In this document: in pieces, positions 1 to 64,000 of the stretch
How the letters are laid out: each line of letters starts with the position of its first letter
How positions within the stretch are numbered: position 1 is the stretch's first letter
NCBI GenBank assembly: GCA_024232355.1
Contig: JAAEPW010000261.1
Span: 33,919 to 97,918 of the forward strand
Length of the DNA stretch: 64,000 nt
Reading direction: 5' to 3'
DNA from: Chloroflexota bacterium
GTDB lineage: Bacteria > Chloroflexota > Anaerolineae > B4-G1
Notes under the pieces: generated by a model
Database searches by the model: none
Seen by the model: only the letters and a program-made list of their open reading frames with translations
What the model was told of the DNA's origin: nothing
Program-made: the position numbers and the translations under genes

Positions 1-1615
1 CTCTGGGGTCGAGCTATGCGAGGCGTGCTACCTTGATGTGTCCAGCAAGACGGATGTAACCTATGCTCACCTTGATTGTGACAGCGCTCCCGCTATCGCC
101 GCGCGTCTAAATGTGCAACCTGGGGAGCAAATCACGGCGGACAAGCTCATTGCACTGGTCACCAGCCGTGATGCGGCCGATGTATGTCAAGTTGCCTTAT
201 CCAGGTTGGAGGGGGGAGTCAGTTGCGGCTACGATGACCTGCGGGTGTCCAACGACGCGGCCTGGGAGTCAGAGTGGGAGACCAGTAACGTTACCATTGA
301 GGGCGACGACGAGGCTGACTTGGCATTGCGTTATAGCCTTTTCCAGCTCCTCATTGCCGCGCCACGCCACGACGACCGGGTGAGCATCCCTGCCAAGACG
401 TTGAGTGGATTTGGCTATCGGGGACACGTCTTTTGGGATACTGAGATATTCATTGTACCCTTTTTCACACATACAAGGCCAGAGATCGCCCGTAACTTGC
501 TGATGTACCGCTACCACACGCTGCCCGGCGCGCGACGAAAGGCGCGGGAGAGTGGTTACGAGGGCGCGATGTTTGCCTGGGAAAGCGCAGACAGTGGCGA
601 CGAGACAACACCGCGCCTCGTGCCTGGCCCCAATGGTGAGATCGTCCGCATTTGGTGCGGCGACATTGAGCATCACATCACCGCCGATGTAGCCTATGCC
701 GTGGTCCAATACTGGCGGGTCACCGGCGATGATGACTTTATGCGCGACTATGGAGCCGAGATCGTGCTCGACACCGCCCGCTTTTGGGCCTCGCGCGTCG
801 AGTGGAATGCTGCTCATGAACGGTACGAGATCAACAATGTCATCGGCCCTGACGAGTATCACGACCACGTAAACAACAACATTTTCACCAACCTGATGGC
901 GCGGTGGAACTTGGATGTCGCGCTGGAGGTGCTGGCATGGTTACGGCAAGCATATCCAGAAAAGGCGTCGGAACTGCAAGTGCTCTTAGAGTTGACACAA
1001 GAACAGCACTGGACTGACGTCATCGAACATTTACATGTTCTTCACGACCCCGAAACGGATTTGATGGAGCAGTTCGAGGGGTTTTTTAATCTGAACGACG
1101 TCGATTTGGCCGACTATGAACCACGCAGTATTTCTATGCAGGCATTGTTGGGCGTTGAACAAGCCCAACAGTATCAGATCCTCAAACAGCCTGACGTGTT
1201 GATGTTGCTTTATCTGTTGCAAGACAAGTATGACCAAGAAACCTTGCAAGTCAATTGGAATTATTATACACCCCGCACCGACCTGACTTTTGGTTCGTCG
1301 TTGGGACCGGCGATTCAGGCTTTGCTAGCTGCCTGGTTGGGGGAACCAGAAACCGCTTACGAGCATTTTATCCACGCCGCGCGGACGGATCTCCAAGACG
1401 TGCGGGGCAACGCCGCAGATGGTATCCACGCCGCGACGGCTGGCGGGCTATGGCAGGCGGTGGTCTTTGGCTTTGCTGGGCTGCGGTTGGATGAAGAGGG
1501 ATACACCATCGCCCCCCATCTGCCACCTCACTGGAAGCGGCTCTCCTTTTCGTTTTTCCATCGGGGGGAGAGCGTTCATTTGGTACTGCCCCATCATAGT
1601 TCTAATGAGCTTTGA
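1..1615 (+). CDS. GH65 disaccharide phosphorylase, 3' part (kojibiose/maltose phosphorylase-like)
   Basis: The reading frame is open to the window edge, so the gene starts upstream; the GTG at 38 is internal. Seen: the GH65 core, with a GHVFWDTEIF segment, a catalytic-loop GPDEYH motif followed by VNNNIFTN (the Glu is the expected general acid of the family), and a C-terminal beta domain after the helical barrel. GH65 phosphorylases are cytoplasmic enzymes that split alpha-linked glucose disaccharides with phosphate to give beta-glucose 1-phosphate. The product fits the neighbouring alpha-glucoside importer, which converges on it. Which linkage is cut (alpha-1,2, alpha-1,4 or alpha-1,1) cannot be read from this fragment. 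Confidence 0.93.
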   Translation, partial: SGVELCEACYLDVSSKTDVTYAHLDCDSAPAIAARLNVQPGEQITADKLIALVTSRDAADVCQVALSRLEGGVSCGYDDLRVSNDAAWESEWETSNVTIEGDDEADLALRYSLFQLLIAAPRHDDRVSIPAKTLSGFGYRGHVFWDTEIFIVPFFTHTRPEIARNLLMYRYHTLPGARRKARESGYEGAMFAWESADSGDETTPRLVPGPNGEIVRIWCGDIEHHITADVAYAVVQYWRVTGDDDFMRDYGAEIVLDTARFWASRVEWNAAHERYEINNVIGPDEYHDHVNNNIFTNLMARWNLDVALEVLAWLRQAYPEKASELQVLLELTQEQHWTDVIEHLHVLHDPETDLMEQFEGFFNLNDVDLADYEPRSISMQALLGVEQAQQYQILKQPDVLMLLYLLQDKYDQETLQVNWNYYTPRTDLTFGSSLGPAIQALLAAWLGEPETAYEHFIHAARTDLQDVRGNAADGIHAATAGGLWQAVVFGFAGLRLDEEGYTIAPHLPPHWKRLSFSFFHRGESVHLVLPHHSSNEL

Positions 1616-1696
1616 AAGTCTCCAGGGATGTCGTATTAGAATGACGTTGTCGGTGCGACACGGCGATGACGGTCTGACTGAACCCAATAAAATAGT

Positions 1697-1731
1697 AAGG
1701 GGCCATCTGCTGGCCCCCTACCTTCGTTTTT
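1697..1731. terminator. Hairpin between convergent genes
   Basis: GGGGCCA (1699-1705) and TGGCCCC (1711-1717) form a perfect 7-bp stem with a 5-nt loop. T-rich sequence follows on the plus strand. It lies 80 bp after the GH65 stop and before the end of the convergent ABC gene, so it may terminate plus-strand transcription. Confidence 0.6.
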
Positions 1732-1754
1732 CTTATGATATGGAAAGTATAAAT

Positions 1755-1847
1755 GTAGCCGCGGTTTCCGTCGCAACAAGTTGCGCATGCGCGCTCACGG
1801 ACTGCGTGCAACCTCCGGTTGTCATAGTGCGCGGAGAGCGCGGCTAC
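1755..1847. repeat. Foldback intergenic element, GTAG...CTAC ends
   Basis: GTAGCCGCG (1755-1763) is matched by its reverse complement CGCGGCTAC (1839-1847). Nested inside are a GCAAC-AA-GTTGC hairpin (1773-1784) and a GCGCATGCGC palindrome. It belongs with the other short foldback elements of this window, which share terminal GTAG/CTAC. Confidence 0.55.
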
Positions 1848-1875
1848 GGCTGTGAAGCTTTCTTGTACCTGGCTC

Positions 1876-2976
1876 CTAGCGGATCGCTAACTCTGTTTGC
1901 TTGTCAAAGATGTGTAGGCGATCCATATTAAAGGCTATGCCTACAGTATTGCCCATCCGTGCCTTTGTGCGTGAGTCAAAGATACCCACAAACGGGATGC
2001 TCTCTGACTGTAGATGGACAACCACTTCTCGGCCAAGCATCTCGGTCGCGTCCACCCTGGCCTCCACTAGCGACTTGTTGATGCCATGCGGGCAGTAGTC
2101 GGCGTCGTGAGTATCCTCAGGACGGATACCCAGGATGACATCCTTGCCCAGGTGCTGACGGCAGATTTGCACTTTACTCTCGGGAACATCCAGGCTAAAG
2201 TCCTTGCAATCCACGGCCACCTTGCCGTCCCGCTCCACTAGCTTTACGTTAATGAAATTCATGGCGGGGCTGCCGATGAAACCAGCGACAAAGAGGTTGT
2301 CCGGGTATTCGTAGAGATTCTGTGGCGTGTCGATCTGCTGCTTGACGCCGTCCTTCAACACCAGGATGCGGGTGCCCATCGTCATCGCCTCAACCTGGTC
2401 GTGGGTCACGTAGATAAAGGTCGTCTCTAGCCGATGATAGAGCTTGCTGATCTCGGCGCGGGCCTGCACACGCAGTTTGGCGTCCAGATTAGAGAGAGGC
2501 TCGTCCATCAGGAAGACGTTCGGTTCCCGTACGATGGCGCGGCCGATCGCCACGCGCTGCCGCTGACCGCCGGAGAGTTGGCCGGGCTTGCGATCCATTA
2601 ACTGCTCGATGCCCAGGATATCGGCTGCCTCAAGTACGCGCCGGTTAATCTCACTCTTTTGCATCTTGCGCAATGTGAGGCCAAAGGCCATATTGTCGTA
2701 GCACGTCATGTGAGGATACAGCGCGTAGGACTGAAAGACCATAGCGATGTCTCGGTCTTTGGGCGGCACTTTGTTGACCACCCGGTCGCCAATATAAATC
2801 TTTCCCTCGCTGATCCCCTCTAGGCCAGCCAGCAGTCGGAGAGCGGTGGATTTGCCGCAGCCCGAAGGGCCGACGTAGACAATGAACTCTTTGTCCGCAA
2901 TGTCTATGCTAAGGTCATTGATCCCTATGACATCATCCCACCGCTTGGTTACATGCTCATACTTTATGCTTGCCAT
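1876..2976 (-). CDS. aglK: Alpha-glucoside ABC importer ATPase (MalK/AglK family)
   Basis: 366 aa, the usual length for the MalK/UgpC group. Seen: Walker A GPSGCGKST (36-44), Q-loop VFQSY, signature LSGGQ (134-138), Walker B VFLMDEP (154-160), the switch His in VTHDQ, and a C-terminal OB/TOBE regulatory domain with GIRPED. It energises import through the two permeases encoded just upstream. The start ATG follows AAAGGAG. It is the last gene of the minus-strand unit lacI-aglE-aglF-aglG-aglK, about 70 bp after aglG. The symbol rests on AglE/F/G-like neighbours; a broader sugar range is possible because such ATPases are often shared. Confidence 0.93.
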   Translation of the reverse strand: MASIKYEHVTKRWDDVIGINDLSIDIADKEFIVYVGPSGCGKSTALRLLAGLEGISEGKIYIGDRVVNKVPPKDRDIAMVFQSYALYPHMTCYDNMAFGLTLRKMQKSEINRRVLEAADILGIEQLMDRKPGQLSGGQRQRVAIGRAIVREPNVFLMDEPLSNLDAKLRVQARAEISKLYHRLETTFIYVTHDQVEAMTMGTRILVLKDGVKQQIDTPQNLYEYPDNLFVAGFIGSPAMNFINVKLVERDGKVAVDCKDFSLDVPESKVQICRQHLGKDVILGIRPEDTHDADYCPHGINKSLVEARVDATEMLGREVVVHLQSESIPFVGIFDSRTKARMGNTVGIAFNMDRLHIFDKQTELAIR

Positions 2977-3046
2977 TTGCCTGTACTCCTTTATTACTTT
3001 GATTGAGATACTGCTTTTTACCGTGAGGTATGCAATACATCGAAAC

Positions 3047-4237
3047 CTACCCCTTCACCGCACCGGCCATCATACCACGCACGAAGAATCGCTGCATAGC
3101 AAAGAAGACGATCATTGGCAAGAGCATGGAAAAGAATGCCGCTGCCGTCAGCAAATGCGGACCCGTGAAACGGCCCACCATATTGCTGATCTGCCAGGTC
3201 AGTACCGGTGTTTGGCCGCCAAGGAAAACCAGCGCCACCAGCAGATCGTTCCAGATCCATAGGAACTGAAAGATAGCCAATGATGCCAGGGCCGGGACCG
3301 ACAGCGGAAGGGCCAGCTTGTAGAACGCTGTCCAGTGGGATGCGCCGTCCAGGTAGACCGACTCGAAGAGTTCCTTGGGCAACGAGCCCAAAAAGTTGCG
3401 CATGAGGTAGATGGCGTAAGGTAGGCCGAATCCGGTGTGGAAGAGCCATACACTCAGAAAGGTGCCAGTGAGACCCAACTTGGCAAAGACGCGGTAGACG
3501 GGGATCAATGTCATTTGCAACGGGACGATCTGGAGCGCCACGAGGAGGACAAATAGCCACTGACGGCCCTTAAAGTCGAGCCAGGAGAAGGCATAAGCGG
3601 CGAACGATGCGATTATAATGGGCAGAAGGGTGGCCGGGATAGTGACCAACAAGCTGTTCAGAAAGGCCATTGCCATGCCGCGCTCACCGGTCAGCCCGGC
3701 GCCAAGGCAGGCGTCATCGTCTTCAGGGTTGCCCTCGACGCACGATTCGATATAGTTCGACCGGCCCGAGTAGCCCACCAATACGTCCACATAGTTATTG
3801 GTGGTGAAACGCGGTCGGGTGGCTGCGGTCTCTGCGCCGGAAAGTTGCCGCATATAGGTCAGGATGTCCGCCGTTTGCTGCGCGTCGGGCATCTCCTCCA
3901 CGTGAGCCTTGCCGTCTGCCAGTGGGTCGCGCAAGACGGCGGTCAAGGCAATGGAGCGGCGGAATTGCTCCACGAGCGCCGGATCGGACAGGTTCGCTTC
4001 TGCGACATCCGCACCGTTAGCGCCATGACAGGACCCACAATATTGCCCATACACGGGCTGTCCCACTGCTTTGCGCGGCGCGAAAACCATCCACCAACCG
4101 GTTTCGACCACATCTTGCTGGGGCCGAAACGAGGCGACGAGCAGACCGACGGTTGGCAGAACCCACAGCACGCACAGAAAGATCACCACAGCATAAAGGG
4201 GAAGCTTTTTCAATATAGATTCGTTTTCGTCGTTCAT
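3047..4237 (-). CDS. aglG: Alpha-glucoside ABC permease AglG-like with inserted cytochrome c domain
   Basis: 396 aa, about 100 longer than usual MalG/AglG permeases. TM1 is near residues 13-35. After GWWMVF, where relatives go directly into the TLxNY segment, there is an insert of about 85 residues (roughly 55-140). The insert has a heme c motif CGSCH (67-71), a later EEMP (Met116) that suits the second heme ligand, and a helix ending TYMRQL, all in the order of class I cytochrome c. The permease then resumes with FTTNNYVDVL, five more TM segments and the EAA loop. With the N-terminus inside, the insert faces out, as heme attachment requires. C166 and C177 may form a disulfide. The start overlaps the aglF stop (ATGA). 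The transport fold is secure; heme binding is inferred. Confidence 0.9.
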   Translation of the reverse strand: MNDENESILKKLPLYAVVIFLCVLWVLPTVGLLVASFRPQQDVVETGWWMVFAPRKAVGQPVYGQYCGSCHGANGADVAEANLSDPALVEQFRRSIALTAVLRDPLADGKAHVEEMPDAQQTADILTYMRQLSGAETAATRPRFTTNNYVDVLVGYSGRSNYIESCVEGNPEDDDACLGAGLTGERGMAMAFLNSLLVTIPATLLPIIIASFAAYAFSWLDFKGRQWLFVLLVALQIVPLQMTLIPVYRVFAKLGLTGTFLSVWLFHTGFGLPYAIYLMRNFLGSLPKELFESVYLDGASHWTAFYKLALPLSVPALASLAIFQFLWIWNDLLVALVFLGGQTPVLTWQISNMVGRFTGPHLLTAAAFFSMLLPMIVFFAMQRFFVRGMMAGAVKG

Positions 4238-5163
4238 CGCATAGCCTCCTGTTCACGGAACCGGCGAACGTTGATATAGCCAATCGGCAGCACGGCGAGA
4301 ATGAGGACAACGGCGATAGCCGAAGATAGGCCAGAGTTGAACTTGCTGAACTGTTCGATATACATGCGCGTGGCGATGACCTGGGTGCCGGGTTGCCCTT
4401 TGCCCATGACGTACACGATGTCGAATATCTTGAGTACGTTGACGGTCATCGTGGTGAGTACAACGACGATCGTTGGTGAGATAATGGGAACCAAAATCCT
4501 TCGAAAGATCGTCCACTCGTTGGCGCCATCTGTACGTGCGGCCTCCAACAATTCTTCGGGCACGCCCTTGAGCGCGGCCGATAGGATGGTCATGCAAAAG
4601 CCCGTCCACATCCACACGCCGACGATGATGAGAGCGACGTTGTTGATCCAGGGGCCGGTCGTGGTCCACGGAATGGGATCAAATCCAAGAGCGGTGACGA
4701 TACCGTTGAGCACGCCGATCTGGTTTCCCTGGCTCTGGAAATCGTACATATAGCCCCAGATGACGCCGGCCCCCACGAAGGAAATGGCCATTGGCATAAA
4801 GATCACCGCCTTGGCCAACGCCTCCTGTTTGATCCGGTCCACGAGCACAGCGATGATGAGACCGAATATGGTTGTGCCCGGCACCATAAGAACGATCCAC
4901 AGTAGGTTGTTTTTGAATGCCAGGAGCATCGTGTCGTCGGTCAGGGCGTGACGATAGTTCTCAAAGATGCCCCAACACGGTTGGTCCTCTTGGCAGGTAA
5001 CGGCGGCCGATTGCTCGCCCTCGGTATCCAGGAAACTCAGGTAGACGGTGTTCACAGTGGGATATACGACGAAGAAGAGCATGATGAGCAGAGCTGGCGC
5101 GAGGTAGAACCACGGCGCAGGCCCTGATTGTTTCATTATTTCTGGCACTTGGCTCTTTGCCAT
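4234..5163 (-). CDS. aglF: Alpha-glucoside ABC permease (MalF/AglF family)
   Basis: 309 aa with six predicted TM segments. It has an AglF-type segment VGAGVIWGYMYDF and an EAA loop (EELLEAARTDGANEWTIFRRI) that docks on the ATPase. An extracytoplasmic loop after TM1 has two Cys (TCQEDQPCW). The start is placed at MAKSQ because AAAGGAG lies 7 bases before it; an upstream in-frame ATG at 5214 falls in the hairpin region and lacks a ribosome site. It overlaps aglG by four bases, so translation is probably coupled. With AglG it forms the membrane channel for alpha-glucosides. Confidence 0.93.
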   Translation of the reverse strand: MAKSQVPEIMKQSGPAPWFYLAPALLIMLFFVVYPTVNTVYLSFLDTEGEQSAAVTCQEDQPCWGIFENYRHALTDDTMLLAFKNNLLWIVLMVPGTTIFGLIIAVLVDRIKQEALAKAVIFMPMAISFVGAGVIWGYMYDFQSQGNQIGVLNGIVTALGFDPIPWTTTGPWINNVALIIVGVWMWTGFCMTILSAALKGVPEELLEAARTDGANEWTIFRRILVPIISPTIVVVLTTMTVNVLKIFDIVYVMGKGQPGTQVIATRMYIEQFSKFNSGLSSAIAVVLILAVLPIGYINVRRFREQEAMR

Positions 5164-5190
5164 GAGCATACTCCTTTCTTTTTCGAGGTT

Positions 5191-5273
5191 ACCCTGGCAA
5201 AGGTTACGGATCAAACCTTTGCCAGGGTTCCCGTGCGAGTTTCAGGGGAGACCCAGGTTGGCCGGGGTCCCCC
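5191..5273 (-). other. Two strong hairpins between aglE and aglF
   Basis: ACCCTGGCAAAGGTT (5191-5205) pairs perfectly with AACCTTTGCCAGGGT (5214-5228): a 15-bp stem with an 8-nt loop. A second GC-rich hairpin spans about 5245-5273. No U tract follows in the minus direction. This suits mRNA 3'-end protection or partial termination, giving more binding protein than permease. Confidence 0.7.
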
Positions 5274-5304
5274 TGACTTGCTGGGTTACCACCAGAATGA
5301 AACT

Positions 5305-7740
5305 CTAGTACACTTCGTTAGCGCGAGCCTCCACCCGTGTGAGGATTTCGTCGAGGTCGCCGCCATTGAGGTACTCTACGACTGCCTGCCAGTAGTCCAC
5401 GTTCAGGCCACCGGGGAAGCGATCATCGGCGTCAAAGCTAAAGGCTGGCGACTCGTTCATCAGCGTGGCCGCCTGGCCTTGTAACGCGCTTTCATAGTCG
5501 CCCGCGGTGACGTTGTTGTTGGGCGATAGTCCCCAGCCGGAGGACGCCAGTGCCTTGCCGCCTTCCTCGCCGAACATCCACTTTATCAGTGCGACGGCAG
5601 CGGGGTTGTCGGCGTTGAACAGCGCCATCACGTCCGCGCCACCCTGCATCGGCGCGCCGTGCTCGTCGTCGATGGCCGGGAACATGAAAAAGGTATAGTC
5701 CTCACCGGCCACGAGGTCGGGGAACTGCTCGCCGATGACGCCGCCAGCGAAGGATGCCTGGCGCACCATGTAGGCTCCAGGAGGATCCTGGAAGGGCGGA
5801 TAGAGCGAGTCGAGGAAGCTGGTGTTCAGTGTGCCCTGCGCACCGCCTACCGCGAAGGCATCTTCGGCGGCACAGATATCATAGTACACCTCGAACGCTT
5901 CCTTGATGGCCGGGTCGGTCCATGCTATCTCGTGACGCGCCCACTGTTCGACAAAGTCAGCGCCCTGGGTGCGTAGCAGGATGTCCTGGATCCAGTCGGT
6001 GGACACCCAGCCGGTGGCATCGCCACTCTCGATTCCACAAGACCAGGCTACCCCGCCATCGGCCACGATCTGTTCCATCAGTCCCCTCAGCGCATCATAA
6101 GTAGCGGGGATTTCATAACCCATCGCGTCAAAGACTGGCGGGCTGTACCACACCAGCGACTTGGTGTCGGCCTTGAAGAAGGCCCCGTAGACCGTGCCCT
6201 CGACGCTGCCCAGGCTCTGCCAGGCCGGCGAGTACTGATCCAGGTCAATGATGCCGCCAACGGGCACCATATAGTCCTTGTACTGAGCCAGCAGGCCGGG
6301 GTTGGGCAGGCCAGCGATGTCGGGCGGGTTGCCACCCTCGATGCGGGTGGAGTAGACGGCCAGGTCGCGCGTGCCCTCGTACTCTAATGTGAGGTTGCAC
6401 TCATCCAGGAAGGGCTGCAGGATGCTCTTGAAAGTGCCTTCCTCGTCGGCGCTCCACACGCCGATCATTGAGACTGTGCCGCCAGAAGCGCCCATGCACG
6501 GATCCTCCTCGACGCTCACTGCCTCGCCGTAGACTTCCTTGGCGCGCTGCTCTATCCGCGTGAGGATGGTGTCCAGGTCGCCGCCATTGAGGTACTCTAC
6601 GACTGCCTGCCAGTAGTCCACGTTTAGGCCACCGGGGAAGCGATCGTCGGCGTCAAAACTAAAGGACGGGGCCTCGTTCATCAGCGTGGCCGCTTGGCCC
6701 TGGAGTGCGCTTTCGTAATCACTTGCGGTGATGTTGTTGTTGGGTGACAGTCCCCAGCCAGAGGCAGCCAGTGTCTTGCCACCTTCCTCGCCGAACATGT
6801 AGTTCATCAGTGCCGCGGCGGCAGCGTTGTCGGCGTTAAACAGCGCCATCACGTCTGCACCACCCTGCATCGGTGCGCCGATGGAGGAATCCACCTCGGG
6901 GAACATGAAAAAGGTATAGTCCTCACCGGCCACGAGGTCGGGGAACTGCTCGCCGATGACGCCGCCAGCGAAGGATGCCTGGCGTACCATGTAAGCTCCG
7001 GGCGGATCCTCGAAAGGCGGGTAGAGCGATTCGAGGAAGCTAGTGTTCAGTGTACCCTGCGCGCCGCCCACCGCGAAGGTGTCGTCGGCGCAGAATACAG
7101 AGTACGCCTCGAACGCCTCCTTGATGGCCGGGTCGGTCCACGGTATCTCGTGACGCGTCCATTGTTCGACAAAGTCAGCGCCCTGGGTCCGTAGCAGGAT
7201 GTCCTGGATCCAGTCGGTGGACACCCAGCCGGTGGCATCGCCACTCTCAATGCCACAGGAGAGCGGTGCGCCGCCGTCGGCCACGATTTGATCCATCAAG
7301 TCCACCATTTCATCCATAGTGGCCGGTATCGCATAGCCCATCGCATCAAAGACCGGCGGGCTGTACCAGACCAGCGACTTGGTGTCAGCCTTGAAGAAGG
7401 CTCCGTAGACCGTGCCCTCGACGCTACCCAGGCTCTGCCAGGCTGGTGAGTATTGGCCCAAGTCAATGACGCTGCCCAATGGCGCCATATAGTCCTTGTA
7501 CTGAGCCAGCAGACCAGGGTTGGGCAGGCCGGCGATGTCAGGCGGGTTGCCGCCCTCGATGCGGGTAGAGTAGACGGCCAAGTCGCGCGTGCCCTCGTAC
7601 TCTAGTGTGATGTTACACTTGTCCAGGAAGGGCTGTAGGATGCTCTTGAAAGTGCCTTCCTCGTCGGCGCTCCACACGCCGATCATAGAGACTGTGCCGC
7701 CCTCGCCACCCATGCAGTCGTCTTCTTCGGTCGGGGTGTC
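5305..7740 (-). repeat. 1218-bp direct repeat inside aglE
   Basis: Two tandem in-frame units, about 5305-6522 and 6523-7740. The marker GCTCCACACG occurs at 6451 and 7669, exactly 1218 bp (406 codons) apart. Similarity is high but imperfect, with many synonymous changes. This argues for an old duplication kept by selection and against a recent or assembly-made copy. Confidence 0.9.
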
Positions 7741-7869
7741 AGCAGGCGGTGCCTCAGTTGGTTCTGGCTCTTGGGTGGGAGCGGGCGTGGCCTCGGGGCC
7801 ACATGCTGTCAGGAGCATACTACCCACCACCAGTACCGATAATAGAATCCACCATACACGTTTAAACAT
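5305..7869 (-). CDS. aglE: Tandem-duplicated alpha-glucoside binding lipoprotein (AglE-like x2)
   Basis: 854 aa, twice the normal size of a family 1 solute-binding protein. Residues 1-23 are a lipoprotein signal with lipobox LTAC (Cys23), followed by a Pro/Thr/Glu linker. Two near-identical binding domains follow, each opening with GGTVSMIGVWSADEEGTFKS and containing EYEGTRDL and GNPPDIAGLPNPG, features of AglE-type proteins. The repeat period is 406 codons. The copies differ at scattered positions, e.g. YSVFCADDTF versus YYDICAAEDAF, so they have diverged. A short SVEEDPCMG linker joins them. The protein should be anchored outside the membrane and deliver alpha-glucosides to AglFG. The start follows AAGGAG. 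Confidence 0.93.
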   Translation of the reverse strand: MFKRVWWILLSVLVVGSMLLTACGPEATPAPTQEPEPTEAPPADTPTEEDDCMGGEGGTVSMIGVWSADEEGTFKSILQPFLDKCNITLEYEGTRDLAVYSTRIEGGNPPDIAGLPNPGLLAQYKDYMAPLGSVIDLGQYSPAWQSLGSVEGTVYGAFFKADTKSLVWYSPPVFDAMGYAIPATMDEMVDLMDQIVADGGAPLSCGIESGDATGWVSTDWIQDILLRTQGADFVEQWTRHEIPWTDPAIKEAFEAYSVFCADDTFAVGGAQGTLNTSFLESLYPPFEDPPGAYMVRQASFAGGVIGEQFPDLVAGEDYTFFMFPEVDSSIGAPMQGGADVMALFNADNAAAAALMNYMFGEEGGKTLAASGWGLSPNNNITASDYESALQGQAATLMNEAPSFSFDADDRFPGGLNVDYWQAVVEYLNGGDLDTILTRIEQRAKEVYGEAVSVEEDPCMGASGGTVSMIGVWSADEEGTFKSILQPFLDECNLTLEYEGTRDLAVYSTRIEGGNPPDIAGLPNPGLLAQYKDYMVPVGGIIDLDQYSPAWQSLGSVEGTVYGAFFKADTKSLVWYSPPVFDAMGYEIPATYDALRGLMEQIVADGGVAWSCGIESGDATGWVSTDWIQDILLRTQGADFVEQWARHEIAWTDPAIKEAFEVYYDICAAEDAFAVGGAQGTLNTSFLDSLYPPFQDPPGAYMVRQASFAGGVIGEQFPDLVAGEDYTFFMFPAIDDEHGAPMQGGADVMALFNADNPAAVALIKWMFGEEGGKALASSGWGLSPNNNVTAGDYESALQGQAATLMNESPAFSFDADDRFPGGLNVDYWQAVVEYLNGGDLDEILTRVEARANEVY

Positions 7870-7921
7870 TTTCTTCTCTCCTTACGTAATAGTTTTGGTT
7901 ATGACCCAAGTGAACTCATAA

Positions 7922-7937
7922 GCCTCATTGTTGAGGC
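7922..7937 (-). other. Small hairpin between lacI and aglE
   Basis: GCCTCA (7922-7927) and TGAGGC (7932-7937) form a 6-bp stem with a 4-nt loop and no U tract. It may lower read-through from lacI. A weak minus-strand promoter-like pair (TTCACT, 17 bp, TATTAC) lies between it and aglE, so aglE may also have its own start. Confidence 0.4.
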
Positions 7938-7970
7938 CCTGCGATGATGATTATGTTTATTTCTCTTAAT

Positions 7971-9029
7971 TCACCTCCTTTTTTCAGATGATGATTCACG
8001 ACCATCTGCCCCACACGATTGCCGCACGACGAGTTCGGTTTGCAAGAGTATCTCTCGTTCCTCAACCGGCTCCCCCCCAATGATTTGCATCAGCAGCGTT
8101 GCAGCCCGATAGCCGAGTTCATAAGCAGGCAGCCGCATCGTCGTTAACGGTGGGTCCACATAGTTCGCTAGTTGCACGTCGTCGAACCCGACCATCGCGA
8201 CGTCGAGCGGGACTTGTAATCCCCGCTCTTTGATCAGCACCAGTGCGCCAAAGGCCACCAAGTCGCTGGCGACGAAAACGGCGGTGGGGGGTTCGGGAAG
8301 ATCGAGTAATTGTTCCATCGCCACGCGACCGCTTTCCTCATGAAAGTTACCGTAGCGTACCGGTACTTTGTCAAGGCAAAGCTCAGCCTCTTCCATTGCT
8401 TGGCGGTATCCGACCAACCGGTCACGAGCGGCGGTGTACTCTAGCGGAGCGTTGGTGATCATTCCTATCTGCTTGTGTCCCAATTCAATCAGATGTTCCA
8501 CGGCCTGCTTTGCCGCACCTACGTTGTCTACATCCACGAAAGGAAGGTTCGAGTCAGGCAATTGCCCCAAAAGCACAACTGGAAAATTCTCAGCCTTTAA
8601 GCGTAGCAGTTCCTGGTCGTCATAGCGGGGACCGGAGAGGATGATGCCGTCAATGTGTTTTTCTCGCACCAGACCGATATAAGCCTCGGGCGACGTTACA
8701 TCTCCCACAGAATGAATCAATGCACGAAAGCCGTTTTCCTGGACAGCCTCCCCCACGCTGCGCAACACCTCGGGTAAAAAGATATCGGCAAAGATGCAGT
8801 CATGACTTTGGCAGAGAACAAAGCCAATGGTCCGAGTGCGGCCACTGACGAGGGTGCGGGCAGCTGCATCGGGGTAATAGTTCAAGCGACGTGCCACTTT
8901 GAGGATGCGTTGACGTGTTTCAGGGCTGATACGCACACCGGCGACATCGTTGAGCACAAGCGAAACGGTCGTACGAGAGACACCAGCTTCTTCAGCGATC
9001 TGACGTTGTGTGGGGCGGGATTTGGGCAT
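7971..9029 (-). CDS. LacI-family transcriptional regulator
   Basis: 352 aa, a standard LacI/GalR length. The N-terminal helix-turn-helix ([21 protein letters not shown], in two parts: residues 7-18 and 19-27) is followed by the hinge helix (PDAAARTL) and a periplasmic-binding-protein-like sensor with [21 protein letters not shown] and [12 protein letters not shown]. It most likely represses the downstream agl genes and itself in response to an imported sugar. It has a consensus promoter with a perfect 14-bp palindrome over the expected transcription start. It is 101 bp upstream of aglE on the same strand. Confidence 0.92.
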
Positions 9030-9064
9030 GGATTGGCCTTTTTCTTAAGATGAATGGATTGGAT

Positions 9065-9089
9065 GACACGTGTTAGTAACACGTGTTAC
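9065..9089. promoter_or_regulatory. LacI-type operator at the lacI transcription start
   Basis: GTAACACGTGTTAC (9076-9089) is a perfect 14-bp palindrome with central CG, the style of LacI-family operators. A second copy of the core, ACACGTGT, lies at 9066-9073. It sits just downstream of the lacI -10 box, where bound repressor would block transcription. Autoregulation is inferred. Confidence 0.75.
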
Positions 9090-9090
9090 C

Positions 9091-9119
9091 ATTATAGTGA
9101 TAAAGAGAGAATTTGTCAA
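9091..9119 (-). promoter_or_regulatory. Consensus promoter of lacI
   Basis: Read on the minus strand: TTGACA (9119-9114), 17-bp spacer, TATAAT (9096-9091). Both boxes match the sigma-70-type consensus exactly. Transcription should begin near 9084, inside the operator palindrome. Confidence 0.85.
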
Positions 9120-9147
9120 CAATCTGGTGGGAAAAAGCGGCAAAAGC

Positions 9148-9175
9148 TTGACAGACCGATTTTTTATGATATAAT
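9148..9175 (+). promoter_or_regulatory. Consensus promoter of the GntR-fusion gene
   Basis: TTGACA (9148-9153), 16-bp spacer, TATAAT (9170-9175). It diverges from the lacI promoter; the two -35 boxes are 28 bp apart. The -10 box is inside a long inverted repeat (9166-9193). Confidence 0.85.
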
Positions 9176-9193
9176 GTTATTACATTATATCAT
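9166..9193. promoter_or_regulatory. GntR-type operator over the -10 box
   Basis: ATGATATAATGT (9166-9177) and ACATTATATCAT (9182-9193) are perfect 12-bp arms with a TATT spacer. The palindrome covers the -10 box and start site of the gene for the GntR/binding-protein fusion, so that protein probably represses itself here. Confidence 0.75.
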
Positions 9194-9233
9194 TGTTCTG
9201 GCCAACCACACTCATCCCCAACGAGGCGCATCT

Positions 9234-10715
9234 ATGGCAAGCATCGATCGTGATTCCCCTATTCCCATATACCATCAACTCAAAACTTTGATTCGGGAAC
9301 AGATTGAGAGCGGCGTATGGAGACCGGGGGAACGAATTCCTACTGAACTAGAGCTGTGTCGGTCGTATAACATCAGCCGTTCCCCTGTGCGACAGGCACT
9401 TGGTGAACTGTCGTATGAGGGGTTACTCGTCCGTCGTCCGGCTCTGGGTACTTTTGTCAGGGATCGTACAGTCGCAGGCCCGGCACAGGATACGGTGATT
9501 CAGGTGATGAGTTCGGATCCCCGCTGGTCAACGGTGCTCGACCAAGTCTCTCACGTTTGGAATGCAAAGTACTCTCAAAAAATCACATTCCACGTTCAAG
9601 TAGTTGATCACAGCCAGTTCTACAACTTGTTAAGTTCAGATGTCGGTCGCGGGACTGCTCCCGATGTGGCATTAGTGGACACCGTGTGGGTGGCCGGGTT
9701 GGCGCAATCTGGCTTTCTCTATGCCTTGGAAGATCTGATTACCCGGCAGAATTATGACGAATTTGTAGGCGACTTGTACCCAGCTTTTGTCGAGGCCAGC
9801 TCCTTTGAAGGTAAATTGTATGGATGGCCGGCCAAAGCGGATGCGTCCCTACTTTGGTACCGTAAAGATTGGTTTACTCAGGAGGGGTTAGAGCCTCCAC
9901 AGGATTGGGACGATTTGCTGGATGTGTCTAGACATTTTCTCCAGTCCCAAGTGCGAGAGCGTTATGCGCTGGATCATCCGTTGGCCTTTCCCAGTGGGGT
10001 AGCCGGTGGTGAGGCGACGGTGTATAATTTGATGTCTTTTGTTTGGTCGGCCGGTGGAAAGATTTTTGACGCGGAGACAGTTGTGCTCGATAGTCCTGAC
10101 ACGCAGCGAGCTATTCAGTTTTTGCGAGAATTGGTAACAGGCCATCGTGCCAGCCCACTTAAAGTGGTGAATTATAAGGCAACCACGTCCCTCAAATTGT
10201 TTGCCAGTGGAAAGGTAGCTATGGCGCTTGGCGGCAGCTATGAGAGTGATCTTATCCGTAATGCAAGTAGTTGGAAAGGCGACGAACTTTTGCAGCGAGC
10301 TGGTTACGTGGCGCCACCGGCTGCGCCGGGAAAGTATTCGGTTTCGACGGTAGGGGGATCGAGCTATGTGATCCTGCGGCAATGCCAGAGCCCCGCACTG
10401 ATGATGGATATTCTCAAGGTTGCCACGGATGCAAACGTTGTCGGAGATATGTATCGTTCCATGTTGCAGGATTCGCCTTCCTTATCTTTTGGCAATCTTC
10501 TTAGGGCGGAAACTGATCCGTTATTGGCAAAGACCTCACGTATGGTTGCATCGGGGCGCGCACGTCCATCAATCCCTGAATATTTCAAGGTCTCTCGCCA
10601 ATTGCAGGCCATGTTTGAGGCAGTGATTTCTGATTCTGTGCCTGTGACAGAAATTGCACGACGTACGGCAGAGTTTGTCGGCGTGATTACGGGTCGTGAC
10701 CTGGATGGTCCTTGA
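9234..10715 (+). CDS. GntR DNA-binding domain fused to an extracellular solute-binding protein fold
   Basis: 493 aa. Residues 8-76 are a GntR winged helix (PIYHQLKTLIREQIESG, PTELELCRSYNISRSPVRQA, GTFVRD). From about residue 85 it is a family 1 sugar-binding protein: a VWNAKY-type first lobe, GTAPDVALVDTVWVAGLAQSG, KLYGWPAKADASLLWYRKDW, and a C-terminal lobe. No signal peptide or TM segment is seen, so it should be a cytoplasmic ligand-sensing regulator. The start is set at the ATG before ASIDRD because the GntR domain begins there; 60 upstream codons overlap the promoter and operator and are rejected. It may control the downstream importer and/or the agl genes. The ligand is unknown. Confidence 0.88.
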   Translation: MASIDRDSPIPIYHQLKTLIREQIESGVWRPGERIPTELELCRSYNISRSPVRQALGELSYEGLLVRRPALGTFVRDRTVAGPAQDTVIQVMSSDPRWSTVLDQVSHVWNAKYSQKITFHVQVVDHSQFYNLLSSDVGRGTAPDVALVDTVWVAGLAQSGFLYALEDLITRQNYDEFVGDLYPAFVEASSFEGKLYGWPAKADASLLWYRKDWFTQEGLEPPQDWDDLLDVSRHFLQSQVRERYALDHPLAFPSGVAGGEATVYNLMSFVWSAGGKIFDAETVVLDSPDTQRAIQFLRELVTGHRASPLKVVNYKATTSLKLFASGKVAMALGGSYESDLIRNASSWKGDELLQRAGYVAPPAAPGKYSVSTVGGSSYVILRQCQSPALMMDILKVATDANVVGDMYRSMLQDSPSLSFGNLLRAETDPLLAKTSRMVASGRARPSIPEYFKVSRQLQAMFEAVISDSVPVTEIARRTAEFVGVITGRDLDGP

Positions 10716-10945
10716 GAGGATACCGGGTACTTGGCGAATTGTTGAGGAAAACATCAAGCAAAAAGTGTAGACGCGAGTGTAAAGTAGAATACAATTTGGG
10801 TCTATGACCCTCACAAAATTGCTCGCAATAGAAGGAGAAATTTCATTGTAGAAAAGGAGGTGGTGTATAGTTTCTAGTTCGTTCCCATTTGTTGTTTGTT
10901 CTGTGTTAGTAAACCAATTTCAGTTAACTCAAAAGGAGAAGAAGA

Positions 10946-12973
10946 ATGCGTAAGCTTGCGTTTCTAAATTTGTTAGTTGTTTTGGTCATGGTGCTGACCG
11001 CCTGTGGCGGGGCAGAGGCTCCCCCTGCAGCCACCGAACCTCCCGCCCCTGAACCCACAGAGGATACGGGTGATGCTATTGTAGCTGATGATGCTACGCC
11101 GGTCCCCGTCCCAACTGCGGATCCAGCATCGGCCAATGAGGCGCCCATGCTACAAGAGATGGTGAGCGCTGGCGAGATACCGCCCCTGAGTGAGCGCCTG
11201 CCCAAGGACGTGCAGACCATCGCGGTGGTAGACTCAATTGGCCAGTATGGTGGAACCTGGTACAACGTCACATGGGGTGATGATCCTGGCAATATCAGGA
11301 TGGTCACGTACGATCCCCCCATCCGCTGGCGACCAGATTATTCCGGCTACGAGCCGGGCCTGGTCAAAGAATACGAATGGTCGGATGATGGTATGGAGGT
11401 CACCTGGCACTTTCGCGAGGGAGTCAAGTGGTCCGACGGCGCACCGTTCACCATGGATGATATGAAGTTCTGGTGGGAAGACTTGGCCACCAACGAAGAT
11501 GTTGGGTTTATCACTGTGCCGTGGTGGGGCTTTGATGCCAATGGCGACCGTATGGAAGTTTCCTTCCCGGATGATTATACTATGGTCTTCAAGTGGGGTA
11601 GCCCGCAATGGATCACCCCTTACATCGTGGCCCAGGGTTTCTGGGAATGGGAGCCGATGATGAGGCCCAAGCACTTTTTGGAGCAGTTCCATCCCACGTA
11701 CAACGACGGGGCCGACTCCGAATACGCTGACCTCGATACCAATAAGAACTGGTTCCAGACCCCCGGTTATCCCACCCTGTTTGCATGGTACCTCAAAGAG
11801 TACACACCTGGAGAGGACTTTCTTATGGAGCGTAATCCGTACTACTGGAAGGTAGATACCGAGGGCAACCAACTGCCCTACATTGACTACCTCGACATCA
11901 CCATTGTGTCGGATAAAGAAGTACGTGTGCTCGAGCTGTCACAGGGCAAATACAATGCCTCTTTCCGTGGCACCGATGATCCGAATGACATCCCATTCCT
12001 GATCGAACAGTCCGAAGCCGGCAACTATGAGGTCGGATATGGCTGGATGAACGGCGCCGGTGGCTGGCCATGCTGGTTGATCAACCAGGACTATGTGCCA
12101 GATGAGGAAATCCGCGACCTGCTCAGGAATGTATCGTTCCGCAAGGGACTCTCCGTCGCGATTAACCGTGAACGGCTGATAGATGTGGTCTGGGACGGCC
12201 TCGGAACGCCGCAGCAGGCCACCATCAGCCCACAATCATGGCACTTTGCCAGCCCGGAGGGCCAGGCGGTTTTGGAGGCATGGCAACAGGCTGATGCAGA
12301 GTATGATCCTGATCTGGCTATGGAGCGCTTTGACGAAGCCGGCTTTGTGGACGTGGACGGCGACGGCTGGCGCGATCTGCCCAGCGGAGCACCGTTCGAG
12401 CTGGTTGTTGACCTGACTGACTGGGGCGGAGAAGCGGTCACGACTGCTTCTGATGAACTGCTCGAGGGATTCTTTGAAGCGGTTGGTGTCAACACCATCC
12501 TGAACAATGTCATTGGTTCGCCCGAATCGGGAGTGAATGAGAAGGAAAGCACCTTTATGCTGCGCAACGCGCACGCCTCCGAGGTGGACCTCTGGACATA
12601 TCCAGACTGGGTCTTCCCCTTGCGGGGAGGCGGCGAAGGGTCACGCTCATGGCCAATGCAAGGCAAGTGGCGCCAAACTGGCGGCGCTGAGGGTTGGGAG
12701 CCGGAGGAAGGCAGCCCGGCTCAATTGCTGCAGGCACTCTACGACAAGGGTAAGGCCGCAGCCACTGAGGAAGAGCGACATGAGATCGTGTGGGAAGCCA
12801 TCCAGGTTCACATCGACTATGGCCCCTTCACGCTTGGCGCGGCTGGTGACCAGCCTATGCCGGTGGTGATCTCGAACAACTTCCACAACGTCCCACGATA
12901 CGGCGTTCTCGGCCCCTGGGCGCCAGGAAGCCCTGGCAACACTCACGCCGAACAATACTGGATCGAGGAGTAA
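10946..12973 (+). CDS. Family 5 (Opp/Dpp-type) solute-binding lipoprotein
   Basis: 675 aa. Signal peptide with lipobox LTAC (Cys20), then a Pro/Glu/Thr linker to about residue 60. The family 5 fold is shown by VTWHFREGVKWSDGAPFTMDDMKFWWED, PYYWKVDTEGNQLPYIDY and a long two-lobe body. AAAAGGAG lies before the ATG. It is first of a five-gene importer (binding protein, two permeases, two ATPases). The long form with a GQYGGTW opening resembles proteins of thermophiles and Chloroflexota that bind oligosaccharides as well as peptides. Given the sugar genes around, an oligosaccharide ligand is plausible but unproven. Confidence 0.92.
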   Translation: MRKLAFLNLLVVLVMVLTACGGAEAPPAATEPPAPEPTEDTGDAIVADDATPVPVPTADPASANEAPMLQEMVSAGEIPPLSERLPKDVQTIAVVDSIGQYGGTWYNVTWGDDPGNIRMVTYDPPIRWRPDYSGYEPGLVKEYEWSDDGMEVTWHFREGVKWSDGAPFTMDDMKFWWEDLATNEDVGFITVPWWGFDANGDRMEVSFPDDYTMVFKWGSPQWITPYIVAQGFWEWEPMMRPKHFLEQFHPTYNDGADSEYADLDTNKNWFQTPGYPTLFAWYLKEYTPGEDFLMERNPYYWKVDTEGNQLPYIDYLDITIVSDKEVRVLELSQGKYNASFRGTDDPNDIPFLIEQSEAGNYEVGYGWMNGAGGWPCWLINQDYVPDEEIRDLLRNVSFRKGLSVAINRERLIDVVWDGLGTPQQATISPQSWHFASPEGQAVLEAWQQADAEYDPDLAMERFDEAGFVDVDGDGWRDLPSGAPFELVVDLTDWGGEAVTTASDELLEGFFEAVGVNTILNNVIGSPESGVNEKESTFMLRNAHASEVDLWTYPDWVFPLRGGGEGSRSWPMQGKWRQTGGAEGWEPEEGSPAQLLQALYDKGKAAATEEERHEIVWEAIQVHIDYGPFTLGAAGDQPMPVVISNNFHNVPRYGVLGPWAPGSPGNTHAEQYWIEE

Positions 12974-12993
12974 TCTCCGAGCACCAAACTGTT

Positions 12994-13027
12994 ATATGTG
13001 GCGGGCGGAAGCTCGCCCGCCACATAT
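12994..13027 (+). other. Perfect 14-bp hairpin after the binding-protein gene
   Basis: ATATGTGGCGGGCG (12994-13007) pairs with CGCCCGCCACATAT (13014-13027) around a 6-nt loop, 20 bp after the stop. No U tract follows, so it is more likely an mRNA 3' stabiliser or partial terminator. It matches the position of the aglE-aglF hairpin. Confidence 0.75.
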
Positions 13028-13154
13028 TCTCAAGAGATAACGTGTTTAAAAGTGGGAAAGTTTTGGGTATAGGTAAATTGAAGCGGGGGCCCAAGCTCCT
13101 CGTTGCCCACTAGGATCACCACTTGCGTTTTTCAAGACCTAATAGGAGGTTGTT

Positions 13155-14141
13155 ATGCTTGCATACATCGTGCGGCGTCTTGGCTACGCCGTACTCATGC
13201 TCGTTTTGGTCTCCTTTGTCAGTTTCCTCATCATTGACCTCCCTCCGGGAGATTATCTGACCCAGAAAATGGCTGAACTGCAAGCCCAGGGTGACCGGAG
13301 CGCCGAATCGCGCATCGAGGAATACCGCGTCCGCTACGGGCTGGATAAACCCCTGCTCACGCGGTACGTGATCTGGATCACCAACTTTGTACAAGGGGAT
13401 TTCGGCGAGTCATTTGCACATGAAGTCCCGGTGAGGGAACTGATCGGCCAGCGCTTTGCTATGACGGCAATCTTTGCTGTAGCCAGTATAATTCTGGTCT
13501 GGCTCATCGCCGTTCCCATCGGGGTCTATTCGGCGGTCAATCAATACTCTTTTGGCGACCAGTTATTTACCTCACTTAGTTTCTTTGGCATAGGTACTCC
13601 TTCTTTCATGTTAGCCATGGTCGTGCTTTTCGTCGCGGTGGTCATTCTTGACTTGGATGTGATCGGCCTCTTTTCACGCGAATTCGAGGATGCGCCCTGG
13701 AGCCTGGCCAAAGTATGGGACCTGCTCAAGCACCTCTGGGTGCCAGCCCTCATCAGCGCTGTGACCGAGTCGGCTGGTATGATGCGTATCATGCGCGGCA
13801 ACATGTTGGAAACCTTGGGCCAGCCTTTCATCGAGGCGGCCCGCGCCAGGGGGCTTAGAAACACAACCGTCACCTGGAAGCACGCCGTACGCATCGCCAT
13901 CAACCCGTTGGTCGTTATGCTAGGGGGAGAACAACTGCCAAAGATCATCGGCGGGAATGCACTCATTGCCATTGTGCTCAACTTGCCCACGATTAGCCCG
14001 ATGTTTGTGGACGCGCTGCTGACCCAGGATAGCTATATGGCGGGTACCATACTGGTCTTTCTCACCCTGATTCTTTTGGTCGGGAATTTGCTGTCTGACT
14101 TGGTTTTGTCCTGGATAGACCCGCGTATCCGGCTCGATTAG
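13155..14141 (+). CDS. Opp/Dpp-type ABC permease, first subunit (DppB/OppB family)
   Basis: 328 aa. It opens with MLAYIVRRLGYAVLMLVLVS, typical of this family, has a periplasmic stretch ending in YGLDKPLLTRYVIWITNFVQGDFGESF, and ends in a six-TM permease core. The ATPase-contacting segment is TLGQPFIEAARARGLRNTTVTWKHAVR. AGGAGG lies before the ATG. It pairs with the next gene to form the channel for ligands delivered by the family 5 binding protein. Confidence 0.95.
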   Translation: MLAYIVRRLGYAVLMLVLVSFVSFLIIDLPPGDYLTQKMAELQAQGDRSAESRIEEYRVRYGLDKPLLTRYVIWITNFVQGDFGESFAHEVPVRELIGQRFAMTAIFAVASIILVWLIAVPIGVYSAVNQYSFGDQLFTSLSFFGIGTPSFMLAMVVLFVAVVILDLDVIGLFSREFEDAPWSLAKVWDLLKHLWVPALISAVTESAGMMRIMRGNMLETLGQPFIEAARARGLRNTTVTWKHAVRIAINPLVVMLGGEQLPKIIGGNALIAIVLNLPTISPMFVDALLTQDSYMAGTILVFLTLILLVGNLLSDLVLSWIDPRIRLD

Positions 14142-14202
14142 TGAGATCCAGTTACCCGTCGTCATTGGCTAGTGACTGACTACTGACTTGGGAGGTAAAA
14201 TT

Positions 14203-15339
14203 ATGACTAAAAATCAATCTTCTGCTCCCGTTGACTCCAAGCAGGAGCAAATAAGCCAGAGCTATTGGAGCCTGGTTTTGTGGAAGTTCAAAAAGAACCG
14301 AATGGCTGTTTATGCCAGCGTCCTTATCGCTGTCTTTTACATAGTCTGTGTGTTCTTTGCCGAATTCTTTGCCCCATATTCCAAGGGGCGCGAGTCAGAT
14401 TTGATAGAAGCGCGCCCGCAACAGATTCAATTCGTTGATCAAGAAGGTAAATTTCATCTGCGGCCTTTTGTGTATGGGCTGCAGGAAGAAATGAACATGG
14501 AAATACGCAAAAGGTTCTACTCGGTTGACACCTCGCAGCAATTTCCAATTCACTTTTTCGTCCATGGAGAGGAGTATAAACTGTTGGGACTGATTCCCAT
14601 GGATATCCACCTCTTTGGCGCCGATCCCGGCAACCCGGAGGCTTATGCGTTCCTACTCGGCACTGATAATCTGGGACGTGACTTATTCTCGCGCATTCTC
14701 TTCGGTGGGCGCGTCTCCCTGTTTATCGGTTTTGCCGCTGTGTTCGTCATGCTGTTCCTCGGGGTCACCTTGGGCGCTATGTCGGGTTACTATGGTGGGG
14801 CGGTGGATATGGTTATCCAGCGCACGTCCGAGTTTGTCCAGATTTTTCCCGACCTGCCCCTGTTCCTGGCCCTGGCTGCCGTCATCCCGCCCAACTGGTC
14901 TCCGACCAAGGTGTTCTTTGGGATCACGTTTCTTTGGGCTTTTATCAGATGGGGTCCAATTGCCCGGCAGATACGGGGGTTGGTGCTCTCTTTGCGTGAG
15001 CGCGAGTACGTGTTGGCCGCCCAGAGCTTTGGCGCCAGTGATCGGCGGATCATCGTTAATCACTTGATTCCCGGCACCATGAGCCACCTCATTGTCGTCT
15101 CTACGTTGGCCATTCCGGGCATCATTTTGTTCGAAACCGCCTTGAGTTTTCTCGGTCTCGGTCTGGTTCCACCCACGGTGAGCTGGGGCACCCTGCTGCA
15201 GGCGGTTAACGGTGTGCGCGCCATCCGTTTTACACCCTGGCTGCTGGCTGTGGTGCCGTTTGTCATCCTCGCCATCCTGGGCTTTAACATGGTGGGCGAT
15301 GGTCTACGCGACGCCATGGACCCCTATGGCGGCAAATAA
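14203..15339 (+). CDS. Opp/Dpp-type ABC permease, second subunit (DppC/OppC family)
   Basis: 378 aa. After an N-terminal cytoplasmic segment (SYWSLVLWKFKKNRMAVYAS) and TM1 there is a long extracytoplasmic loop of about 110 residues. The permease core follows, with HLFGADPGNPEAYAFLLGTDNLGRDLFSR and the docking segment SLREREYVLAAQSFGASDRR. The ATG at 14203 is chosen because GGAGG lies 7 bases upstream; the TTG at 14188 overlaps that site. The extended loop occurs in the long-loop DppC relatives of thermophiles and Chloroflexota. Confidence 0.94.
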   Translation: MTKNQSSAPVDSKQEQISQSYWSLVLWKFKKNRMAVYASVLIAVFYIVCVFFAEFFAPYSKGRESDLIEARPQQIQFVDQEGKFHLRPFVYGLQEEMNMEIRKRFYSVDTSQQFPIHFFVHGEEYKLLGLIPMDIHLFGADPGNPEAYAFLLGTDNLGRDLFSRILFGGRVSLFIGFAAVFVMLFLGVTLGAMSGYYGGAVDMVIQRTSEFVQIFPDLPLFLALAAVIPPNWSPTKVFFGITFLWAFIRWGPIARQIRGLVLSLREREYVLAAQSFGASDRRIIVNHLIPGTMSHLIVVSTLAIPGIILFETALSFLGLGLVPPTVSWGTLLQAVNGVRAIRFTPWLLAVVPFVILAILGFNMVGDGLRDAMDPYGGK

Positions 15340-15349
15340 CTAACGCGAA

Positions 15350-15392
15350 ACGTAAAAACTAAAGCGTGAAATTGCGTCATTACGTTTTACGT
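15350..15392 (+). other. Weak inverted repeat between permease and ATPase genes
   Basis: ACGTAAAA (15350-15357) and TTTTACGT (15385-15392) are perfect 8-bp arms around a 27-nt loop. Similar short foldbacks occur at other junctions of this window. Role unclear. Confidence 0.35.
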
Positions 15393-15409
15393 GAGAGGAG
15401 AATGATGTT

Positions 15410-16492
15410 ATGAATGATAATGCAACGCTCATAGAAGTGAACAATCTCAAGATTCAGTTCGACGTGCGTGATGGCATCGTCAAGGCCGTTGACGGAGCCT
15501 CCTTCAAGATCAACCGCGGCCAGACGCTGGGCATCATCGGCGAGAGCGGCTGCGGCAAGTCCATAACTGCCAAGGCCATTATGCAGATGGTGCCCAAGCC
15601 AGGAAAGATCGTGGATGGGGAAGTTATCTACCACCGGACACTCGATCAGAACGGTGCTAATCAAGTCGTCGACGAGGTGAATATCTCGGAACTGGATCCG
15701 GACGGAGACCAGATCCGCCAAATCCGCGGTGGGGAGATCGCCATGATCTTTCAGGAACCTATGAGTTCCCTCACACCAGTTTACAGTGCGGGTACTCTCA
15801 TCCGGGAAGCGCTCAACTTGCACCGGATGGTCCCCCGCACAGTTGGCGCCCAGATGACGAAAAACATCCAGGAAACCCGCCACGTGACCAAAGACGAGGC
15901 CCGGGAGATCGCCATTGATATGCTGCGCAAGGTGGGAATACCCCAACCGGAGCGGCGGGTGGATAGCTATCCGCACCAGTTGAGCGGCGGGCAGCGGCAG
16001 CGGGTCATGATCGCCATTGCACTCTCTTGTGAGCCGTCCATGCTGATTGCCGACGAGCCAACGACAGCCCTAGACGTGTCCATCGAGGCACAGATCCTGG
16101 ACCTCATGCGCGAGCTGCAAGAGACAGTTGATATGGCCATCATGTTCATCACCCACAACCTGGGTGTCGTCGCCGAAATGGCCGACGAGATATGCGTGAT
16201 GTATATGGGCAAAGTGGTGGAAAGAGCCAGTGCTATCGAGATATTCTACGAAGCTCAGCACCCATATGCGCGTGCCTTGCTCAAGTCTATTCCCCACGTG
16301 GGTAAAAAGAGCCAGGACAGGTTATACACCATCACGGGTATGGTGCCGGATCCGTTCAACCTGCCGCCGGGGTGCGTCTTCCATCCGCGCTGCCCGGACT
16401 ATATGCCGGGAAAATGCGACCGGATCATGCCATCGTGGACACAGGTGGGAGAGAACCACTGGGCCAGATGTCTGCTTTATGAGGAGGTGTGA
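15410..16492 (+). CDS. Opp/Dpp-type ABC ATPase, first subunit (OppD/DppD family)
   Basis: 360 aa. Walker A GESGCGKS (43-50), Q-loop IFQEPMSSL, signature LSGGQRQR, Walker [14 protein letters not shown]-loop ITHN. The C-terminal oligopeptide-transporter extension has the Cys-rich segment [18 protein letters not shown], a four-Cys motif that can hold an Fe-S cluster in this family. An extra segment after IVDGEV ([18 protein letters not shown]) lengthens the region before the Q-loop. GAGAGGAG precedes the ATG. It powers the importer with the next gene. Confidence 0.95.
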
Positions 16493-16494
16493 AC

Positions 16495-17538
16495 ATGGCA
16501 GAACGTGTACAGACCCGTGACGACATTCTGTTGGACGTCAAGGGCTTGAAAAAATATTTTCCCATTCAAAAGGGATTGATGCGCAAGGTCGTCGGGAATG
16601 TCAAGGCGGTGGACAACATCAGTTTCTATGTCCGCGAGGGTGAGACGCTGGGACTGGTAGGTGAGAGTGGCTGTGGCAAGACTACGGCGAGTCGCACCAT
16701 CATCCGCCTGTATGAACCTACCGCCGGGGACATGCTCTTCAAGACGAGCAAGTTCTCGTCCGACGGCAAGCCCGAGATGGTGAACTTGCTGGAACTGGAC
16801 AAAGAGCAGATGAAGTTGATCCGGCAGGACATTTCCATGATCTTTCAGGATCCGATTGGCTCTCTGAATCCCCGTATGACGGTGTTTGATATTATCGCCG
16901 AGCCGATGGTGATCCACAACCGGGGCACAGGCCCAGAGGCTGAGGATACCGTCACCCGGCTGTTGGAGCGCGTGGGGTTGCGCCCGGAACACATGCGCCG
17001 TTACCCGCACGAGTTCTCGGGCGGCCAGCGGCAGCGCATTGGCATCGCCCGTGCCCTGTCTCTGGGGCCGCGCCTGGTCTTTTGCGATGAGCCTGTCTCC
17101 GCCCTGGATGTCTCCATTCAGGCGCAGACGCTGAACTTGCTGCAGGACTTGCAGGCGGACCTCGACTTGTCCTATGTCTTTGTCGCTCACGACCTGAGCG
17201 TGGTACAACACATTTCCGACCGCGTGGCGGTGATGTACGTGGGCAAGATCGCAGAGATGGCTGGCTCGGACACATTGTACAACAATCCGCTGCATCCCTA
17301 CACCGAGGCGTTGATGTCGTCTGTACCCAAGCCTGACCCCAAGTACGAGTCGGAGCGGATCATTATGAAAGGCGACGTGGCTGACCCGTCCAATCCGCCG
17401 CCAGGGTGCTACTTTCACCCCCGGTGCCGGTATGCCAAGGATATCTGTAGCCAGGAGGAACCCGAGTTCCGGGAACTCAAACCGGATCACTTTGCGTCCT
17501 GCCACCGCGCCGAGGAGTTGCAACTGAAAGGCGTGTAG
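16495..17538 (+). CDS. Opp/Dpp-type ABC ATPase, second subunit (OppF/DppF family)
   Basis: 347 aa. It opens with [16 protein letters not shown], usual for OppF/DppF, followed by Walker [10 protein letters not shown]-loop [12 protein letters not shown], signature [14 protein letters not shown], Walker [13 protein letters not shown], and the C-terminal [17 protein letters not shown] motif. The start ATG lies 7 bases after GAGGAGG, 2 bases past the preceding stop; the GTG at 16489 overlaps that stop and is rejected. It completes the five-gene importer. Confidence 0.95.
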
Positions 17539-17592
17539 GCGCACTCGTCAATCTCTATGGCCAATGATAGGTTTCGGGCGTGCATACGAGTT

Positions 17593-17650
17593 GTAGTAGC
17601 GACTTTAGTCGGTTTTCCTTTTTGTTGCGGACGGCTAAAGTCGTTGCTAC
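17593..17650. repeat. Foldback intergenic element, GTAG...CTAC ends
   Basis: GTAGTAGCGACTTTAGTCG (17593-17611) and CGGCTAAAGTCGTTGCTAC (17632-17650) are imperfect inverted arms around a pyrimidine-rich loop. It lies between the importer operon and the next gene and may act as a terminator. Its ends match the GTAG/CTAC pattern of the other elements. Confidence 0.65.
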
Positions 17651-17714
17651 GGAAACCATTGATTCCGAGAAATGATGATCTTGAGACACGGTGTTTTCGA
17701 GAGGAATAGTGATT

Positions 17715-19817
17715 ATGAGTGGACAAGTGAAGAAATGGGGTGCGCTCATCGTCCCTTTTTTGGAGGACGGGGCAAAGATCATACTGCTGATGTTTCTGGC
17801 TGTGGCGGCGTTCATCTTTCTCATCCACGCAACTATGGGATTTTTTCATCGCTACCCCTTGGACTATGGTGAAGCGCCCCTGGTTGACCAAGCGATGCGC
17901 TTGGCAGCCGGGCAGAGCATCTATCGCTCGGATCTTTCGTCACCTCCGTACACCATCTCCAACTATCCGCCACTCTACCCACTATCAATGGTTCCCTTTG
18001 TCAAGCTGTTCGGACCGAGCTTTTGGACGGGGCGTGTCATTTCGCTGTTGTCCACGCTGGCTTCGGCGGTATTCCTGGCGCGGATTGTCTACGCTTATTC
18101 GCAAGATCGTCTGGCTGCCATAATCACCGGCCTGCTTTTTCTGTCCATTCCTTACGTGGTCGGGTGGTCCCCCTTTGCGCGTGTGGACATGTTCGCCCTG
18201 GCTCTTAGCACAGCCGGGTTGTATGTGGTGGTCCGGTGGCCCGCGACTCGGCGGGGGCTAGTCATCTCGGCGCTGCTACTGGTCGCGGCGATCTACACGC
18301 GCCAATCCTATGGTCTGGCTGCGCCGCTGGCGGCTTTTGTCTGGCTGCTGACACAAGACCGGCAGCAAGCCCTCAAGCTAGCGGGGTTGGTCGGTGGGAT
18401 AGGCTTGATCCTCTTCCTGATCCTGAATCTACTTACCGGTGGTGGCTTTTTTTATCATGTCGTTACGGCCAACGTCAACGAATTTGATATTGAGACAGTC
18501 ACAAGGCACTGGCGTGATCTACGAGAGATGGCTTCCATCTTGCTCGTTATTGGTGGCGTGTCTCTGTTCTTTGCCCCTCGCCGGGTAAAGGTTTGGCCGC
18601 TCCTGATTCCATACCTGATAGGGAGTTGTATTTCGGCAGTGACCATCGGCAAAATAGGCTCCAACGTCAACTACTTGCTGGAGCTTTGCGCCGCTCTCAC
18701 CCTAGTGGCAGGCGCTCTTCTCGCCTGGAGTCGCGAGCGCCCCTGGCTGCGCACCCTCATGTTCATCCTGTTGATGTTGCAAGTTGGACAGTTGATGAGG
18801 GCCACTCTGGATGGCCCAGTCGGGCGTATGAAATGGCGACTTCAACCCGGGATAGAATTGGGGCGCTTGGAATGGATCGTCGAAACAGCAAAAGACCCGG
18901 TGTTGGCTGACGAGTTTATGGGCATGTTGACACTGCAAAACCGGTCGCTCTACATTCAGCCCTTTGAAGTCACGCAGATGGCCAATGCAGGCCTCTGGGA
19001 TCAGACAGATTTGCTGGAGAGTATCCGCAACCAGGAATTCCCTATCATTCTCATCCACCACTTTATGGGCTACTCGGTGTACAAAGAACGCTGGACACCA
19101 GAGATGATGTCGGCCATTACGGAGAACTATGCGGCCACCGACTTTTTGGGCCAAACTCTCGTCTTTCATCCCCGCGATGCAGAGAGTGTAGCGGTTGGCC
19201 TCGACGTCTGTCCCGGCGCCCCCTGGCGGCTGCCCACTCGCAGTGACATGGGGATGTGGTGGGTTACCTATCAACTTGGTTTCATGGGTGAGGGTTATGA
19301 AAACACCGTTCCGGTCTATGCCGTGGCCGATGGCTTGCTGTTGCGCCGCTCGAACTGGGATAGTGCTGTAGCGATTCAACACGACGACCCGGTGCGGCCT
19401 GGTGAGAAGGTATGGTCGTTCTACGGAGATATGGCCGATGGCGAGAATGGCGAGTCTTTCGTCGCTGCGGATTTCCCGCCCGGCAGCGAGAGCGTGCCTG
19501 TTCAAGAGGGACAGTTGCTCGGTTATCAAGGGACGTGGGGGCCAAGTCCAGGGACGTCTATTTGGACGCATTTGCACTTTGCCGTGGTCTCGGCGCTGGA
19601 GGACGGGTCCTTTCCGAATGAAATCGTGGGACTGGTGTCGGAGGACGAATTCTCCGTAGAGGATATCCCCCTAATTCTAGAGGATGTCGAGGTGCCCTCC
19701 ATAGACACAGAGATAACGTTTGCTCTCGACCCGTCACCATATCTGGGCACGATCCGCAGCCGAGTTATGGGTGTTCCTACCTGGTTGCCACTGAGCTGCC
19801 AGGAGAGCACGCCCTGA
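17715..19817 (+). CDS. GT-C-like polytopic membrane protein with degenerate M23 (LytM) tail
   Basis: 700 aa. The N-terminal 400 or so residues have about ten TM segments and an early acidic loop (YPLDYGEAPLVDQAMRLAAGQSIY in two parts), like lipid-linked-sugar glycosyltransferases of the GT39/GT-C type. A soluble domain follows, and the tail (about 520-640) is M23-like: VYAVADGLLL, VAIQHDD, VPVQEGQLLGYQG and THLHFAVV. The metal set is incomplete: the first His/Asp pair is absent and the loop reads YGDM without His, so it is probably not a peptidase. The start is set by GAGGAA 8 bases before ATG 17715. A paralogue lies at 25988. The donor and acceptor are unknown. Confidence 0.75.
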   Translation: MSGQVKKWGALIVPFLEDGAKIILLMFLAVAAFIFLIHATMGFFHRYPLDYGEAPLVDQAMRLAAGQSIYRSDLSSPPYTISNYPPLYPLSMVPFVKLFGPSFWTGRVISLLSTLASAVFLARIVYAYSQDRLAAIITGLLFLSIPYVVGWSPFARVDMFALALSTAGLYVVVRWPATRRGLVISALLLVAAIYTRQSYGLAAPLAAFVWLLTQDRQQALKLAGLVGGIGLILFLILNLLTGGGFFYHVVTANVNEFDIETVTRHWRDLREMASILLVIGGVSLFFAPRRVKVWPLLIPYLIGSCISAVTIGKIGSNVNYLLELCAALTLVAGALLAWSRERPWLRTLMFILLMLQVGQLMRATLDGPVGRMKWRLQPGIELGRLEWIVETAKDPVLADEFMGMLTLQNRSLYIQPFEVTQMANAGLWDQTDLLESIRNQEFPIILIHHFMGYSVYKERWTPEMMSAITENYAATDFLGQTLVFHPRDAESVAVGLDVCPGAPWRLPTRSDMGMWWVTYQLGFMGEGYENTVPVYAVADGLLLRRSNWDSAVAIQHDDPVRPGEKVWSFYGDMADGENGESFVAADFPPGSESVPVQEGQLLGYQGTWGPSPGTSIWTHLHFAVVSALEDGSFPNEIVGLVSEDEFSVEDIPLILEDVEVPSIDTEITFALDPSPYLGTIRSRVMGVPTWLPLSCQESTP

Positions 19818-19833
19818 GCAGGAGGGTTCCAAA

Positions 19834-20190
19834 ATGCTCGACAAAAATGGTCTACCAATAAAAAGGAACTCGTTATTAGTCATCCTCGCTATAGCCCTGT
19901 GGGCGTTTACGAGTGTTACGAGTTTCCTGGAGATTCTCACTGTTCGGACCATCGTGACCAGATTGTACGCTCACTTTGTCATAACTAACGAATTCGACGC
20001 CCGTGCGTATATGGGGGCGCAGGCGGTAGGTATAGGGGCACTGGTGATTATGGGCATCGTATGCATCGGGGTGGCTATCGGATGTGGGGAGTACCATCTC
20101 AGGCATTTCAATCACCCCAAATCCTGGAGACTTTTCGCGTGGACGATAGCTGCCGAGGTGGGCATTTTTATTTTAGCATCCTTTATCTGA
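19834..20190 (+). CDS. Small membrane protein, unknown
   Basis: 118 aa with three hydrophobic segments (about 13-32, 60-82, 100-118) and a charged stretch CGEYHLRHFNHPKSW between the last two. A clear GGAGG lies before the ATG, and the gene follows the GT-C/M23 gene by 16 bases, so they are probably co-transcribed. I do not recognise a family. A role with the preceding membrane protein is possible from position only. Confidence 0.65.
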   Translation: MLDKNGLPIKRNSLLVILAIALWAFTSVTSFLEILTVRTIVTRLYAHFVITNEFDARAYMGAQAVGIGALVIMGIVCIGVAIGCGEYHLRHFNHPKSWRLFAWTIAAEVGIFILASFI

Positions 20191-20256
20191 TGGCTTTGAC
20201 GTCACGCTCTCGCGCTTGCTGATAGGCAGAGTCGTCGCAAAAAACGATTTAATCCA

Positions 20257-21486
20257 ATGAATCCATCTGCTTTAACATTGACAAAAACCAACTCTCTCAA
20301 AGATCGAGACCGAATCCCCAACACGATCGGCTACTATGCGGCCTTTATCGCCCTGGGGATGAGCACAGCCTCCTTGGGACCCACATTGCCCGGATTGGCC
20401 GAAAATACCGGCTCCCAGCTTGGCGAGATCAGCTTTCTTTTTACGACCGGTGCGTTGGGATACCTGCTTGGCTCCTTTTTTGGGGGACGCTTGTACGATC
20501 GGGTGTCGGGTCATCGTTTGATGGCTGCCGTGCTCATCGTTATGGTCGTGATGCTGGCACTGGTCCCTTTACTGCCCCTACTGTGGTTATTGGCCATCGT
20601 CTTGATGGTCTTGGGGATGGCCCAAGGTACGCTGGACGTGGGCGGCAATACGCTGCTGGTCTGGGTGCATCGTGATAAAGTTGGGCCATTTATGAACGGA
20701 TTACATTTTTTCTTTGGCGTCGGTTCGTTACTGGCCCCCATTATCATTGCCCAGGTCGTATTGATCGGTGGCAGTATTGCGGCAAGCTGGAACAGCCTGG
20801 CGGCGTATTGGGTGTTGGCATTGCTGATGCTGCCAGTGATTGCCTGGTTGCTGCGCTTGCCCAGCCCGCAAACGCAGACAGTTTCCGAGGATGAACCGGA
20901 GGGAGAGCGACAAGTTAATCACCTATTGGTGGCTCTGATCGCCTTGTTCTTTGTGATCTATACGGGAGCAGAGGTCGGCTTTGGCGGCTGGGTGTTTACC
21001 TATGCCGTGAAAGTGAATCTGGGCACCGAAACGAGCGCTGCCTATCTGAACTCTGTGTTTTGGGGAGCGCTTACACTGGGCCGATTGTTGGCCATCCCTA
21101 TTGCCGCTCGTGTCCGGCCGCGCTTTATCCTGCTCAGCGATCTGGTTGGATGCCTGGCCAGTGTGGGCGTGATCTTGTTGTGGCCCAACGCACCAACGAT
21201 GCTCTGGTTGGGCACGTTTGGATTGGGATTTTCGATGGCCTCGATTTTCCCCACCATGATTTCTCTGGCCGAGCGCCGGATGACGATCACTGGCAAGGTC
21301 ACCAGTTGGTTTTTTGTCGGGACTAGCATAGGCGGTATGTTTTTGCCCTGGTTGATCGGGCAGCTTTTCGAGTCTGTCGGACCGCGAGCGATGATGTTCG
21401 CCGTTCTGGTGGACCTGGTCGCGGCAATGTTCGTTTTTGTCGGCGTGATGCGTTATTCGGCTCGATCTGTGATGGACAAAGTGTAG
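20257..21486 (+). CDS. MFS transporter
   Basis: 409 aa with about 12 TM segments in two halves joined by a charged loop (QTQTVSEDEPEGERQ, about 205-220). The MFS motif A region is GGRLYDRVSGHRLM in the loop after TM2. The second half contains YTGAEVGFGGWVFTYAV, common in sugar and fucose-permease-like MFS members. No strong ribosome site precedes the ATG. It sits in the cluster between the two GT-C/M23 paralogues. The substrate is unknown; a sugar or drug is equally possible. Confidence 0.88.
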   Translation: MNPSALTLTKTNSLKDRDRIPNTIGYYAAFIALGMSTASLGPTLPGLAENTGSQLGEISFLFTTGALGYLLGSFFGGRLYDRVSGHRLMAAVLIVMVVMLALVPLLPLLWLLAIVLMVLGMAQGTLDVGGNTLLVWVHRDKVGPFMNGLHFFFGVGSLLAPIIIAQVVLIGGSIAASWNSLAAYWVLALLMLPVIAWLLRLPSPQTQTVSEDEPEGERQVNHLLVALIALFFVIYTGAEVGFGGWVFTYAVKVNLGTETSAAYLNSVFWGALTLGRLLAIPIAARVRPRFILLSDLVGCLASVGVILLWPNAPTMLWLGTFGLGFSMASIFPTMISLAERRMTITGKVTSWFFVGTSIGGMFLPWLIGQLFESVGPRAMMFAVLVDLVAAMFVFVGVMRYSARSVMDKV

Positions 21487-21624
21487 AAAGCAAGACATCG
21501 GAAGTCTCAAAAGCACCGTCCGACAACTTTGAGATGATTGCAAACTTGTCTTACTTGTCATATGTTTAACGGAGACTTTCAAAGTCTGGTTGATTTTATA
21601 AACTCGTAAATTAGGAGGAGTAAT

Positions 21625-22059
21625 ATGGCAAACGTAGAGAAAACGATAGGATTTTTGAATCGCGTGCAGCTTTTTCAAGGACTAAAAAAGCGCCAGCTCA
21701 AACAGTTGGCCCAGAAATTCACGGTGCGCGACTATGCCGCGGGCAAAGAGATCGTGGCCCAGGGCAAGGGAGGTGAAGGCTTTTTTATCATCGAGTCTGG
21801 TGGAGCTGAGGCCGTCCGTCAGCGGGCCGATGGTGAGAAAATCGTGGTCAATACCTTTGGCCCCACCGACTTTTTCGGCGAGATCGCTTTGCTGGATGAC
21901 GGCCTGCGCACGGCAACTGTCGTCACCACCGGAGCGACCCAATGCCTGGTGCTCACCCGTTGGGATTTTCTCGCAGTGCTGAACGACGACGTGGATATCG
22001 CTATCACGATCCTGGAAGAGTTGGCCAAACGCTTCCGTATGGCGCTCGACGTTCTCTAG
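21625..22059 (+). CDS. Stand-alone cyclic nucleotide-binding domain protein
   Basis: 144 aa made up almost wholly of a CRP-type cyclic nucleotide-binding barrel: VQLFQGLKKRQLKQLAQKF, the phosphate-binding cassette FFGEIALLDDGLRTATV (Glu and Arg kept) and a C-terminal helix. There is no DNA-binding or membrane domain. AGGAGGAG lies before the ATG. The next gene encodes a class III cyclase-like protein, which suggests a local cNMP signal and receptor pair. The output partner is not evident. Confidence 0.87.
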   Translation: MANVEKTIGFLNRVQLFQGLKKRQLKQLAQKFTVRDYAAGKEIVAQGKGGEGFFIIESGGAEAVRQRADGEKIVVNTFGPTDFFGEIALLDDGLRTATVVTTGATQCLVLTRWDFLAVLNDDVDIAITILEELAKRFRMALDVL

Positions 22060-22090
22060 TTTGAAATTTGTGACAGGTTTCAAGCTCAAT

Positions 22091-22170
22091 ACGGTTCAGT
22101 TAGTGTAGTTTAGCCCCTTGTGGGCGTTTCTAGCGGGCACAAGGCCCTATGCTACTCTTTGACTGAACGG
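22091..22170. repeat. Foldback intergenic element (type with CCCCTTG core)
   Basis: The core runs from GTAG (22105) to CTAC (22155). GCCCCTTGTGGGC (22112-22124) faces GGGCACAAGGCCC (22134-22146). Outer arms GGTTCAGT and ACTGAACGG extend the pairing to about 22091-22170. The same sequence type recurs at 27999 and, reversed, at 33387. Confidence 0.75.
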
Positions 22171-22236
22171 AATTGATTTTAAGCTTGGTGAATTGGACCC
22201 AGTTTCCCAATTCATCAGTCTGTCGATTTCTCAACG

Positions 22237-25200
22237 ATGAAATGCCCAAACTGTGCCTATGACGGCCCGTCCGGTATGAAATTCTGCGGCATGTGCGGCC
22301 TGCGACTGGCGCGAGAATGCTCTGCTTGCGACTTTTGCAATCCGCCCGACTTTAACTTTTGCGGGCAATGCGGCACACCTCTAACCAAAGATTCGGCCTC
22401 ACCTCAGCCGCCGCTCGCTGTTGAGGATCAGACTGCCACACTGCCTGCTTCCCGATACCCCTCGCCGCCAATCTCCCTGGAAGGCGAACGCCGATTGGCC
22501 ACCGTAATCCTGGCCGACGTGACCGGTTCCACAAACCTCTTGGAACAGATCGGCACCGAAGCCTGGGTAGAGATGATGAACCGCATCCTCCAGATACTGG
22601 AAGCCGAGATCTATCGTTTTGGTGGAGAGGTGGACCAGTTTCGGGGTGACGGCCTGGTTGCCTTTTTCGGCACGACATCGGCGCACGAGGATGATCCGGA
22701 GCGGGCCGTATTGGCCGCTCTGGCGATGCAACAGGTGATCAGACCCTACGCGGCCGAACTGAGCGAGCGCGAATCCATCAATCTTTTGCTGCGCGTTGGC
22801 GTAAACACGGGGGATGTGATCGTCGCCAGCATTGGTGACAGCCGCCAGCACAGCGAAGACACGGCTATGGGGGAGGCCATTGCCGTCGCGGCCCGGATGG
22901 AGACCGCTGCCGAACCAGGCACTGTCCTGGTTAGTGAGAACACCTACCGTTTGCTTCAGTCACAGTTCGAATGGGAATCACTGGGTGAGATCATGATCAA
23001 GGGTGTGAGCCAGCCCATTGCCGTTTATCGCCCGCTGTTTCCACGAACTGACGTCGAGCAACCACATTCTCTGCAAGCCTATGGTCTCTCAACTCCGTTC
23101 ATCGGGCGCGAGGACGAGTTCCACACCCTCAAAAGCTGTGTCAAAGACCTGTATGATGGTCGGGGCGGAATCGCCATGGTGACGGGAGATAAAGGGATGG
23201 GCAAGTCCTTTTTGGTGAACGAGGTACGCCATCATTTTGTCCGCCATGGTGTGTTGTTAGCTGAAGCGTATGATAAAGAATCGTCTCCACCGGCTGCGTT
23301 AACCTGGCTGCGCGGGCGTTGCCGGTCCTACAGCCAGTCATCGCCTTACTCGATGTGGCTCGATTTGCTGCAAAACTGGCTGCACATACATCCGGCCGAG
23401 TCCAAGGAGACTGCGCGAGACCATCTTTGCCATCAGGCCAAGGCATTGTGGGGTGATCGTTGGACAGAACATTATCCCTACCTGGCTACTTTTCTCTCAC
23501 TTCCCTTGGAAGAAACTTTTGTCGAACGGATCAAATACCTGGACGCTGAAGGATTACGCCAACAGTTCTTTTTGACCATACAAAGTTGGGTAGAAGAGAT
23601 GTCCAAGCGTGGGCCTCTCGTGCTGGCTTTTGCAGACGTGCATTGGGCCGACACTACATCGTTGGGCCTATTAAAGTACTGTCTGCCCTTGTGCGATCAC
23701 CAAGCACTGCTCTGGCTGATCGTTTGTCGCCCGGATCGTTCTTCGCCAGCCTGGGAATTTCATCACCGGATCGAGACAGAGTACCCGCATCGACTGACCA
23801 CACTAACGCTTCCGCCATTGACTGACGATCAAAGCTGTGAATTCATAGACCAATTGGTTGGGCAAAAAGTACTGTCAGCGAATACGTGTACCCTCATCGC
23901 CGGCAAAGCCGAAGGAAACCCTTACTATGTTGGGGAACTCGTTCAGTCTTTGATCGAACAAGAGGTGTTGGTACGGGATGTCGAAACCAGTCGTTGGCGC
24001 GTGATGCGTGCCGTGGCCTCGCTCGATTTGCCGGACACGCTACAAAGCCTGCTGCTGGCACGCATTGACAACCTTTCGCGTGGTGAACGCCGCGTGCTCC
24101 AAATGGCTGCCGTGATCGGGCCTGTGTTCTGGTCGAACGTGCTGCAAGCTCTGGCTAGCGGCTCGGCAGCGTTGGAAACATCATCCCTAAAAGCACATCT
24201 GACGGCGCTACAGCGCGCGCAGTTGGTCAATGAGCGCCGGCGGGTGCCCGCTTTGGGAATGGAATATGTCTTCAAGTCTAACCTGATTCGGGATGCGGCC
24301 TACGAAGGTTTGCTCGGCACCCAGCGCGCAGTGTACCATCTTCAGGCAGCCGAATATCTCGAAGACTTTTTTGGGCTCGAGGCACTGTCGTCGTACTATG
24401 ACGTGCTGGCGTACCATTATTGTCAGGCCGGTCACCGGGGAAAAGAATTGTTCTATACGATTCAAGCTGCCGAACAAGCCCAAGAGATTTATGCCAATGC
24501 TGAAGCACTGGCGCATTATGCCCATGCTCTCGAGCTGCTGGATAAAATGGAAGAGTATGTGGCCAATGAGGATGGGAACGAGAACCGGCTCTATACCATC
24601 TCTACCCAACGTTTTGAAGCGCTCAACGGTCGGCGCAAGCTATCCTTCTTGATGGGCGATTTCGATGCGATGTGGGCCGATGCCCAAGCATTGCTCCCAC
24701 TGGCGCGTCAGTTGGATGATGACCCGGTATGGCTGGTTGACGCGCTTTTGGAACAGCCCGGGGTGGCGGGGTGGCGGCACAAGGAGGACCTAGACGCAGC
24801 CGTTCCGATGGCCCAACAAGCTTTGGCACTATCCCAACAACTGGGTGATCGTCACCGGGAAATGCAGTGCCTGACCGTTGTCGCTCGTCTGTGCTTGTGG
24901 CGTAACGATCCCCAAGCATGGGAACTCGCGGAACAAGCTTTTGAACTGGCCCAACAACTGGGGGACCAACGTCACGAGGTCGGCATTCTCATCGGAATGG
25001 GGCATATCTATGCCACGAGCGAACCAGAGCGCAGCATGAAATACTTGGAGGCCGCTCTTCCCATCAGCCAGGTTCTGGATGACAAGATGACTGAACTGGA
25101 AATTTTGGGTCTGATCGGCGTGCAACTTGAGAGCAGTGGTGACTATTGCCAAAGACTGACCGAGTGTTATGGAGAACGGTTACGCCTCAGTCGTGAGATT

Positions 25201-25974
25201 GGGCACCGTCCGGCAGAAGCTGAAACCTTGATGTTCTACGGTCAAATCCTGGCCCTTTATCTGGGTGATTATGAGGCGGGGTTGGCGATGTTGGAGGAGA
25301 GCCTCAGCATTTGGGAGGGGATGCCGGGCGAACTGTTTTGCTTGCTGCGTATTGCTCAGATTTATACTGTGCAGGCCCAGCACGACGAGGCATTTATGGT
25401 CCTTGAGCGCGCGCACCGCATTGGCGAGCGGTATTCGGAAGACATGGCGCGTACTGGCCTAGATCTAGTTTCCATCATTTTACACAACGCTCTTGGCGAT
25501 GAGGAGCACTTGGCCCTTGCACTGGAACTTGCCACGCAGAATCGCCAAGTATTTGTGGATAACTCACAGCTCTCAGATCAGTATCGTATGGTCGCTGCCT
25601 GCGAGGCGGCAGCCGCTCATCTTGGATTGTCCCAGGCGGTTGCCGACGCACCAAAGCATCAGCACCATCTACATCAGGCGTTAGAGTCGTCACAAGCGGC
25701 GCTGGATATCTACCAGTCTTTTGGATACGTCCGTCCCATAGAGTGTGTCAGCGAAGAGATCTTTTTCCGACACAGTCAGGCCCTGGCAGCCAACGGTCGC
25801 GAGGCAGAGGCTGCCGAATATCTCCAGCGCGCCCACGAAGAAATGATGCGCAAACACGATCTGATCCCACCGGACAGCTCTTTTCGCCGCACTTATTTGG
25901 ACAACATTCCCTTGCACCGCGATATTCGCGCGGCGTACACGGCAAATACCAACTTGCAAAGAGTGGCAGAGTGA
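22237..25974 (+). CDS. Zinc-ribbon / class III cyclase / AAA ATPase / TPR signalling protein
   Basis: 1245 aa. Residues 3-46 are a double zinc ribbon (CPNC, CGMC, CSAC and CGQC knuckles). Residues 86-230 are a class III nucleotide cyclase homology domain with both metal Asp (ILADVTGST, Asp94; FRGDG, Asp138) and the transition-state Arg (Arg220). The usual Asn four residues earlier is Ala216, which may lower activity. From about 285 there is an AAA/STAND-type ATPase: Walker A GDKGMGKS (317-324), Walker B LVLAFADVHWAD. The last 500 residues are helical TPR-like repeats. It is probably cytoplasmic, coupling a cyclase to a large sensor scaffold. No clear ribosome site is seen. Confidence 0.9.
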   Translation: MKCPNCAYDGPSGMKFCGMCGLRLARECSACDFCNPPDFNFCGQCGTPLTKDSASPQPPLAVEDQTATLPASRYPSPPISLEGERRLATVILADVTGSTNLLEQIGTEAWVEMMNRILQILEAEIYRFGGEVDQFRGDGLVAFFGTTSAHEDDPERAVLAALAMQQVIRPYAAELSERESINLLLRVGVNTGDVIVASIGDSRQHSEDTAMGEAIAVAARMETAAEPGTVLVSENTYRLLQSQFEWESLGEIMIKGVSQPIAVYRPLFPRTDVEQPHSLQAYGLSTPFIGREDEFHTLKSCVKDLYDGRGGIAMVTGDKGMGKSFLVNEVRHHFVRHGVLLAEAYDKESSPPAALTWLRGRCRSYSQSSPYSMWLDLLQNWLHIHPAESKETARDHLCHQAKALWGDRWTEHYPYLATFLSLPLEETFVERIKYLDAEGLRQQFFLTIQSWVEEMSKRGPLVLAFADVHWADTTSLGLLKYCLPLCDHQALLWLIVCRPDRSSPAWEFHHRIETEYPHRLTTLTLPPLTDDQSCEFIDQLVGQKVLSANTCTLIAGKAEGNPYYVGELVQSLIEQEVLVRDVETSRWRVMRAVASLDLPDTLQSLLLARIDNLSRGERRVLQMAAVIGPVFWSNVLQALASGSAALETSSLKAHLTALQRAQLVNERRRVPALGMEYVFKSNLIRDAAYEGLLGTQRAVYHLQAAEYLEDFFGLEALSSYYDVLAYHYCQAGHRGKELFYTIQAAEQAQEIYANAEALAHYAHALELLDKMEEYVANEDGNENRLYTISTQRFEALNGRRKLSFLMGDFDAMWADAQALLPLARQLDDDPVWLVDALLEQPGVAGWRHKEDLDAAVPMAQQALALSQQLGDRHREMQCLTVVARLCLWRNDPQAWELAEQAFELAQQLGDQRHEVGILIGMGHIYATSEPERSMKYLEAALPISQVLDDKMTELEILGLIGVQLESSGDYCQRLTECYGERLRLSREIGHRPAEAETLMFYGQILALYLGDYEAGLAMLEESLSIWEGMPGELFCLLRIAQIYTVQAQHDEAFMVLERAHRIGERYSEDMARTGLDLVSIILHNALGDEEHLALALELATQNRQVFVDNSQLSDQYRMVAACEAAAAHLGLSQAVADAPKHQHHLHQALESSQAALDIYQSFGYVRPIECVSEEIFFRHSQALAANGREAEAAEYLQRAHEEMMRKHDLIPPDSSFRRTYLDNIPLHRDIRAAYTANTNLQRVAE

Positions 25975-25987
25975 TTGGAGTGAGTTT

Positions 25988-27985
25988 TTGACCAAAGTTA
26001 GTATAAAGAGATGGTTGAATGCTCAGAGGCTCAGTCTCAGTGATTGGGCCGTTATTTTGCTCTTGTTGGTCTTGATCGTGGCTCTTGGAGTCTTTGCGGT
26101 CCACGCAGCTAAATCGGTCTCTCACCGGTATCCCCTGGATTATGGTGAGGCCCCACTGGTCAACCAGGCGATGCACCTGGCAGACGGGCAAAATATCTAT
26201 CGCCGGAACCTCTCAGAGCCACCATATACGATCTCTAACTATCCGCCGCTATACGTGCTCTCGATGGCTCCTTTTGTGGAACTGTTTGGGCCGAACTTTT
26301 GGTCCGGACGGGCCATTTCGGTAGCGAGCGCCCTGGCTTCGGCAGTTTTCATCGCGTTGATCGTCCACAGCCAGACAAAAGATTGGTTAGCATCTGCTGC
26401 GGCTGGCTTGTTCTTGTTGGCGATTCCTTTTGTGGTGTATTGGGCTTCTTTGGCGCGTATCGATTCGCTTGCCTTGGCCCTCAGCCTGGCCGGATTGTAT
26501 TTGCTGGCGCGGTGGCCTGATGCCCGATGGAGTATGATCGCTTCGGCGTTATTGTTGCTTGCGGCAATCTATACCCGGCAATCGTATGCACTAGCCGCTC
26601 CGATGGCTGCTTTTTTCTGGTTGTGCGCCCATAATTGGCGACGGGCGTTCGGCCTCGTGGCGCTGGTAGGTGGCTTGGCTTTACTTCTCTTTTTTGTTTT
26701 GAACATGCTGACCCAAGGGGGATTCTATTTCAATATCGTCACGGCAAACGTGAACGAATTTGGCATGGATCGGTTAGAGTGGAATTTGCACCAACTCCGC
26801 GACACGGCCTTTATCTTGCTTCTCTTGAGTGGCGCATTTCTCATCTTTGCTCCCGGCCGAATGCGTTCGTGGCCGCTATTGACGCCTTACCTGATTGGGG
26901 CCGCGCTTTCTGGCCTGACGATCGGCAAGATCGGCTCGAACGTCAACTATTTTCTCGAACTGTGTGCTACGATGAGTCTGGTGGCAGGATCATTTGTGGC
27001 CTGGGTTCGCCGGACTGGTTTGTTGCGCGCCGTGCTCCCGATTCTGTTGACGATGCAGGCCGTTCAACTAATGGTGTGGACATTCGACGAATACTGGGGG
27101 CCGCTGAATAATCGGATCAGGTCAGTGTCCGAAATTCGCCAGTTGGAGGATATCGTGATCGACACCGATGGCCCGATCCTGGCCGACGAGTACATGGGCC
27201 TGCTCACACTCCAGGGACGGCCATTGGTTATCCAACCCTTTGAGGTCACCCAGTTGTCCAACGTTGGGCTGTGGGATCAAACGTCCCTGGTCGAGGATAT
27301 TCGCGATAAAGAATTTCCCATCATTCTTGTCCATCATTTCCCCAGTTATCCTGTGTACAAGGAGCGTTGGACGCCCGAAATGCTGTCTGCTATCGATCGC
27401 TCGTACGTTTTTGCCGAGTCTCTGGCCGACACGCGCGTGTATCGTCCCTTCGGCAGCCATACTCCGTCGCACGCTTGCCCTGGCGCGCCCTGGCAATTGC
27501 CCACCAGCGGTGATTTGGGCGTGCAATGGGACGAGGAGGGGCTTGACTTTTTGGGTTGGGGCAACGAAAATAGTATAGCGGTCCACGCTGTAGCAGATGG
27601 TCTGTTGACCCGCCTCCCCGGTTGGAACGACGGTGTGGCGATCCAACACGACGATCCATTGCAGCTCGGCGAAAAAGTGTGGTCGTACTACACGCACATG
27701 TCCAATGCCAATGGTACTGACTCTTACATCGTTCGAGATTTTCCACCGGGCAGTGACAGTGTACCGGTACAAGCGGGGCAAGTGCTTGGATACCAAGGGC
27801 GTTGGAGCGGAGAATCGTCGAGGCCAATGTGGGTACACCTGCGCTTTGTGGTGCTACGGGCCACAGACGACGGTTCGTTCCCAGACGAGGCGGGAGCGGC
27901 GGACATGCTTGATCCATCACCTTACCTGGGGATCGCCGCCAGGACCGAGACCGGATTACGGCCTTTGCGTTGTCAGGAACAATGA
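25988..27985 (+). CDS. GT-C-like membrane protein with degenerate M23 tail, paralogue
   Basis: 665 aa, a clear paralogue of the gene at 17715 over its whole length (shared HRYPLDYGEAPLV, YTISNYPPLY, TIGKIGSNVNY). About ten TM segments, then a soluble region and an M23-like tail: VHAVADGLL, VAIQHDD, YYTHMS, VPVQAGQVLGYQG. Here the loop His is kept (THM) but the final HLH is HLR and the first His/Asp pair is again missing. The two paralogues have thus lost different metal ligands. A TTG start is used, 7 bases after GGAG and 13 bases after the cyclase stop. Enzyme role unproven. Confidence 0.75.
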   Translation: MTKVSIKRWLNAQRLSLSDWAVILLLLVLIVALGVFAVHAAKSVSHRYPLDYGEAPLVNQAMHLADGQNIYRRNLSEPPYTISNYPPLYVLSMAPFVELFGPNFWSGRAISVASALASAVFIALIVHSQTKDWLASAAAGLFLLAIPFVVYWASLARIDSLALALSLAGLYLLARWPDARWSMIASALLLLAAIYTRQSYALAAPMAAFFWLCAHNWRRAFGLVALVGGLALLLFFVLNMLTQGGFYFNIVTANVNEFGMDRLEWNLHQLRDTAFILLLLSGAFLIFAPGRMRSWPLLTPYLIGAALSGLTIGKIGSNVNYFLELCATMSLVAGSFVAWVRRTGLLRAVLPILLTMQAVQLMVWTFDEYWGPLNNRIRSVSEIRQLEDIVIDTDGPILADEYMGLLTLQGRPLVIQPFEVTQLSNVGLWDQTSLVEDIRDKEFPIILVHHFPSYPVYKERWTPEMLSAIDRSYVFAESLADTRVYRPFGSHTPSHACPGAPWQLPTSGDLGVQWDEEGLDFLGWGNENSIAVHAVADGLLTRLPGWNDGVAIQHDDPLQLGEKVWSYYTHMSNANGTDSYIVRDFPPGSDSVPVQAGQVLGYQGRWSGESSRPMWVHLRFVVLRATDDGSFPDEAGAADMLDPSPYLGIAARTETGLRPLRCQEQ

Positions 27986-27998
27986 CCGTCGGGGAAAT

Positions 27999-28054
27999 GT
28001 AGCCCCTTGTGGGCAGCTTGTGCGATAAAAAACGGGCGCAAGGCCCCATACTAC
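27999..28054. repeat. Foldback intergenic element (type with CCCCTTG core)
   Basis: GTAGCCCCTTGTGGGC (27999-28014) faces GGCGCAAGGCCCCATACTAC (28035-28054). It has the same core and terminal GTAG/CTAC as the element at 22105. It lies between the paralogue above and the aldo/keto reductase and could form a terminator-like hairpin. Confidence 0.75.
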
Positions 28055-28093
28055 AGGATGTCTCTGACAAGGAGCAATAAAGGAGGAAAAAAG

Positions 28094-28951
28094 ATGATTG
28101 AGAAACAGTTGTTCGGACGTACAGGACACGAGAGCACACGTACCCTCTTTGGGGCAGCCGCCCTCGGTTCGGTCACTCAGGCCGAGGCCGACCGCACGCT
28201 GGAGGTGCTGCTGGAATATGGCATCAATCACATCGACACAGCCGCCAGCTATGGCGACGCGGAGCTGCGCATCGGGCCGTGGATGAAGCAGCATCGTCAG
28301 AATTTCTTTCTAGCCACCAAGACGGAACATCGCACGTATCAAGGTGCCTGGGACGAACTGCGCCGCTCGTTGGAGCGGCTGCGCGTGGACTATGTAGACC
28401 TGTGGCAGATGCACGTCTTGGTGGACCCACAGGATTGGGAGACGGCGATGGGGCCGGGTGGGGCGCTGGAGGCATTCGTTGAGGCTCGTGAACAGGGACT
28501 GGTGCGCTTCCTGGGCGTGACAGGCCATGGCGTGACCGTCGCCGCGATGCACAAGCGCAGCCTGGAGCGTTTCGACTTTGACTCGGTATTGCTGCCGTAC
28601 AGTCACGTAATGATGCAAAATCCCCAGTACGCCGCCGATTTCGAGACACTCGCAGCAATGTGCCAGGAGCGCAACGTGGCGATGCAAGCGATAAAGTCCA
28701 TCTGCCGCAGGCCGTGGGGCGATCAGACGCAAACCCGCAACACTTGGTACGAGCCGCTGGAGGATCAGGCCGACATTGACCGGGCGGTGCATTGGGTATT
28801 TGGCTATCCGGGTATCTTTTTGAACACGGCGGGAGATATTCACCTGCTACCCAAGATATTGGATGCCGCCAGCCGCTTTGAAAAGTGTCCTTCTGATGAG
28901 GCGATGGATGCGATGGTGGCAGAGCGGGAGATGGCGCCGCTTTTTGTTTAA
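28094..28951 (+). CDS. Aldo/keto reductase
   Basis: 285 aa. The catalytic tetrad is visible: Asp and Tyr in [12 protein letters not shown], Lys in FLATKT and His in WQMHV. A TIM barrel follows. The C-terminal part is slightly short and ends with [13 protein letters not shown]. The ATG at 28094 follows AGGAGG; upstream in-frame codons lie in the repeat. A second family member is at 47259. The substrate is unknown; NADPH-dependent reduction of a sugar or aldehyde is the family role. Confidence 0.9.
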
Positions 28952-29011
28952 AATCAAGTTGCATGCTCTTGCATTCAGGTTATCAATAATACTGAACTTG
29001 AGGAGATACAA

Positions 29012-29872
29012 ATGTCTAAAATCGATATTCCCACCTTTGATGCTTTTATGAATCCAGTTATTCAAGCGCTTAAAAGTCTGGGTGGTTCTGGCACAATTGA
29101 GGAGATTAACAACAAGGTCGTCGAAATTGCTGAACTTTCTGACGATCAAACAGAAGTTTTGCACAAGCCTGAAAAAGGAGGAGGCAGTACCGAAGTCGAA
29201 TATAGACTCGCTTGGACAAGAACTTATCTGAAGAAATATGATGTATTGGAGAATTCCAGCCGAGGCGTCTGGGCACTAACGGCAAAAGGCAGACAGATTG
29301 ATCGTGTCAACCCTAAAGAGGTGAGACGATTTGTTCAAGCGCAGAAGAAGGAAGCGCAAGTAGTTTCAGAAGAAGTTGAGATTGACGAGGCTGAGACAGA
29401 GCCTTTGTGGCGGGATGAGTTGTTGGATGTATTGCTTGAGATGGATCCCTCTGCATTTGAGCGCCTCGTGCAAAGGTTACTTCGCGAATCAGGATTTATC
29501 CAAGTTGAGGTAACAGGACGAAGTGGTGATGGTGGTGTTGATGGCAAAGGGATAATGCGGTTGGGAGGATTACTGAGTTTTCACGTGATATTCCAGTGTA
29601 AGCGCTATCGTGGATCAGTTACAGCTAGCCAAGTCCGAGACTTTCGTGGTGCAATGGTTGGCAGAGCCGATAAAGGCTTGCTCGTAACAACAGGAAATTT
29701 TACCAAAGATGCGACAAGAGAAGCCACAAGGGACGGTGCTGCGCCCGCAATAGATTTGATTGATGGGGATTTGCTCTTGGACAAACTCAAGGAACTTGGT
29801 CTAGGTGTAAAGACGAGGGTAGTAAAAGCTGAACAAATCACAGTTGATCGCAATTGGTTTTCTGGTATATGA
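29012..29872 (+). CDS. mrr: Mrr-type restriction endonuclease
   Basis: 286 aa. Residues 8-105 form an Mrr N-terminal winged-helix domain (PVIQALKSLGGSGTIEEI, ending WALTAKGR). Residues 138-275 are the Mrr catalytic domain of the PD-(D/E)xK fold, with Glu150 (FERLVQ), Asp177 (GGVDG) and Gln195-x-Lys197 (FQCKR). Enzymes of this type cut modified foreign DNA. The gene is visibly more AT-rich than its neighbours, with no methylase beside it, so recent transfer is likely. GAGGAG precedes the ATG. Confidence 0.92.
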   Translation: MSKIDIPTFDAFMNPVIQALKSLGGSGTIEEINNKVVEIAELSDDQTEVLHKPEKGGGSTEVEYRLAWTRTYLKKYDVLENSSRGVWALTAKGRQIDRVNPKEVRRFVQAQKKEAQVVSEEVEIDEAETEPLWRDELLDVLLEMDPSAFERLVQRLLRESGFIQVEVTGRSGDGGVDGKGIMRLGGLLSFHVIFQCKRYRGSVTASQVRDFRGAMVGRADKGLLVTTGNFTKDATREATRDGAAPAIDLIDGDLLLDKLKELGLGVKTRVVKAEQITVDRNWFSGI

Positions 29873-29901
29873 AGCTCAGGTTATAGTCAGAAATTGTTCA
29901 G

Positions 29902-30279
29902 ATGTCATTTCTATGCCCAGAATGCTCAACACATCGATCCTTACAGATCAAAGCCAAGATCGAGCTGTCCCCAGACAGCCGTTCAGACGAGATCACGCTT
30001 CAAATCATCGAGTGCTCTCGGTGCCGCTTTGCGGGGATCGCCGTCTATGAGGAATCTAGGCGCGGGGCATTGGATAGCGATTCCTTCAGCCACGTCGGAT
30101 ATCGCGTGAGCGCCAAGGACTTGGGAATGCTAAAGCGAACGATCGAACAATGTCCAGAACCGAACAAGCGGCACTGTAAATGTTCTGCGCACCAAACATT
30201 GGGCGGAAAAGATGTCGGGGGACGATGGAATGGGCTGCAAAAGATCGAGTACGGAGAGATATTCGAGTTGAGGCTCTGA
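29902..30279 (+). CDS. Small zinc-ribbon-like protein, unknown
   Basis: 125 aa. Two Cys pairs (CPEC at residues 5-8; CSRC at 39-42) make a likely zinc ribbon. A second Cys-rich patch (CPEP, CKCSAH) lies near 104-118. No signal peptide or TM segment. The ribosome site is weak. It sits 29 bp after mrr and 19 bp before a degraded zinc-ribbon membrane gene. I do not recognise the family. Confidence 0.6.
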   Translation: MSFLCPECSTHRSLQIKAKIELSPDSRSDEITLQIIECSRCRFAGIAVYEESRRGALDSDSFSHVGYRVSAKDLGMLKRTIEQCPEPNKRHCKCSAHQTLGGKDVGGRWNGLQKIEYGEIFELRL

Positions 30280-30298
30280 GGTCAAAAGAGGAAATAGA

Positions 30299-30640
30299 AT
30301 GGCGGATCAAGTCTACCCTGTTTTGTTGATGTGCGGTCTCCTAGTCATCGTTCTCGTAGTGGGAACCGGATTTTCCTACCTCTAGCTGTTATGGTGGGGC
30401 AAGCAAGCAACAAAATGCCCTGAATGCAACCGGAAAGGAGCCGGCGAACTGGTAAAGAGTGAGGTGCTCTACTCCAAGACCTATACAGAGTAGAAGGATG
30501 CGAGCATATTTAGTCGAGGTTCGGGCCAGCGGGAGCGGATCCAGGTCACAGAAAAGACCCATGATGATCATTTTAAATGTGAATACTACGAGCACCAGTG
30601 GACAACGACCACCCAAGAGGTCAAGCACGATCCTCGCTAA
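30299..30640 (+). pseudogene. Degraded membrane zinc-ribbon gene with two in-frame TAG codons
   Basis: One frame reads from ATG 30299 (after AGAGGA) to TAA 30638-30640 across two TAG codons, at 30383 and 30491. It encodes a TM helix (LLMCGLLVIVLVVGTGF), then LWWGKQATKCPECNRKGAG, then, after the second TAG, FKCEYYEHQW near the end. The second zinc knuckle is CxxY where CxxC is expected. TGG-to-TAG twice and TGC-to-TAC once would all be G-to-A changes. Many intact genes here end in TAG, so recoding is unlikely. The first 28 codons could still give a small membrane peptide. Confidence 0.65.
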
Positions 30641-30658
30641 CTGATAAGGAGTAAAGGA

Positions 30659-32302
30659 ATGAATCGTGATCAGAGTATGAACCTTCCATCACCACAGGAT
30701 TTGCTTTGGTGGCAGCGCGGCGTGGTCTATCAAATCTACCCGCGCAGCTTCAAGGACACAACCGGCAACGGCGTCGGTGATTTGCAAGGCGTGATTGATA
30801 AACTTGACTATCTCAACGATGGTACGGAAGCGTCCCTGGGCATTGACGCCATCTGGCTAAGCCCTTTCTACCCCTCGCCGATGGCCGATTTCGGCTACGA
30901 CGTGGCCGATTATTGTGACGTCGCCCCCCTCTTTGGCGATCTGGCAACGTTTGACCGGCTGGTGGCCCAAGCACATGAGCGGGGCATCAGGATTATCATC
31001 GACTGGGTGCCCAACCACTCTTCCGACCAGCATCCCTGGTTCGCCGAGTCCCGCAGCAGCCGAGATAATCCCAAACGCGATTGGTACATCTGGCGCGATC
31101 CCAAGCCCAGCGGGTTGCCGCCTAACAACTGGGGCAGCTTTTTCGGTGGCTCGGCATGGACGTTTGACGCCAAGACTAGGCAGTACTATTTTCACCAGTT
31201 TGTCACGGAACAACCCGAACTGAATTGGCGCAACCCGAAAGTACGCGCAGCAATGATGGACACACTCCGCTTTTGGATGGAGCGAGGTGTGGATGGCTTT
31301 CGGATGGACGTGATCGGCTTGCTGATCAAGGATGCCGAGTTTCGCGACAACCCGCCAAATCCTGATGCCGACCCGAACCTGCCCCCCAATGATCTGCACG
31401 GACGCCAGTTACACACCTATACCCAAGACCAAGATGAGGTCCACGAGATTATCCGCGAGATTCGCCGGGTACTCGACGAGTACGAGGACCGTTGTGGCAT
31501 CGGCGAGCTGTGGAATGAATTGCCACGCTGGGTTCGGTACTATGGTAACGGCGATGAACTGCATCTGCCGTTCAACTTTCGTTTGATGGGGCAGCCATGG
31601 CAAGCTCAAGCTATGCGGCATTCCGTGGATGAATTAGAAGCCGCGCTGCCAAACTTTGGTTGGCCCAACTATGTGCTGGGCAATCACGACCGGCCGCGGC
31701 TGGCGTCCCGCTTTGAGGGACAGGCCCAAGCGCGTGTTGCCGCTATGATGTTGCTCACCCTGCGCGGCACGCCGACGGTCTATTATGGCGACGAACTGGG
31801 AATGGAGAACGGCATCATCCCGCCAGAAAAAGTACAGGACCCCCAAGGCGTCAATTTGGGCGCGGGACGCACCCGCGACGTGTGCCGCACGCCGATGCAG
31901 TGGGATACCGGCCCCTACGCGGGCTTTTCCGGCGTCGAGCCTTGGCTGCCGGTCTCGGCCGATTGCGCCACGCGGAACGTTGCCGTCCAGTCGGCTGATC
32001 CCTCCTCGATGCAGAGCCTCTATCGGCGCTTGCTCTGGTATCGCCGGAACAGTCCGGCCTTGTACGGAGGTAGCTACCAACCGTTAGATGTTGACAATGA
32101 TTGCTTTGTCTATCTGCGGACTGCTGGCGATGAGCAACTCTTGGTCGTGCTCAATTTCACCGCCGAGCCGCGTCGTCTTTCCATTCCCGGTCAGGACATG
32201 GGCCGGGCCGTCATCTCTACACACCTGGATCGAGAGGAAAAAGTATCACTATCGGATCTCCAACTCCGGCCCAATGAAGGAGTTATCATAAATTTACTCT
32301 AG
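30659..32302 (+). CDS. GH13 alpha-glucosidase
   Basis: 547 aa. A GH13 barrel with nucleophile Asp217 (GFRMDVI), acid/base Glu283 (GIGELWNE) and the stabilising Asp344 (GNHDRP). The FVTEQPELNW segment marks the oligo-1,6-/alpha-glucosidase subgroups. There is no signal peptide, so it is cytoplasmic and would hydrolyse alpha-glucosides brought in by the importers. AAGGAG lies 7 bases before the ATG. It opens a block with GH130, trehalose synthase and a GH13_20 enzyme. Bond preference (1,4 or 1,6) is not settled. Confidence 0.93.
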   Translation: MNRDQSMNLPSPQDLLWWQRGVVYQIYPRSFKDTTGNGVGDLQGVIDKLDYLNDGTEASLGIDAIWLSPFYPSPMADFGYDVADYCDVAPLFGDLATFDRLVAQAHERGIRIIIDWVPNHSSDQHPWFAESRSSRDNPKRDWYIWRDPKPSGLPPNNWGSFFGGSAWTFDAKTRQYYFHQFVTEQPELNWRNPKVRAAMMDTLRFWMERGVDGFRMDVIGLLIKDAEFRDNPPNPDADPNLPPNDLHGRQLHTYTQDQDEVHEIIREIRRVLDEYEDRCGIGELWNELPRWVRYYGNGDELHLPFNFRLMGQPWQAQAMRHSVDELEAALPNFGWPNYVLGNHDRPRLASRFEGQAQARVAAMMLLTLRGTPTVYYGDELGMENGIIPPEKVQDPQGVNLGAGRTRDVCRTPMQWDTGPYAGFSGVEPWLPVSADCATRNVAVQSADPSSMQSLYRRLLWYRRNSPALYGGSYQPLDVDNDCFVYLRTAGDEQLLVVLNFTAEPRRLSIPGQDMGRAVISTHLDREEKVSLSDLQLRPNEGVIINLL

Positions 32303-32310
32303 TGCTCAGA

Positions 32311-32358
32311 GTGGGTTTGTAACCCACGACGCCGGTTACGTCGGATGTCGTTCATCCG
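32311..32358 (+). other. Run of small hairpins after the alpha-glucosidase gene
   Basis: GTGGGTT-TGT-AACCCAC (32311-32327) is a perfect 7-bp hairpin. It is followed by GACG/CGTC and CGGATG-TCGTT-CATCCG (about 32342-32358). No U tract. They may act in termination or mRNA processing before the GH130 gene. Confidence 0.5.
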
Positions 32359-32440
32359 CACCGGCTTGGGGCGAAAAAGAAAATTCCTATTATATCAAGT
32401 TATAGTTCTACGCATCATGCTTTTGGAGGAGTTTATTTCA

Positions 32441-33364
32441 ATGAAATTACAACGTCACCCAAGCAACCCTATTATGCTCCCTGATCCAAATTCCGACTGG
32501 GAGTGTTACAACGTCTTTAACCCTGCCGTTCATTATCACAATGGATTGTTCCACATGCTCTACCGCGCCCAGGGCCTCGACTGGATCAGCCGCATCGGGT
32601 ACGCCGTCAGTGAGGACGGCGTGCGATGGAACCGTCTGCGCCAGCCGGTGCTGGGGCCGATAGATGGCACGGACTCACGCGGCGTCGAGGACCCACGTCT
32701 GGTCGAGATGGACGGTGTGTTCTACATGACTTACACCGCGTACGGGCGCGAGTTCCATGGCCAGGGTGAACCAACCCACTTGGGCGGCGGCGTGCTGCCC
32801 ATGATCGCCCGCAGCAAGAACTTGGTGACCTGGGAACGTCTGGATCCTGTCGTACGGGGTGAGAACAACAAGGATCACATACTTTTCCCACGCAAGATTT
32901 GCGGTCGCTACGCAACCCTGCACCGCCGCTGGCCTCACGTCTGGCTGGCCTACTCGGACGATCTGTTGACCTGGCAAGAGCAAGATATGGCCCCCATCTA
33001 TGGCCCGCGTGAGGATAATTGGTGGGACTGCACCAGCGTCGGCAGCAACGGCGTGCCGATCGAGACGGAACACGGCTGGCTGCTCATCAATCACGCCTAT
33101 GACGAGGAGCACATCTATCGCCTGGGCGTGATTCTGCTCGACCTGGATGACCCAACTCAGGTGATACGCCGTCCCACCGAGCCGATCTTTTGGCCAGAAG
33201 AGCTTTGGGAATTGCGGGGAGACGTGCCCAACGTGGTCTTTTCGTGTGCCAACCCGGTGGTGGACGGCACGGTATACGTCTACTATGGCGGCGGCGACCA
33301 CGTGATCGGGCTGGCGACGTGCGAGTTGGGCGAACTGCTCGATTACGCCCTCAACGCCGAATAG
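32441..33364 (+). CDS. GH130 beta-mannoside phosphorylase/hydrolase family protein
   Basis: 307 aa, a five-bladed propeller by sequence: [33 protein letters not shown], and the catalytic GVEDPRL (Asp84). [19 protein letters not shown] matches the phosphate-site region of the family. GH130 enzymes mostly phosphorolyse beta-1,4 or beta-1,2 mannosides to mannose 1-phosphate. GGAGGAG lies 9 bases before the ATG at 32441; 32 upstream codons fall in hairpin DNA. Phosphorylase or hydrolase cannot be settled by eye. Confidence 0.9.
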
Positions 33365-33386
33365 CTCGTACAGGTAATCTATTCGA

Positions 33387-33463
33387 GTAGCATAGGGCCT
33401 TGGGCCCGTTTTTGGCTTGTTGTGAGCATTTTGTCACACACAAGCCGCTCACAAGGGGATGGC
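33387..33463. repeat. Foldback intergenic element (CCCCTTG core, reverse orientation)
   Basis: It starts GTAGCATAGGGCCTTG (33387-33402), the reverse complement of the end of the element at 22105, and ends CACAAGGGG. Inside, GGCTTGTTGTGA (33414-33425) and TCACACACAAGCC (33434-33446) form a strong nested hairpin. The final CTAC is lost. Confidence 0.65.
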
Positions 33464-33547
33464 AAAGGATTGAAACGGAACTCTTGGGTGGCAAACGCTG
33501 CGAATCCACTTACTGGTTATCAAAGAGGCTAGAAGGCTGACAGACAA

Positions 33548-33865
33548 ATGATAAATTACACAACACCTGTTATTGGATTTGTAATTGCACTGGTTACTTG
33601 CAGTTTGGGAGTGTACGTAATTCTTCGAGGTCGAGCGATGCTGCAAAATCCAACCAGTTCCTCACCAATCTTGTTACAATCAATAGCGATCGAGTTAACC
33701 CGTGTCACACAAGGAGAGATGCCTGCAAAACAAATGAAGACCAAGTTGATGGAGCCAGATAGAGTTCGACGTACTGGTCGTAATGCACTTGCTGCGGGGG
33801 GCTTGCTTCTGGTGGGTGGATCTTTGCAGTTGGCGGGATGGATTGTGAAGATAGTTGGTCTTTAG
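33548..33865 (+). CDS. Small membrane protein, unknown
   Basis: 105 aa with two TM helices (about 7-26 and 80-101) and a middle charged stretch (EMPAKQMKTKLMEPDRVRR). The final GGLLLVGGSLQLAGWIVKIVGL is glycine-rich. The ribosome site is weak. It lies between GH130 and trehalose synthase. No family recognised; base composition is more AT-rich than the flanking GH genes. Confidence 0.55.
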   Translation: MINYTTPVIGFVIALVTCSLGVYVILRGRAMLQNPTSSSPILLQSIAIELTRVTQGEMPAKQMKTKLMEPDRVRRTGRNALAAGGLLLVGGSLQLAGWIVKIVGL

Positions 33866-33893
33866 TGAACAGAATCAATATTGAGGAGAAAAA

Positions 33894-35492
33894 ATGAATA
33901 CAAAATCCGACCCTCTCTGGTACAAAGACGCCGTTTTCTACGAGTTGTACGTCCGCGCCTTTGCCGACGGCAACAATGATGGCATCGGTGACTTTAAAGG
34001 GCTGACGACCAAGCTCGATTATTTGCAAGAGTTGGGCGTCACCTGCATCTGGCTGCTGCCCACGTACCCGTCTCCCCTGCGCGACGACGGCTACGACATT
34101 GCCGGTTTCTACAAAATCCACCCCGACCTGGGCACTCTGGACGATTTCCGGCAGTTTGTGGCGTTAGTGCACGAAAAGGGCATGCGCGTCATCGTGGACC
34201 TGGTGCTCAATCACAGCTCGGACCAGCATCCCTGGTTCCAGTCGGCCCGTCAATCCAAAGACTCGCCTTACCGCGACTATTATGTCTGGAGCGACTCCGA
34301 CGAAAAATACGCCGACACCCGCATCATCTTTTGCGACGTCGAACCGTCCAACTGGACCTACGACGAGGTCGCCGGGCAATATTATTGGCATCGTTTCTTC
34401 CACCACCAGCCGGACCTGAACTGGGACAATCCCCAGGTCCGCGACGAGATGTTCCAGGTGATGGACTATTGGCTGGAGATGGGGATCGACGGCTTTCGGG
34501 CTGACGCTGTCCCGTACCTGATCGAGCGGGAGGGGACCAACTGCGAAAATCTGCCCGAAACCCACGACATCCTCAAGGATTTTCGCCGCCGCCTGGATGA
34601 ACAGCATCCTGATCGCATCCTGCTGGCCGAAGCGAATCAATGGCCGGAGGATGTGCGCGCCTACTTTGGCGACGGAGACGAGTTCCACATGGGATTTCAC
34701 TTTCCCGTGATGCCGCGTCTCTTTATGGCCCTCAAAAAGGGAGACGCCACGCCGGTGTACGAGATCATGCGGCGCACCCCGCCGATCCCCGATGCCTGCC
34801 AGTGGTGCGTCTTTTTGCGCAATCACGACGAGTTGACGCTCGAGATGGTGACCGAAGATGAGCGGCAGTACATGTGGGAGCAGTACGCCCCGGACCCCCG
34901 TATGAGGCTCAACCTGGGCATCCGGCGTCGACTGGCCCCGCTGCTGGACAACGACCGGCGCAAAATCGAGTTGCTGAACTCGATCCTCTTTACCCTGCCC
35001 GGCTCGCCCATCGTTTACTATGGCGACGAGATCGGCATGGGAGACAATATCTGGCTCGACGACCGGAATGGCGTGCGCACGCCCATGCAGTGGGCGGCCG
35101 ATGCCAACGCTGGATTTTCCGCTGCCCCCACCGCCCAGCTCTACGCGCCGGTGGTGGACGACCCGGTCTATGGCTACCAACAAGTCAACGTCGCTGTCCA
35201 GCGGGACGATCCTGATTCGCTGTTCAGCTTTACCAAGCGACTCATCGCCCTGCGCCAGCAGCACCCGTGCTTTGGACGCGGGACGTTCGAGTTGTTGGAC
35301 ACCGGAAACCCCGCGATCCTCGCCTATTGGCGTGAATACGAGGGCGAGCGAGTGCTGGCGCTGCACAATGTCACTGGCGAGACGCAAGAGGTGACTGTGG
35401 AGGATCGTGGCTGCGTGGATTTGCTGACCGGTAAAACCTATCCATCGGGGCAGCTTGAGATGGCCCCCTATCAGTATTTTTGGCTCGCGTGA
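33894..35492 (+). CDS. treS: Trehalose synthase (maltose alpha-D-glucosyltransferase, GH13_16)
   Basis: 532 aa. The opening [20 protein letters not shown] and the motif [11 protein letters not shown] are diagnostic of TreS. The catalytic triad is Asp204 (GFRADAV), Glu246 (LLAEANQW) and Asp312 (RNHDEL). It interconverts maltose and trehalose in the cytoplasm. No maltokinase domain is fused. GAGGAG precedes the ATG. Together with the importer and glucosidases it ties alpha-glucoside uptake to trehalose formation or use. Confidence 0.96.
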
Positions 35493-35532
35493 TTATGACA
35501 GATAGCGTCAAAAATATAAAGGAGGAAAACAA

Positions 35533-37053
35533 TTGACACACATCATAACCCCTGACTGGGTCAAAGACGCCGTCTTTTACCAGATTTTCCCCGATCGTTT
35601 TGCCCGCAGCGAGCGGGTGCCCAAACCGTCCAACCTGGAAGCGTGGGATAGTCCACCAACCAGCTTTGGTTTCAAGGGCGGTGATTTGCTGGGAGTGGCT
35701 GAGCATCTCGACTATTTACAAGAGTTGGGGATTACGGCCATCTATTTTAATCCCATTTTCCAGTCGGCGGCCAATCACCGGTATCATACCCACGATTACT
35801 ATCGCGTGGACCCAATTCTGGGGGGAGATAGCGCATTTCGCGAAATGTTGGACGCGGCTCACGAGCGAGGAATCCGCGTGGTGCTGGACGGCGTTTTCAA
35901 CCACGCCAGCCGAGGCTTTTACCAGTTCAATCACGCCTTAGAGAATGGGGCGGCCTCGCCTTACCTGGATTGGTTTTATTTTGACGAGGAACGGATCCGA
36001 ACCGGAGGGCGGGTGAACGGCTATCCCGGCCCGGAAGAAGAACAAAACATGTCCAACGGCAGCTTGAAAGGACTGGGTTACCAGGCCTGGTGGGACTTGC
36101 CTGCCCTGCCCAAGTTCAACACCGATACACTTGCCGTGCGTCGCTTTCTCCTTGACGCGGCCCGTTATTGGATCGAGTTTGGTATGGACGGCTGGCGGCT
36201 GGATGTGCCCGGCGATATAGACGACGATGCATTCTGGCAAGAGTTTCGTCACGTGGTCAAAGGGGCGAACCCCGATGCATACATCGTGGGCGAGATCTGG
36301 CACGAGGCCCATCGCTGGCTTCAGGGCGATCAGTTCGACGCAGTAATGAACTATGTATTTAATCGCGCTTGCCTGGGCTTTTTCGGCGGAGAGCGGCTGG
36401 ACACCACACAGCGTCCCGGGGGGTACGATCTGCACCCGTTGAGTGCCAGTCAATTCGCCGATGCAGTGGATGGTATGATGACCCTCTACGGCTGGGATGT
36501 GACACTGGCGCAACTCAACCTCCTCGGCAGCCACGACATGCCCCGTTTTCTGACGTTGGTACAAGGGGACAAGGCCGCACTGAAACTGGCGACATTGTTC
36601 CAGATGACGTTCCCCGGCGCGCCCTGCGTTTACTATGGCGACGAGATCGGAATGGAGGGAAACCACGACCCGGATTGCCGCCGCGCTTTTCCCTGGAATG
36701 AGGCCTATTGGGACCACGATCTGCTTGTATTCTTCCGCAAGGCGGCCCGTTTGCGCCACGAGCACCCCGTCCTGCGACGTGGACGTTTCCTCCGCTTGCA
36801 CGCTGACGATCAACACGGGGTTTATGCCTTTGCCCGGCAGTCTTTATCTGGGGAAGAGACGTTGGTGGTCGTGTTGAACAACGGCCCAAACAGTTACGAT
36901 ATAGACGTACCAGCACAAGATTTGTTTCCTGATGGCACCATCCTGCGAGACCTGTGGCAGGACGGTCATGCGCGCATAGCTGCCGGGCGAATCGCCGGTG
37001 CGACGCTGCCGTCGCGTTCGGGAGCTGTGTACCACCACGAAAACAAGATTTGA
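35533..37053 (+). CDS. GH13 neopullulanase/cyclomaltodextrinase-like (GH13_20)
   Basis: 506 aa. A TTG start 8 bases after AGGAGG. The barrel has Asp224 (GWRLDVPGDI), Glu254 (VGEIWHEA) and Asp335 (LGSHDMPR). The LPALPKFN motif is the GH13_20 (neopullulanase subfamily) fifth conserved region. The usual N-terminal CBM34 domain of the subfamily is missing, so the protein starts directly at the barrel. It is cytoplasmic and probably degrades maltodextrins or cyclodextrins. It follows treS by 40 bp and leads into the OCD-family gene by 13 bp, suggesting one transcript. Confidence 0.92.
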   Translation: MTHIITPDWVKDAVFYQIFPDRFARSERVPKPSNLEAWDSPPTSFGFKGGDLLGVAEHLDYLQELGITAIYFNPIFQSAANHRYHTHDYYRVDPILGGDSAFREMLDAAHERGIRVVLDGVFNHASRGFYQFNHALENGAASPYLDWFYFDEERIRTGGRVNGYPGPEEEQNMSNGSLKGLGYQAWWDLPALPKFNTDTLAVRRFLLDAARYWIEFGMDGWRLDVPGDIDDDAFWQEFRHVVKGANPDAYIVGEIWHEAHRWLQGDQFDAVMNYVFNRACLGFFGGERLDTTQRPGGYDLHPLSASQFADAVDGMMTLYGWDVTLAQLNLLGSHDMPRFLTLVQGDKAALKLATLFQMTFPGAPCVYYGDEIGMEGNHDPDCRRAFPWNEAYWDHDLLVFFRKAARLRHEHPVLRRGRFLRLHADDQHGVYAFARQSLSGEETLVVVLNNGPNSYDIDVPAQDLFPDGTILRDLWQDGHARIAAGRIAGATLPSRSGAVYHHENKI

Positions 37054-37066
37054 CAAGGAGATTATC

Positions 37067-38038
37067 ATGTCTGACAAACTTTTGTACCTTTCCCAAGCCG
37101 ATGTAGCGTCCGTTGGCTTGACGATGGCCGAGATCATTGACGCACTGGAGCAAATGTTCTGTGAAAAGGGCGAGGGCCGGGTAGAAATGCCGCCCAAACC
37201 CGGCATTCACACCATGCCCGATGCCTTTATCCACGCCATGCCCGCCTACATCCCCACGCTCAAGTCTGCGGGGATGAAATGGGTCAGCGGCTACCCGGAG
37301 AATTCCAAGCGCGGCTTGCCGTACATCACCGGCTTGCTCATCCTCAATGACCCCGAGACGGGTATTCCACTGGCGGTAATGGACTGTGTCTGGATCACGG
37401 CCAAGCGCACCGGCGCCGCCACTGCCGTGGCGGCCAAGTATCTGGCCCGGCCCGATTCCGAGGTTGTCGGTATCCTGGGCTGCGGCGTGCAGGGGCAGAG
37501 CAATCTGGAAGCGCTGGACGTGCTCTTCCCACTCAAACGGGTGCTCGCTTACGACGTTGACTTGGACGTGCAGCAACACTATGTAGAGGAAATGAGCAGG
37601 CAATTCGGGTTGGACGTCGTACCTGTTCAGGAGCCAAAGCAAGCGGTAACTGGTTGCGACATCGTGGTCACGGCGGGCCCGATCTTGCACGTGCCGCACG
37701 CCACCATTCAGCCAGGTTGGTTCGAGGCCGGGTCCTTTGCCTCGCTGGTAGACTTTGACTCGTATTGGCATCCAGACGCGATGCGCGAAGCATCCAAATT
37801 CTGCACCGACGACGTGCCCCAATTGGAGCACTACCAAGAGGTTGGTTACTTTCAAGACATCCCGCTCATCCACGCCGACCTGGGAGAGTTGGTCACCGGG
37901 CGCAAGCCGGGGCGCGAAACGGACGAGGAACGGACGATGGCCTGCAACCTAGGACTGGCTCTGGATGACATGGCCACTGCCCCGTTGATCTACCGTCGGG
38001 CATTGGAGCAAGATATCGGTACCTGGCTGCCATTGTAG
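37067..38038 (+). CDS. Ornithine cyclodeaminase / mu-crystallin family protein
   Basis: 323 aa. N-terminal dimer domain with KWVSGYPENSKRGLPYITGL, then ITAKRTGAATAVAAKYLA and the Rossmann loop GILGCGVQGQ. The family contains ornithine cyclodeaminase, alanine dehydrogenase and imine reductases, all NAD(P)-dependent. The ATG at 37067 has AAGGAG 7 bases upstream; 23 upstream codons overlap the preceding gene. Its place at the end of a glucan block gives no clear substrate. Confidence 0.9.
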   Translation: MSDKLLYLSQADVASVGLTMAEIIDALEQMFCEKGEGRVEMPPKPGIHTMPDAFIHAMPAYIPTLKSAGMKWVSGYPENSKRGLPYITGLLILNDPETGIPLAVMDCVWITAKRTGAATAVAAKYLARPDSEVVGILGCGVQGQSNLEALDVLFPLKRVLAYDVDLDVQQHYVEEMSRQFGLDVVPVQEPKQAVTGCDIVVTAGPILHVPHATIQPGWFEAGSFASLVDFDSYWHPDAMREASKFCTDDVPQLEHYQEVGYFQDIPLIHADLGELVTGRKPGRETDEERTMACNLGLALDDMATAPLIYRRALEQDIGTWLPL

Positions 38039-38067
38039 ATTGCGCCGTGTTGCTTTCCCTGGCGCTT

Positions 38068-38098
38068 GCATCGGACCGTCAGATCCGATGCTTTTTAT
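38068..38098 (+). terminator. Intrinsic terminator after the OCD-family gene
   Basis: GCATCGGA (38068-38075) and TCCGATGC (38084-38091) form a perfect 8-bp stem with an 8-nt loop, followed at once by TTTTTATT. This closes the 30.6-38.0 kb unit. Confidence 0.9.
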
Positions 38099-38124
38099 TC
38101 TAACGTGTGCAGACCGAGTTCTCT

Positions 38125-38152
38125 TTGACATTACTTCCATCGTCTGTATAAT
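38125..38152 (+). promoter_or_regulatory. Consensus promoter of the P-loop kinase gene
   Basis: TTGACA (38125-38130), 16-bp spacer, TATAAT (38147-38152): an exact consensus match. Transcription should start about 14 bases before the ATG at 38173, leaving a very short leader without a good ribosome site. Confidence 0.85.
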
Positions 38153-38172
38153 CACTGCGGAGAATCATCACG

Positions 38173-38766
38173 ATGGTATTGTCCGTTTCACGGAATGATG
38201 CTGTGCCCGGCACGTTCGTCGTCATTGTTTCTGGCATGCCCTGCACAGGCAAGACAACGCTTGCTCGTCGCGTGGCTGAACAGTTTTCATTGCCGCTGAT
38301 GAGCAAAGACATGTGCAAAGAATTGTTGTTCGACACGCTGGGTTGGAAGGACCGGGAGTGGTCAAAGCGACTGGGATATGTTAGCAGCGAGCTGCTTTTC
38401 CAGTTTCTGGAAACACAACTGATTGCGCACTGTTCCTGTATCGTGGAGAGTAATTTCAAGATAGAATTCGACACAGCCAGATTCCTCGATATCAAGAACC
38501 GGTATGGGTTCGAGCCGGTGCAAATTCAGTGTGTGGCCGATGGACATGTCCTTGTTGACCGGTTCAGGCAGCGGTCCGAGTCAGGAGAGCGTCATCCAGG
38601 GCATTGTGATCGCTCAAATTATGACGAGTTTCAGGAAATGCTCATGCTTGGTCAGACGCCGCCGTTGGATATCGGTGGTAGTTTTGTTGAGGTTGATACG
38701 ACGGATTTGAAAATTGTCGATTATGCCGCTGTGTTTGCAGAGATTGATCGGATATTCGCCCGTTAG
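38173..38766 (+). CDS. P-loop kinase-like ATPase (zeta-toxin/chloramphenicol phosphotransferase-like fold)
   Basis: 197 aa. Walker A GMPCTGKTT (21-29) near the N-terminus, a substrate-Asp-like SKDMCKELLFD segment, VESNFKIEFD, and a lid region VDRFRQRSESGERHPGH rich in Arg. This is the layout of small-molecule kinases of the AAA_33 group. The substrate is unknown. It starts a plus-strand set with two MFS transporters (24 and 26 bp gaps) and the hydrolase/ligase fusion. Confidence 0.85.
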   Translation: MVLSVSRNDAVPGTFVVIVSGMPCTGKTTLARRVAEQFSLPLMSKDMCKELLFDTLGWKDREWSKRLGYVSSELLFQFLETQLIAHCSCIVESNFKIEFDTARFLDIKNRYGFEPVQIQCVADGHVLVDRFRQRSESGERHPGHCDRSNYDEFQEMLMLGQTPPLDIGGSFVEVDTTDLKIVDYAAVFAEIDRIFAR

Positions 38767-38790
38767 CCGGGTTGAGGATTTTTCGCGACG

Positions 38791-40017
38791 ATGAGAGAAC
38801 GTAAAAGCTGGAGAGCGTTAACCCAGAATCGCTGGTGGCCCGTCACCCTGCTGCTGATTATTCAGTTGCTCGGTGGGATGGTGATCTCGCCTATGAGGGC
38901 ATTTTTCCCGGTGTACCTGGAAGATCAGTTGGGGTACGCGATGATGGTTACCTCTGGCTTTGTCGCGGTGGGGCGGGTGCTGGGGATGATCGCCTCGGTG
39001 ATCGGCGGCACGATGTGCGATGCCCTGGGGCGCAAGTGGACGCTGGCACTGGGAGTGGCCGGTTTCGTCTTGAGCAGTCTCACATTCCTGGTTTCTGCTC
39101 CTTGGTTGGTCATTGTGCTTTGGGCCACCAGCGACCTGGCGGCAGGGTTTTACACCCTGGGAGGGCAGAGTTACCTGATCGACGCGTCTGGTTCGGAGCG
39201 GCTGGGGATGTTGTCGGCCTTTTACTATTGGGGCCTCACCGTTGGTGGCGTGTTGAGCAACCCTGTCGCAGGAGTCGTTCTGGACAATCAGGGATTCGGG
39301 ACATTTGGGTTGGGGCTGGTGGGTATTTCGCTGGTGACGACGTTAGGAACTGTGATCTTTTTACCGCGTTTAGGCAAAGAGTACGGGGGAGACACGTTTT
39401 CGTTTTGGGCCAGGTTGAAACAGTTATTGATGGGCTATAGGGATATTCTTCGTCGTCCGGCTGTTGTTCTATTGGTGCTTTTGCGCTTTTTGCCGACATG
39501 CTATTGGGGGATGGCAGCCATTTTGATTCCCTTGCTGATTAACCGGATGACCGGCAGCAAAACACCCGTTGCCCTCTACGCGACGTTGAGCATGATTGCG
39601 GCTTCATTGACCCAAATGTTGGCCGGGCGGATATCGGATCGTTGGGGACGTCGATGGCCCACTTTGGTGGCGTTTGGCACTTTGATTGTCTCAATCGCCG
39701 GGGTAGCGATTTTCGCCACGCACTTGTGGAGTTTTTACACCTTTGGCGTATTGGCGGCCTGTGCGGCCTGGTCGCTTTCGGCATTGATGCCTGGCCTAGT
39801 CTCTGACACAACAGAGATTGGGGATCAGGGACGCGTGTTGGGACTTTTGCACGTGTTCTGGAACGCCGGTATGGTCGTCGGGGTGTTGGTCGGGGGGGCG
39901 CTGGTGGAGATAGCGGTTGGGCTGCCGTTTTTTGTCGCGGCGGCGTTGAACCTGGTGGCCATTGTTCTAGCAATTTCTTTCTTTCGCCTGTCGCGCCGAT
40001 GGGGAACCTTGACATAA
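38791..40017 (+). CDS. MFS transporter
   Basis: 408 aa with about 12 TM segments. The motif A-type loop is GGTMCDALGRKWTLALG, and a second copy in the C-terminal half is AGRISDRWGRRWPTL. The N-terminal part carries SPMRAFFPVYLEDQLGY. It overlaps no neighbour but sits 24 bp after the kinase gene and 26 bp before another MFS gene. Substrate unknown; drug or sugar efflux are both possible. Confidence 0.9.
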   Translation: MRERKSWRALTQNRWWPVTLLLIIQLLGGMVISPMRAFFPVYLEDQLGYAMMVTSGFVAVGRVLGMIASVIGGTMCDALGRKWTLALGVAGFVLSSLTFLVSAPWLVIVLWATSDLAAGFYTLGGQSYLIDASGSERLGMLSAFYYWGLTVGGVLSNPVAGVVLDNQGFGTFGLGLVGISLVTTLGTVIFLPRLGKEYGGDTFSFWARLKQLLMGYRDILRRPAVVLLVLLRFLPTCYWGMAAILIPLLINRMTGSKTPVALYATLSMIAASLTQMLAGRISDRWGRRWPTLVAFGTLIVSIAGVAIFATHLWSFYTFGVLAACAAWSLSALMPGLVSDTTEIGDQGRVLGLLHVFWNAGMVVGVLVGGALVEIAVGLPFFVAAALNLVAIVLAISFFRLSRRWGTLT

Positions 40018-40043
40018 CACGATGTATGTATTGGTAAGAGATA

Positions 40044-41330
40044 ATGCCTGATTCTGATTTCGAACGAGAGGTAGAGCGTAACTATCGATACAATGCCGTG
40101 GTCAACGTGTTGGATGGGACTTTTTTCTTGTTTGGGGCCAGCTTTATCGCCTCGCGAACCATCTTGCCGCTTTACGTCAATCACTTTACCGATAGCAAAC
40201 TCGCGCTCGGCCTATTTTCGATGCTCACTGCTACCGGCTGGCTTTTTCCCCAGCTTTTCACCGCTAACTGGATACAGAAACTGCCCCGTAAAAAAGTGGG
40301 AGTAGTGAACGTGGGACTGTTTACGGAGCGGCTGCCGGTGATTCTCATGGTGCCGGCGGCCTGGCTTGCCACTCGCTCTTTCACAATTGCTCTCATTGCT
40401 TTTTTTGTGTTGTTTGCCTGGCATATTTTGGGGGCCGGTGTGGTGGCTGTCAGTTGGCAAGACATGCTGGCCAAGATCATCCCACTTGACCGGCGGGGGA
40501 GATTCTTTGCCATCACCAACTTTGGCGGAACGTTGACCGGGATGTTGGGGGCAACTGCTGCCACGTGGCTACTCGCTCGCTATGATTTTCCCTATAACTA
40601 TATGTTTTGCTTTGCGGCGGCTGCGGTTTTTATATTTATCTCGTGGGTCTTTTTGGCGCTCACTCGTGAGCCGGTCCAGATCAATCAGGGACCCGTCGTC
40701 TCGCAACGGGAATACTGGCGTCGCTTGCCGGCGATATTGCGTTCTGATCCGAATTTTCGGCGCTATTTGTTCAGTCAGATTGTTACATCTGTAGGTGGGA
40801 TGGCAGTTGGCTTTTTGGCCGTTTATGCTGTTCAACGCTGGCAATTGTCGGATAGTCGGGCTGGAGGTTTCACCACCAGTATGCTCATTGGGCAAGCGTT
40901 GAGCACCCTCCTGTTTGGTGCGTTGGCCGATCGCAGGGGGCACAAACTGGTGCTAGAGTTGAGCACGCTGCTGGGAGCGTTGGCCGTGGGGCTGGCAAGC
41001 GTGGTTTCTACCCCGACATGGTTTCACGTGGTTTTTGCCCTCGTTGGTGCTAGTGCCGCCGGTTCTATGCTCTCGGGCATTATGATTACTTTTGAATTCA
41101 GCACTGCGGACGTACGCCCGACCTACATCGGATTGAGCAACACGGCGAGCGGTGTTGCTGCCGGTATCGCGCCGCTGATCGGGGGCTGGCTGGCTGAAGC
41201 GACAAGCTATCCCACGCTTTTCGTCGTAGCATTTGTGATTGGGATGGTAGGATTCTCCTTATTCCGTTGGTCAGTGCGCGAGCCACGTCAAACACGACCG
41301 GTCGTGAAAAGCGTGGGGGAAACAGCATAG
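40044..41330 (+). CDS. MFS transporter
   Basis: 428 aa with about 12 TM segments. It has a cytoplasmic N-terminus (DFEREVERNYRYNAVVNVLDG) and a second-half motif LFGALADRRGHKLVLELS. The mid-loop after TM6 is charged (EPVQINQGPVVSQREYWRRL). It differs clearly from the preceding MFS gene, so it is not a recent tandem copy. The stop abuts the GTG start of the next gene, which points to translational coupling. Confidence 0.9.
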   Translation: MPDSDFEREVERNYRYNAVVNVLDGTFFLFGASFIASRTILPLYVNHFTDSKLALGLFSMLTATGWLFPQLFTANWIQKLPRKKVGVVNVGLFTERLPVILMVPAAWLATRSFTIALIAFFVLFAWHILGAGVVAVSWQDMLAKIIPLDRRGRFFAITNFGGTLTGMLGATAATWLLARYDFPYNYMFCFAAAAVFIFISWVFLALTREPVQINQGPVVSQREYWRRLPAILRSDPNFRRYLFSQIVTSVGGMAVGFLAVYAVQRWQLSDSRAGGFTTSMLIGQALSTLLFGALADRRGHKLVLELSTLLGALAVGLASVVSTPTWFHVVFALVGASAAGSMLSGIMITFEFSTADVRPTYIGLSNTASGVAAGIAPLIGGWLAEATSYPTLFVVAFVIGMVGFSLFRWSVREPRQTRPVVKSVGETA

Positions 41331-44276
41331 GTGTTCGAGCGTGGGGAAATCCATCGCGTCCTCCGCCCACTTGTATGGTCGATCCTGCTGCTCGTCGTTG
41401 CCCTGATTGTGCAATCTGTCGTCATTGCACGTCAGACACGCACCCGTGGTCTCCCCACTGACTTTCCCGCCCCTGTAACTGAGGCTGATGTACCCGCCCT
41501 CGGCATCAACGTCGCGTTGGAGCAATACGATGACGAGGCACTGGATGATGCCCTGTCCTATGTCGTTGATGGAGGCTTTGTCTGGGTACGCCAGTCCTTC
41601 TATTGGAGCCAGATCGAGCCGGACCCAGGTCGCTTTGACTGGCGCGTTCCCGATCGCATACTGGCTGCGCTGGCTCGCTACCCCCAACTCCGGTTGATCG
41701 CCGTGCTCGACGATGTTCCCCTAGCACATCCCCCTAGCCCCGACCGTTTTGCTGCTTTTGCACGAGAGTTTGCCGCGCGCTACGGTGCGCAGGTGGACTA
41801 TTACCAGGTATGGGACGAGCCGAATCTGGCAGATCATTGGGGTGGGGGACCCATCAGCACACCCGCGTATGCCGATCTGCTGGCCCGTGCCACGTCTGCA
41901 ATTCGGGCCACCGACCCCGATGCTCGCATTCTCTTGGCTGGCCTAGCACCGACCGTCGAGACGGGGCCTCAGAACCTGAGCGACGTCCGCTACCTGGCAC
42001 AACTCTACCAGGCGGGGGCCGCCCCTTACTTTGACATTGTGGTTGGCAAACCCTATGGCTTTGACACCGGCCCCGACGACCGCCGCGCCGACGAAGCGGT
42101 GCTGAACTTTTCACGGTTGCTCCTACTGCGAGAGGTGATGGTCGAACACGGCGATGGGCACAAGGCAGTTTGGGCCAGTCACTGGGGATGGAACGCATTG
42201 CCGCTGGATTGGACGGATGCACCCTCCGTGTGGGGCCAGACCGACGAGACGACCCAGGCAGCCCACACCGTCGCGGCGTTGGAGCGAGCGAGGACCGAGT
42301 GGCCCTGGACGGGCGCACTGATTCTGGAGCACTTTCAACCCGCTGCCCCTCCCGACGATCCGCACTGGGGCTTTGCGTTGATCGGGCAGGATAGCGCTCC
42401 CCGACCAATCTATGATGCAGTGGCTAGCTGGAATGCAGTGCTCCCGGATGCTGCCCCCGTGGGCGGTTACCCCGCACACAACCCCTGGGCGACCTACGTG
42501 GGAGACTGGTATATGGGGCCGCTGGGCGCTGACGTTGGTTCCGATGGCGACCGCGCTACCTTTCACTTTGAAGGAACGTCCGCCGCGCTGACGGTGCGAC
42601 GCGGGCCATATCGTGCTTTTCTCTACGTCACGGTAGATGGCGCACCGGCCAACAGTTTGCCCAAAGATGAAACGGGCCGCGCGTACGTCGTTCTCTACGA
42701 CAATGCTTCCACCGTTGCCACCGTGCCTCTGGCAACTGGTCTTGCGCCTGGCCCGCACACCATCGAGGTCGTGGCCGAGGGGGGACAGGGGCAGTGGGTG
42801 CTGGTGGACTGGCGCGTTGGAGGTGAGCCAATTCGTGATGGCTATGGTTGGAAAGTCACTGGGCTGGTGGTCGTTGGGTTGGCGTTGTTGGTGCTGCTGA
42901 TGCGTGATGTGTGCCGGGTAGAGTGGGGGGTATTGACACAACGATTCCTCGATTGGCCTGAATGGGTGCAGGTGACTCTGACTGTGGGGCTTGTGGCGTT
43001 GCTCTGGATCGCTGCTGGGGCCAGTTGGGGGCGGGATTGGGGTAGCCCCTGGTTCGTCGTCAGCTTACTGACGTTGCTTGCTCTGACCGTGCTCTTTGCG
43101 CTGCGACTCGACTTTGGATTGGCTTTGGTTATCCTGACCGCACCGTTCTACCTGCATCCTGGCAACATGTTCTCTCGTGCATTGAGCCTGCCAGAGATAC
43201 TAGTCTTGATGTGCGGAATTGCACACGTGCGAACTTGCAAACGCCGGATTGGAGCAACCCCGAAAACATCTTGGCTTGACCGGTCTGTTGTGTTGCTGGT
43301 ATTGGCTGCGGCAGCGGCTGGATTTGTTGCTGCTGATTGGCGAGCGGCGCTCTTTGAGCTGCGAACCGTTTTCTTGTTTCCGGCACTCTACTATGCATTG
43401 CTACGATTGGCTCGACTGGATGAGCAGGCCAGGTGGCGGATTGTGGATGGGTTTGTCCTGGGATCTGTGGGCGTAGCGATCATCGGACTGGGACAATACG
43501 CATTGGGTCGCAACGTCGTCGTTGCCGAGGGTGGTCTGCGCCGTTTGCAGAGCGTCTATTATTCGCCCAATAACGTGGGCTTGTACTTGGGGCGGGCGTG
43601 GCCGCTGCTGCTGGCTGTCGCACTGTGGGAGAAACATGGGCGCCGGCGTTTTCTCTACCGGCTGGCGTTACTGCCGGTGACGCTGGCCCTGATACTCAGT
43701 TTTTCACGGGGCGCGTTGTTGTTGGGGCTACCGGCGTCACTTTTGGTAATGGGCTGGCAAGTGAGCAATAGGCTAGGGACAGTCCACCGTTATCGCTGGG
43801 CGGCGTTGGCACTTGTGGTGATTGGCGCGTTGGCGTTGGTACCGCTCTTGCGCGTGCCACGCTTTGCGTCGCTTTTGGATTTACGAACTGGAAGCACTTT
43901 TTTCCGGCTGGAGGCTTGGCGCAGTAGTTTGACCCTTATCCGTGAGCACCCATGGTTTGGCGTCGGGCCGGGCAATTTTCTGGACGCCTACCGCACACGC
44001 TACGTACTCCCCTCAGCCTGGCAAGAGTTCAACCTGGAACATCCACATAGCGTCTACCTGGATCACTGGACGCGATTGGGGGTGTTGGGCGTCCTGGCAG
44101 GGATAGTGGTGCAAGTGGCGTTTTGGCGCCAAGTGCGGCGTGAGAGGGGACAGTTGCTGGTGATCGGTTTTGCAGGCAGCATGGTTGCTCTCTTGGCTCA
44201 CGGCTTGGTAGATAATGCGTTATTCTTCCCCGATTTAGCACTGGTATTTTTTCTGACGCTGGCATTGGCACAATAA
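41331..44276 (+). CDS. Clan A glycoside hydrolase-like domain fused to an O-antigen ligase (Wzy_C) domain
   Basis: 981 aa, GTG start directly after the previous TAG. Residues 13-33 are a TM anchor. Residues 55-370 form a TIM-barrel hydrolase-like domain with VWDEPNL (Glu163 at the acid/base place of clan A, with Asp where Asn is usual) and GALILEHFQ as a possible nucleophile strand. A beta domain of about 120 residues follows. From 505 on there are about ten TM segments with the O-antigen ligase signature: LQSVYYSPNNVGLYLGRAWP, SFSRGALLL and a large loop RLEAWRSSLTLIREHPWFGVGPGNF plus HPHSVYLDHWTRLGVLG. It may trim and then ligate or polymerise a surface glycan. The joint role is inferred. 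Confidence 0.85.
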   Translation: MFERGEIHRVLRPLVWSILLLVVALIVQSVVIARQTRTRGLPTDFPAPVTEADVPALGINVALEQYDDEALDDALSYVVDGGFVWVRQSFYWSQIEPDPGRFDWRVPDRILAALARYPQLRLIAVLDDVPLAHPPSPDRFAAFAREFAARYGAQVDYYQVWDEPNLADHWGGGPISTPAYADLLARATSAIRATDPDARILLAGLAPTVETGPQNLSDVRYLAQLYQAGAAPYFDIVVGKPYGFDTGPDDRRADEAVLNFSRLLLLREVMVEHGDGHKAVWASHWGWNALPLDWTDAPSVWGQTDETTQAAHTVAALERARTEWPWTGALILEHFQPAAPPDDPHWGFALIGQDSAPRPIYDAVASWNAVLPDAAPVGGYPAHNPWATYVGDWYMGPLGADVGSDGDRATFHFEGTSAALTVRRGPYRAFLYVTVDGAPANSLPKDETGRAYVVLYDNASTVATVPLATGLAPGPHTIEVVAEGGQGQWVLVDWRVGGEPIRDGYGWKVTGLVVVGLALLVLLMRDVCRVEWGVLTQRFLDWPEWVQVTLTVGLVALLWIAAGASWGRDWGSPWFVVSLLTLLALTVLFALRLDFGLALVILTAPFYLHPGNMFSRALSLPEILVLMCGIAHVRTCKRRIGATPKTSWLDRSVVLLVLAAAAAGFVAADWRAALFELRTVFLFPALYYALLRLARLDEQARWRIVDGFVLGSVGVAIIGLGQYALGRNVVVAEGGLRRLQSVYYSPNNVGLYLGRAWPLLLAVALWEKHGRRRFLYRLALLPVTLALILSFSRGALLLGLPASLLVMGWQVSNRLGTVHRYRWAALALVVIGALALVPLLRVPRFASLLDLRTGSTFFRLEAWRSSLTLIREHPWFGVGPGNFLDAYRTRYVLPSAWQEFNLEHPHSVYLDHWTRLGVLGVLAGIVVQVAFWRQVRRERGQLLVIGFAGSMVALLAHGLVDNALFFPDLALVFFLTLALAQ

Positions 44277-44294
44277 ATGGAATTTATCTTTGGT

Positions 44295-45632
44295 CTATAT
44301 CCGTTTCAACTTCCACCGCCCCTGTCGAAAGCGCAACCCCATCAGCATCGCTTGCGAGAGCCAGCCCAAAACCAGGGCGATCCAGATGCCGTTCGCTCCA
44401 AGACTGACCATCCGTGAGAGCAAATATGCCAGGGGAATTTGAACGAGCCACACGGCAATGAGGTTAATGGTCATTGGCGAGAGAGTATCGCCAGCCCCGG
44501 CTTGGGCCGCGTCGAATACAAAATTCAGGGCGACTCCCATATAGCCGACGCCGAGTGTGCGAACCACGTGTACACTGATCGAAATCGTCTCGGCGTCGCT
44601 GCTGAACAATGCGATCACCTGCGGGGCAAAGAGTGCCATCAGCCCCAAGAGGCCCCCGCTGATCAGCGCTACCGCGCGGGCGATGAGGCCAACCGAACGA
44701 GCGGCGCGTTCCGGCTGGGCTGCACCCAGATTCTGGCCCACCATCGCCCGTGTGGCGCTGGATAATGCCATGCACGGGATCATCGCCATGTCAAAGACTC
44801 GCCTGGCAATCACCCACGCGGCGACTGTTGGTGCGCCATGTGTCGAGATAAGGCGGATGAGGTACGACATCGCCAGGTTGGGCATACCGCGCTGCACGGT
44901 GGCGGGCAGTGTGATGCGTAGGATGCGACCCATCATCGGCAAGTCCAGCCGCAAATTGCGCAAATCCAGGCGCACGGGCGCTCGTCCGGTGACGAGTACG
45001 CCCAACCCCCAGCACATGCCGACTATGTTTGATAGAACCAGCGCCAGCGCCGCCCCCTCCACCCCCATCCGATCCACCAACAGCGGTTCTGTGACGAGCA
45101 GTGTCCCCGTGCTGAGCATTGTCATACCCAACATCACTTGGGGGCTCCCGGCAGAGGCGATGGTAAAACCGAGGGTGGGAACTACTTCCATCGCGATCAG
45201 TCCGGCAAAGATGATACGTGCGTAACGTATGGCCAGCGGCAGGGTGGCAGCGTCGGCACCGGCCAGCGTCAGCAGGGGGCGGGCAAACATGATACCAACG
45301 ATTCCCAGTCCGCCGGAGACCACTACCATCAAGATAACGGCCTGGAGCAAGGCCAGGTTGGCTCGATCTTGTTCCTTGGCTCCGACGTAGCGAGCCACCA
45401 CAGCCCCGCCACCGAGGCTCAACGCCATCAAAGCACTGACCATCACAAAGCGTACCGACATGGTTAGTCCCGCAGCGGCCTGTGCCTCATGACCAAGTCG
45501 ACCCAGCCAGATGGTATCGTAGAGGCTGGGCAATATGAAAAACATTTGGCTGATGGTGGCGGGCCACGCCAGGCTCCAGATGTTGCGAGCCAAGCCTCCT
45601 TGGGTAATGTCCTGTGTGCGGGTGAGTCTCAT
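44295..45632 (-). CDS. MATE-family efflux transporter
   Basis: 445 aa with about 12 TM segments in two similar halves. Typical MATE features: IWSLAWPATISQMFFILPSLYDTIWLGRLG at the start and ATRAMVGQNLGAAQPERA in the second half (VGQNLGA). It exchanges cations for drugs or metabolites. It is the last gene of a minus-strand set, 40 bp after the frameshifted epimerase, and converges tail to tail with the ligase fusion, 18 bp apart. Confidence 0.94.
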   Translation of the reverse strand: MRLTRTQDITQGGLARNIWSLAWPATISQMFFILPSLYDTIWLGRLGHEAQAAAGLTMSVRFVMVSALMALSLGGGAVVARYVGAKEQDRANLALLQAVILMVVVSGGLGIVGIMFARPLLTLAGADAATLPLAIRYARIIFAGLIAMEVVPTLGFTIASAGSPQVMLGMTMLSTGTLLVTEPLLVDRMGVEGAALALVLSNIVGMCWGLGVLVTGRAPVRLDLRNLRLDLPMMGRILRITLPATVQRGMPNLAMSYLIRLISTHGAPTVAAWVIARRVFDMAMIPCMALSSATRAMVGQNLGAAQPERAARSVGLIARAVALISGGLLGLMALFAPQVIALFSSDAETISISVHVVRTLGVGYMGVALNFVFDAAQAGAGDTLSPMTINLIAVWLVQIPLAYLLSRMVSLGANGIWIALVLGWLSQAMLMGLRFRQGRWKLKRI

Positions 45633-45672
45633 AATATACCCAAATCAGATCGTCTGCTCCGAGATCAATATG

Positions 45673-46661
45673 TCACGAGATATAGTCGGTTTGACGCAGC
45701 CATGCTTCTACCTGGCGTATTCCCTCGTCTAGATTGACCTCTGGCTTGTATCCTAACTCTTGGCGAGCTTTTTCGATGGAAAATCCCTGATCCGTGCCGA
45801 GTAACTCGACTGCCATTCGGGTTAGCAAAGGGCGAGACTTGATCCGCAGTGTACCATAAGCCTTTTCCATCGCCCAACTGAGCATATAGGCCACTCGATA
45901 TGGGATAACCAAGCGTGGACTGGGTACGCCCACAATCTCTGCCAGTCGGTCCACGTACTGCCGCCAAGTGACGTTTGATCCGTCTGAGGCGTTGTAGGCC
46001 TGGCCGATGCTGCTTTTACTATCCGCAGCGCGGAGTATCACGTCTACAACGTTGGCAGCATAGCCTAATCCTGCGGGCTTGTGCCCAGGCCCAATGTGGA
46101 CCATGCCGCCACTCTTGAGCAGGTCCACGATCTCTAGCACAAATGAAGTCGAACGCGGCCCATAGACGTTTACCGGACGCACTACTGTGACTGGTAGTCC
46201 GCGCTGTTGGTGGTACATCCAGACCAATTTTTCTCCTTTGATCTTGGTATCACCATAGGGCCAGCCCCGCAGTCGGTGGGGGGCAGATTCGTCGGCAGGA
46301 TAGTCTGGGTGGCCGTAGACATCGGTGGTGCTTATGTGGATAAACTTGTTTACCTCGGTCTCGGCAGTTGCGTCCAGTAGATTGCGAACACCGTTCACAT
46401 TGCTAGTGTGAAACTCTTCCCTAGCTCCCCAGTCGGTGGCAAGGGCGGCACAATGGTAGACACGCTCTACTCCCTTGACCGCTGCTTTCAGGGACTGGAC
46501 GTTGTCCAGATCGCCATGAATCAATTCTACGCCGAGATTTTCCAGGTGTGCTGTCTGGCTTGTAGGTCGTACCAAGGCTTGTACTTTTCTCCACGCGCCA
46601 CCAATGCTTCTACCAGATGGCTTCCCAGAAAACCACTCCCTCCTGTTACCAGATTGTTCAT
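45673..46661 (-). pseudogene. NAD-dependent epimerase/dehydratase (extended SDR), one-base frameshift
   Basis: The natural start is the ATG at 46661, 8 bases after AGGAGG. It reads MNNLVTGGSGFLGSHLVEAL with the NAD motif TGGSGFLG. At 46585-46588 the coding strand has four A where five are needed (GGA GAA AAA GTA). Beyond this point the main frame continues as KVQALVRPTSQ to the end at 45673, with the active-site YGDTKIKGE (Tyr-x3-Lys) and STTDVYG. Deleting one A in a homopolymer explains the split. It may be a sequencing error or a real lesion. It follows msrC with its ribosome site overlapping that gene's end. Confidence 0.85.
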
Positions 46662-46673
46662 CGTTGATGCCTC

Positions 46674-47147
46674 CTAGAGATATGGTTGTAACAAGTCCAA
46701 GATTTTGGCTAGCGGGGCAACGTCCTCCTCGTCGAACTGGGCGGGCTTGTCCGAGTCCACGTCCAGCACGGCAATGACCTGGTCGCCTTTCATCACCGGC
46801 AGGACAATCTCGCTCTGAGAACGGGCATCGCAAGCGATGTGCCCGGGGAACTGGTGGACGTCTGGCACGACGACAGCTTGTTTGGTTTGGGCAGCGTGTA
46901 GGCAGACACCGCTATCCTCGAGTACCTGGCAGGCGACAACTCCCTGGTACGGCCCGATGTGGAGTTCATTCTCGTTATCAGGGACCATAAAGTAAAATCC
47001 GGTCCAAAAGTGATGGCTCATTTTGTGGTGCAGCACGGCGCAGATGGTGCTCATTGCGGCTGTCAGGGTGGGTGATTTGTCCTCGATCAAGTCTTCTAGT
47101 TGTTTGTAAATGCGTTCGTAGCGTCCGGCTCTTTTTTTATCAATCAA
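46674..47147 (-). CDS. msrC: Free methionine-(R)-sulfoxide reductase (GAF fold, MsrC type)
   Basis: 157 aa GAF domain. It contains WTGFYF, IGPYQGVVAC (Cys73), SGVC (Cys82) and PGHIACDARSQSEIVLPV (Cys106), matching the three active-site Cys positions of fRMsr enzymes; the first interval is one residue shorter than in E. coli. It reduces free methionine (R)-sulfoxide using thioredoxin. A TTG start lies 6 bases after AGGAGG. It is downstream of a structured 75-nt leader. Confidence 0.92.
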   Translation of the reverse strand: MIDKKRAGRYERIYKQLEDLIEDKSPTLTAAMSTICAVLHHKMSHHFWTGFYFMVPDNENELHIGPYQGVVACQVLEDSGVCLHAAQTKQAVVVPDVHQFPGHIACDARSQSEIVLPVMKGDQVIAVLDVDSDKPAQFDEEDVAPLAKILDLLQPYL

Positions 47148-47174
47148 TGGTATCCTCCTACCTCAATATCTAAT

Positions 47175-47249
47175 GAGGAACCCCGCATCCAAAGGATGCA
47201 GGGCAGTTTTAGCAAACTCCCATTTGTGTCCGGGAGATGCCGGTTCCTC
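47175..47249 (-). ncRNA. Candidate structured RNA (three-way junction) upstream of msrC
   Basis: Closing stem GAGGAACC (47175-47182) with GGTTCCTC (47242-47249) encloses two hairpins: CGCATCC/GGATGC with flanking CC/GG (47182-47203) and CTCCC/GGGAG (47217-47221 with 47232-47236). The whole is a compact 75-nt three-way junction between the aldo/keto reductase stop and the msrC ribosome site. It could be a leader element or the end of an old IS200/IS605-type element. No known class was matched by eye. Confidence 0.5.
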
Positions 47250-47258
47250 GAATTTTGA

Positions 47259-48143
47259 TCAAGATAAGGAATTCAACCCTCGGCCTCGGGATATCCACTC
47301 CTTTGGGTCGACCCAATTGGTTGCCTTCCAACGCATATTCTCTGGTTTGACCAGTGGGATGACGTCTTGGAAAAAACCAAGTCGTTCTGCGCCGGTCATC
47401 GGTGTGAAGGATTCAGCGATGGCCAGGTTTTGTTCCAGTTGAGCCATCGTCTCCATTCCCACGATCACGGTGCTGAGCGGCAGGCCAAAAGCATATCGCA
47501 AGGAGCGTTCTACCTCGTGGGTTAGGCTGCCCAACCCCAGCACTTTCATTCCGATGGTGGCGATTCCCTTGGCGTTGGCAATGTGCAGGAACTCTTCGGC
47601 GAAACTAAAGATAAAGTGGTCCAAAGCCGAGACTGCAATGAGGGCGCTGTCAAAGGGGAAGCGGTTCAATGCCTCGACTAGGATTTGGGGGTCGGTGTGG
47701 CTGCTGATGCTGATGTGACGCACTAAACCCTCGTCACGGGCCTGGATGGCTGCCTCTAGCGCGCCGCCTTTGCCGGTGAACTCGTCCAACCGAGCAAAAT
47801 CCCACACGTTGTGCAGCCGCCATTCGTTTACGTAATCGGTCTGGAGCCGGGTCAGGCTCGTTTCCAGTTGGCTGCGCGCACCGTCGCGGGTGGTGTCCCA
47901 TGTCTTGGTAGCGAGCCACATCTCTGACCGGCGGTGTTTGACCACTTTACCCATACGGGTTTCTGCTTGTCCCGCGGAATAGATCCAAGCAGTATCGAAA
48001 TAGCGAATACCCCGGTCTATGGCGGTGTTGACGATCTCGATTGCCTCTTTTTCGGTACAGTTGTGTTCATCTACGATGCGCTGGCCGCCAAAGCTGAGGA
48101 TGGGGAACGATTCTCCGGTTTTGCCAAATGGTCTGGTTTCCAT
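47259..48143 (-). CDS. Aldo/keto reductase
   Basis: 294 aa. Catalytic Asp and Tyr in YFDTAWIYSAGQAE, Lys in WLATKT, His in WRLHN. The GMKVLG and STVIVGMETMAQLEQNL segments are usual for the group found with ferredoxin-like partners, but no Fe-S tail is present here. The ATG at 48143 is chosen because GGAAGG is 6 bases upstream. It lies 38 bp after the phosphofructokinase gene, probably on one transcript. Confidence 0.92.
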   Translation of the reverse strand: METRPFGKTGESFPILSFGGQRIVDEHNCTEKEAIEIVNTAIDRGIRYFDTAWIYSAGQAETRMGKVVKHRRSEMWLATKTWDTTRDGARSQLETSLTRLQTDYVNEWRLHNVWDFARLDEFTGKGGALEAAIQARDEGLVRHISISSHTDPQILVEALNRFPFDSALIAVSALDHFIFSFAEEFLHIANAKGIATIGMKVLGLGSLTHEVERSLRYAFGLPLSTVIVGMETMAQLEQNLAIAESFTPMTGAERLGFFQDVIPLVKPENMRWKATNWVDPKEWISRGRGLNSLS

Positions 48144-48180
48144 TATTACCTTCCTTTGCTCTTGAAAATTGGAATTTAGA

Positions 48181-49380
48181 CTATCCTTCACTCGTCAGGA
48201 TGAACAAGGGGCTCATTTTGAAACTTTTATACCGGGGGCGTAATCTTTCTGTATTATAGTACTTTTCTACTTTTACCAGTTTCTTGGTACTGGTGACCAC
48301 GTCAATTGGCACATTATCGTACCGTCCATTTTTGAGAACGATGAGCCGTCCGTCAGTTCCTTTCAATATCAAGTCTAGTGCTAGATTGCCGTATGCCATT
48401 GGGACGATCGAGTCGATGGCATCCGGGTCTCCTCCACGTACCAGGTACCCAAGTTTCTGGCTAATGATGTTGATCGCTTTGCCATCGTTGAACTTGGGGG
48501 AAAGTTCTTTCAACTTGGATGAAACGCGCTCGCCGATACCGCCAAGTTTTGCGTGCCCATAAGCGTCTTTGGCAGTGTCTGTAAAGACCATCTCGCCGCC
48601 CTCAAACATCGCTCCTTCTGATACCAAGACGACTGAATAGTTGCTGGGGTTTTTGTGACGATCATTGCTCAACAGCTCTGTCAAGTTTTCTATGTCGAAC
48701 TTGTATTCGGGAATTACGCATCGGTCTGCGGCGCCAGCCATCGCGGGAAGCATGGCGGTGAAACCGGCATAGCGCCCAAAAACTTCCAAGACCAAGAATC
48801 GCTCGTGAGAGCCTGCAGACGTTCGCAAGCTATTTGTCATTTGAATAGTTCTGGTCACGCACGTGCTAAACCCGATGCAATAATCTGTGCCGGGTACGTC
48901 GTTATCCATCGTTTTAGGAATGGCGACCACTTTGATACCCTCTTGATATAATCGGACACCATAGCTGAGTGTATCATCACCACCTATGGGGATCAAATAG
49001 TCTACCCCCAAAAAATCCAGGTTTTTGATGACCTCTGGAGTCAAGTCGTTCATTTCGTCCGTGTACGTGTCTTGTAGGTGCTTGGGAACGTCCGCTTTTG
49101 CTACATGGCTGGGACGGGTGCGCGAGCTGTGCAAGAACGTTCCCCCTGTTCGACCTGCTCGGTTGACGACCTCTTCGGTGAGGACTTGATAATTGTTGCT
49201 GTTATCAGCTTTTTTGTCGCGTACGATCTCTATTGCGCCAGCCCACCCGCGTCGAATTCCAATAACCTGATAACCTTCTCTCGATGCTCTGATTGTGACT
49301 GCTCGAATAGCTGGATTCAGTCCTGGTACATCTCCACCGCCAGTCAAGATCGCGATGACACCCTTTTTCTTTTTTGTCAT
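48181..49380 (-). CDS. pfp: 6-phosphofructokinase, PPi-dependent type
   Basis: 399 aa from the ATG at 49380, which has GGGAG 9 bases upstream; 29 upstream codons are excluded. It has GGGDVPGLNPAIR, GGDDT (133-137) and PKTMDND (155-161). Asp in GGDD and Lys in PKT are the residue pair that marks use of pyrophosphate over ATP in this family, where ATP enzymes have Gly at both places. It makes fructose 1,6-bisphosphate reversibly in glycolysis. It leads a minus-strand set with aldo/keto reductase, msrC, epimerase and MATE. Confidence 0.9.
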   Translation of the reverse strand: MTKKKKGVIAILTGGGDVPGLNPAIRAVTIRASREGYQVIGIRRGWAGAIEIVRDKKADNSNNYQVLTEEVVNRAGRTGGTFLHSSRTRPSHVAKADVPKHLQDTYTDEMNDLTPEVIKNLDFLGVDYLIPIGGDDTLSYGVRLYQEGIKVVAIPKTMDNDVPGTDYCIGFSTCVTRTIQMTNSLRTSAGSHERFLVLEVFGRYAGFTAMLPAMAGAADRCVIPEYKFDIENLTELLSNDRHKNPSNYSVVLVSEGAMFEGGEMVFTDTAKDAYGHAKLGGIGERVSSKLKELSPKFNDGKAINIISQKLGYLVRGGDPDAIDSIVPMAYGNLALDLILKGTDGRLIVLKNGRYDNVPIDVVTSTKKLVKVEKYYNTERLRPRYKSFKMSPLFILTSEG

Positions 49381-49514
49381 AATAATAGTCTCCCTAAAAA
49401 TAGCTTGTGTTTTAGTATGCATCTTGCGAGCAATATCTTGTAAATAGTGCGGATGAACTTGTTTCACGTTGTTCTCTGATCAACACTTTGAGGTTCAAGA
49501 ATCTTGCCCGCGTC

Positions 49515-49543
49515 ATTGTAACACAGATGAGCAGGGGGAGCAA
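49515..49543 (-). promoter_or_regulatory. Probable promoter of the phosphofructokinase operon
   Basis: On the minus strand: TTGCTC (49543-49538), 17-bp spacer, TACAAT (49520-49515). It would give a leader of about 130 nt. The 49381-49640 region holds no gene; apart from this promoter nothing clear is seen in it. Confidence 0.6.
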
Positions 49544-49644
49544 ACATTGTTCCAGATTGGGATAGCAAAGCAAAAAAGTTACTCTTTTATGTCGATGGTG
49601 AGCTAATAATTATTATGACTGATTTGAAATTCTCGTCACACAGG

Positions 49645-49672
49645 TTGACTTTCCCCGAGATACTGATACAAT
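49645..49672 (+). promoter_or_regulatory. Promoter of the histidine operon
   Basis: TTGACT (49645-49650), 16-bp spacer, TACAAT (49667-49672), one mismatch in each box. The transcript should begin near 49679, a few bases before the ATG of the leader peptide, so hisL would be translated almost leaderless. Confidence 0.75.
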
Positions 49673-49681
49673 ACCGCCGCT

Positions 49682-49765
49682 ATGATTACACGAGTAACTA
49701 TTCAGGCCCATCATCATCACGAAACCCTGCCACCCGACCGGGGAGGCCAGGTTCGTCGCGCCTGA
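49682..49765 (+). CDS. hisL: Histidine operon leader peptide
   Basis: 27 codons, ATG to TGA. The peptide begins MITRVTIQA, then has four consecutive His codons (CAT CAT CAT CAC, 49709-49720), then ETLPPDR. This resembles enteric HisL peptides (TRV, then a His run) in design. No ribosome site is present, in keeping with an almost leaderless start from the promoter at 49645. It lies directly before a terminator and hisG. Its role would be to stall the ribosome when charged His-tRNA is scarce. Confidence 0.87.
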   Translation: MITRVTIQAHHHHETLPPDRGGQVRRA

Positions 49766-49815
49766 CTTACTCCTCACGCATTTAGCCCTCTCGGTCTATC
49801 CGGGAGGGCTTTTTT
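49726..49815 (+). terminator. Histidine attenuator: pause, antiterminator and terminator hairpins
   Basis: Terminator: AGCCCTCTCGG (49784-49794) with CCGGGAGGGCT (49800-49810), then TTTTT. Antiterminator: GACCGGGGAGG (49736-49746) pairs with CCCTCTCGGTC (49786-49796), ten of eleven positions including two G-U. Pause/anti-antiterminator: the 49726-49735 arm (CCTGCCACCC) with 49741-49751. A ribosome stalled at the His codons would cover the first arm, leaving the antiterminator free. The three structures are mutually exclusive, the classical attenuation layout. Confidence 0.87.
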
Positions 49816-49841
49816 GTTATCTATCACACAAGGAGAATTGA

Positions 49842-50867
49842 ATGAACCAACACACAGACATCCGCTTCTCACTGCCCAGTAAGGGCCGCTTGGCTCAAGA
49901 TGCGACGAGACTATTGAGCGCTTGTAGTCTGGAAATAGACAAGCCCAACGCCCGCCAGTACGCCGCCCGTATCCCCGCTCTGCCAGGATTGACAGTCCTT
50001 TTTCAGCGACCAGGCGACATTGTCGTCAGTGTGCGTGATGGCAGCGTCGATTTTGGTATCACTGGGATGGATATGGTGGCCGAGCGCCGGGGAGATAACG
50101 GCGCGGTGCTCCCACTCCACGACGCGCTCGGTTTTGGTCATTGTCACCTAAGCCTGGCCGTGCCAGAAGCGTGGGAAACGGTGCGCACGATGGCTGATCT
50201 GAACTCCCACGCTTGTACGCTGCCCCAACCGCTCCGGGTGGCGACCAAGTTTCCTAACCTCACTGGCGATTTTTTATCTCGTCATGACGTGCCCTTTACC
50301 CTCATTCACGCCGAAGGGACACTGGAAGTCGCGCCCGCTATCGGCTACGCTGACATCATCGTCGACTTGGTCTCATCTGGGCAGACACTGCGCGACAATC
50401 GGTTGCGCTTATTGGACGACGGAATCATCATTCGATCCCAGTCTGTCCTGATCGCCAACCGGATTGCGCTTGAGACACGCCCGGAGGCACTGGCTATCGC
50501 CCGAAAACTGCTTGAACTGATCGAAGCTCACCTGCGGGCAGAAGAACGCTTGTCTGTCGTCGCCAATATGCGAGGTGAATCACCCGAAAGCATCGCCCAA
50601 CTGATATTTTCACAACAGACATTGGGGGGACTCCAAGGACCAACTGTCTCCCGGGTGGTTGTCCGTGATGGGAATCCCAAATGGTATGCGGTCCACATTG
50701 TGGTGCGCCAGGACCAACTTTTTCAGGCCGTGACCGAGCTGCGTGCCATCGGTGGCAGCGGCGTCGTTGTCACGCCAGTGACCTATATTTTTGAGGAGGA
50801 ACCGGTTCGCTATCGGGCAATGATGGAAGCAATCAAAGGAAACAAGGAAAAAAGGAGAATGAGATGA
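49842..50867 (+). CDS. hisG: ATP phosphoribosyltransferase, long form
   Basis: 341 aa. Catalyses the first step of histidine synthesis, joining ATP and PRPP. It has FSLPSKGRL, VDFGITGMDMV, the PRPP loop region with YADIIVDLVSSGQTLRDN, and an extra C-terminal regulatory (ACT-like) domain ending in GGSGVVVTPVTYIFE. The presence of that domain marks the long, HisZ-independent form. AAGGAG precedes the ATG. It overlaps hisD by four bases. Confidence 0.96.
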   Translation: MNQHTDIRFSLPSKGRLAQDATRLLSACSLEIDKPNARQYAARIPALPGLTVLFQRPGDIVVSVRDGSVDFGITGMDMVAERRGDNGAVLPLHDALGFGHCHLSLAVPEAWETVRTMADLNSHACTLPQPLRVATKFPNLTGDFLSRHDVPFTLIHAEGTLEVAPAIGYADIIVDLVSSGQTLRDNRLRLLDDGIIIRSQSVLIANRIALETRPEALAIARKLLELIEAHLRAEERLSVVANMRGESPESIAQLIFSQQTLGGLQGPTVSRVVVRDGNPKWYAVHIVVRQDQLFQAVTELRAIGGSGVVVTPVTYIFEEEPVRYRAMMEAIKGNKEKRRMR

Positions 50868-52207
50868 CGTTGACAATCTATGATGTAGATCAAGCTCGCC
50901 AGACGATACTCTGCCGACGGGATATGATGATCCTCGACAATGTGCCAGAGCCGGTGCGGGCAGGCATCTGCCGCGTCTTTGGCGAGGATTTGACGCCTGA
51001 ACAAGCTGTGACACGCATTCTGACCGACGTGCGCCGACGCGGCGATGATGCGCTGCGCGATTGGACATTCCGCATTGATAGCTTGAAACTCGACGATTTC
51101 CAAGTGCCGACGGAGACAATGAAAGCCGCTTATAATGCTCTCCCTCCTGACCTGGTTAAAGCGTTGGCTTTGTCGGCCGAACGCATCCGCGATTTCCACG
51201 CCCGTCAACCGGTAGCGCCTCTTTCCTGGACAACGGACGAAATGGGCGGAACACTGGGTCAACGAGTTGTACCGATGCAGCGGGTGGGCGTTTACGTGCC
51301 CGGCGGCACGGCTCCTTTACCCTCGTCATTACTGATGACCGTCATCCCCGCCCGCGTGGCCGGAGTGGACGAGGTCTTTGTTTGCACGCCGCCAGGGCGC
51401 GAGGATGGGCGCATACCCGACGTCACCCTGGCGGCCGCTCACATCGCCGGGGTAGACCGGCTCTTTCGGCTGGGTGGTGCGCAGGCTGTTGGCGCGTTGG
51501 CTTATGGCACTGCCACTGTTCCCAAGGTGGACAAGATCGTAGGCGCAGGCGGACTGTTCACCACGTTGGCCAAGCGACAGGTCTATGGCACCGTCGGGTT
51601 GGATGGGCTGTATGGGCCAACAGAGACCATCGTTGTGGCCGACGACTCGGCCAACCCGGCCTGGATAGCCGCCGATCTCCTGGCCCAGGCAGAACACGAT
51701 GTATTGGCGACCGCCATCTTGCTCACTCCCTCCCTTCCATTGGCAGAAACGGTGCAGGCCGAGGTCACCCGGCAACTGGAAAACCTCAACCGGGCCGATG
51801 TTGCCACGACGTCGTTGACTGGTCAAGGCGGCATTATCCTCACGCCAAACCTAGAGATCGCCGTTTACCTGGCCGACGAGTTTGCGCCCGAACACCTCTG
51901 TCTCTCTGTTCGAGAGCCAGAAACGTGGGCCAAGCGCATCCGCAACGCTGGCGGGCTTTTCCTGGGTGAGCACTCGTTCGAGGTGTTGGGTGATTACGTC
52001 GCTGGGCCGAGCCACATCATGCCCACCGGAGGCACTGCTCGCTTCAACTCTCCGGTGAATGTGCTTGACTTTAGCAAAATCGTCAATATCATTGGGCTAG
52101 ACGCGCAAACGGCAGCCCAACTCTGCCCGGCAGCCGTCCGTATCGCCAATGCCGAGTCGCTCACCGCTCACGCGGCTGCTGCTACCGCAAGAATCCGAGG
52201 GAGATAA
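50864..52207 (+). CDS. hisD: Histidinol dehydrogenase
   Basis: 447 aa. Oxidises histidinol to histidine in two NAD-dependent steps, with zinc. Seen: RVGVYVPGGTAPLPSSLLMTV, LAQAEHD (metal Gln/His area), FAPEHLC (catalytic Glu-His) and GPSHIMPTGGTARFNSPVN. The ATGA overlap with hisG suggests coupled translation. The last residues (TAHAAAATARIRGR) run slightly past the usual end. Confidence 0.96.
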   Translation: MTLTIYDVDQARQTILCRRDMMILDNVPEPVRAGICRVFGEDLTPEQAVTRILTDVRRRGDDALRDWTFRIDSLKLDDFQVPTETMKAAYNALPPDLVKALALSAERIRDFHARQPVAPLSWTTDEMGGTLGQRVVPMQRVGVYVPGGTAPLPSSLLMTVIPARVAGVDEVFVCTPPGREDGRIPDVTLAAAHIAGVDRLFRLGGAQAVGALAYGTATVPKVDKIVGAGGLFTTLAKRQVYGTVGLDGLYGPTETIVVADDSANPAWIAADLLAQAEHDVLATAILLTPSLPLAETVQAEVTRQLENLNRADVATTSLTGQGGIILTPNLEIAVYLADEFAPEHLCLSVREPETWAKRIRNAGGLFLGEHSFEVLGDYVAGPSHIMPTGGTARFNSPVNVLDFSKIVNIIGLDAQTAAQLCPAAVRIANAESLTAHAAAATARIRGR

Positions 52208-52214
52208 TACGATT

Positions 52215-52886
52215 ATGGGACCAGTCATCCTTGTCCTGTTGGGAATCAGTGTGCTCGTAGCAATGTTTATAGTCATGACCGATGGTCGTTACGGAGGCAA
52301 GCGGCTCATGTATTGGGTCTATGACCGCTTTGGTTCGAGCATGTTCGGCGCTCACAGCGAGGCTGACCGCTGGCGCAACCTGGCCCAAACGCTTGAATTG
52401 CGCGGAAATGAATCCATCTTGGATGTTGGCACCGCTGTCGGTGATCTCCCGTTGACATTAGCCGGTCTGCCCAACTTTTCTGGACGGGTGATTGGTATCG
52501 ATTGGTCACCTCGGATGGTTGCGACCGCGCAAGCAGAAGCGGGGCGGCGTGGTCTGAGCGATCGTGTTAAATTCAAAGTTGTTGATGTACGCAAAACGCT
52601 TCCCTATGATCGTAATGAATTCGACGTGGTGTGCTGTCTGGGGCTGCTAGAAACCTGGCCCAAACCGGAGCAAATACTCGACGAATTGGTGCGAGTTCTC
52701 AAGCCGGGTGGTGTGATGGTATTGAGTGTCTATCAAGGGTGGGCGGCTGCGAATGTCGCGCTTAGTTTTGATTGGTATCAACAGCATCTGGCCGCGCTAG
52801 GGCTAGAGGATGTGCGATTGGCTCCTTGTAGACAAAACCAGGATGTTGTGATTGCCCGCAGTCCTTTCATAGAGACGTCAGAGTAA
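52215..52886 (+). CDS. Membrane-anchored class I SAM-dependent methyltransferase
   Basis: 223 aa. An N-terminal TM helix (about 2-20) precedes a class I methyltransferase fold: ILDVGTAVGDLPLTLA (SAM loop), VIGIDWSPRMV (acidic strand-2 end), FDVVCCLGLLETWP and LKPGGVMVLSVY. The start at 52215 is 7 bp after the hisD stop, with GGGAG upstream inside hisD. It is embedded in the his operon but is no known histidine step. The substrate is unknown. Confidence 0.88.
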   Translation: MGPVILVLLGISVLVAMFIVMTDGRYGGKRLMYWVYDRFGSSMFGAHSEADRWRNLAQTLELRGNESILDVGTAVGDLPLTLAGLPNFSGRVIGIDWSPRMVATAQAEAGRRGLSDRVKFKVVDVRKTLPYDRNEFDVVCCLGLLETWPKPEQILDELVRVLKPGGVMVLSVYQGWAAANVALSFDWYQQHLAALGLEDVRLAPCRQNQDVVIARSPFIETSE

Positions 52887-52895
52887 AATGTGCTT

Positions 52896-53984
52896 ATGAA
52901 TATACAAAATCTGATCCGGCCTGACATTGCTGTGATAGAGCCCTACACACCGATATTTCCGTTTGACGTTCTCGCTGCCCGGCTGGGCCGCGCGCCCGAT
53001 GACATCATCAAACTGGATGCCAACGAGAACCCTTACGGACCCTCGCCCAAGGTGCGTGAGGCATTGGCTAACCTCCAATACGCCCACGTCTATCCCGATC
53101 CCCAGAGCAGCGCGCTGCGGGCAGCCTTGGCCGAGTTTACGAATGTCCCCACCGATTATTTGTTAGCCGGGCTTGGTGCCGATGAATTGATCGACCTGAT
53201 CATGCGCCTTTTTATTCAACCTGGTGATGGCATCATCAACTGCCCGCCGACGTTCGGCATGTATTCCTTTGGTGCAGACGTGAACGCTGCGAAATTGATC
53301 TCTGTGGAGCGCGACAGCAACTTTGCGCTCGATATGGATGGGATCAAGACTGCGGTGAAACAGCACAGTCCCAAAATCATTTTCATCGCTTCGCCAAACA
53401 ACCCCGACGGTGGTTGGCTCTCTGCTGCCGACCTGGAGCGGCTGTTAGCGCTTCCTGTCGTCGTCGTGCTGGACGAGGCGTACGTCGAGTTTGCGGGGAT
53501 GGGGCGCAGCCGCATCGATATGGTGCCCCAATGTGAAAACCTGATCGTGTTGCGGACCTTTAGCAAATTGGCCGGGTTGGCGGGGATACGTGTGGGTTAC
53601 GGGGCATTTCCGGCGGAACTGGTGCCGCACCTATGGAAGATCAAACAACCCTACAATGTGACAATCGCTGGCTCTATCACTGCTATTGCCGCGCTGCAAG
53701 ATATCGAATGGCTAACTGACAAAGTTGCCCTCATCACCCAGGAGCGCGAACGGTTCTGGCGGCTGCTGGACGACGTTTCATATCTGTGCCCCTATCCATC
53801 ACAATCTAATTTTATCCTCTGCCGGGTGATCGAGCGCGATGCGTACGAACTGAAACTGGCCCTCGAAGGAGAGGGTATCTTGATCCGCTACTATCGTACG
53901 GCGCGCCTGAGCGACCACGTCCGTTTCACCGTCGGCAAACCAGAGCAGACCGACGCTGTCATTGCAGCTTTGAGGAGTATCTAG
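52896..53984 (+). CDS. hisC: Histidinol-phosphate aminotransferase
   Basis: 362 aa. PLP fold type I with [47 protein letters not shown] and the PLP Lys in [15 protein letters not shown]. It transfers the amino group to imidazole acetol phosphate. Start options are GTG 52890 and ATG 52896; the ATG is preferred, though the ribosome site is weak. It stops 2 bases before hisB. Confidence 0.95.
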
Positions 53985-53986
53985 CC

Positions 53987-54574
53987 ATGAGGAAAACTAT
54001 CATTCACCGTCAAACCAGGGAAACTGATATTCAACTCGCTCTTGATCTGGATGGCACGGGACAGTACGAAATCGCGACCGGCGTGGGATTTCTCGACCAT
54101 ATGCTGACCCACGTCGCGGTCCACGGCCTGTTCGACCTTACCATCCGGGCCAGCGGTGACTTGCACATCGACCCTCACCACATCGTCGAAGATGTGGCCC
54201 TGGTACTGGGCCAGGCCCTTGCCGAGGTGCTGGGCGACAAAGCTGGTATTACGCGTATGGGGTCGGCCTACGTGCCAATGGACGAATCACTGGCCTTTGT
54301 CGCCGTGGACCTCTCCGGCCGCCCGTACTGTGTGACCCAAGTGGATTGGGCTGGCTCTACAGTTGGCGGTTTGCCGGTGACACTGATACCACACTTTCTC
54401 GAGTCTTTTGCCGTCACCGCTCGCGCCAACGTCCACGCCCGCGTGCTCTACGGGCGGGATGACCATCACAAGACCGAAGGGTTGTTCAAAGCATTGGGCC
54501 GCGCGTTAGACGGCGCAACGAGACCAGACCCCCGGCGAGGTGGCTTGATACCGTCAACAAAGGGCACGTTGTAA
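53987..54574 (+). CDS. hisB: Imidazoleglycerol-phosphate dehydratase
   Basis: 195 aa, the monofunctional form without phosphatase domain. Metal-binding His motifs [14 protein letters not shown] and [11 protein letters not shown], then [31 protein letters not shown] within the hisC end acts as ribosome site. No histidinol-phosphate phosphatase gene is present in the operon. Confidence 0.97.
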
Positions 54575-54593
54575 ACGAAAGGAATGTTGTAAA

Positions 54594-55229
54594 ATGATAT
54601 TGATTGTGGATTACAAGGCCGGAAATTTGACCTCGGTCAAGCGCGCGTTGGACTATTTAGGGGTTCCCAACAAGTTCGTATCGACTGACGGTGAATTGCA
54701 AGATGCCGAGAGAATCATCTTTCCTGGTGTCGGACACGCTGCCACTGCGATGGCTGTTTTGCGAGAGCGAGGGTTCGACGTGGCCCTGCGCAAAGCATTC
54801 GAGCACGGCATACCTATCATGGGCATCTGCTTGGGCGCGCAGATCGTGCTTTCTCACTCGGACGAAGGGGATACTGTCTGCCTGGGATTGATCGACGGCA
54901 ACTGTCCTCGATTTGAACTAGAGGACAAATCGCTGAAAATTCCCCATATGGGATGGAACGAGGTCACAACGACCCAACCACACTATATTCTCAAGGATAT
55001 TGAACCGGATGACGAGTTCTACTTTGTCCACTCGTTCTATCCTCAGCCCCACGACGAGGCCAATGTGTATGCGACCTGCGAATACGAGAGCGCGTTCCCG
55101 ACGGCCATTGGGTATAAGAATCTGTTCGCTACCCAGTTCCACCCGGAAAAGAGCGGGCGGGTCGGTTTGAATTTATTGCGCAACTTTTCCCGATGGAATG
55201 GTATTGAGGAGGAACCCGATGCTGAGTAA
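54594..55229 (+). CDS. hisH: Imidazole glycerol phosphate synthase, glutaminase subunit
   Basis: 211 aa class I glutamine amidotransferase. Nucleophile Cys in [11 protein letters not shown] and the His-x-Glu of [10 protein letters not shown] are seen, with FPGVGHA for the oxyanion region. It supplies ammonia to HisF. Its last 11 bases overlap the hisF start, so the two subunits are made together. Confidence 0.96.
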
Positions 55230-55998
55230 ACGCGTAATCGCTTGCCTGGACGTGCGCAACGGCAACCTGGCCAAGAGCATCAAGTTTGTCAACACTAAGG
55301 ATATTGGTGATCCGGTCACCGCCGCGCGCAGATATTATGACGAGGGCCTCGATGAGCTTGTCTTTTACGATATTACTGCCTCCAGCGACAACCGCAATAT
55401 TATGCTGGACGTGGTCAGCCAGGTGGCATCGCAGGTGTTCATCCCGTTTTCGGTGGGGGGCGGCCTGCGTACAGTGGAGGATTGCGGCAAAGTGTTGCTA
55501 GCGGGTGCGGAAAAAGTGAACGTCAACACCGCCGCCGTGCAAAACCCCCAGTTGATCGCCGAGGCGTCCCGTGCTTTTGGCGCGCAGTGCGTGGTGCTCT
55601 CGATGGATATACGAGCTGTGCCGCCCACACCCAAAATCCCTTCCGGTTACGAGATCGTGATCCGAGGCGGACGCACGCCGATGGGGATTGACGCTGTCGA
55701 GTGGGCCAAGCAGGGGGAGGATTTGGGAGCAGGAGAACTCGTCGTCAACTCTATCGACGCTGATGGTACCAAGGAGGGATATGAACTCCAGTTGACGCGC
55801 ATGATCGCTGATGCGGTCCGTATTCCCGTCATCGCCTCTGGCGGCGGCGGCAGGCCCGAACATCTCTACGACGTGCTCACCGAGGGACGCGCCGATGCGG
55901 CCTTGGTTGCTTCGATCTTGCACTATGACGAGTACAAAATCAACGATCTAAAAGATCATCTGCACCGGCGCGGCGTCAAAGTGCGGACGAGTTGGTAG
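55219..55998 (+). CDS. hisF: Imidazole glycerol phosphate synthase, cyclase subunit
   Basis: 259 aa (beta/alpha)8 barrel. Catalytic Asp in ACLDVRNG and in [13 protein letters not shown]; phosphate sites [11 protein letters not shown] and [10 protein letters not shown]. It makes imidazole glycerol phosphate and AICAR. The ATG at 55219 is chosen over an upstream in-frame start at 55198 because GAGGAGG lies just before it and the family starts [12 protein letters not shown]. Confidence 0.97.
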
Positions 55999-56010
55999 GC
56001 TAGGAGAAAA

Positions 56011-56751
56011 ATGGACGAGAAAAGAACTTGGGACATATACTCGGCGATCGATCTGCGGCATGGGCGCGTGGTGCGCCTCAAGCAGGGCGACCCGAATCGG
56101 GAGACAAAGTACGCTGATGATCCATTGATCGTCGCCCGCCGCTGGCAAGATGCCGGTGCGGAATGGCTCCACGTCATCAACCTGGATGGCGCTTTTGGTG
56201 AGAGCAGTCAAGCAAACCGAGCTGCATTAGAGCGTATCTTGACCATAGGGCTGCGGGTTCAATTCGGCGGTGGGGTGCGCGATTTATGGATGCTTCGTCG
56301 AGTATTAGAAATGGGCGTAGACCGGGTGGTAATCGGGACTGCGGCGGTAGAGGAACCTGATTTGGTTGATATCGGTCTAAGCATATTTGGCGCGGAGCGC
56401 ATCGCGGTAGGAATTGATGCCTGTGGGGGAAAAGTACGTACACACGGTTGGGGTTTGGCTACCCCAGTACCCGCACGCGCATTGGCCCAACAGTCAGCCG
56501 CTCAAGGTGTGCGTTGGCTCATATTTACCGACGTCACCCGCGATGGCATGGGCAGCGGTCTCAACCTGGAAGTGACGGTCCAATTGGCAGAGAGAACTGG
56601 CCTCCACGTCATTGCCTCTGGCGGTGTTGCCGGTCTGAAGGATGTGCGACAAACATACGAGGCCGGGTTGAGCGGCGTCATCATTGGGCGCGCGCTTTAC
56701 GAGGGGCAGGTGGCCTTGGAGGATGCGCTGCGAATAGAAGCAAACGAGTAG
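56011..56751 (+). CDS. hisA: ProFAR isomerase
   Basis: 246 aa barrel related to HisF. Asp in YSAIDLRHGRVVRLKQGD, phosphate sites FGGGVRDLWML and ASGGVAGLKD, and FTDVTRDGMGSG with the second catalytic Asp. It converts ProFAR to PRFAR. AGGAG precedes the ATG. The start RTWDIYSAIDL is a little longer than the usual HisA N-terminus. Confidence 0.95.
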   Translation: MDEKRTWDIYSAIDLRHGRVVRLKQGDPNRETKYADDPLIVARRWQDAGAEWLHVINLDGAFGESSQANRAALERILTIGLRVQFGGGVRDLWMLRRVLEMGVDRVVIGTAAVEEPDLVDIGLSIFGAERIAVGIDACGGKVRTHGWGLATPVPARALAQQSAAQGVRWLIFTDVTRDGMGSGLNLEVTVQLAERTGLHVIASGGVAGLKDVRQTYEAGLSGVIIGRALYEGQVALEDALRIEANE

Positions 56752-56766
56752 TGTGAGGAGGATTTC

Positions 56767-58092
56767 ATGTCCAAGCAAAAACTGTATCGCCCGCGACCGA
56801 TCAGCGGATTTCCGGAATGGCTGCCAGAGCAAAAGGCCGTCGAGCTGAAATGGATCGACATAATCCGCCAACACTTTGAACGGTATGGATTCTGCTCAAT
56901 CGAAACCCCTTCTGTCGAAGTGCTCGACGTTCTTCTGGCCAAGGGGGAAACAGAAAAAGAGATGTACGCCATCCACAGGTTTCAGGCGGACGACGGCACA
57001 GACGATGCACGCCTGGCGCTGCACACTGATCTCACCGTCCCCTTTGCGCGTTACGTGGCCCAGCATTTTAACGAACTCACGTTTCCGTTCAAACGTTATC
57101 AAATTCAAAGGTGTTGGCGCGGCGAGCGTCCCCAAGCGGGCCGTTACCGGGAATTTTGTCAGTGCGATATAGATGTCGTTGATGTCGAGCGTGTGTCTCT
57201 GCGTTTTGACGCCGAGATACCGGCGATTGTCTATGACGTTCTCAATGAGTTGGAAATCGGTGATTTTCAAATTGGGATCAGTAATCGCAAAATACTTTAC
57301 GGTTACTGTCAGGGCCTTGGCATCGATGACGCTGCTTCGGTCGTCCGCGTGGTCGACAAGTATGACAAGATCGGTCGAGAGGGAGTTTTGGCTGTGCTTC
57401 AATCACAACTGGGGCTGGGAAAAAAGTTGGCGCGTCAATGTGTGGAGATTGCCCAGGTTCGCACGCCGGATATGGCTTTTGTGGATGCAGTCCGAGCACT
57501 TGGGGTGCAGTCTGATCTGCTCGATGAGGGTCTCGACGAACTCGTGTTTGTGATGGACGCGCTCAGCGATTTGCCCAGGGGTATATTTTTTGCCGACCTG
57601 TCGATTGCGCGCGGATGGGATTATTACACCGGCACGATTTACGAGGGGCGGCTCAGTGAATTCCCTTCTATCGGAACCATTGTCTCTGGCGGGCGCTATG
57701 ACGACCTGGCCTCTTCGTTCATCAAGAAAAAACTGCCCGGTGTTGGCATCTCGATTGGCCTGACACGTATCTTTGGAGCGCTCTTGGCAGAAAATCGATT
57801 GGAACTCGGTCCCAAGTGCCCGACCCAAGTTTTGGTGATCTTGCCAAATGAGGAGCAACGCGGGACGGCTGCGGGCATAGCAAACCTGCTGCGGCAGCGC
57901 GGCTTGAACACCGAGACTTATCACGAACCAGTCAAGATTTCACGCCAGTTGCGGTACGCGTCAAAAAAGGGAATCCCATATGTATGGTTCCCTCCATTTG
58001 ACGAAAATGGAGCGCACGAGATCAAGGATATGGTTTCGAGGACACAGGTATCTGTGGACCCTGAAACTTGGACACCAGACTGTGCCACATAG
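56767..58092 (+). CDS. hisS: Histidyl-tRNA synthetase
   Basis: 441 aa class II synthetase. Motif 2 QRCWRGERPQAGRYREF, the histidine-specific loop ARGWDYYTGTIYEG, motif 3 GVGISIGLTRI, and a C-terminal anticodon-binding domain (QVLVILPNEEQRGTAAGIANLLRQRG in two parts). The full C-terminal domain and the presence of a long-form HisG argue against HisZ. It is last in the his operon (AGGAGG before the ATG), so histidine supply and tRNA charging share one control. Confidence 0.93.
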   Translation: MSKQKLYRPRPISGFPEWLPEQKAVELKWIDIIRQHFERYGFCSIETPSVEVLDVLLAKGETEKEMYAIHRFQADDGTDDARLALHTDLTVPFARYVAQHFNELTFPFKRYQIQRCWRGERPQAGRYREFCQCDIDVVDVERVSLRFDAEIPAIVYDVLNELEIGDFQIGISNRKILYGYCQGLGIDDAASVVRVVDKYDKIGREGVLAVLQSQLGLGKKLARQCVEIAQVRTPDMAFVDAVRALGVQSDLLDEGLDELVFVMDALSDLPRGIFFADLSIARGWDYYTGTIYEGRLSEFPSIGTIVSGGRYDDLASSFIKKKLPGVGISIGLTRIFGALLAENRLELGPKCPTQVLVILPNEEQRGTAAGIANLLRQRGLNTETYHEPVKISRQLRYASKKGIPYVWFPPFDENGAHEIKDMVSRTQVSVDPETWTPDCAT

Positions 58093-58172
58093 TTTGGCTC
58101 ATTGTGACAAGTGCCGTTTTGCCAAGGGGCTTGGTAGTGCCCAAAACCCCTTTAGTGTTCTTCATTTTGCGA

Positions 58173-58218
58173 GAAACAGCAGGGGCGGGGTTTTGAGCCT
58201 TTCTCAAAAAGCTGTTTC
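58173..58218 (+). other. Inverted repeat after hisS
   Basis: GAAACAGC (58173-58180) and GCTGTTTC (58211-58218) are perfect 8-bp arms around a G-rich loop. A weaker hairpin (AAGGGG / CCCCTT) lies just before it, near 58126-58153. No U tract directly follows; a possible end of the his transcript. Confidence 0.45.
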
Positions 58219-58266
58219 TTGGTAGCGCAATCGCTGTCAGGCCCCGGTGTTTTTTCGTGTGTTGAC

Positions 58267-58295
58267 TTGCATAGATGGATGGGGCAGAGTAGAAT
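58267..58295 (+). promoter_or_regulatory. Possible promoter of the dehydratase gene
   Basis: TTGCAT (58267-58272), 17-bp spacer, TAGAAT (58290-58295). The start would fall about 14 bases before the ATG at 58316. Confidence 0.45.
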
Positions 58296-58315
58296 GGGTC
58301 AATGGAGGCAAACCT

Positions 58316-59272
58316 ATGAAATATATCCCCAATTTCCAAGACGTGCTGGAAGCAGCGCAGCGCATCGAACCCCACATGCACCGGACGCCCGTGTTGACTA
58401 GCAGAACGTTGAATCGGATGACGGGTGCTGAACTCTTTCTGAAAAGCGAGAATCTGCAACGAGTTGGAGCCTTTAAGGCACGCGGTGCGTGTAACGCGGT
58501 CTTTTCGTTGACTGAGGAGGATGTGCAACGCGGTGTGGCTACGCACTCGTCGGGGAATCACGGCGCGGCGCTGGCTTATGCTGCGGGATTGCGTGGTATT
58601 CCCGTCATCGTCGTGATGCCCGATAACGCGCCGCTGGTGAAACGTGCAGCGGTGGCCGGATACGGGGCCGAGATTGTGACCAGTGGCTCGCATCCGTTGG
58701 ACCGTGAACTCGCGTTGGAAGAAGTCATCAAAGAGACCGGCGCGACGTTTGTACACCCTTCCAACGATCCGCGCGTGATTGCCGGGCAGGGCACGGCGGC
58801 ACTGGAACTGCTCGAGGATGTCCCCGATCTCGACGTGGTGATGGCGCCGGTCGGGGGAGGGGGGTTGTTGTCTGGGACGGCGTTGGCGGTATCTGGGCGC
58901 TCGCCGGCGACGCGAACCATCGCTGCCGAGCCAGAGATGGCGGACGATGCCTATCGCTCGTTTCGGGATGGGGTCATTTATCCGTCCGAGAACCCACAGA
59001 CCATCGCCGACGGCTTGCGGACCTTTTTGGGCGACCTGACGTTTCCCATCATTCGCGAGCACGTTGCCGATATTGTGACGGTGAGCGAGCAAGGGATTAT
59101 TGACGCGATGCGTGTGGTTTGGGAGCGGACCAAGAGCATCATTGAACCATCCTCTGCCGTGCCGGTGGCGGCGTTATTGGAAGAGAAATTTGATTGTTCG
59201 GGGTTGCGCATTGGCATCATTATCTCTGGTGGGAACGTAGACCTGGATCACCTGCCGTGGCATCGAGTTTAG
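58316..59272 (+). CDS. Threonine dehydratase / serine racemase-like PLP enzyme
   Basis: 318 aa, fold type II PLP enzyme. PLP Lys in VGAFKARGA, SSGNHGAALAYAA, the phosphate loop VGGGGLLSG, and ISGGNVDLD at the end. There is no C-terminal ACT domain, so it is the catabolic or racemase-like form. The ATG at 58316 has GGAG 8 bases upstream; upstream codons overlap the promoter. It deaminates threonine or serine or racemises serine; these cannot be told apart by eye. Confidence 0.9.
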   Translation: MKYIPNFQDVLEAAQRIEPHMHRTPVLTSRTLNRMTGAELFLKSENLQRVGAFKARGACNAVFSLTEEDVQRGVATHSSGNHGAALAYAAGLRGIPVIVVMPDNAPLVKRAAVAGYGAEIVTSGSHPLDRELALEEVIKETGATFVHPSNDPRVIAGQGTAALELLEDVPDLDVVMAPVGGGGLLSGTALAVSGRSPATRTIAAEPEMADDAYRSFRDGVIYPSENPQTIADGLRTFLGDLTFPIIREHVADIVTVSEQGIIDAMRVVWERTKSIIEPSSAVPVAALLEEKFDCSGLRIGIIISGGNVDLDHLPWHRV

Positions 59273-59339
59273 AATACGGATTTGCAGGATGGGAACGGAT
59301 CGGAAATCATTAAATCTAAATCAAATTGGAGGTAATAGA

Positions 59340-60110
59340 ATGAGCGAGATGAAGGACAGGGTTGTAATTGTTACGGGTGCCAGCAGTGGGATTGGACAGG
59401 CTGCGGCCTTGAAATTTGCTTCAGAGGGAGCCAGTGTAGCCTTGGTTGCTCGCAGTGCCGACAAGTTGGCCGCAGTGGGGGAGGCGATCGAGGCCAACGG
59501 TGGCGTGGCAAAGGCAATTGCGGCTGACGTGACCGAGGAAGCAGCGGTCGAACTCGTGGTCCGTGAGACGGTTAGCATGTTTGGCGGTATTGACGTGCTT
59601 GTCAACGCTGCCGGCATCATTGCCACGGGAACGATCGAGAACACGACGCTCCAGGATTGGGATTATATGATGAACGTAAACGCACGCGTGCCATTTTATC
59701 TGATCCAGTGCGCGATGCCGCACCTGGTTGAACGAAAGGGGAACGTGGTGAACGTGTCGAGTGTGAATGGTGTGCGATCCTTTCCCGGTGTGCTGGCTTA
59801 TTGTGTCAGCAAGGCGGCTCTGGACCAACTCACACGCTGCGTTGCGCTAGAGATGGCGAGCAAGGGAGTTCGGCTCAATACCGTCAATCCAGGCGTCACT
59901 GTCACACGGTTGCATCGCTCTGGGGGAATGGATGAGGATGCGTATGCGGCGTTCTTGGAACACAGCAAGAGCACGCATCCGTTGGGCCGCGTGGGACAAC
60001 CGGAGGAGGTCGCCGAACTGATCTATTTCCTGGCCTCGCCGAGATCTGGTTGGATCACGGGGGGCACCCATCTGATCGACGGCGGGCGTGGACAGACTTG
60101 CGCTCGTTGA
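59340..60110 (+). CDS. SDR-family oxidoreductase
   Basis: 256 aa classical SDR. NAD(P) motif TGASSGIG (13-20), NAAG, catalytic Ser in VVNVSSVNG, and Tyr-x3-Lys in AYCVSKAALD. The C-terminal SGWITGGTHLIDGGRG is usual. GGAGG lies 7 bases before the ATG at 59340. The substrate is unknown. It follows the dehydratase by 67 bp. Confidence 0.94.
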   Translation: MSEMKDRVVIVTGASSGIGQAAALKFASEGASVALVARSADKLAAVGEAIEANGGVAKAIAADVTEEAAVELVVRETVSMFGGIDVLVNAAGIIATGTIENTTLQDWDYMMNVNARVPFYLIQCAMPHLVERKGNVVNVSSVNGVRSFPGVLAYCVSKAALDQLTRCVALEMASKGVRLNTVNPGVTVTRLHRSGGMDEDAYAAFLEHSKSTHPLGRVGQPEEVAELIYFLASPRSGWITGGTHLIDGGRGQTCAR

Positions 60111-60112
60111 GG

Positions 60113-60130
60113 GGCATCTGCCCAGATGCC
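60113..60130 (+). other. Hairpin after the SDR gene
   Basis: GGCATCTG (60113-60120) and CAGATGCC (60123-60130) form a perfect stem; practically a 6-bp stem with a 6-nt loop. Its place right after the stop suggests a transcript end, though no U tract follows. Confidence 0.5.
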
Positions 60131-60136
60131 TAGCAT

Positions 60137-60165
60137 TTGCCTTGTCTGCCGCGCCGTGCTACAAT
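60137..60165 (+). promoter_or_regulatory. Possible promoter upstream of the MITE-like element
   Basis: TTGCCT (60137-60142), 17-bp spacer, TACAAT (60160-60165). Transcription would begin at the left end of the inverted-repeat element and run into the PqqD/radical-SAM-like gene. Confidence 0.45.
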
Positions 60166-60170
60166 AATAT

Positions 60171-60323
60171 CTAGTGCAGTTGGGCGTAAATATCTCCGTA
60201 GTAATACAAACTTTAACGCCCAACTGCTAAAGTGTTTCGCGGCAGATCAGCATCATAATAGGCGCTTTGCGTTGATAGTCGGCAATTCTGAACTGTAGGC
60301 TTATTTACGCCGCGAAACACTAG
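60171..60323. mobile_element. 153-bp MITE-like double-foldback element
   Basis: The ends are inverted: CTAGTGCAGTTGGGCGTAAA at the left and, read inward from the right, CTAGTGTTTCGCGGCGTAAA. Each end also pairs with an inner partner: GCAGTTGGGCGT (60176-60187) with ACGCCCAACTGC (60216-60227), and AGTGTTTCGCGGC (60231-60243) with GCCGCGAAACACT (60309-60321), all perfect. There is no coding sequence. From 60324 to 60440 nothing further is seen except the ribosome site of the next gene. Confidence 0.7.
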
Positions 60324-60440
60324 TACTTGGACCTCGCGGCGTTCATCGCATCAAAGTCCGTCACCATTGAGGCGCGACGGGTGTTTGTGTGCAGATGTGG
60401 CCGAGATATGTTCGTTGGAACGATACCAGGAGGATGCCCA

Positions 60441-61670
60441 ATGTCTCTGCTTGATAAAGCCAAGTCGTGGTTTGCGCCTGTTCAACCTCTTTCCCGGGAG
60501 GTGCTTCATTATCAGACCCCATCCGATGCGACCCAGCAATACCGCTTGCATCTGCGCGTGGAAAAAGATGGCCGTGGTTTGCTCGTCGTCAACGCTGCGA
60601 CTATCCTGCACCTGAATCAGACGGCTACCGAGTATGCGCGGCTTTTGATCCAGGGGGTGGACGAGGGGGATGCGGTTCGTGCGATTGCGCGGCGGTATCG
60701 TGTCAATCGATCCCAAGCCCGCGCCGATTATCATAATCTGCGCGAGCACATCATCACGCTGGCTACTACCGTTGACCTCTGCCCGATCACCTATCTGGGG
60801 TTGGAGCGCGCGGAGCCTTTTTCGGCTGAGACCTCGGCTCCATACCGTGTGGACCTGGCCTTGACCTATCGCGTGGATGAGGCTGGCACTCTTGACTCGG
60901 AGGCCCGCCGCCGGGTGGACCGCGAGTTGAGCACCGATGAATGGCGATGTGCGCTGTGGGCGCTTTGGGATTCGGGCGTGCCGCACGTGTGCTTTACTGG
61001 CGGCGAACCGACACTGCGGGATGATCTGGTACAACTGATTCAGTATGGTGAGGAACAGGGATTGGTTACGGGTTTGCTGACCGATGGCCGTCGCTTGCGA
61101 GACCAAGCGTATTTAGACGAACTGTTGATGGCCGGGCTGGATCATCTCCAGATCACGCTGGCCTCGCATCGACCAGACGTACACAACGGGATCGTGGGGC
61201 AGGATGGTGCGTGGCATGATGTAGAGATCGGGCTGCGGAACGCTATGGATGGCGATATTTACGTGGTTGCCCACATCGTTGTCGTGCCCGCCAACGCGGA
61301 TTATGTGGTAGAAACGATCGCTTACCTGGCCGAGTTGGATGTTCCTGCCGTTGCGCTGAGCAGTCCCCTGAAGGCTGATACAGAAGAAGAAAAGTCGCGA
61401 TTACAAAGCGTGTTGGAGGCGGCCCAAGATGCCGTCCACGAACACGACTTGACCCTGGTTTGGGACTTGGCGGCTCCTTACTCGCACGTGAACCCGGTAG
61501 AGGTGGAGGTAGGCTTGCCGCCCGAGCAGGTGGTTCGCCAGCATCTCTACGTCGAGCCGGATGGCGACGTTCTTCCCGCGCAGGGATACAATGTTGTTTT
61601 GGGGAATCTCGTGCGTGATTCCTGGGACAGTATCTGGGATCACGCCGAGCGGAAAAAGTTGATGGGATAG
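60441..61670 (+). CDS. PqqD-like plus radical-SAM-like protein lacking the Fe-S cluster cysteines
   Basis: 409 aa. AGGAGG lies 7 bases before the ATG at 60441. Residues 35-108 are PqqD-like (a peptide-recognition fold). The next part is a radical-SAM-type barrel with a clear FTGGEPTLRDDL (GGEP 187-190, the SAM-binding motif) and strand segments VTGLLTDGRRL and LDHLQITLASH. Where the CxxxCxxC loop should be, it reads LTYRVDEAGTLDS (141-153) with no Cys. The SPASM-like end (VEPDGDVLPAQGYNVVLGNL) also lacks its Cys. It is probably a non-catalytic relative or partner protein. The N-terminus and length argue against truncation. Confidence 0.82.
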   Translation: MSLLDKAKSWFAPVQPLSREVLHYQTPSDATQQYRLHLRVEKDGRGLLVVNAATILHLNQTATEYARLLIQGVDEGDAVRAIARRYRVNRSQARADYHNLREHIITLATTVDLCPITYLGLERAEPFSAETSAPYRVDLALTYRVDEAGTLDSEARRRVDRELSTDEWRCALWALWDSGVPHVCFTGGEPTLRDDLVQLIQYGEEQGLVTGLLTDGRRLRDQAYLDELLMAGLDHLQITLASHRPDVHNGIVGQDGAWHDVEIGLRNAMDGDIYVVAHIVVVPANADYVVETIAYLAELDVPAVALSSPLKADTEEEKSRLQSVLEAAQDAVHEHDLTLVWDLAAPYSHVNPVEVEVGLPPEQVVRQHLYVEPDGDVLPAQGYNVVLGNLVRDSWDSIWDHAERKKLMG

Positions 61671-61687
61671 GGGCGCAGGACAGGTTT

Positions 61688-62464
61688 ATGGGGTCGGAGC
61701 ATCAGTGCCATTCACCTCTGACGTCTGAGGAATGGCATAATTGGTTCTCTGTGCAGGCCGGTTGGACGCGACCGACGCGGACGTGGCTCTACCAGCAGAT
61801 TGGGCTGACCACAGTTCGCACGATTCTAGAGGTCGGTTGCGGTACTGGTGTGATCGTGGGAGAACTTGCTCACCTCACCTCTGCCCGTATAATTGGTCTG
61901 GATCTGAACAAACGCGCATTGGCCTTTGCCCGTCAACGAGGGGACGACGTGGGCTATATAGCTGGGAACGCTCACATACTCCCATTCCCTGATAATTCTT
62001 TCGACGTCGTGGTGTGTCACTATTTGCTCCTGTGGCTGACGGATCCGGCGCAGGGAATGCGGGAGATGGCGCGAGTGGTTCGTCCTACGGGTCACATCCT
62101 GGCTTGCGCCGAGCCGGACTATGGCGGCCGAGTGGACCACCCACCAGAGATGGTTCCGTTGGGCCGCCTTCAGGCCAAAGCGCTGCGCCGTCAGGGTGCT
62201 GATCCCGAACTCGGACGGCGGCTGGGGGAGCTGTTCGTGGCAGCTGGCTTGTGGGCCACGGTGGGGGTGATGGCAGGGGGCTGGAACGTTCCGATCTCTC
62301 CCAATGACGGGTTCGAGGCCGAGTGGGCGATGCGGGAGCGTGATCTGGATGGTCTCATCGATCCAAGAGAATTGGGCCGGTTGCGCTCATTGGATCGTCA
62401 GGCGCTGGCAGAAGGTCGCCGTATGCTGTTTGTCCCGACGTTTTATGCGCTGGGGAAGAAATAA
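61688..62464 (+). CDS. Class I SAM-dependent methyltransferase
   Basis: 258 aa. Methyltransferase fold with ILEVGCGTGVIVGELA (SAM loop), IIGLDLNKRAL, LPFPDNSFDVVVCHYLLLWL and VVRPTGHILACAEPDYGG. It belongs to the Methyltransf_11 type. It starts 18 bp after the radical-SAM-like gene and may be its functional partner; the substrate is unknown. Confidence 0.9.
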   Translation: MGSEHQCHSPLTSEEWHNWFSVQAGWTRPTRTWLYQQIGLTTVRTILEVGCGTGVIVGELAHLTSARIIGLDLNKRALAFARQRGDDVGYIAGNAHILPFPDNSFDVVVCHYLLLWLTDPAQGMREMARVVRPTGHILACAEPDYGGRVDHPPEMVPLGRLQAKALRRQGADPELGRRLGELFVAAGLWATVGVMAGGWNVPISPNDGFEAEWAMRERDLDGLIDPRELGRLRSLDRQALAEGRRMLFVPTFYALGKK

Positions 62465-62539
62465 AACGTATACAACTTGAATTGGCGTTATGCGTAGAAT
62501 TTTGTAGCACTGAACTAACCGACAAACAAGGAGTGAGCC

Positions 62540-62962
62540 ATGTCTGAAGGAAAGGTCATTAATCGCACCGTCGTCACCATCCTTATGATTCCCGCCGTAA
62601 TCTTTGCCTGTATCCTGATCTTTTTCGGGGTACTCTTTATTTGGGGGGCTTTTAGCCCAGAGGGCGATTCGGGCTGGATCACTATTGGTGTAATCACCGT
62701 GGCAGTTGGGATTGGCATCATCACCCTTGCCGTTGGCTTTTTCATCTTTATGAGAATACGCCGGTTACGGGAGAGTCAACAACCTCAAGAGATCGTGCAA
62801 AAGATCGATCTCAGCGGCGATATCGAACTGGAGACGCTCAAGTGCCAAAAGTGCGGCGGCGAGTTGCAAAAGGACAGTGTCAGTGTCAGAGAGGGGGCGG
62901 TTTTCATCGACTGCCCTTACTGCGGCTCTGCGTATCAGATGGTCGAAGAGCCCAAGTGGTGA
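62540..62962 (+). CDS. Membrane protein with C-terminal zinc ribbon
   Basis: 140 aa. Two TM helices (about 10-36 and 46-71), then a basic stretch RIRRLRES, and a zinc ribbon CQKCGGEL...CPYCGSAYQMVEE at the end. AAGGAG precedes the ATG. It is related to the next gene, which has the same type of ribbon (CQECGAEL, CSYCGSTYQFVEE). The function is unknown; the ribbon should face the cytoplasm. Confidence 0.8.
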   Translation: MSEGKVINRTVVTILMIPAVIFACILIFFGVLFIWGAFSPEGDSGWITIGVITVAVGIGIITLAVGFFIFMRIRRLRESQQPQEIVQKIDLSGDIELETLKCQKCGGELQKDSVSVREGAVFIDCPYCGSAYQMVEEPKW

Positions 62963-62994
62963 AATAGCGCCCGGAGTGGGTGTCAGGAGGAGCT

Positions 62995-63279
62995 ATGTTG
63001 ATGTGGATTCTTATCGCGGTGGGGGCCATCATAGTCTTGGTTGTGCTGGGGGTCATCGTTTCCACCGAGTCTCGTCGCGCCCAGTTGGATCGGTCACCTT
63101 CGCCGCCCAGCGAGACTCAAGGGATGGCTCGCGGCGGTGCGGTTGGATTGGAAAAACTCGAGTGCCAGGAATGTGGCGCTGAATTGGGAGCGGATGACGT
63201 TACTGCCAAGCAGGGGCTGACTTTTGTCTCTTGTTCCTACTGTGGTTCTACGTATCAGTTTGTTGAGGAATCCCGGTGA
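62995..63279 (+). CDS. Small single-TM protein with C-terminal zinc ribbon
   Basis: 94 aa from ATG 62995 (AGGAGG 4 bases upstream); ATG 63001, spaced 10 bases, is an equally good start. One TM helix (about 3-24), a polar linker, then CQECGAEL and CSYCGSTYQFVEE. It looks like a shortened copy of the preceding gene's product. It is probably co-transcribed with it and the secreted protein that follows. Confidence 0.75.
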   Translation: MLMWILIAVGAIIVLVVLGVIVSTESRRAQLDRSPSPPSETQGMARGGAVGLEKLECQECGAELGADDVTAKQGLTFVSCSYCGSTYQFVEESR

Positions 63280-63314
63280 CAAAACTGGATGTACGGTTCA
63301 AAAGGAGGAAACCA

Positions 63315-64000
63315 ATGCGTTGGAAAAAGAGTCTGATTTTGTTTACCCTCTTTGCTACGCTCGCCGTTTTTCTGTATCTGTCTTTTCCCTCGTATGCCCA
63401 GGACTATTCTTTTTCTCTGGATCAAGAGTACGTCGAGGTGTGGTTCAACTGGGATGGGTCTGTCAAGCTGGAATACTGGTTCACCTTTACGTGCGATCCG
63501 GGTGCCCATTCGGTTGACGTGGTAGACGTCGGCTTGCCAACCCGTGATTACAGGACCTCGGACGTCCGCGGCGACGTGGGCGGGATACCGATTTCCTACG
63601 CTGAGGAATCTGACTATGTAGACGGAGTAGCGGTGTGGCTGGGAGATGGGGCGATCCAACCAGGGAGAACGGGCACCGTACACGTGGTTGTGGATCGGGT
63701 GGGCGGGATGCTCTACGAGGAAGATACCGATGCTGGGTATGCCAGCACCAACTTTTCCCCTACCTGGTTCGATAGCAATCTCACCCACGGTAACACGGAT
63801 CTGACAGTTCGTTTTCACCTGCCCAAGGGCGTGCAGCCAGAGGAGCCGCGCTGGCATCACAGCCCATCGGGCTGGCCCTATGATGAGCCGGACACTGCCC
63901 TGGATGACGAGGGGCGAGTGCTCTACACGTGGCATAATGCTGAGGCCAAACCGGATCGGCAGTATATTTTTGGGGCTTCGTTTCCCCGCCAGTACGTGGA
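63315..64000 (+). CDS. Secreted or membrane-anchored protein, 5' part, unknown
   Basis: At least 228 codons, open at the window edge. AAAGGAGG precedes the ATG. A signal peptide is clear (KKSLILFTLFATLAVFLYL, with SYAQ as a likely cleavage site). The extracytoplasmic part is beta-rich: YVEVWFNWDGSVKLEYWFTFT and VHVVVDRVGGMLYEED. The pattern recalls large membrane proteins whose N-terminal domain is outside, such as DUF2207-type, but this is a weak impression. It follows two zinc-ribbon membrane genes. Confidence 0.75.
   Translation, partial: MRWKKSLILFTLFATLAVFLYLSFPSYAQDYSFSLDQEYVEVWFNWDGSVKLEYWFTFTCDPGAHSVDVVDVGLPTRDYRTSDVRGDVGGIPISYAEESDYVDGVAVWLGDGAIQPGRTGTVHVVVDRVGGMLYEEDTDAGYASTNFSPTWFDSNLTHGNTDLTVRFHLPKGVQPEEPRWHHSPSGWPYDEPDTALDDEGRVLYTWHNAEAKPDRQYIFGASFPRQYV

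Follow-up and report, generated by a model that had tools for sequence, protein, structure and literature searches.

The window, a stretch of 64,000 nucleotides from a Chloroflexota bacterium, encodes a sugar ABC importer whose AglG-type permease carries an additional domain (Table 1). The permease belongs to the type I sugar importer permeases, as it scores 59.3 bits with PF00528 (BPD_transp_1; cut-off 26.4) and lies in an operon with a partner permease and a binding protein; its best relatives of solved structure are SugB and MalG. The insert occupies the outer loop after TM1, ahead of the permease core. This loop presumably faces outside, provided that the topology follows MalG. The CGSCH motif is found within the open reading frame, between TM1 and the core, just as the first-pass annotation had read it.

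Table 1. Coordinates in the window of the permease, its inserted domain and the neighboring genes.
Feature	Position	Strand	Evidence
AglG-type (MalG-like) permease, 396 aa, with cytochrome c-like insert	3047..4237	-	PF00528 5.5e-16
Inserted class I cytochrome c-like domain, residues 50-142 (~93 residues)	3812..4090	-	
CGSCH heme-attachment motif, residues 67-71	4025..4039	-	motif in 132/158 aligned sequences
H112, proposed second axial heme ligand	3902..3904	-	
M116 of EEMP	3890..3892	-	Met at column in 48/132; not conserved
AglF-type partner permease	4234..5214	-	PF00528
Sugar-binding lipoprotein, 854 aa, tandem fusion of two binding-protein copies	5305..7869	-	weak SBP Pfam matches, none over cut-off
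LacI-type regulator	7971..9029	-	PF00356, PF13377
MalK/MsmX-type ATPase	1876..2976	-	PF00005, PF17912, PF08402
Glycoside hydrolase family 65 enzyme, cut by window start	2..1615	+	PF03632 1.7e-118

The surroundings are those of ordinary alpha-glucoside use. Homologues are named alpha-glucoside transport system permease by JGI, and we take AglG to be part of the alpha-glucoside transporter AglEFGK. AglF adjoins AglG in all 24 CxxCH loci examined (L001-L022, L026, and L057), with LacI and binding-protein genes upstream wherever the locus is long enough to show them. Ten chosen neighbor proteins comprise six members of the alpha-amylase family and one each of a GH65 enzyme, a trehalase, a GH63-like glycosidase, and an ABC1 kinase-like protein. 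Since alpha-glucoside enzymes account for eight of the ten and redox enzymes are absent, the link to the oxidation state of the substrate that had been suggested for the domain is unsupported, and we reject a role in substrate oxidation on the gene neighborhood.

Profiles and fold identify the insert as very probably a genuine cytochrome c domain. Cut out of the permease, it scores 24.7 bits with PF00034, above the cut-off of 21.3, and 24.3 bits with PF13442, below the cut-off of 27; the full-length permease remains below both (19.7 and 20.7 bits, respectively). A score over the cut-off is thus obtained with PF00034 and the excised domain, and neither with PF13442 nor with the whole protein. 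Among 65 CxxCH-bearing sequences chosen by hand (the query and 64 of 120 listed homologues), PF13442 matches all 65 and PF00034 matches 50 (E <= 0.01), while the precomputed Pfam column assigns a cytochrome domain to just 42 of the 120. The AlphaFold2 model of the domain (pLDDT 91) adopts a class I cytochrome c fold. Among the Foldseek matches listed, 40 of 50 rows have cytochrome in their title, with a best E of 0.068 and none at 0.001 or better; the top row is, by title, an M58H mutant of cytochrome c6. Moreover, a domain profile built from 42 sequences, with 26 heme-less sequences left out, matches solved c-type cytochromes, namely 8q1v at 6.1e-05 from a single stretch and CcoP at 3.2e-08 only when summed over the repeated domains of CcoP. 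Applied to 150 permease ORFs, it matches 46 of 46 with CxxCH, most of them by construction because they had entered the profile, and 0 of 104 without. The cytochrome c-like domain that had been proposed for the outer loop is therefore borne out by profiles, by fold, and by the CxxCH of most close homologues.

The ligands differ from those first assigned. We aligned 158 distinct sequences, comprising 119 of the 120 listed homologues (P0053, with 299 aa, was too short), the query, and 46 loci, minus eight identical rows. All 132 sequences with CxxCH have H112, four residues upstream of M116, at an offset of +40, +41, or +43 from the motif His; of the 26 without the motif, 2 have it. A Met in class I cytochromes c is the usual sixth ligand, and the EEMP Met had been assigned this role; M116 exists, but Met occupies its column in only 48 of the 132 sequences, and 46 of them have no Met anywhere from +34 to +52. 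The insert thus lacks a conserved Met as sixth ligand, and of the two features expected to persist among homologues, CxxCH is kept in most close relatives, whereas the Met is not. We therefore reject His/Met ligation. Because H112 is invariant 40-43 residues past the motif His and Met is unconserved, the domain is likely to hold a putative bis-His heme c, ligated by H71 and H112. The ligand of cytochrome c6, which we take to be Met58, lies at the equivalent distance, presumably at +40 from a motif at residues 14-18.

The insert occurs in 42 distinct genes of Chloroflexota genomes, as two genome samples contribute 24 and 22 with four in common. In bacterial and archaeal species genomes, 24 of the best 80 of 121 relatives carry it, all of them placed in Chloroflexota by title or taxonomy; Pelolinea submarina and Levilinea saccharolytica, both cultured, are among the hosts. 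The second sample comprises 298 genomes of the class to which Pelolinea belongs. Each of its 22 best matches (E <= 4.7e-136) has a CxxCH insert, with no heme-less gene among them, and the next insert-spanning match, G269 (2.9e-85), has a different insert without CxxCH. As the motif follows the family in this way, a chance CxxCH is ruled out. Further, CxxCH is found in 93 of the 120 closest protein clusters among the matches listed, and when the domain region by itself served as query, 20 of 413 candidates proved to contain it, every one a PF00528 protein. The match lists for genomes of two families (6 and 11 genomes) hold no further match over the insert. One Levilinea saccharolytica contig bears two AglF-AglG copies (L016/L017), whose AglGs are identical over the last 380 residues.

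Judged by sequence, the permease loop is an insertion hotspot. Loops were excised from 137 of the 150 permease ORFs and examined together with the 26 heme-less proteins; those not matching the cytochrome profile comprise 61 short loops and 32 long loops of other sequence, the latter in two unrelated families of 26 and 6 members. Three loci (L023-L025) have no insert, with 67-71% identity to the query in the best-aligned segment. The two unrelated long inserts fill this loop in further genomes of the class as well as in Alphaproteobacteria; the 26-member family is found within L119-L156 and the smaller one in L034, L055, L063, L080, L133, and L152.

The cytochrome domain itself exists in two versions. 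In 26 of the 158 sequences, CxxCH is missing, and in 24 of these 26, so is H112: the motif positions are most commonly occupied by L, A, P, Y, and Y, and H112 is replaced by Q in 21. The remaining two, P0017 and P0025, retain H112 and parts of an incomplete CxxCH. All 26 still match the domain profile (E 1.3e-20 or better). On the insert tree, 21 of the 22 heme-less rows group in a single clade (100/99) that lies among heme inserts resembling that of the query, and the heme/heme-less label needs two changes, with one also compatible; CxxCH and H112 thus appear to have been lost jointly in about one event rather than 24. On a permease-core tree, in contrast, the heme-less rows are scattered, and the label needs ten changes. 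A single heme-less clade, named after viewing an earlier tree, is rejected there (p-AU 1.55e-85) on a quick tree without bootstrap of 51 rows hand-picked from 164, P0017 and P0025 being left out. P0039 and P0086 exemplify the mosaic, with four core segments 94, 89, 100, and 99% identical and an insert of 44% identity. Since near-identical permease cores carry either version, the simplest reading of the sequences is that the domain is swapped as a cassette by recombination. The natural heme-less variants further suggest that genomes can retain the permease without its heme.

Most hosts appear equipped for heme attachment. The Ccm marker PF01578 was found in 39 of the 41 distinct host genomes that make up two sets of 23 and 22 with four in common; the genome of the window belongs to neither. 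In the species-genome sample, 21 of the 23 insert-bearing genomes have the marker versus 1 of 3 without the insert, and in the class sample 21 of 22 versus 246 of 276; the association of insert and Ccm is hence weak. Pelolinea submarina has a Ccm cluster encoding CcmE, CcmF with a thioredoxin-like domain, a fused CcmA-CcmB, CcmC, and a 438-residue ORF that matches no Pfam family; CcmH and CcmD were not identified in this cluster.

Over 2.46 of the 3.52 Mb of the Pelolinea chromosome, CxxCH occurs in 18 of 2190 greedy ORFs. One of them encodes a pentaheme cytochrome whose N-terminal part includes a hydrophobic stretch, and adjoins a gene for a ferric-reductase-like flavoprotein; a similar pair lies beside a CcmF gene in G023. 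This cytochrome and flavoprotein are a possible candidate redox partner of the permease domain. Multiheme cytochromes c adjoining ferric-reductase-like membrane flavoproteins are encoded at L259 1041-3503 and L206 9987-12461. Nine of the 23 genomes have a single PF13442 match, for which the listed place is the permease in six (the other three are G017, G019, and G020), and all five PF00034 matches in these nine genomes are the permease. We dropped the idea that some genomes have no cytochrome c other than the permease, because of the pentaheme cytochrome in Pelolinea and the like protein in G023.

We tentatively propose that the insert is an extracellular bis-His c-type cytochrome domain that tunes import. 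Ccm would attach heme to CxxCH outside the membrane, where the iron would be held by H71 and H112, and the heme would exchange electrons with extracellular redox partners. The domain would hang from the loop that in MalG contacts the binding protein, and its redox state, or the folded domain itself, would alter docking of the sugar-binding protein or gating. In the profile match, core residue 191 corresponds to MalG residue 86, which by interpolation places the insertion about 20 residues before MalG 70-72. Passages of a simulation study of MalFGK2-E (PMC3150292) place these E. coli MalG residues on the periplasmic side, where they touch the binding protein directly, and describe the N-lobe of that protein as interacting mainly with MalG; at this distance, the binding protein could be within reach of the inserted domain. 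That heme is attached, that its ligation is bis-His, that the domain senses redox state, and that it has any effect on transport are all inferred, and redox tuning of import in particular is possible, if somewhat less probable than the proposal as a whole. A fuller version, in which the swappable heme c domain senses the surroundings and sets alpha-glucoside uptake while lineages toggle between heme and heme-less cassettes, we would call rather unlikely.

We favor tuning of docking or gating, with a purely structural role close behind. In the latter, somewhat doubtful reading, the cytochrome fold, stiffened by heme at its core, would widen the grip on the binding protein like the MalF P2 loop, and redox chemistry would be irrelevant. 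Such a role fits the unrelated domains that fill the same loop elsewhere, none of the 32 matching the cytochrome profile, and the heme-less versions that keep the profile match with other residues at the motif. It does not explain why both cysteines, the motif His, and H112 are retained in 132 of 132 sequences, a set selected for CxxCH and not for H112, though most of the domain varies. The same strictness is unexpected of a decoy, and it is improbable that the domain is exchanged between strains chiefly because it is seen from outside by phage, predators, or changing binding proteins, with heme secondary; the conflict between core and insert trees would suit such an exposed surface. Similarly improbable is a role as relay in an extracellular electron chain, in which the permease would be the abundant surface protein that carries the domain. 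The class I cytochrome fold and the pentaheme cytochrome and ferric-reductase-like genes of Pelolinea speak for it, but no second redox center is seen in the permease, and the sugar operon offers no reason for a relay. We do not take the domain for an electron wire, as we know of no heme site inside the membrane for this permease fold. Least probable of all is that CxxCH forms a thiol/disulfide or metal site: a second Cys pair in the same loop, C166/C177, is invariant (65 rows, alignment A1), but the fold matches, the His spacing, and the frequency of the Ccm marker among hosts point to a class I cytochrome c.

Each part of the proposed tuning device is of a known kind. In MalG/SugB-type permeases (MalFGK2-E, LpqY-SugABC), a short outer loop takes the place of the domain. 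AglG of AglEFGK is the same subunit, and its alphaproteobacterial relatives also have an insert at this spot, but one without CxxCH, in line with the lack of domain-profile matches among relatives without the motif. Class I cytochromes c such as cytochrome c6 and the CcoP domains share the fold, CxxCH, and the spacing of the second ligand; in contrast to them, the insert appears to use His as its second ligand and resides in a transporter. The MalF P2 loop we take to differ from the insert in subunit, fold, and lack of a cofactor. It is likewise an outer sugar-permease domain that interacts with the binding protein, according to the passages of PMC3150292 cited above. A reported membrane urate oxidase that bears a cytochrome c domain (PMC4562309) provides a precedent for fusion of such a domain to a membrane protein of other function; that host protein is an enzyme, whereas the present one is an ABC importer. 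Among the titles and abstract starts listed from an open-access library (most subscription journals and bioRxiv lie outside this scope), none points to a paper that describes a cytochrome c domain within an ABC sugar permease; the combination was thus not found there.

To our knowledge, ABC sugar importers are controlled by expression and by cytoplasmic signals. If the domain controls import, a conserved extracellular heme domain within a transport subunit would represent a new point of control. Because the natural heme/heme-less pairs share near-identical permeases and thus present the same transporter with and without heme, the role of the heme is directly testable. Published abstracts, as far as they go, describe the host lineage as abundant in anaerobic digesters.

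The binding lipoprotein of the operon is itself a fusion. Its two halves are 87% identical over 402 columns in the window copy, and tandem fusions are also encoded at L009 4266-6842 (halves 100% identical) and L017 4310-6913 (98.5%). As the fused halves are closer to each other than to those of other loci, in-frame duplication looks recurrent. Elsewhere in the window, two multidomain proteins are encoded on the plus strand: a GntR DNA-binding domain fused to a sugar-binding-protein domain (9054-10715, 553 aa) and a 1245-aa protein with zinc ribbon, adenylate/guanylate cyclase, AAA, and TPR domains (22237-25974).
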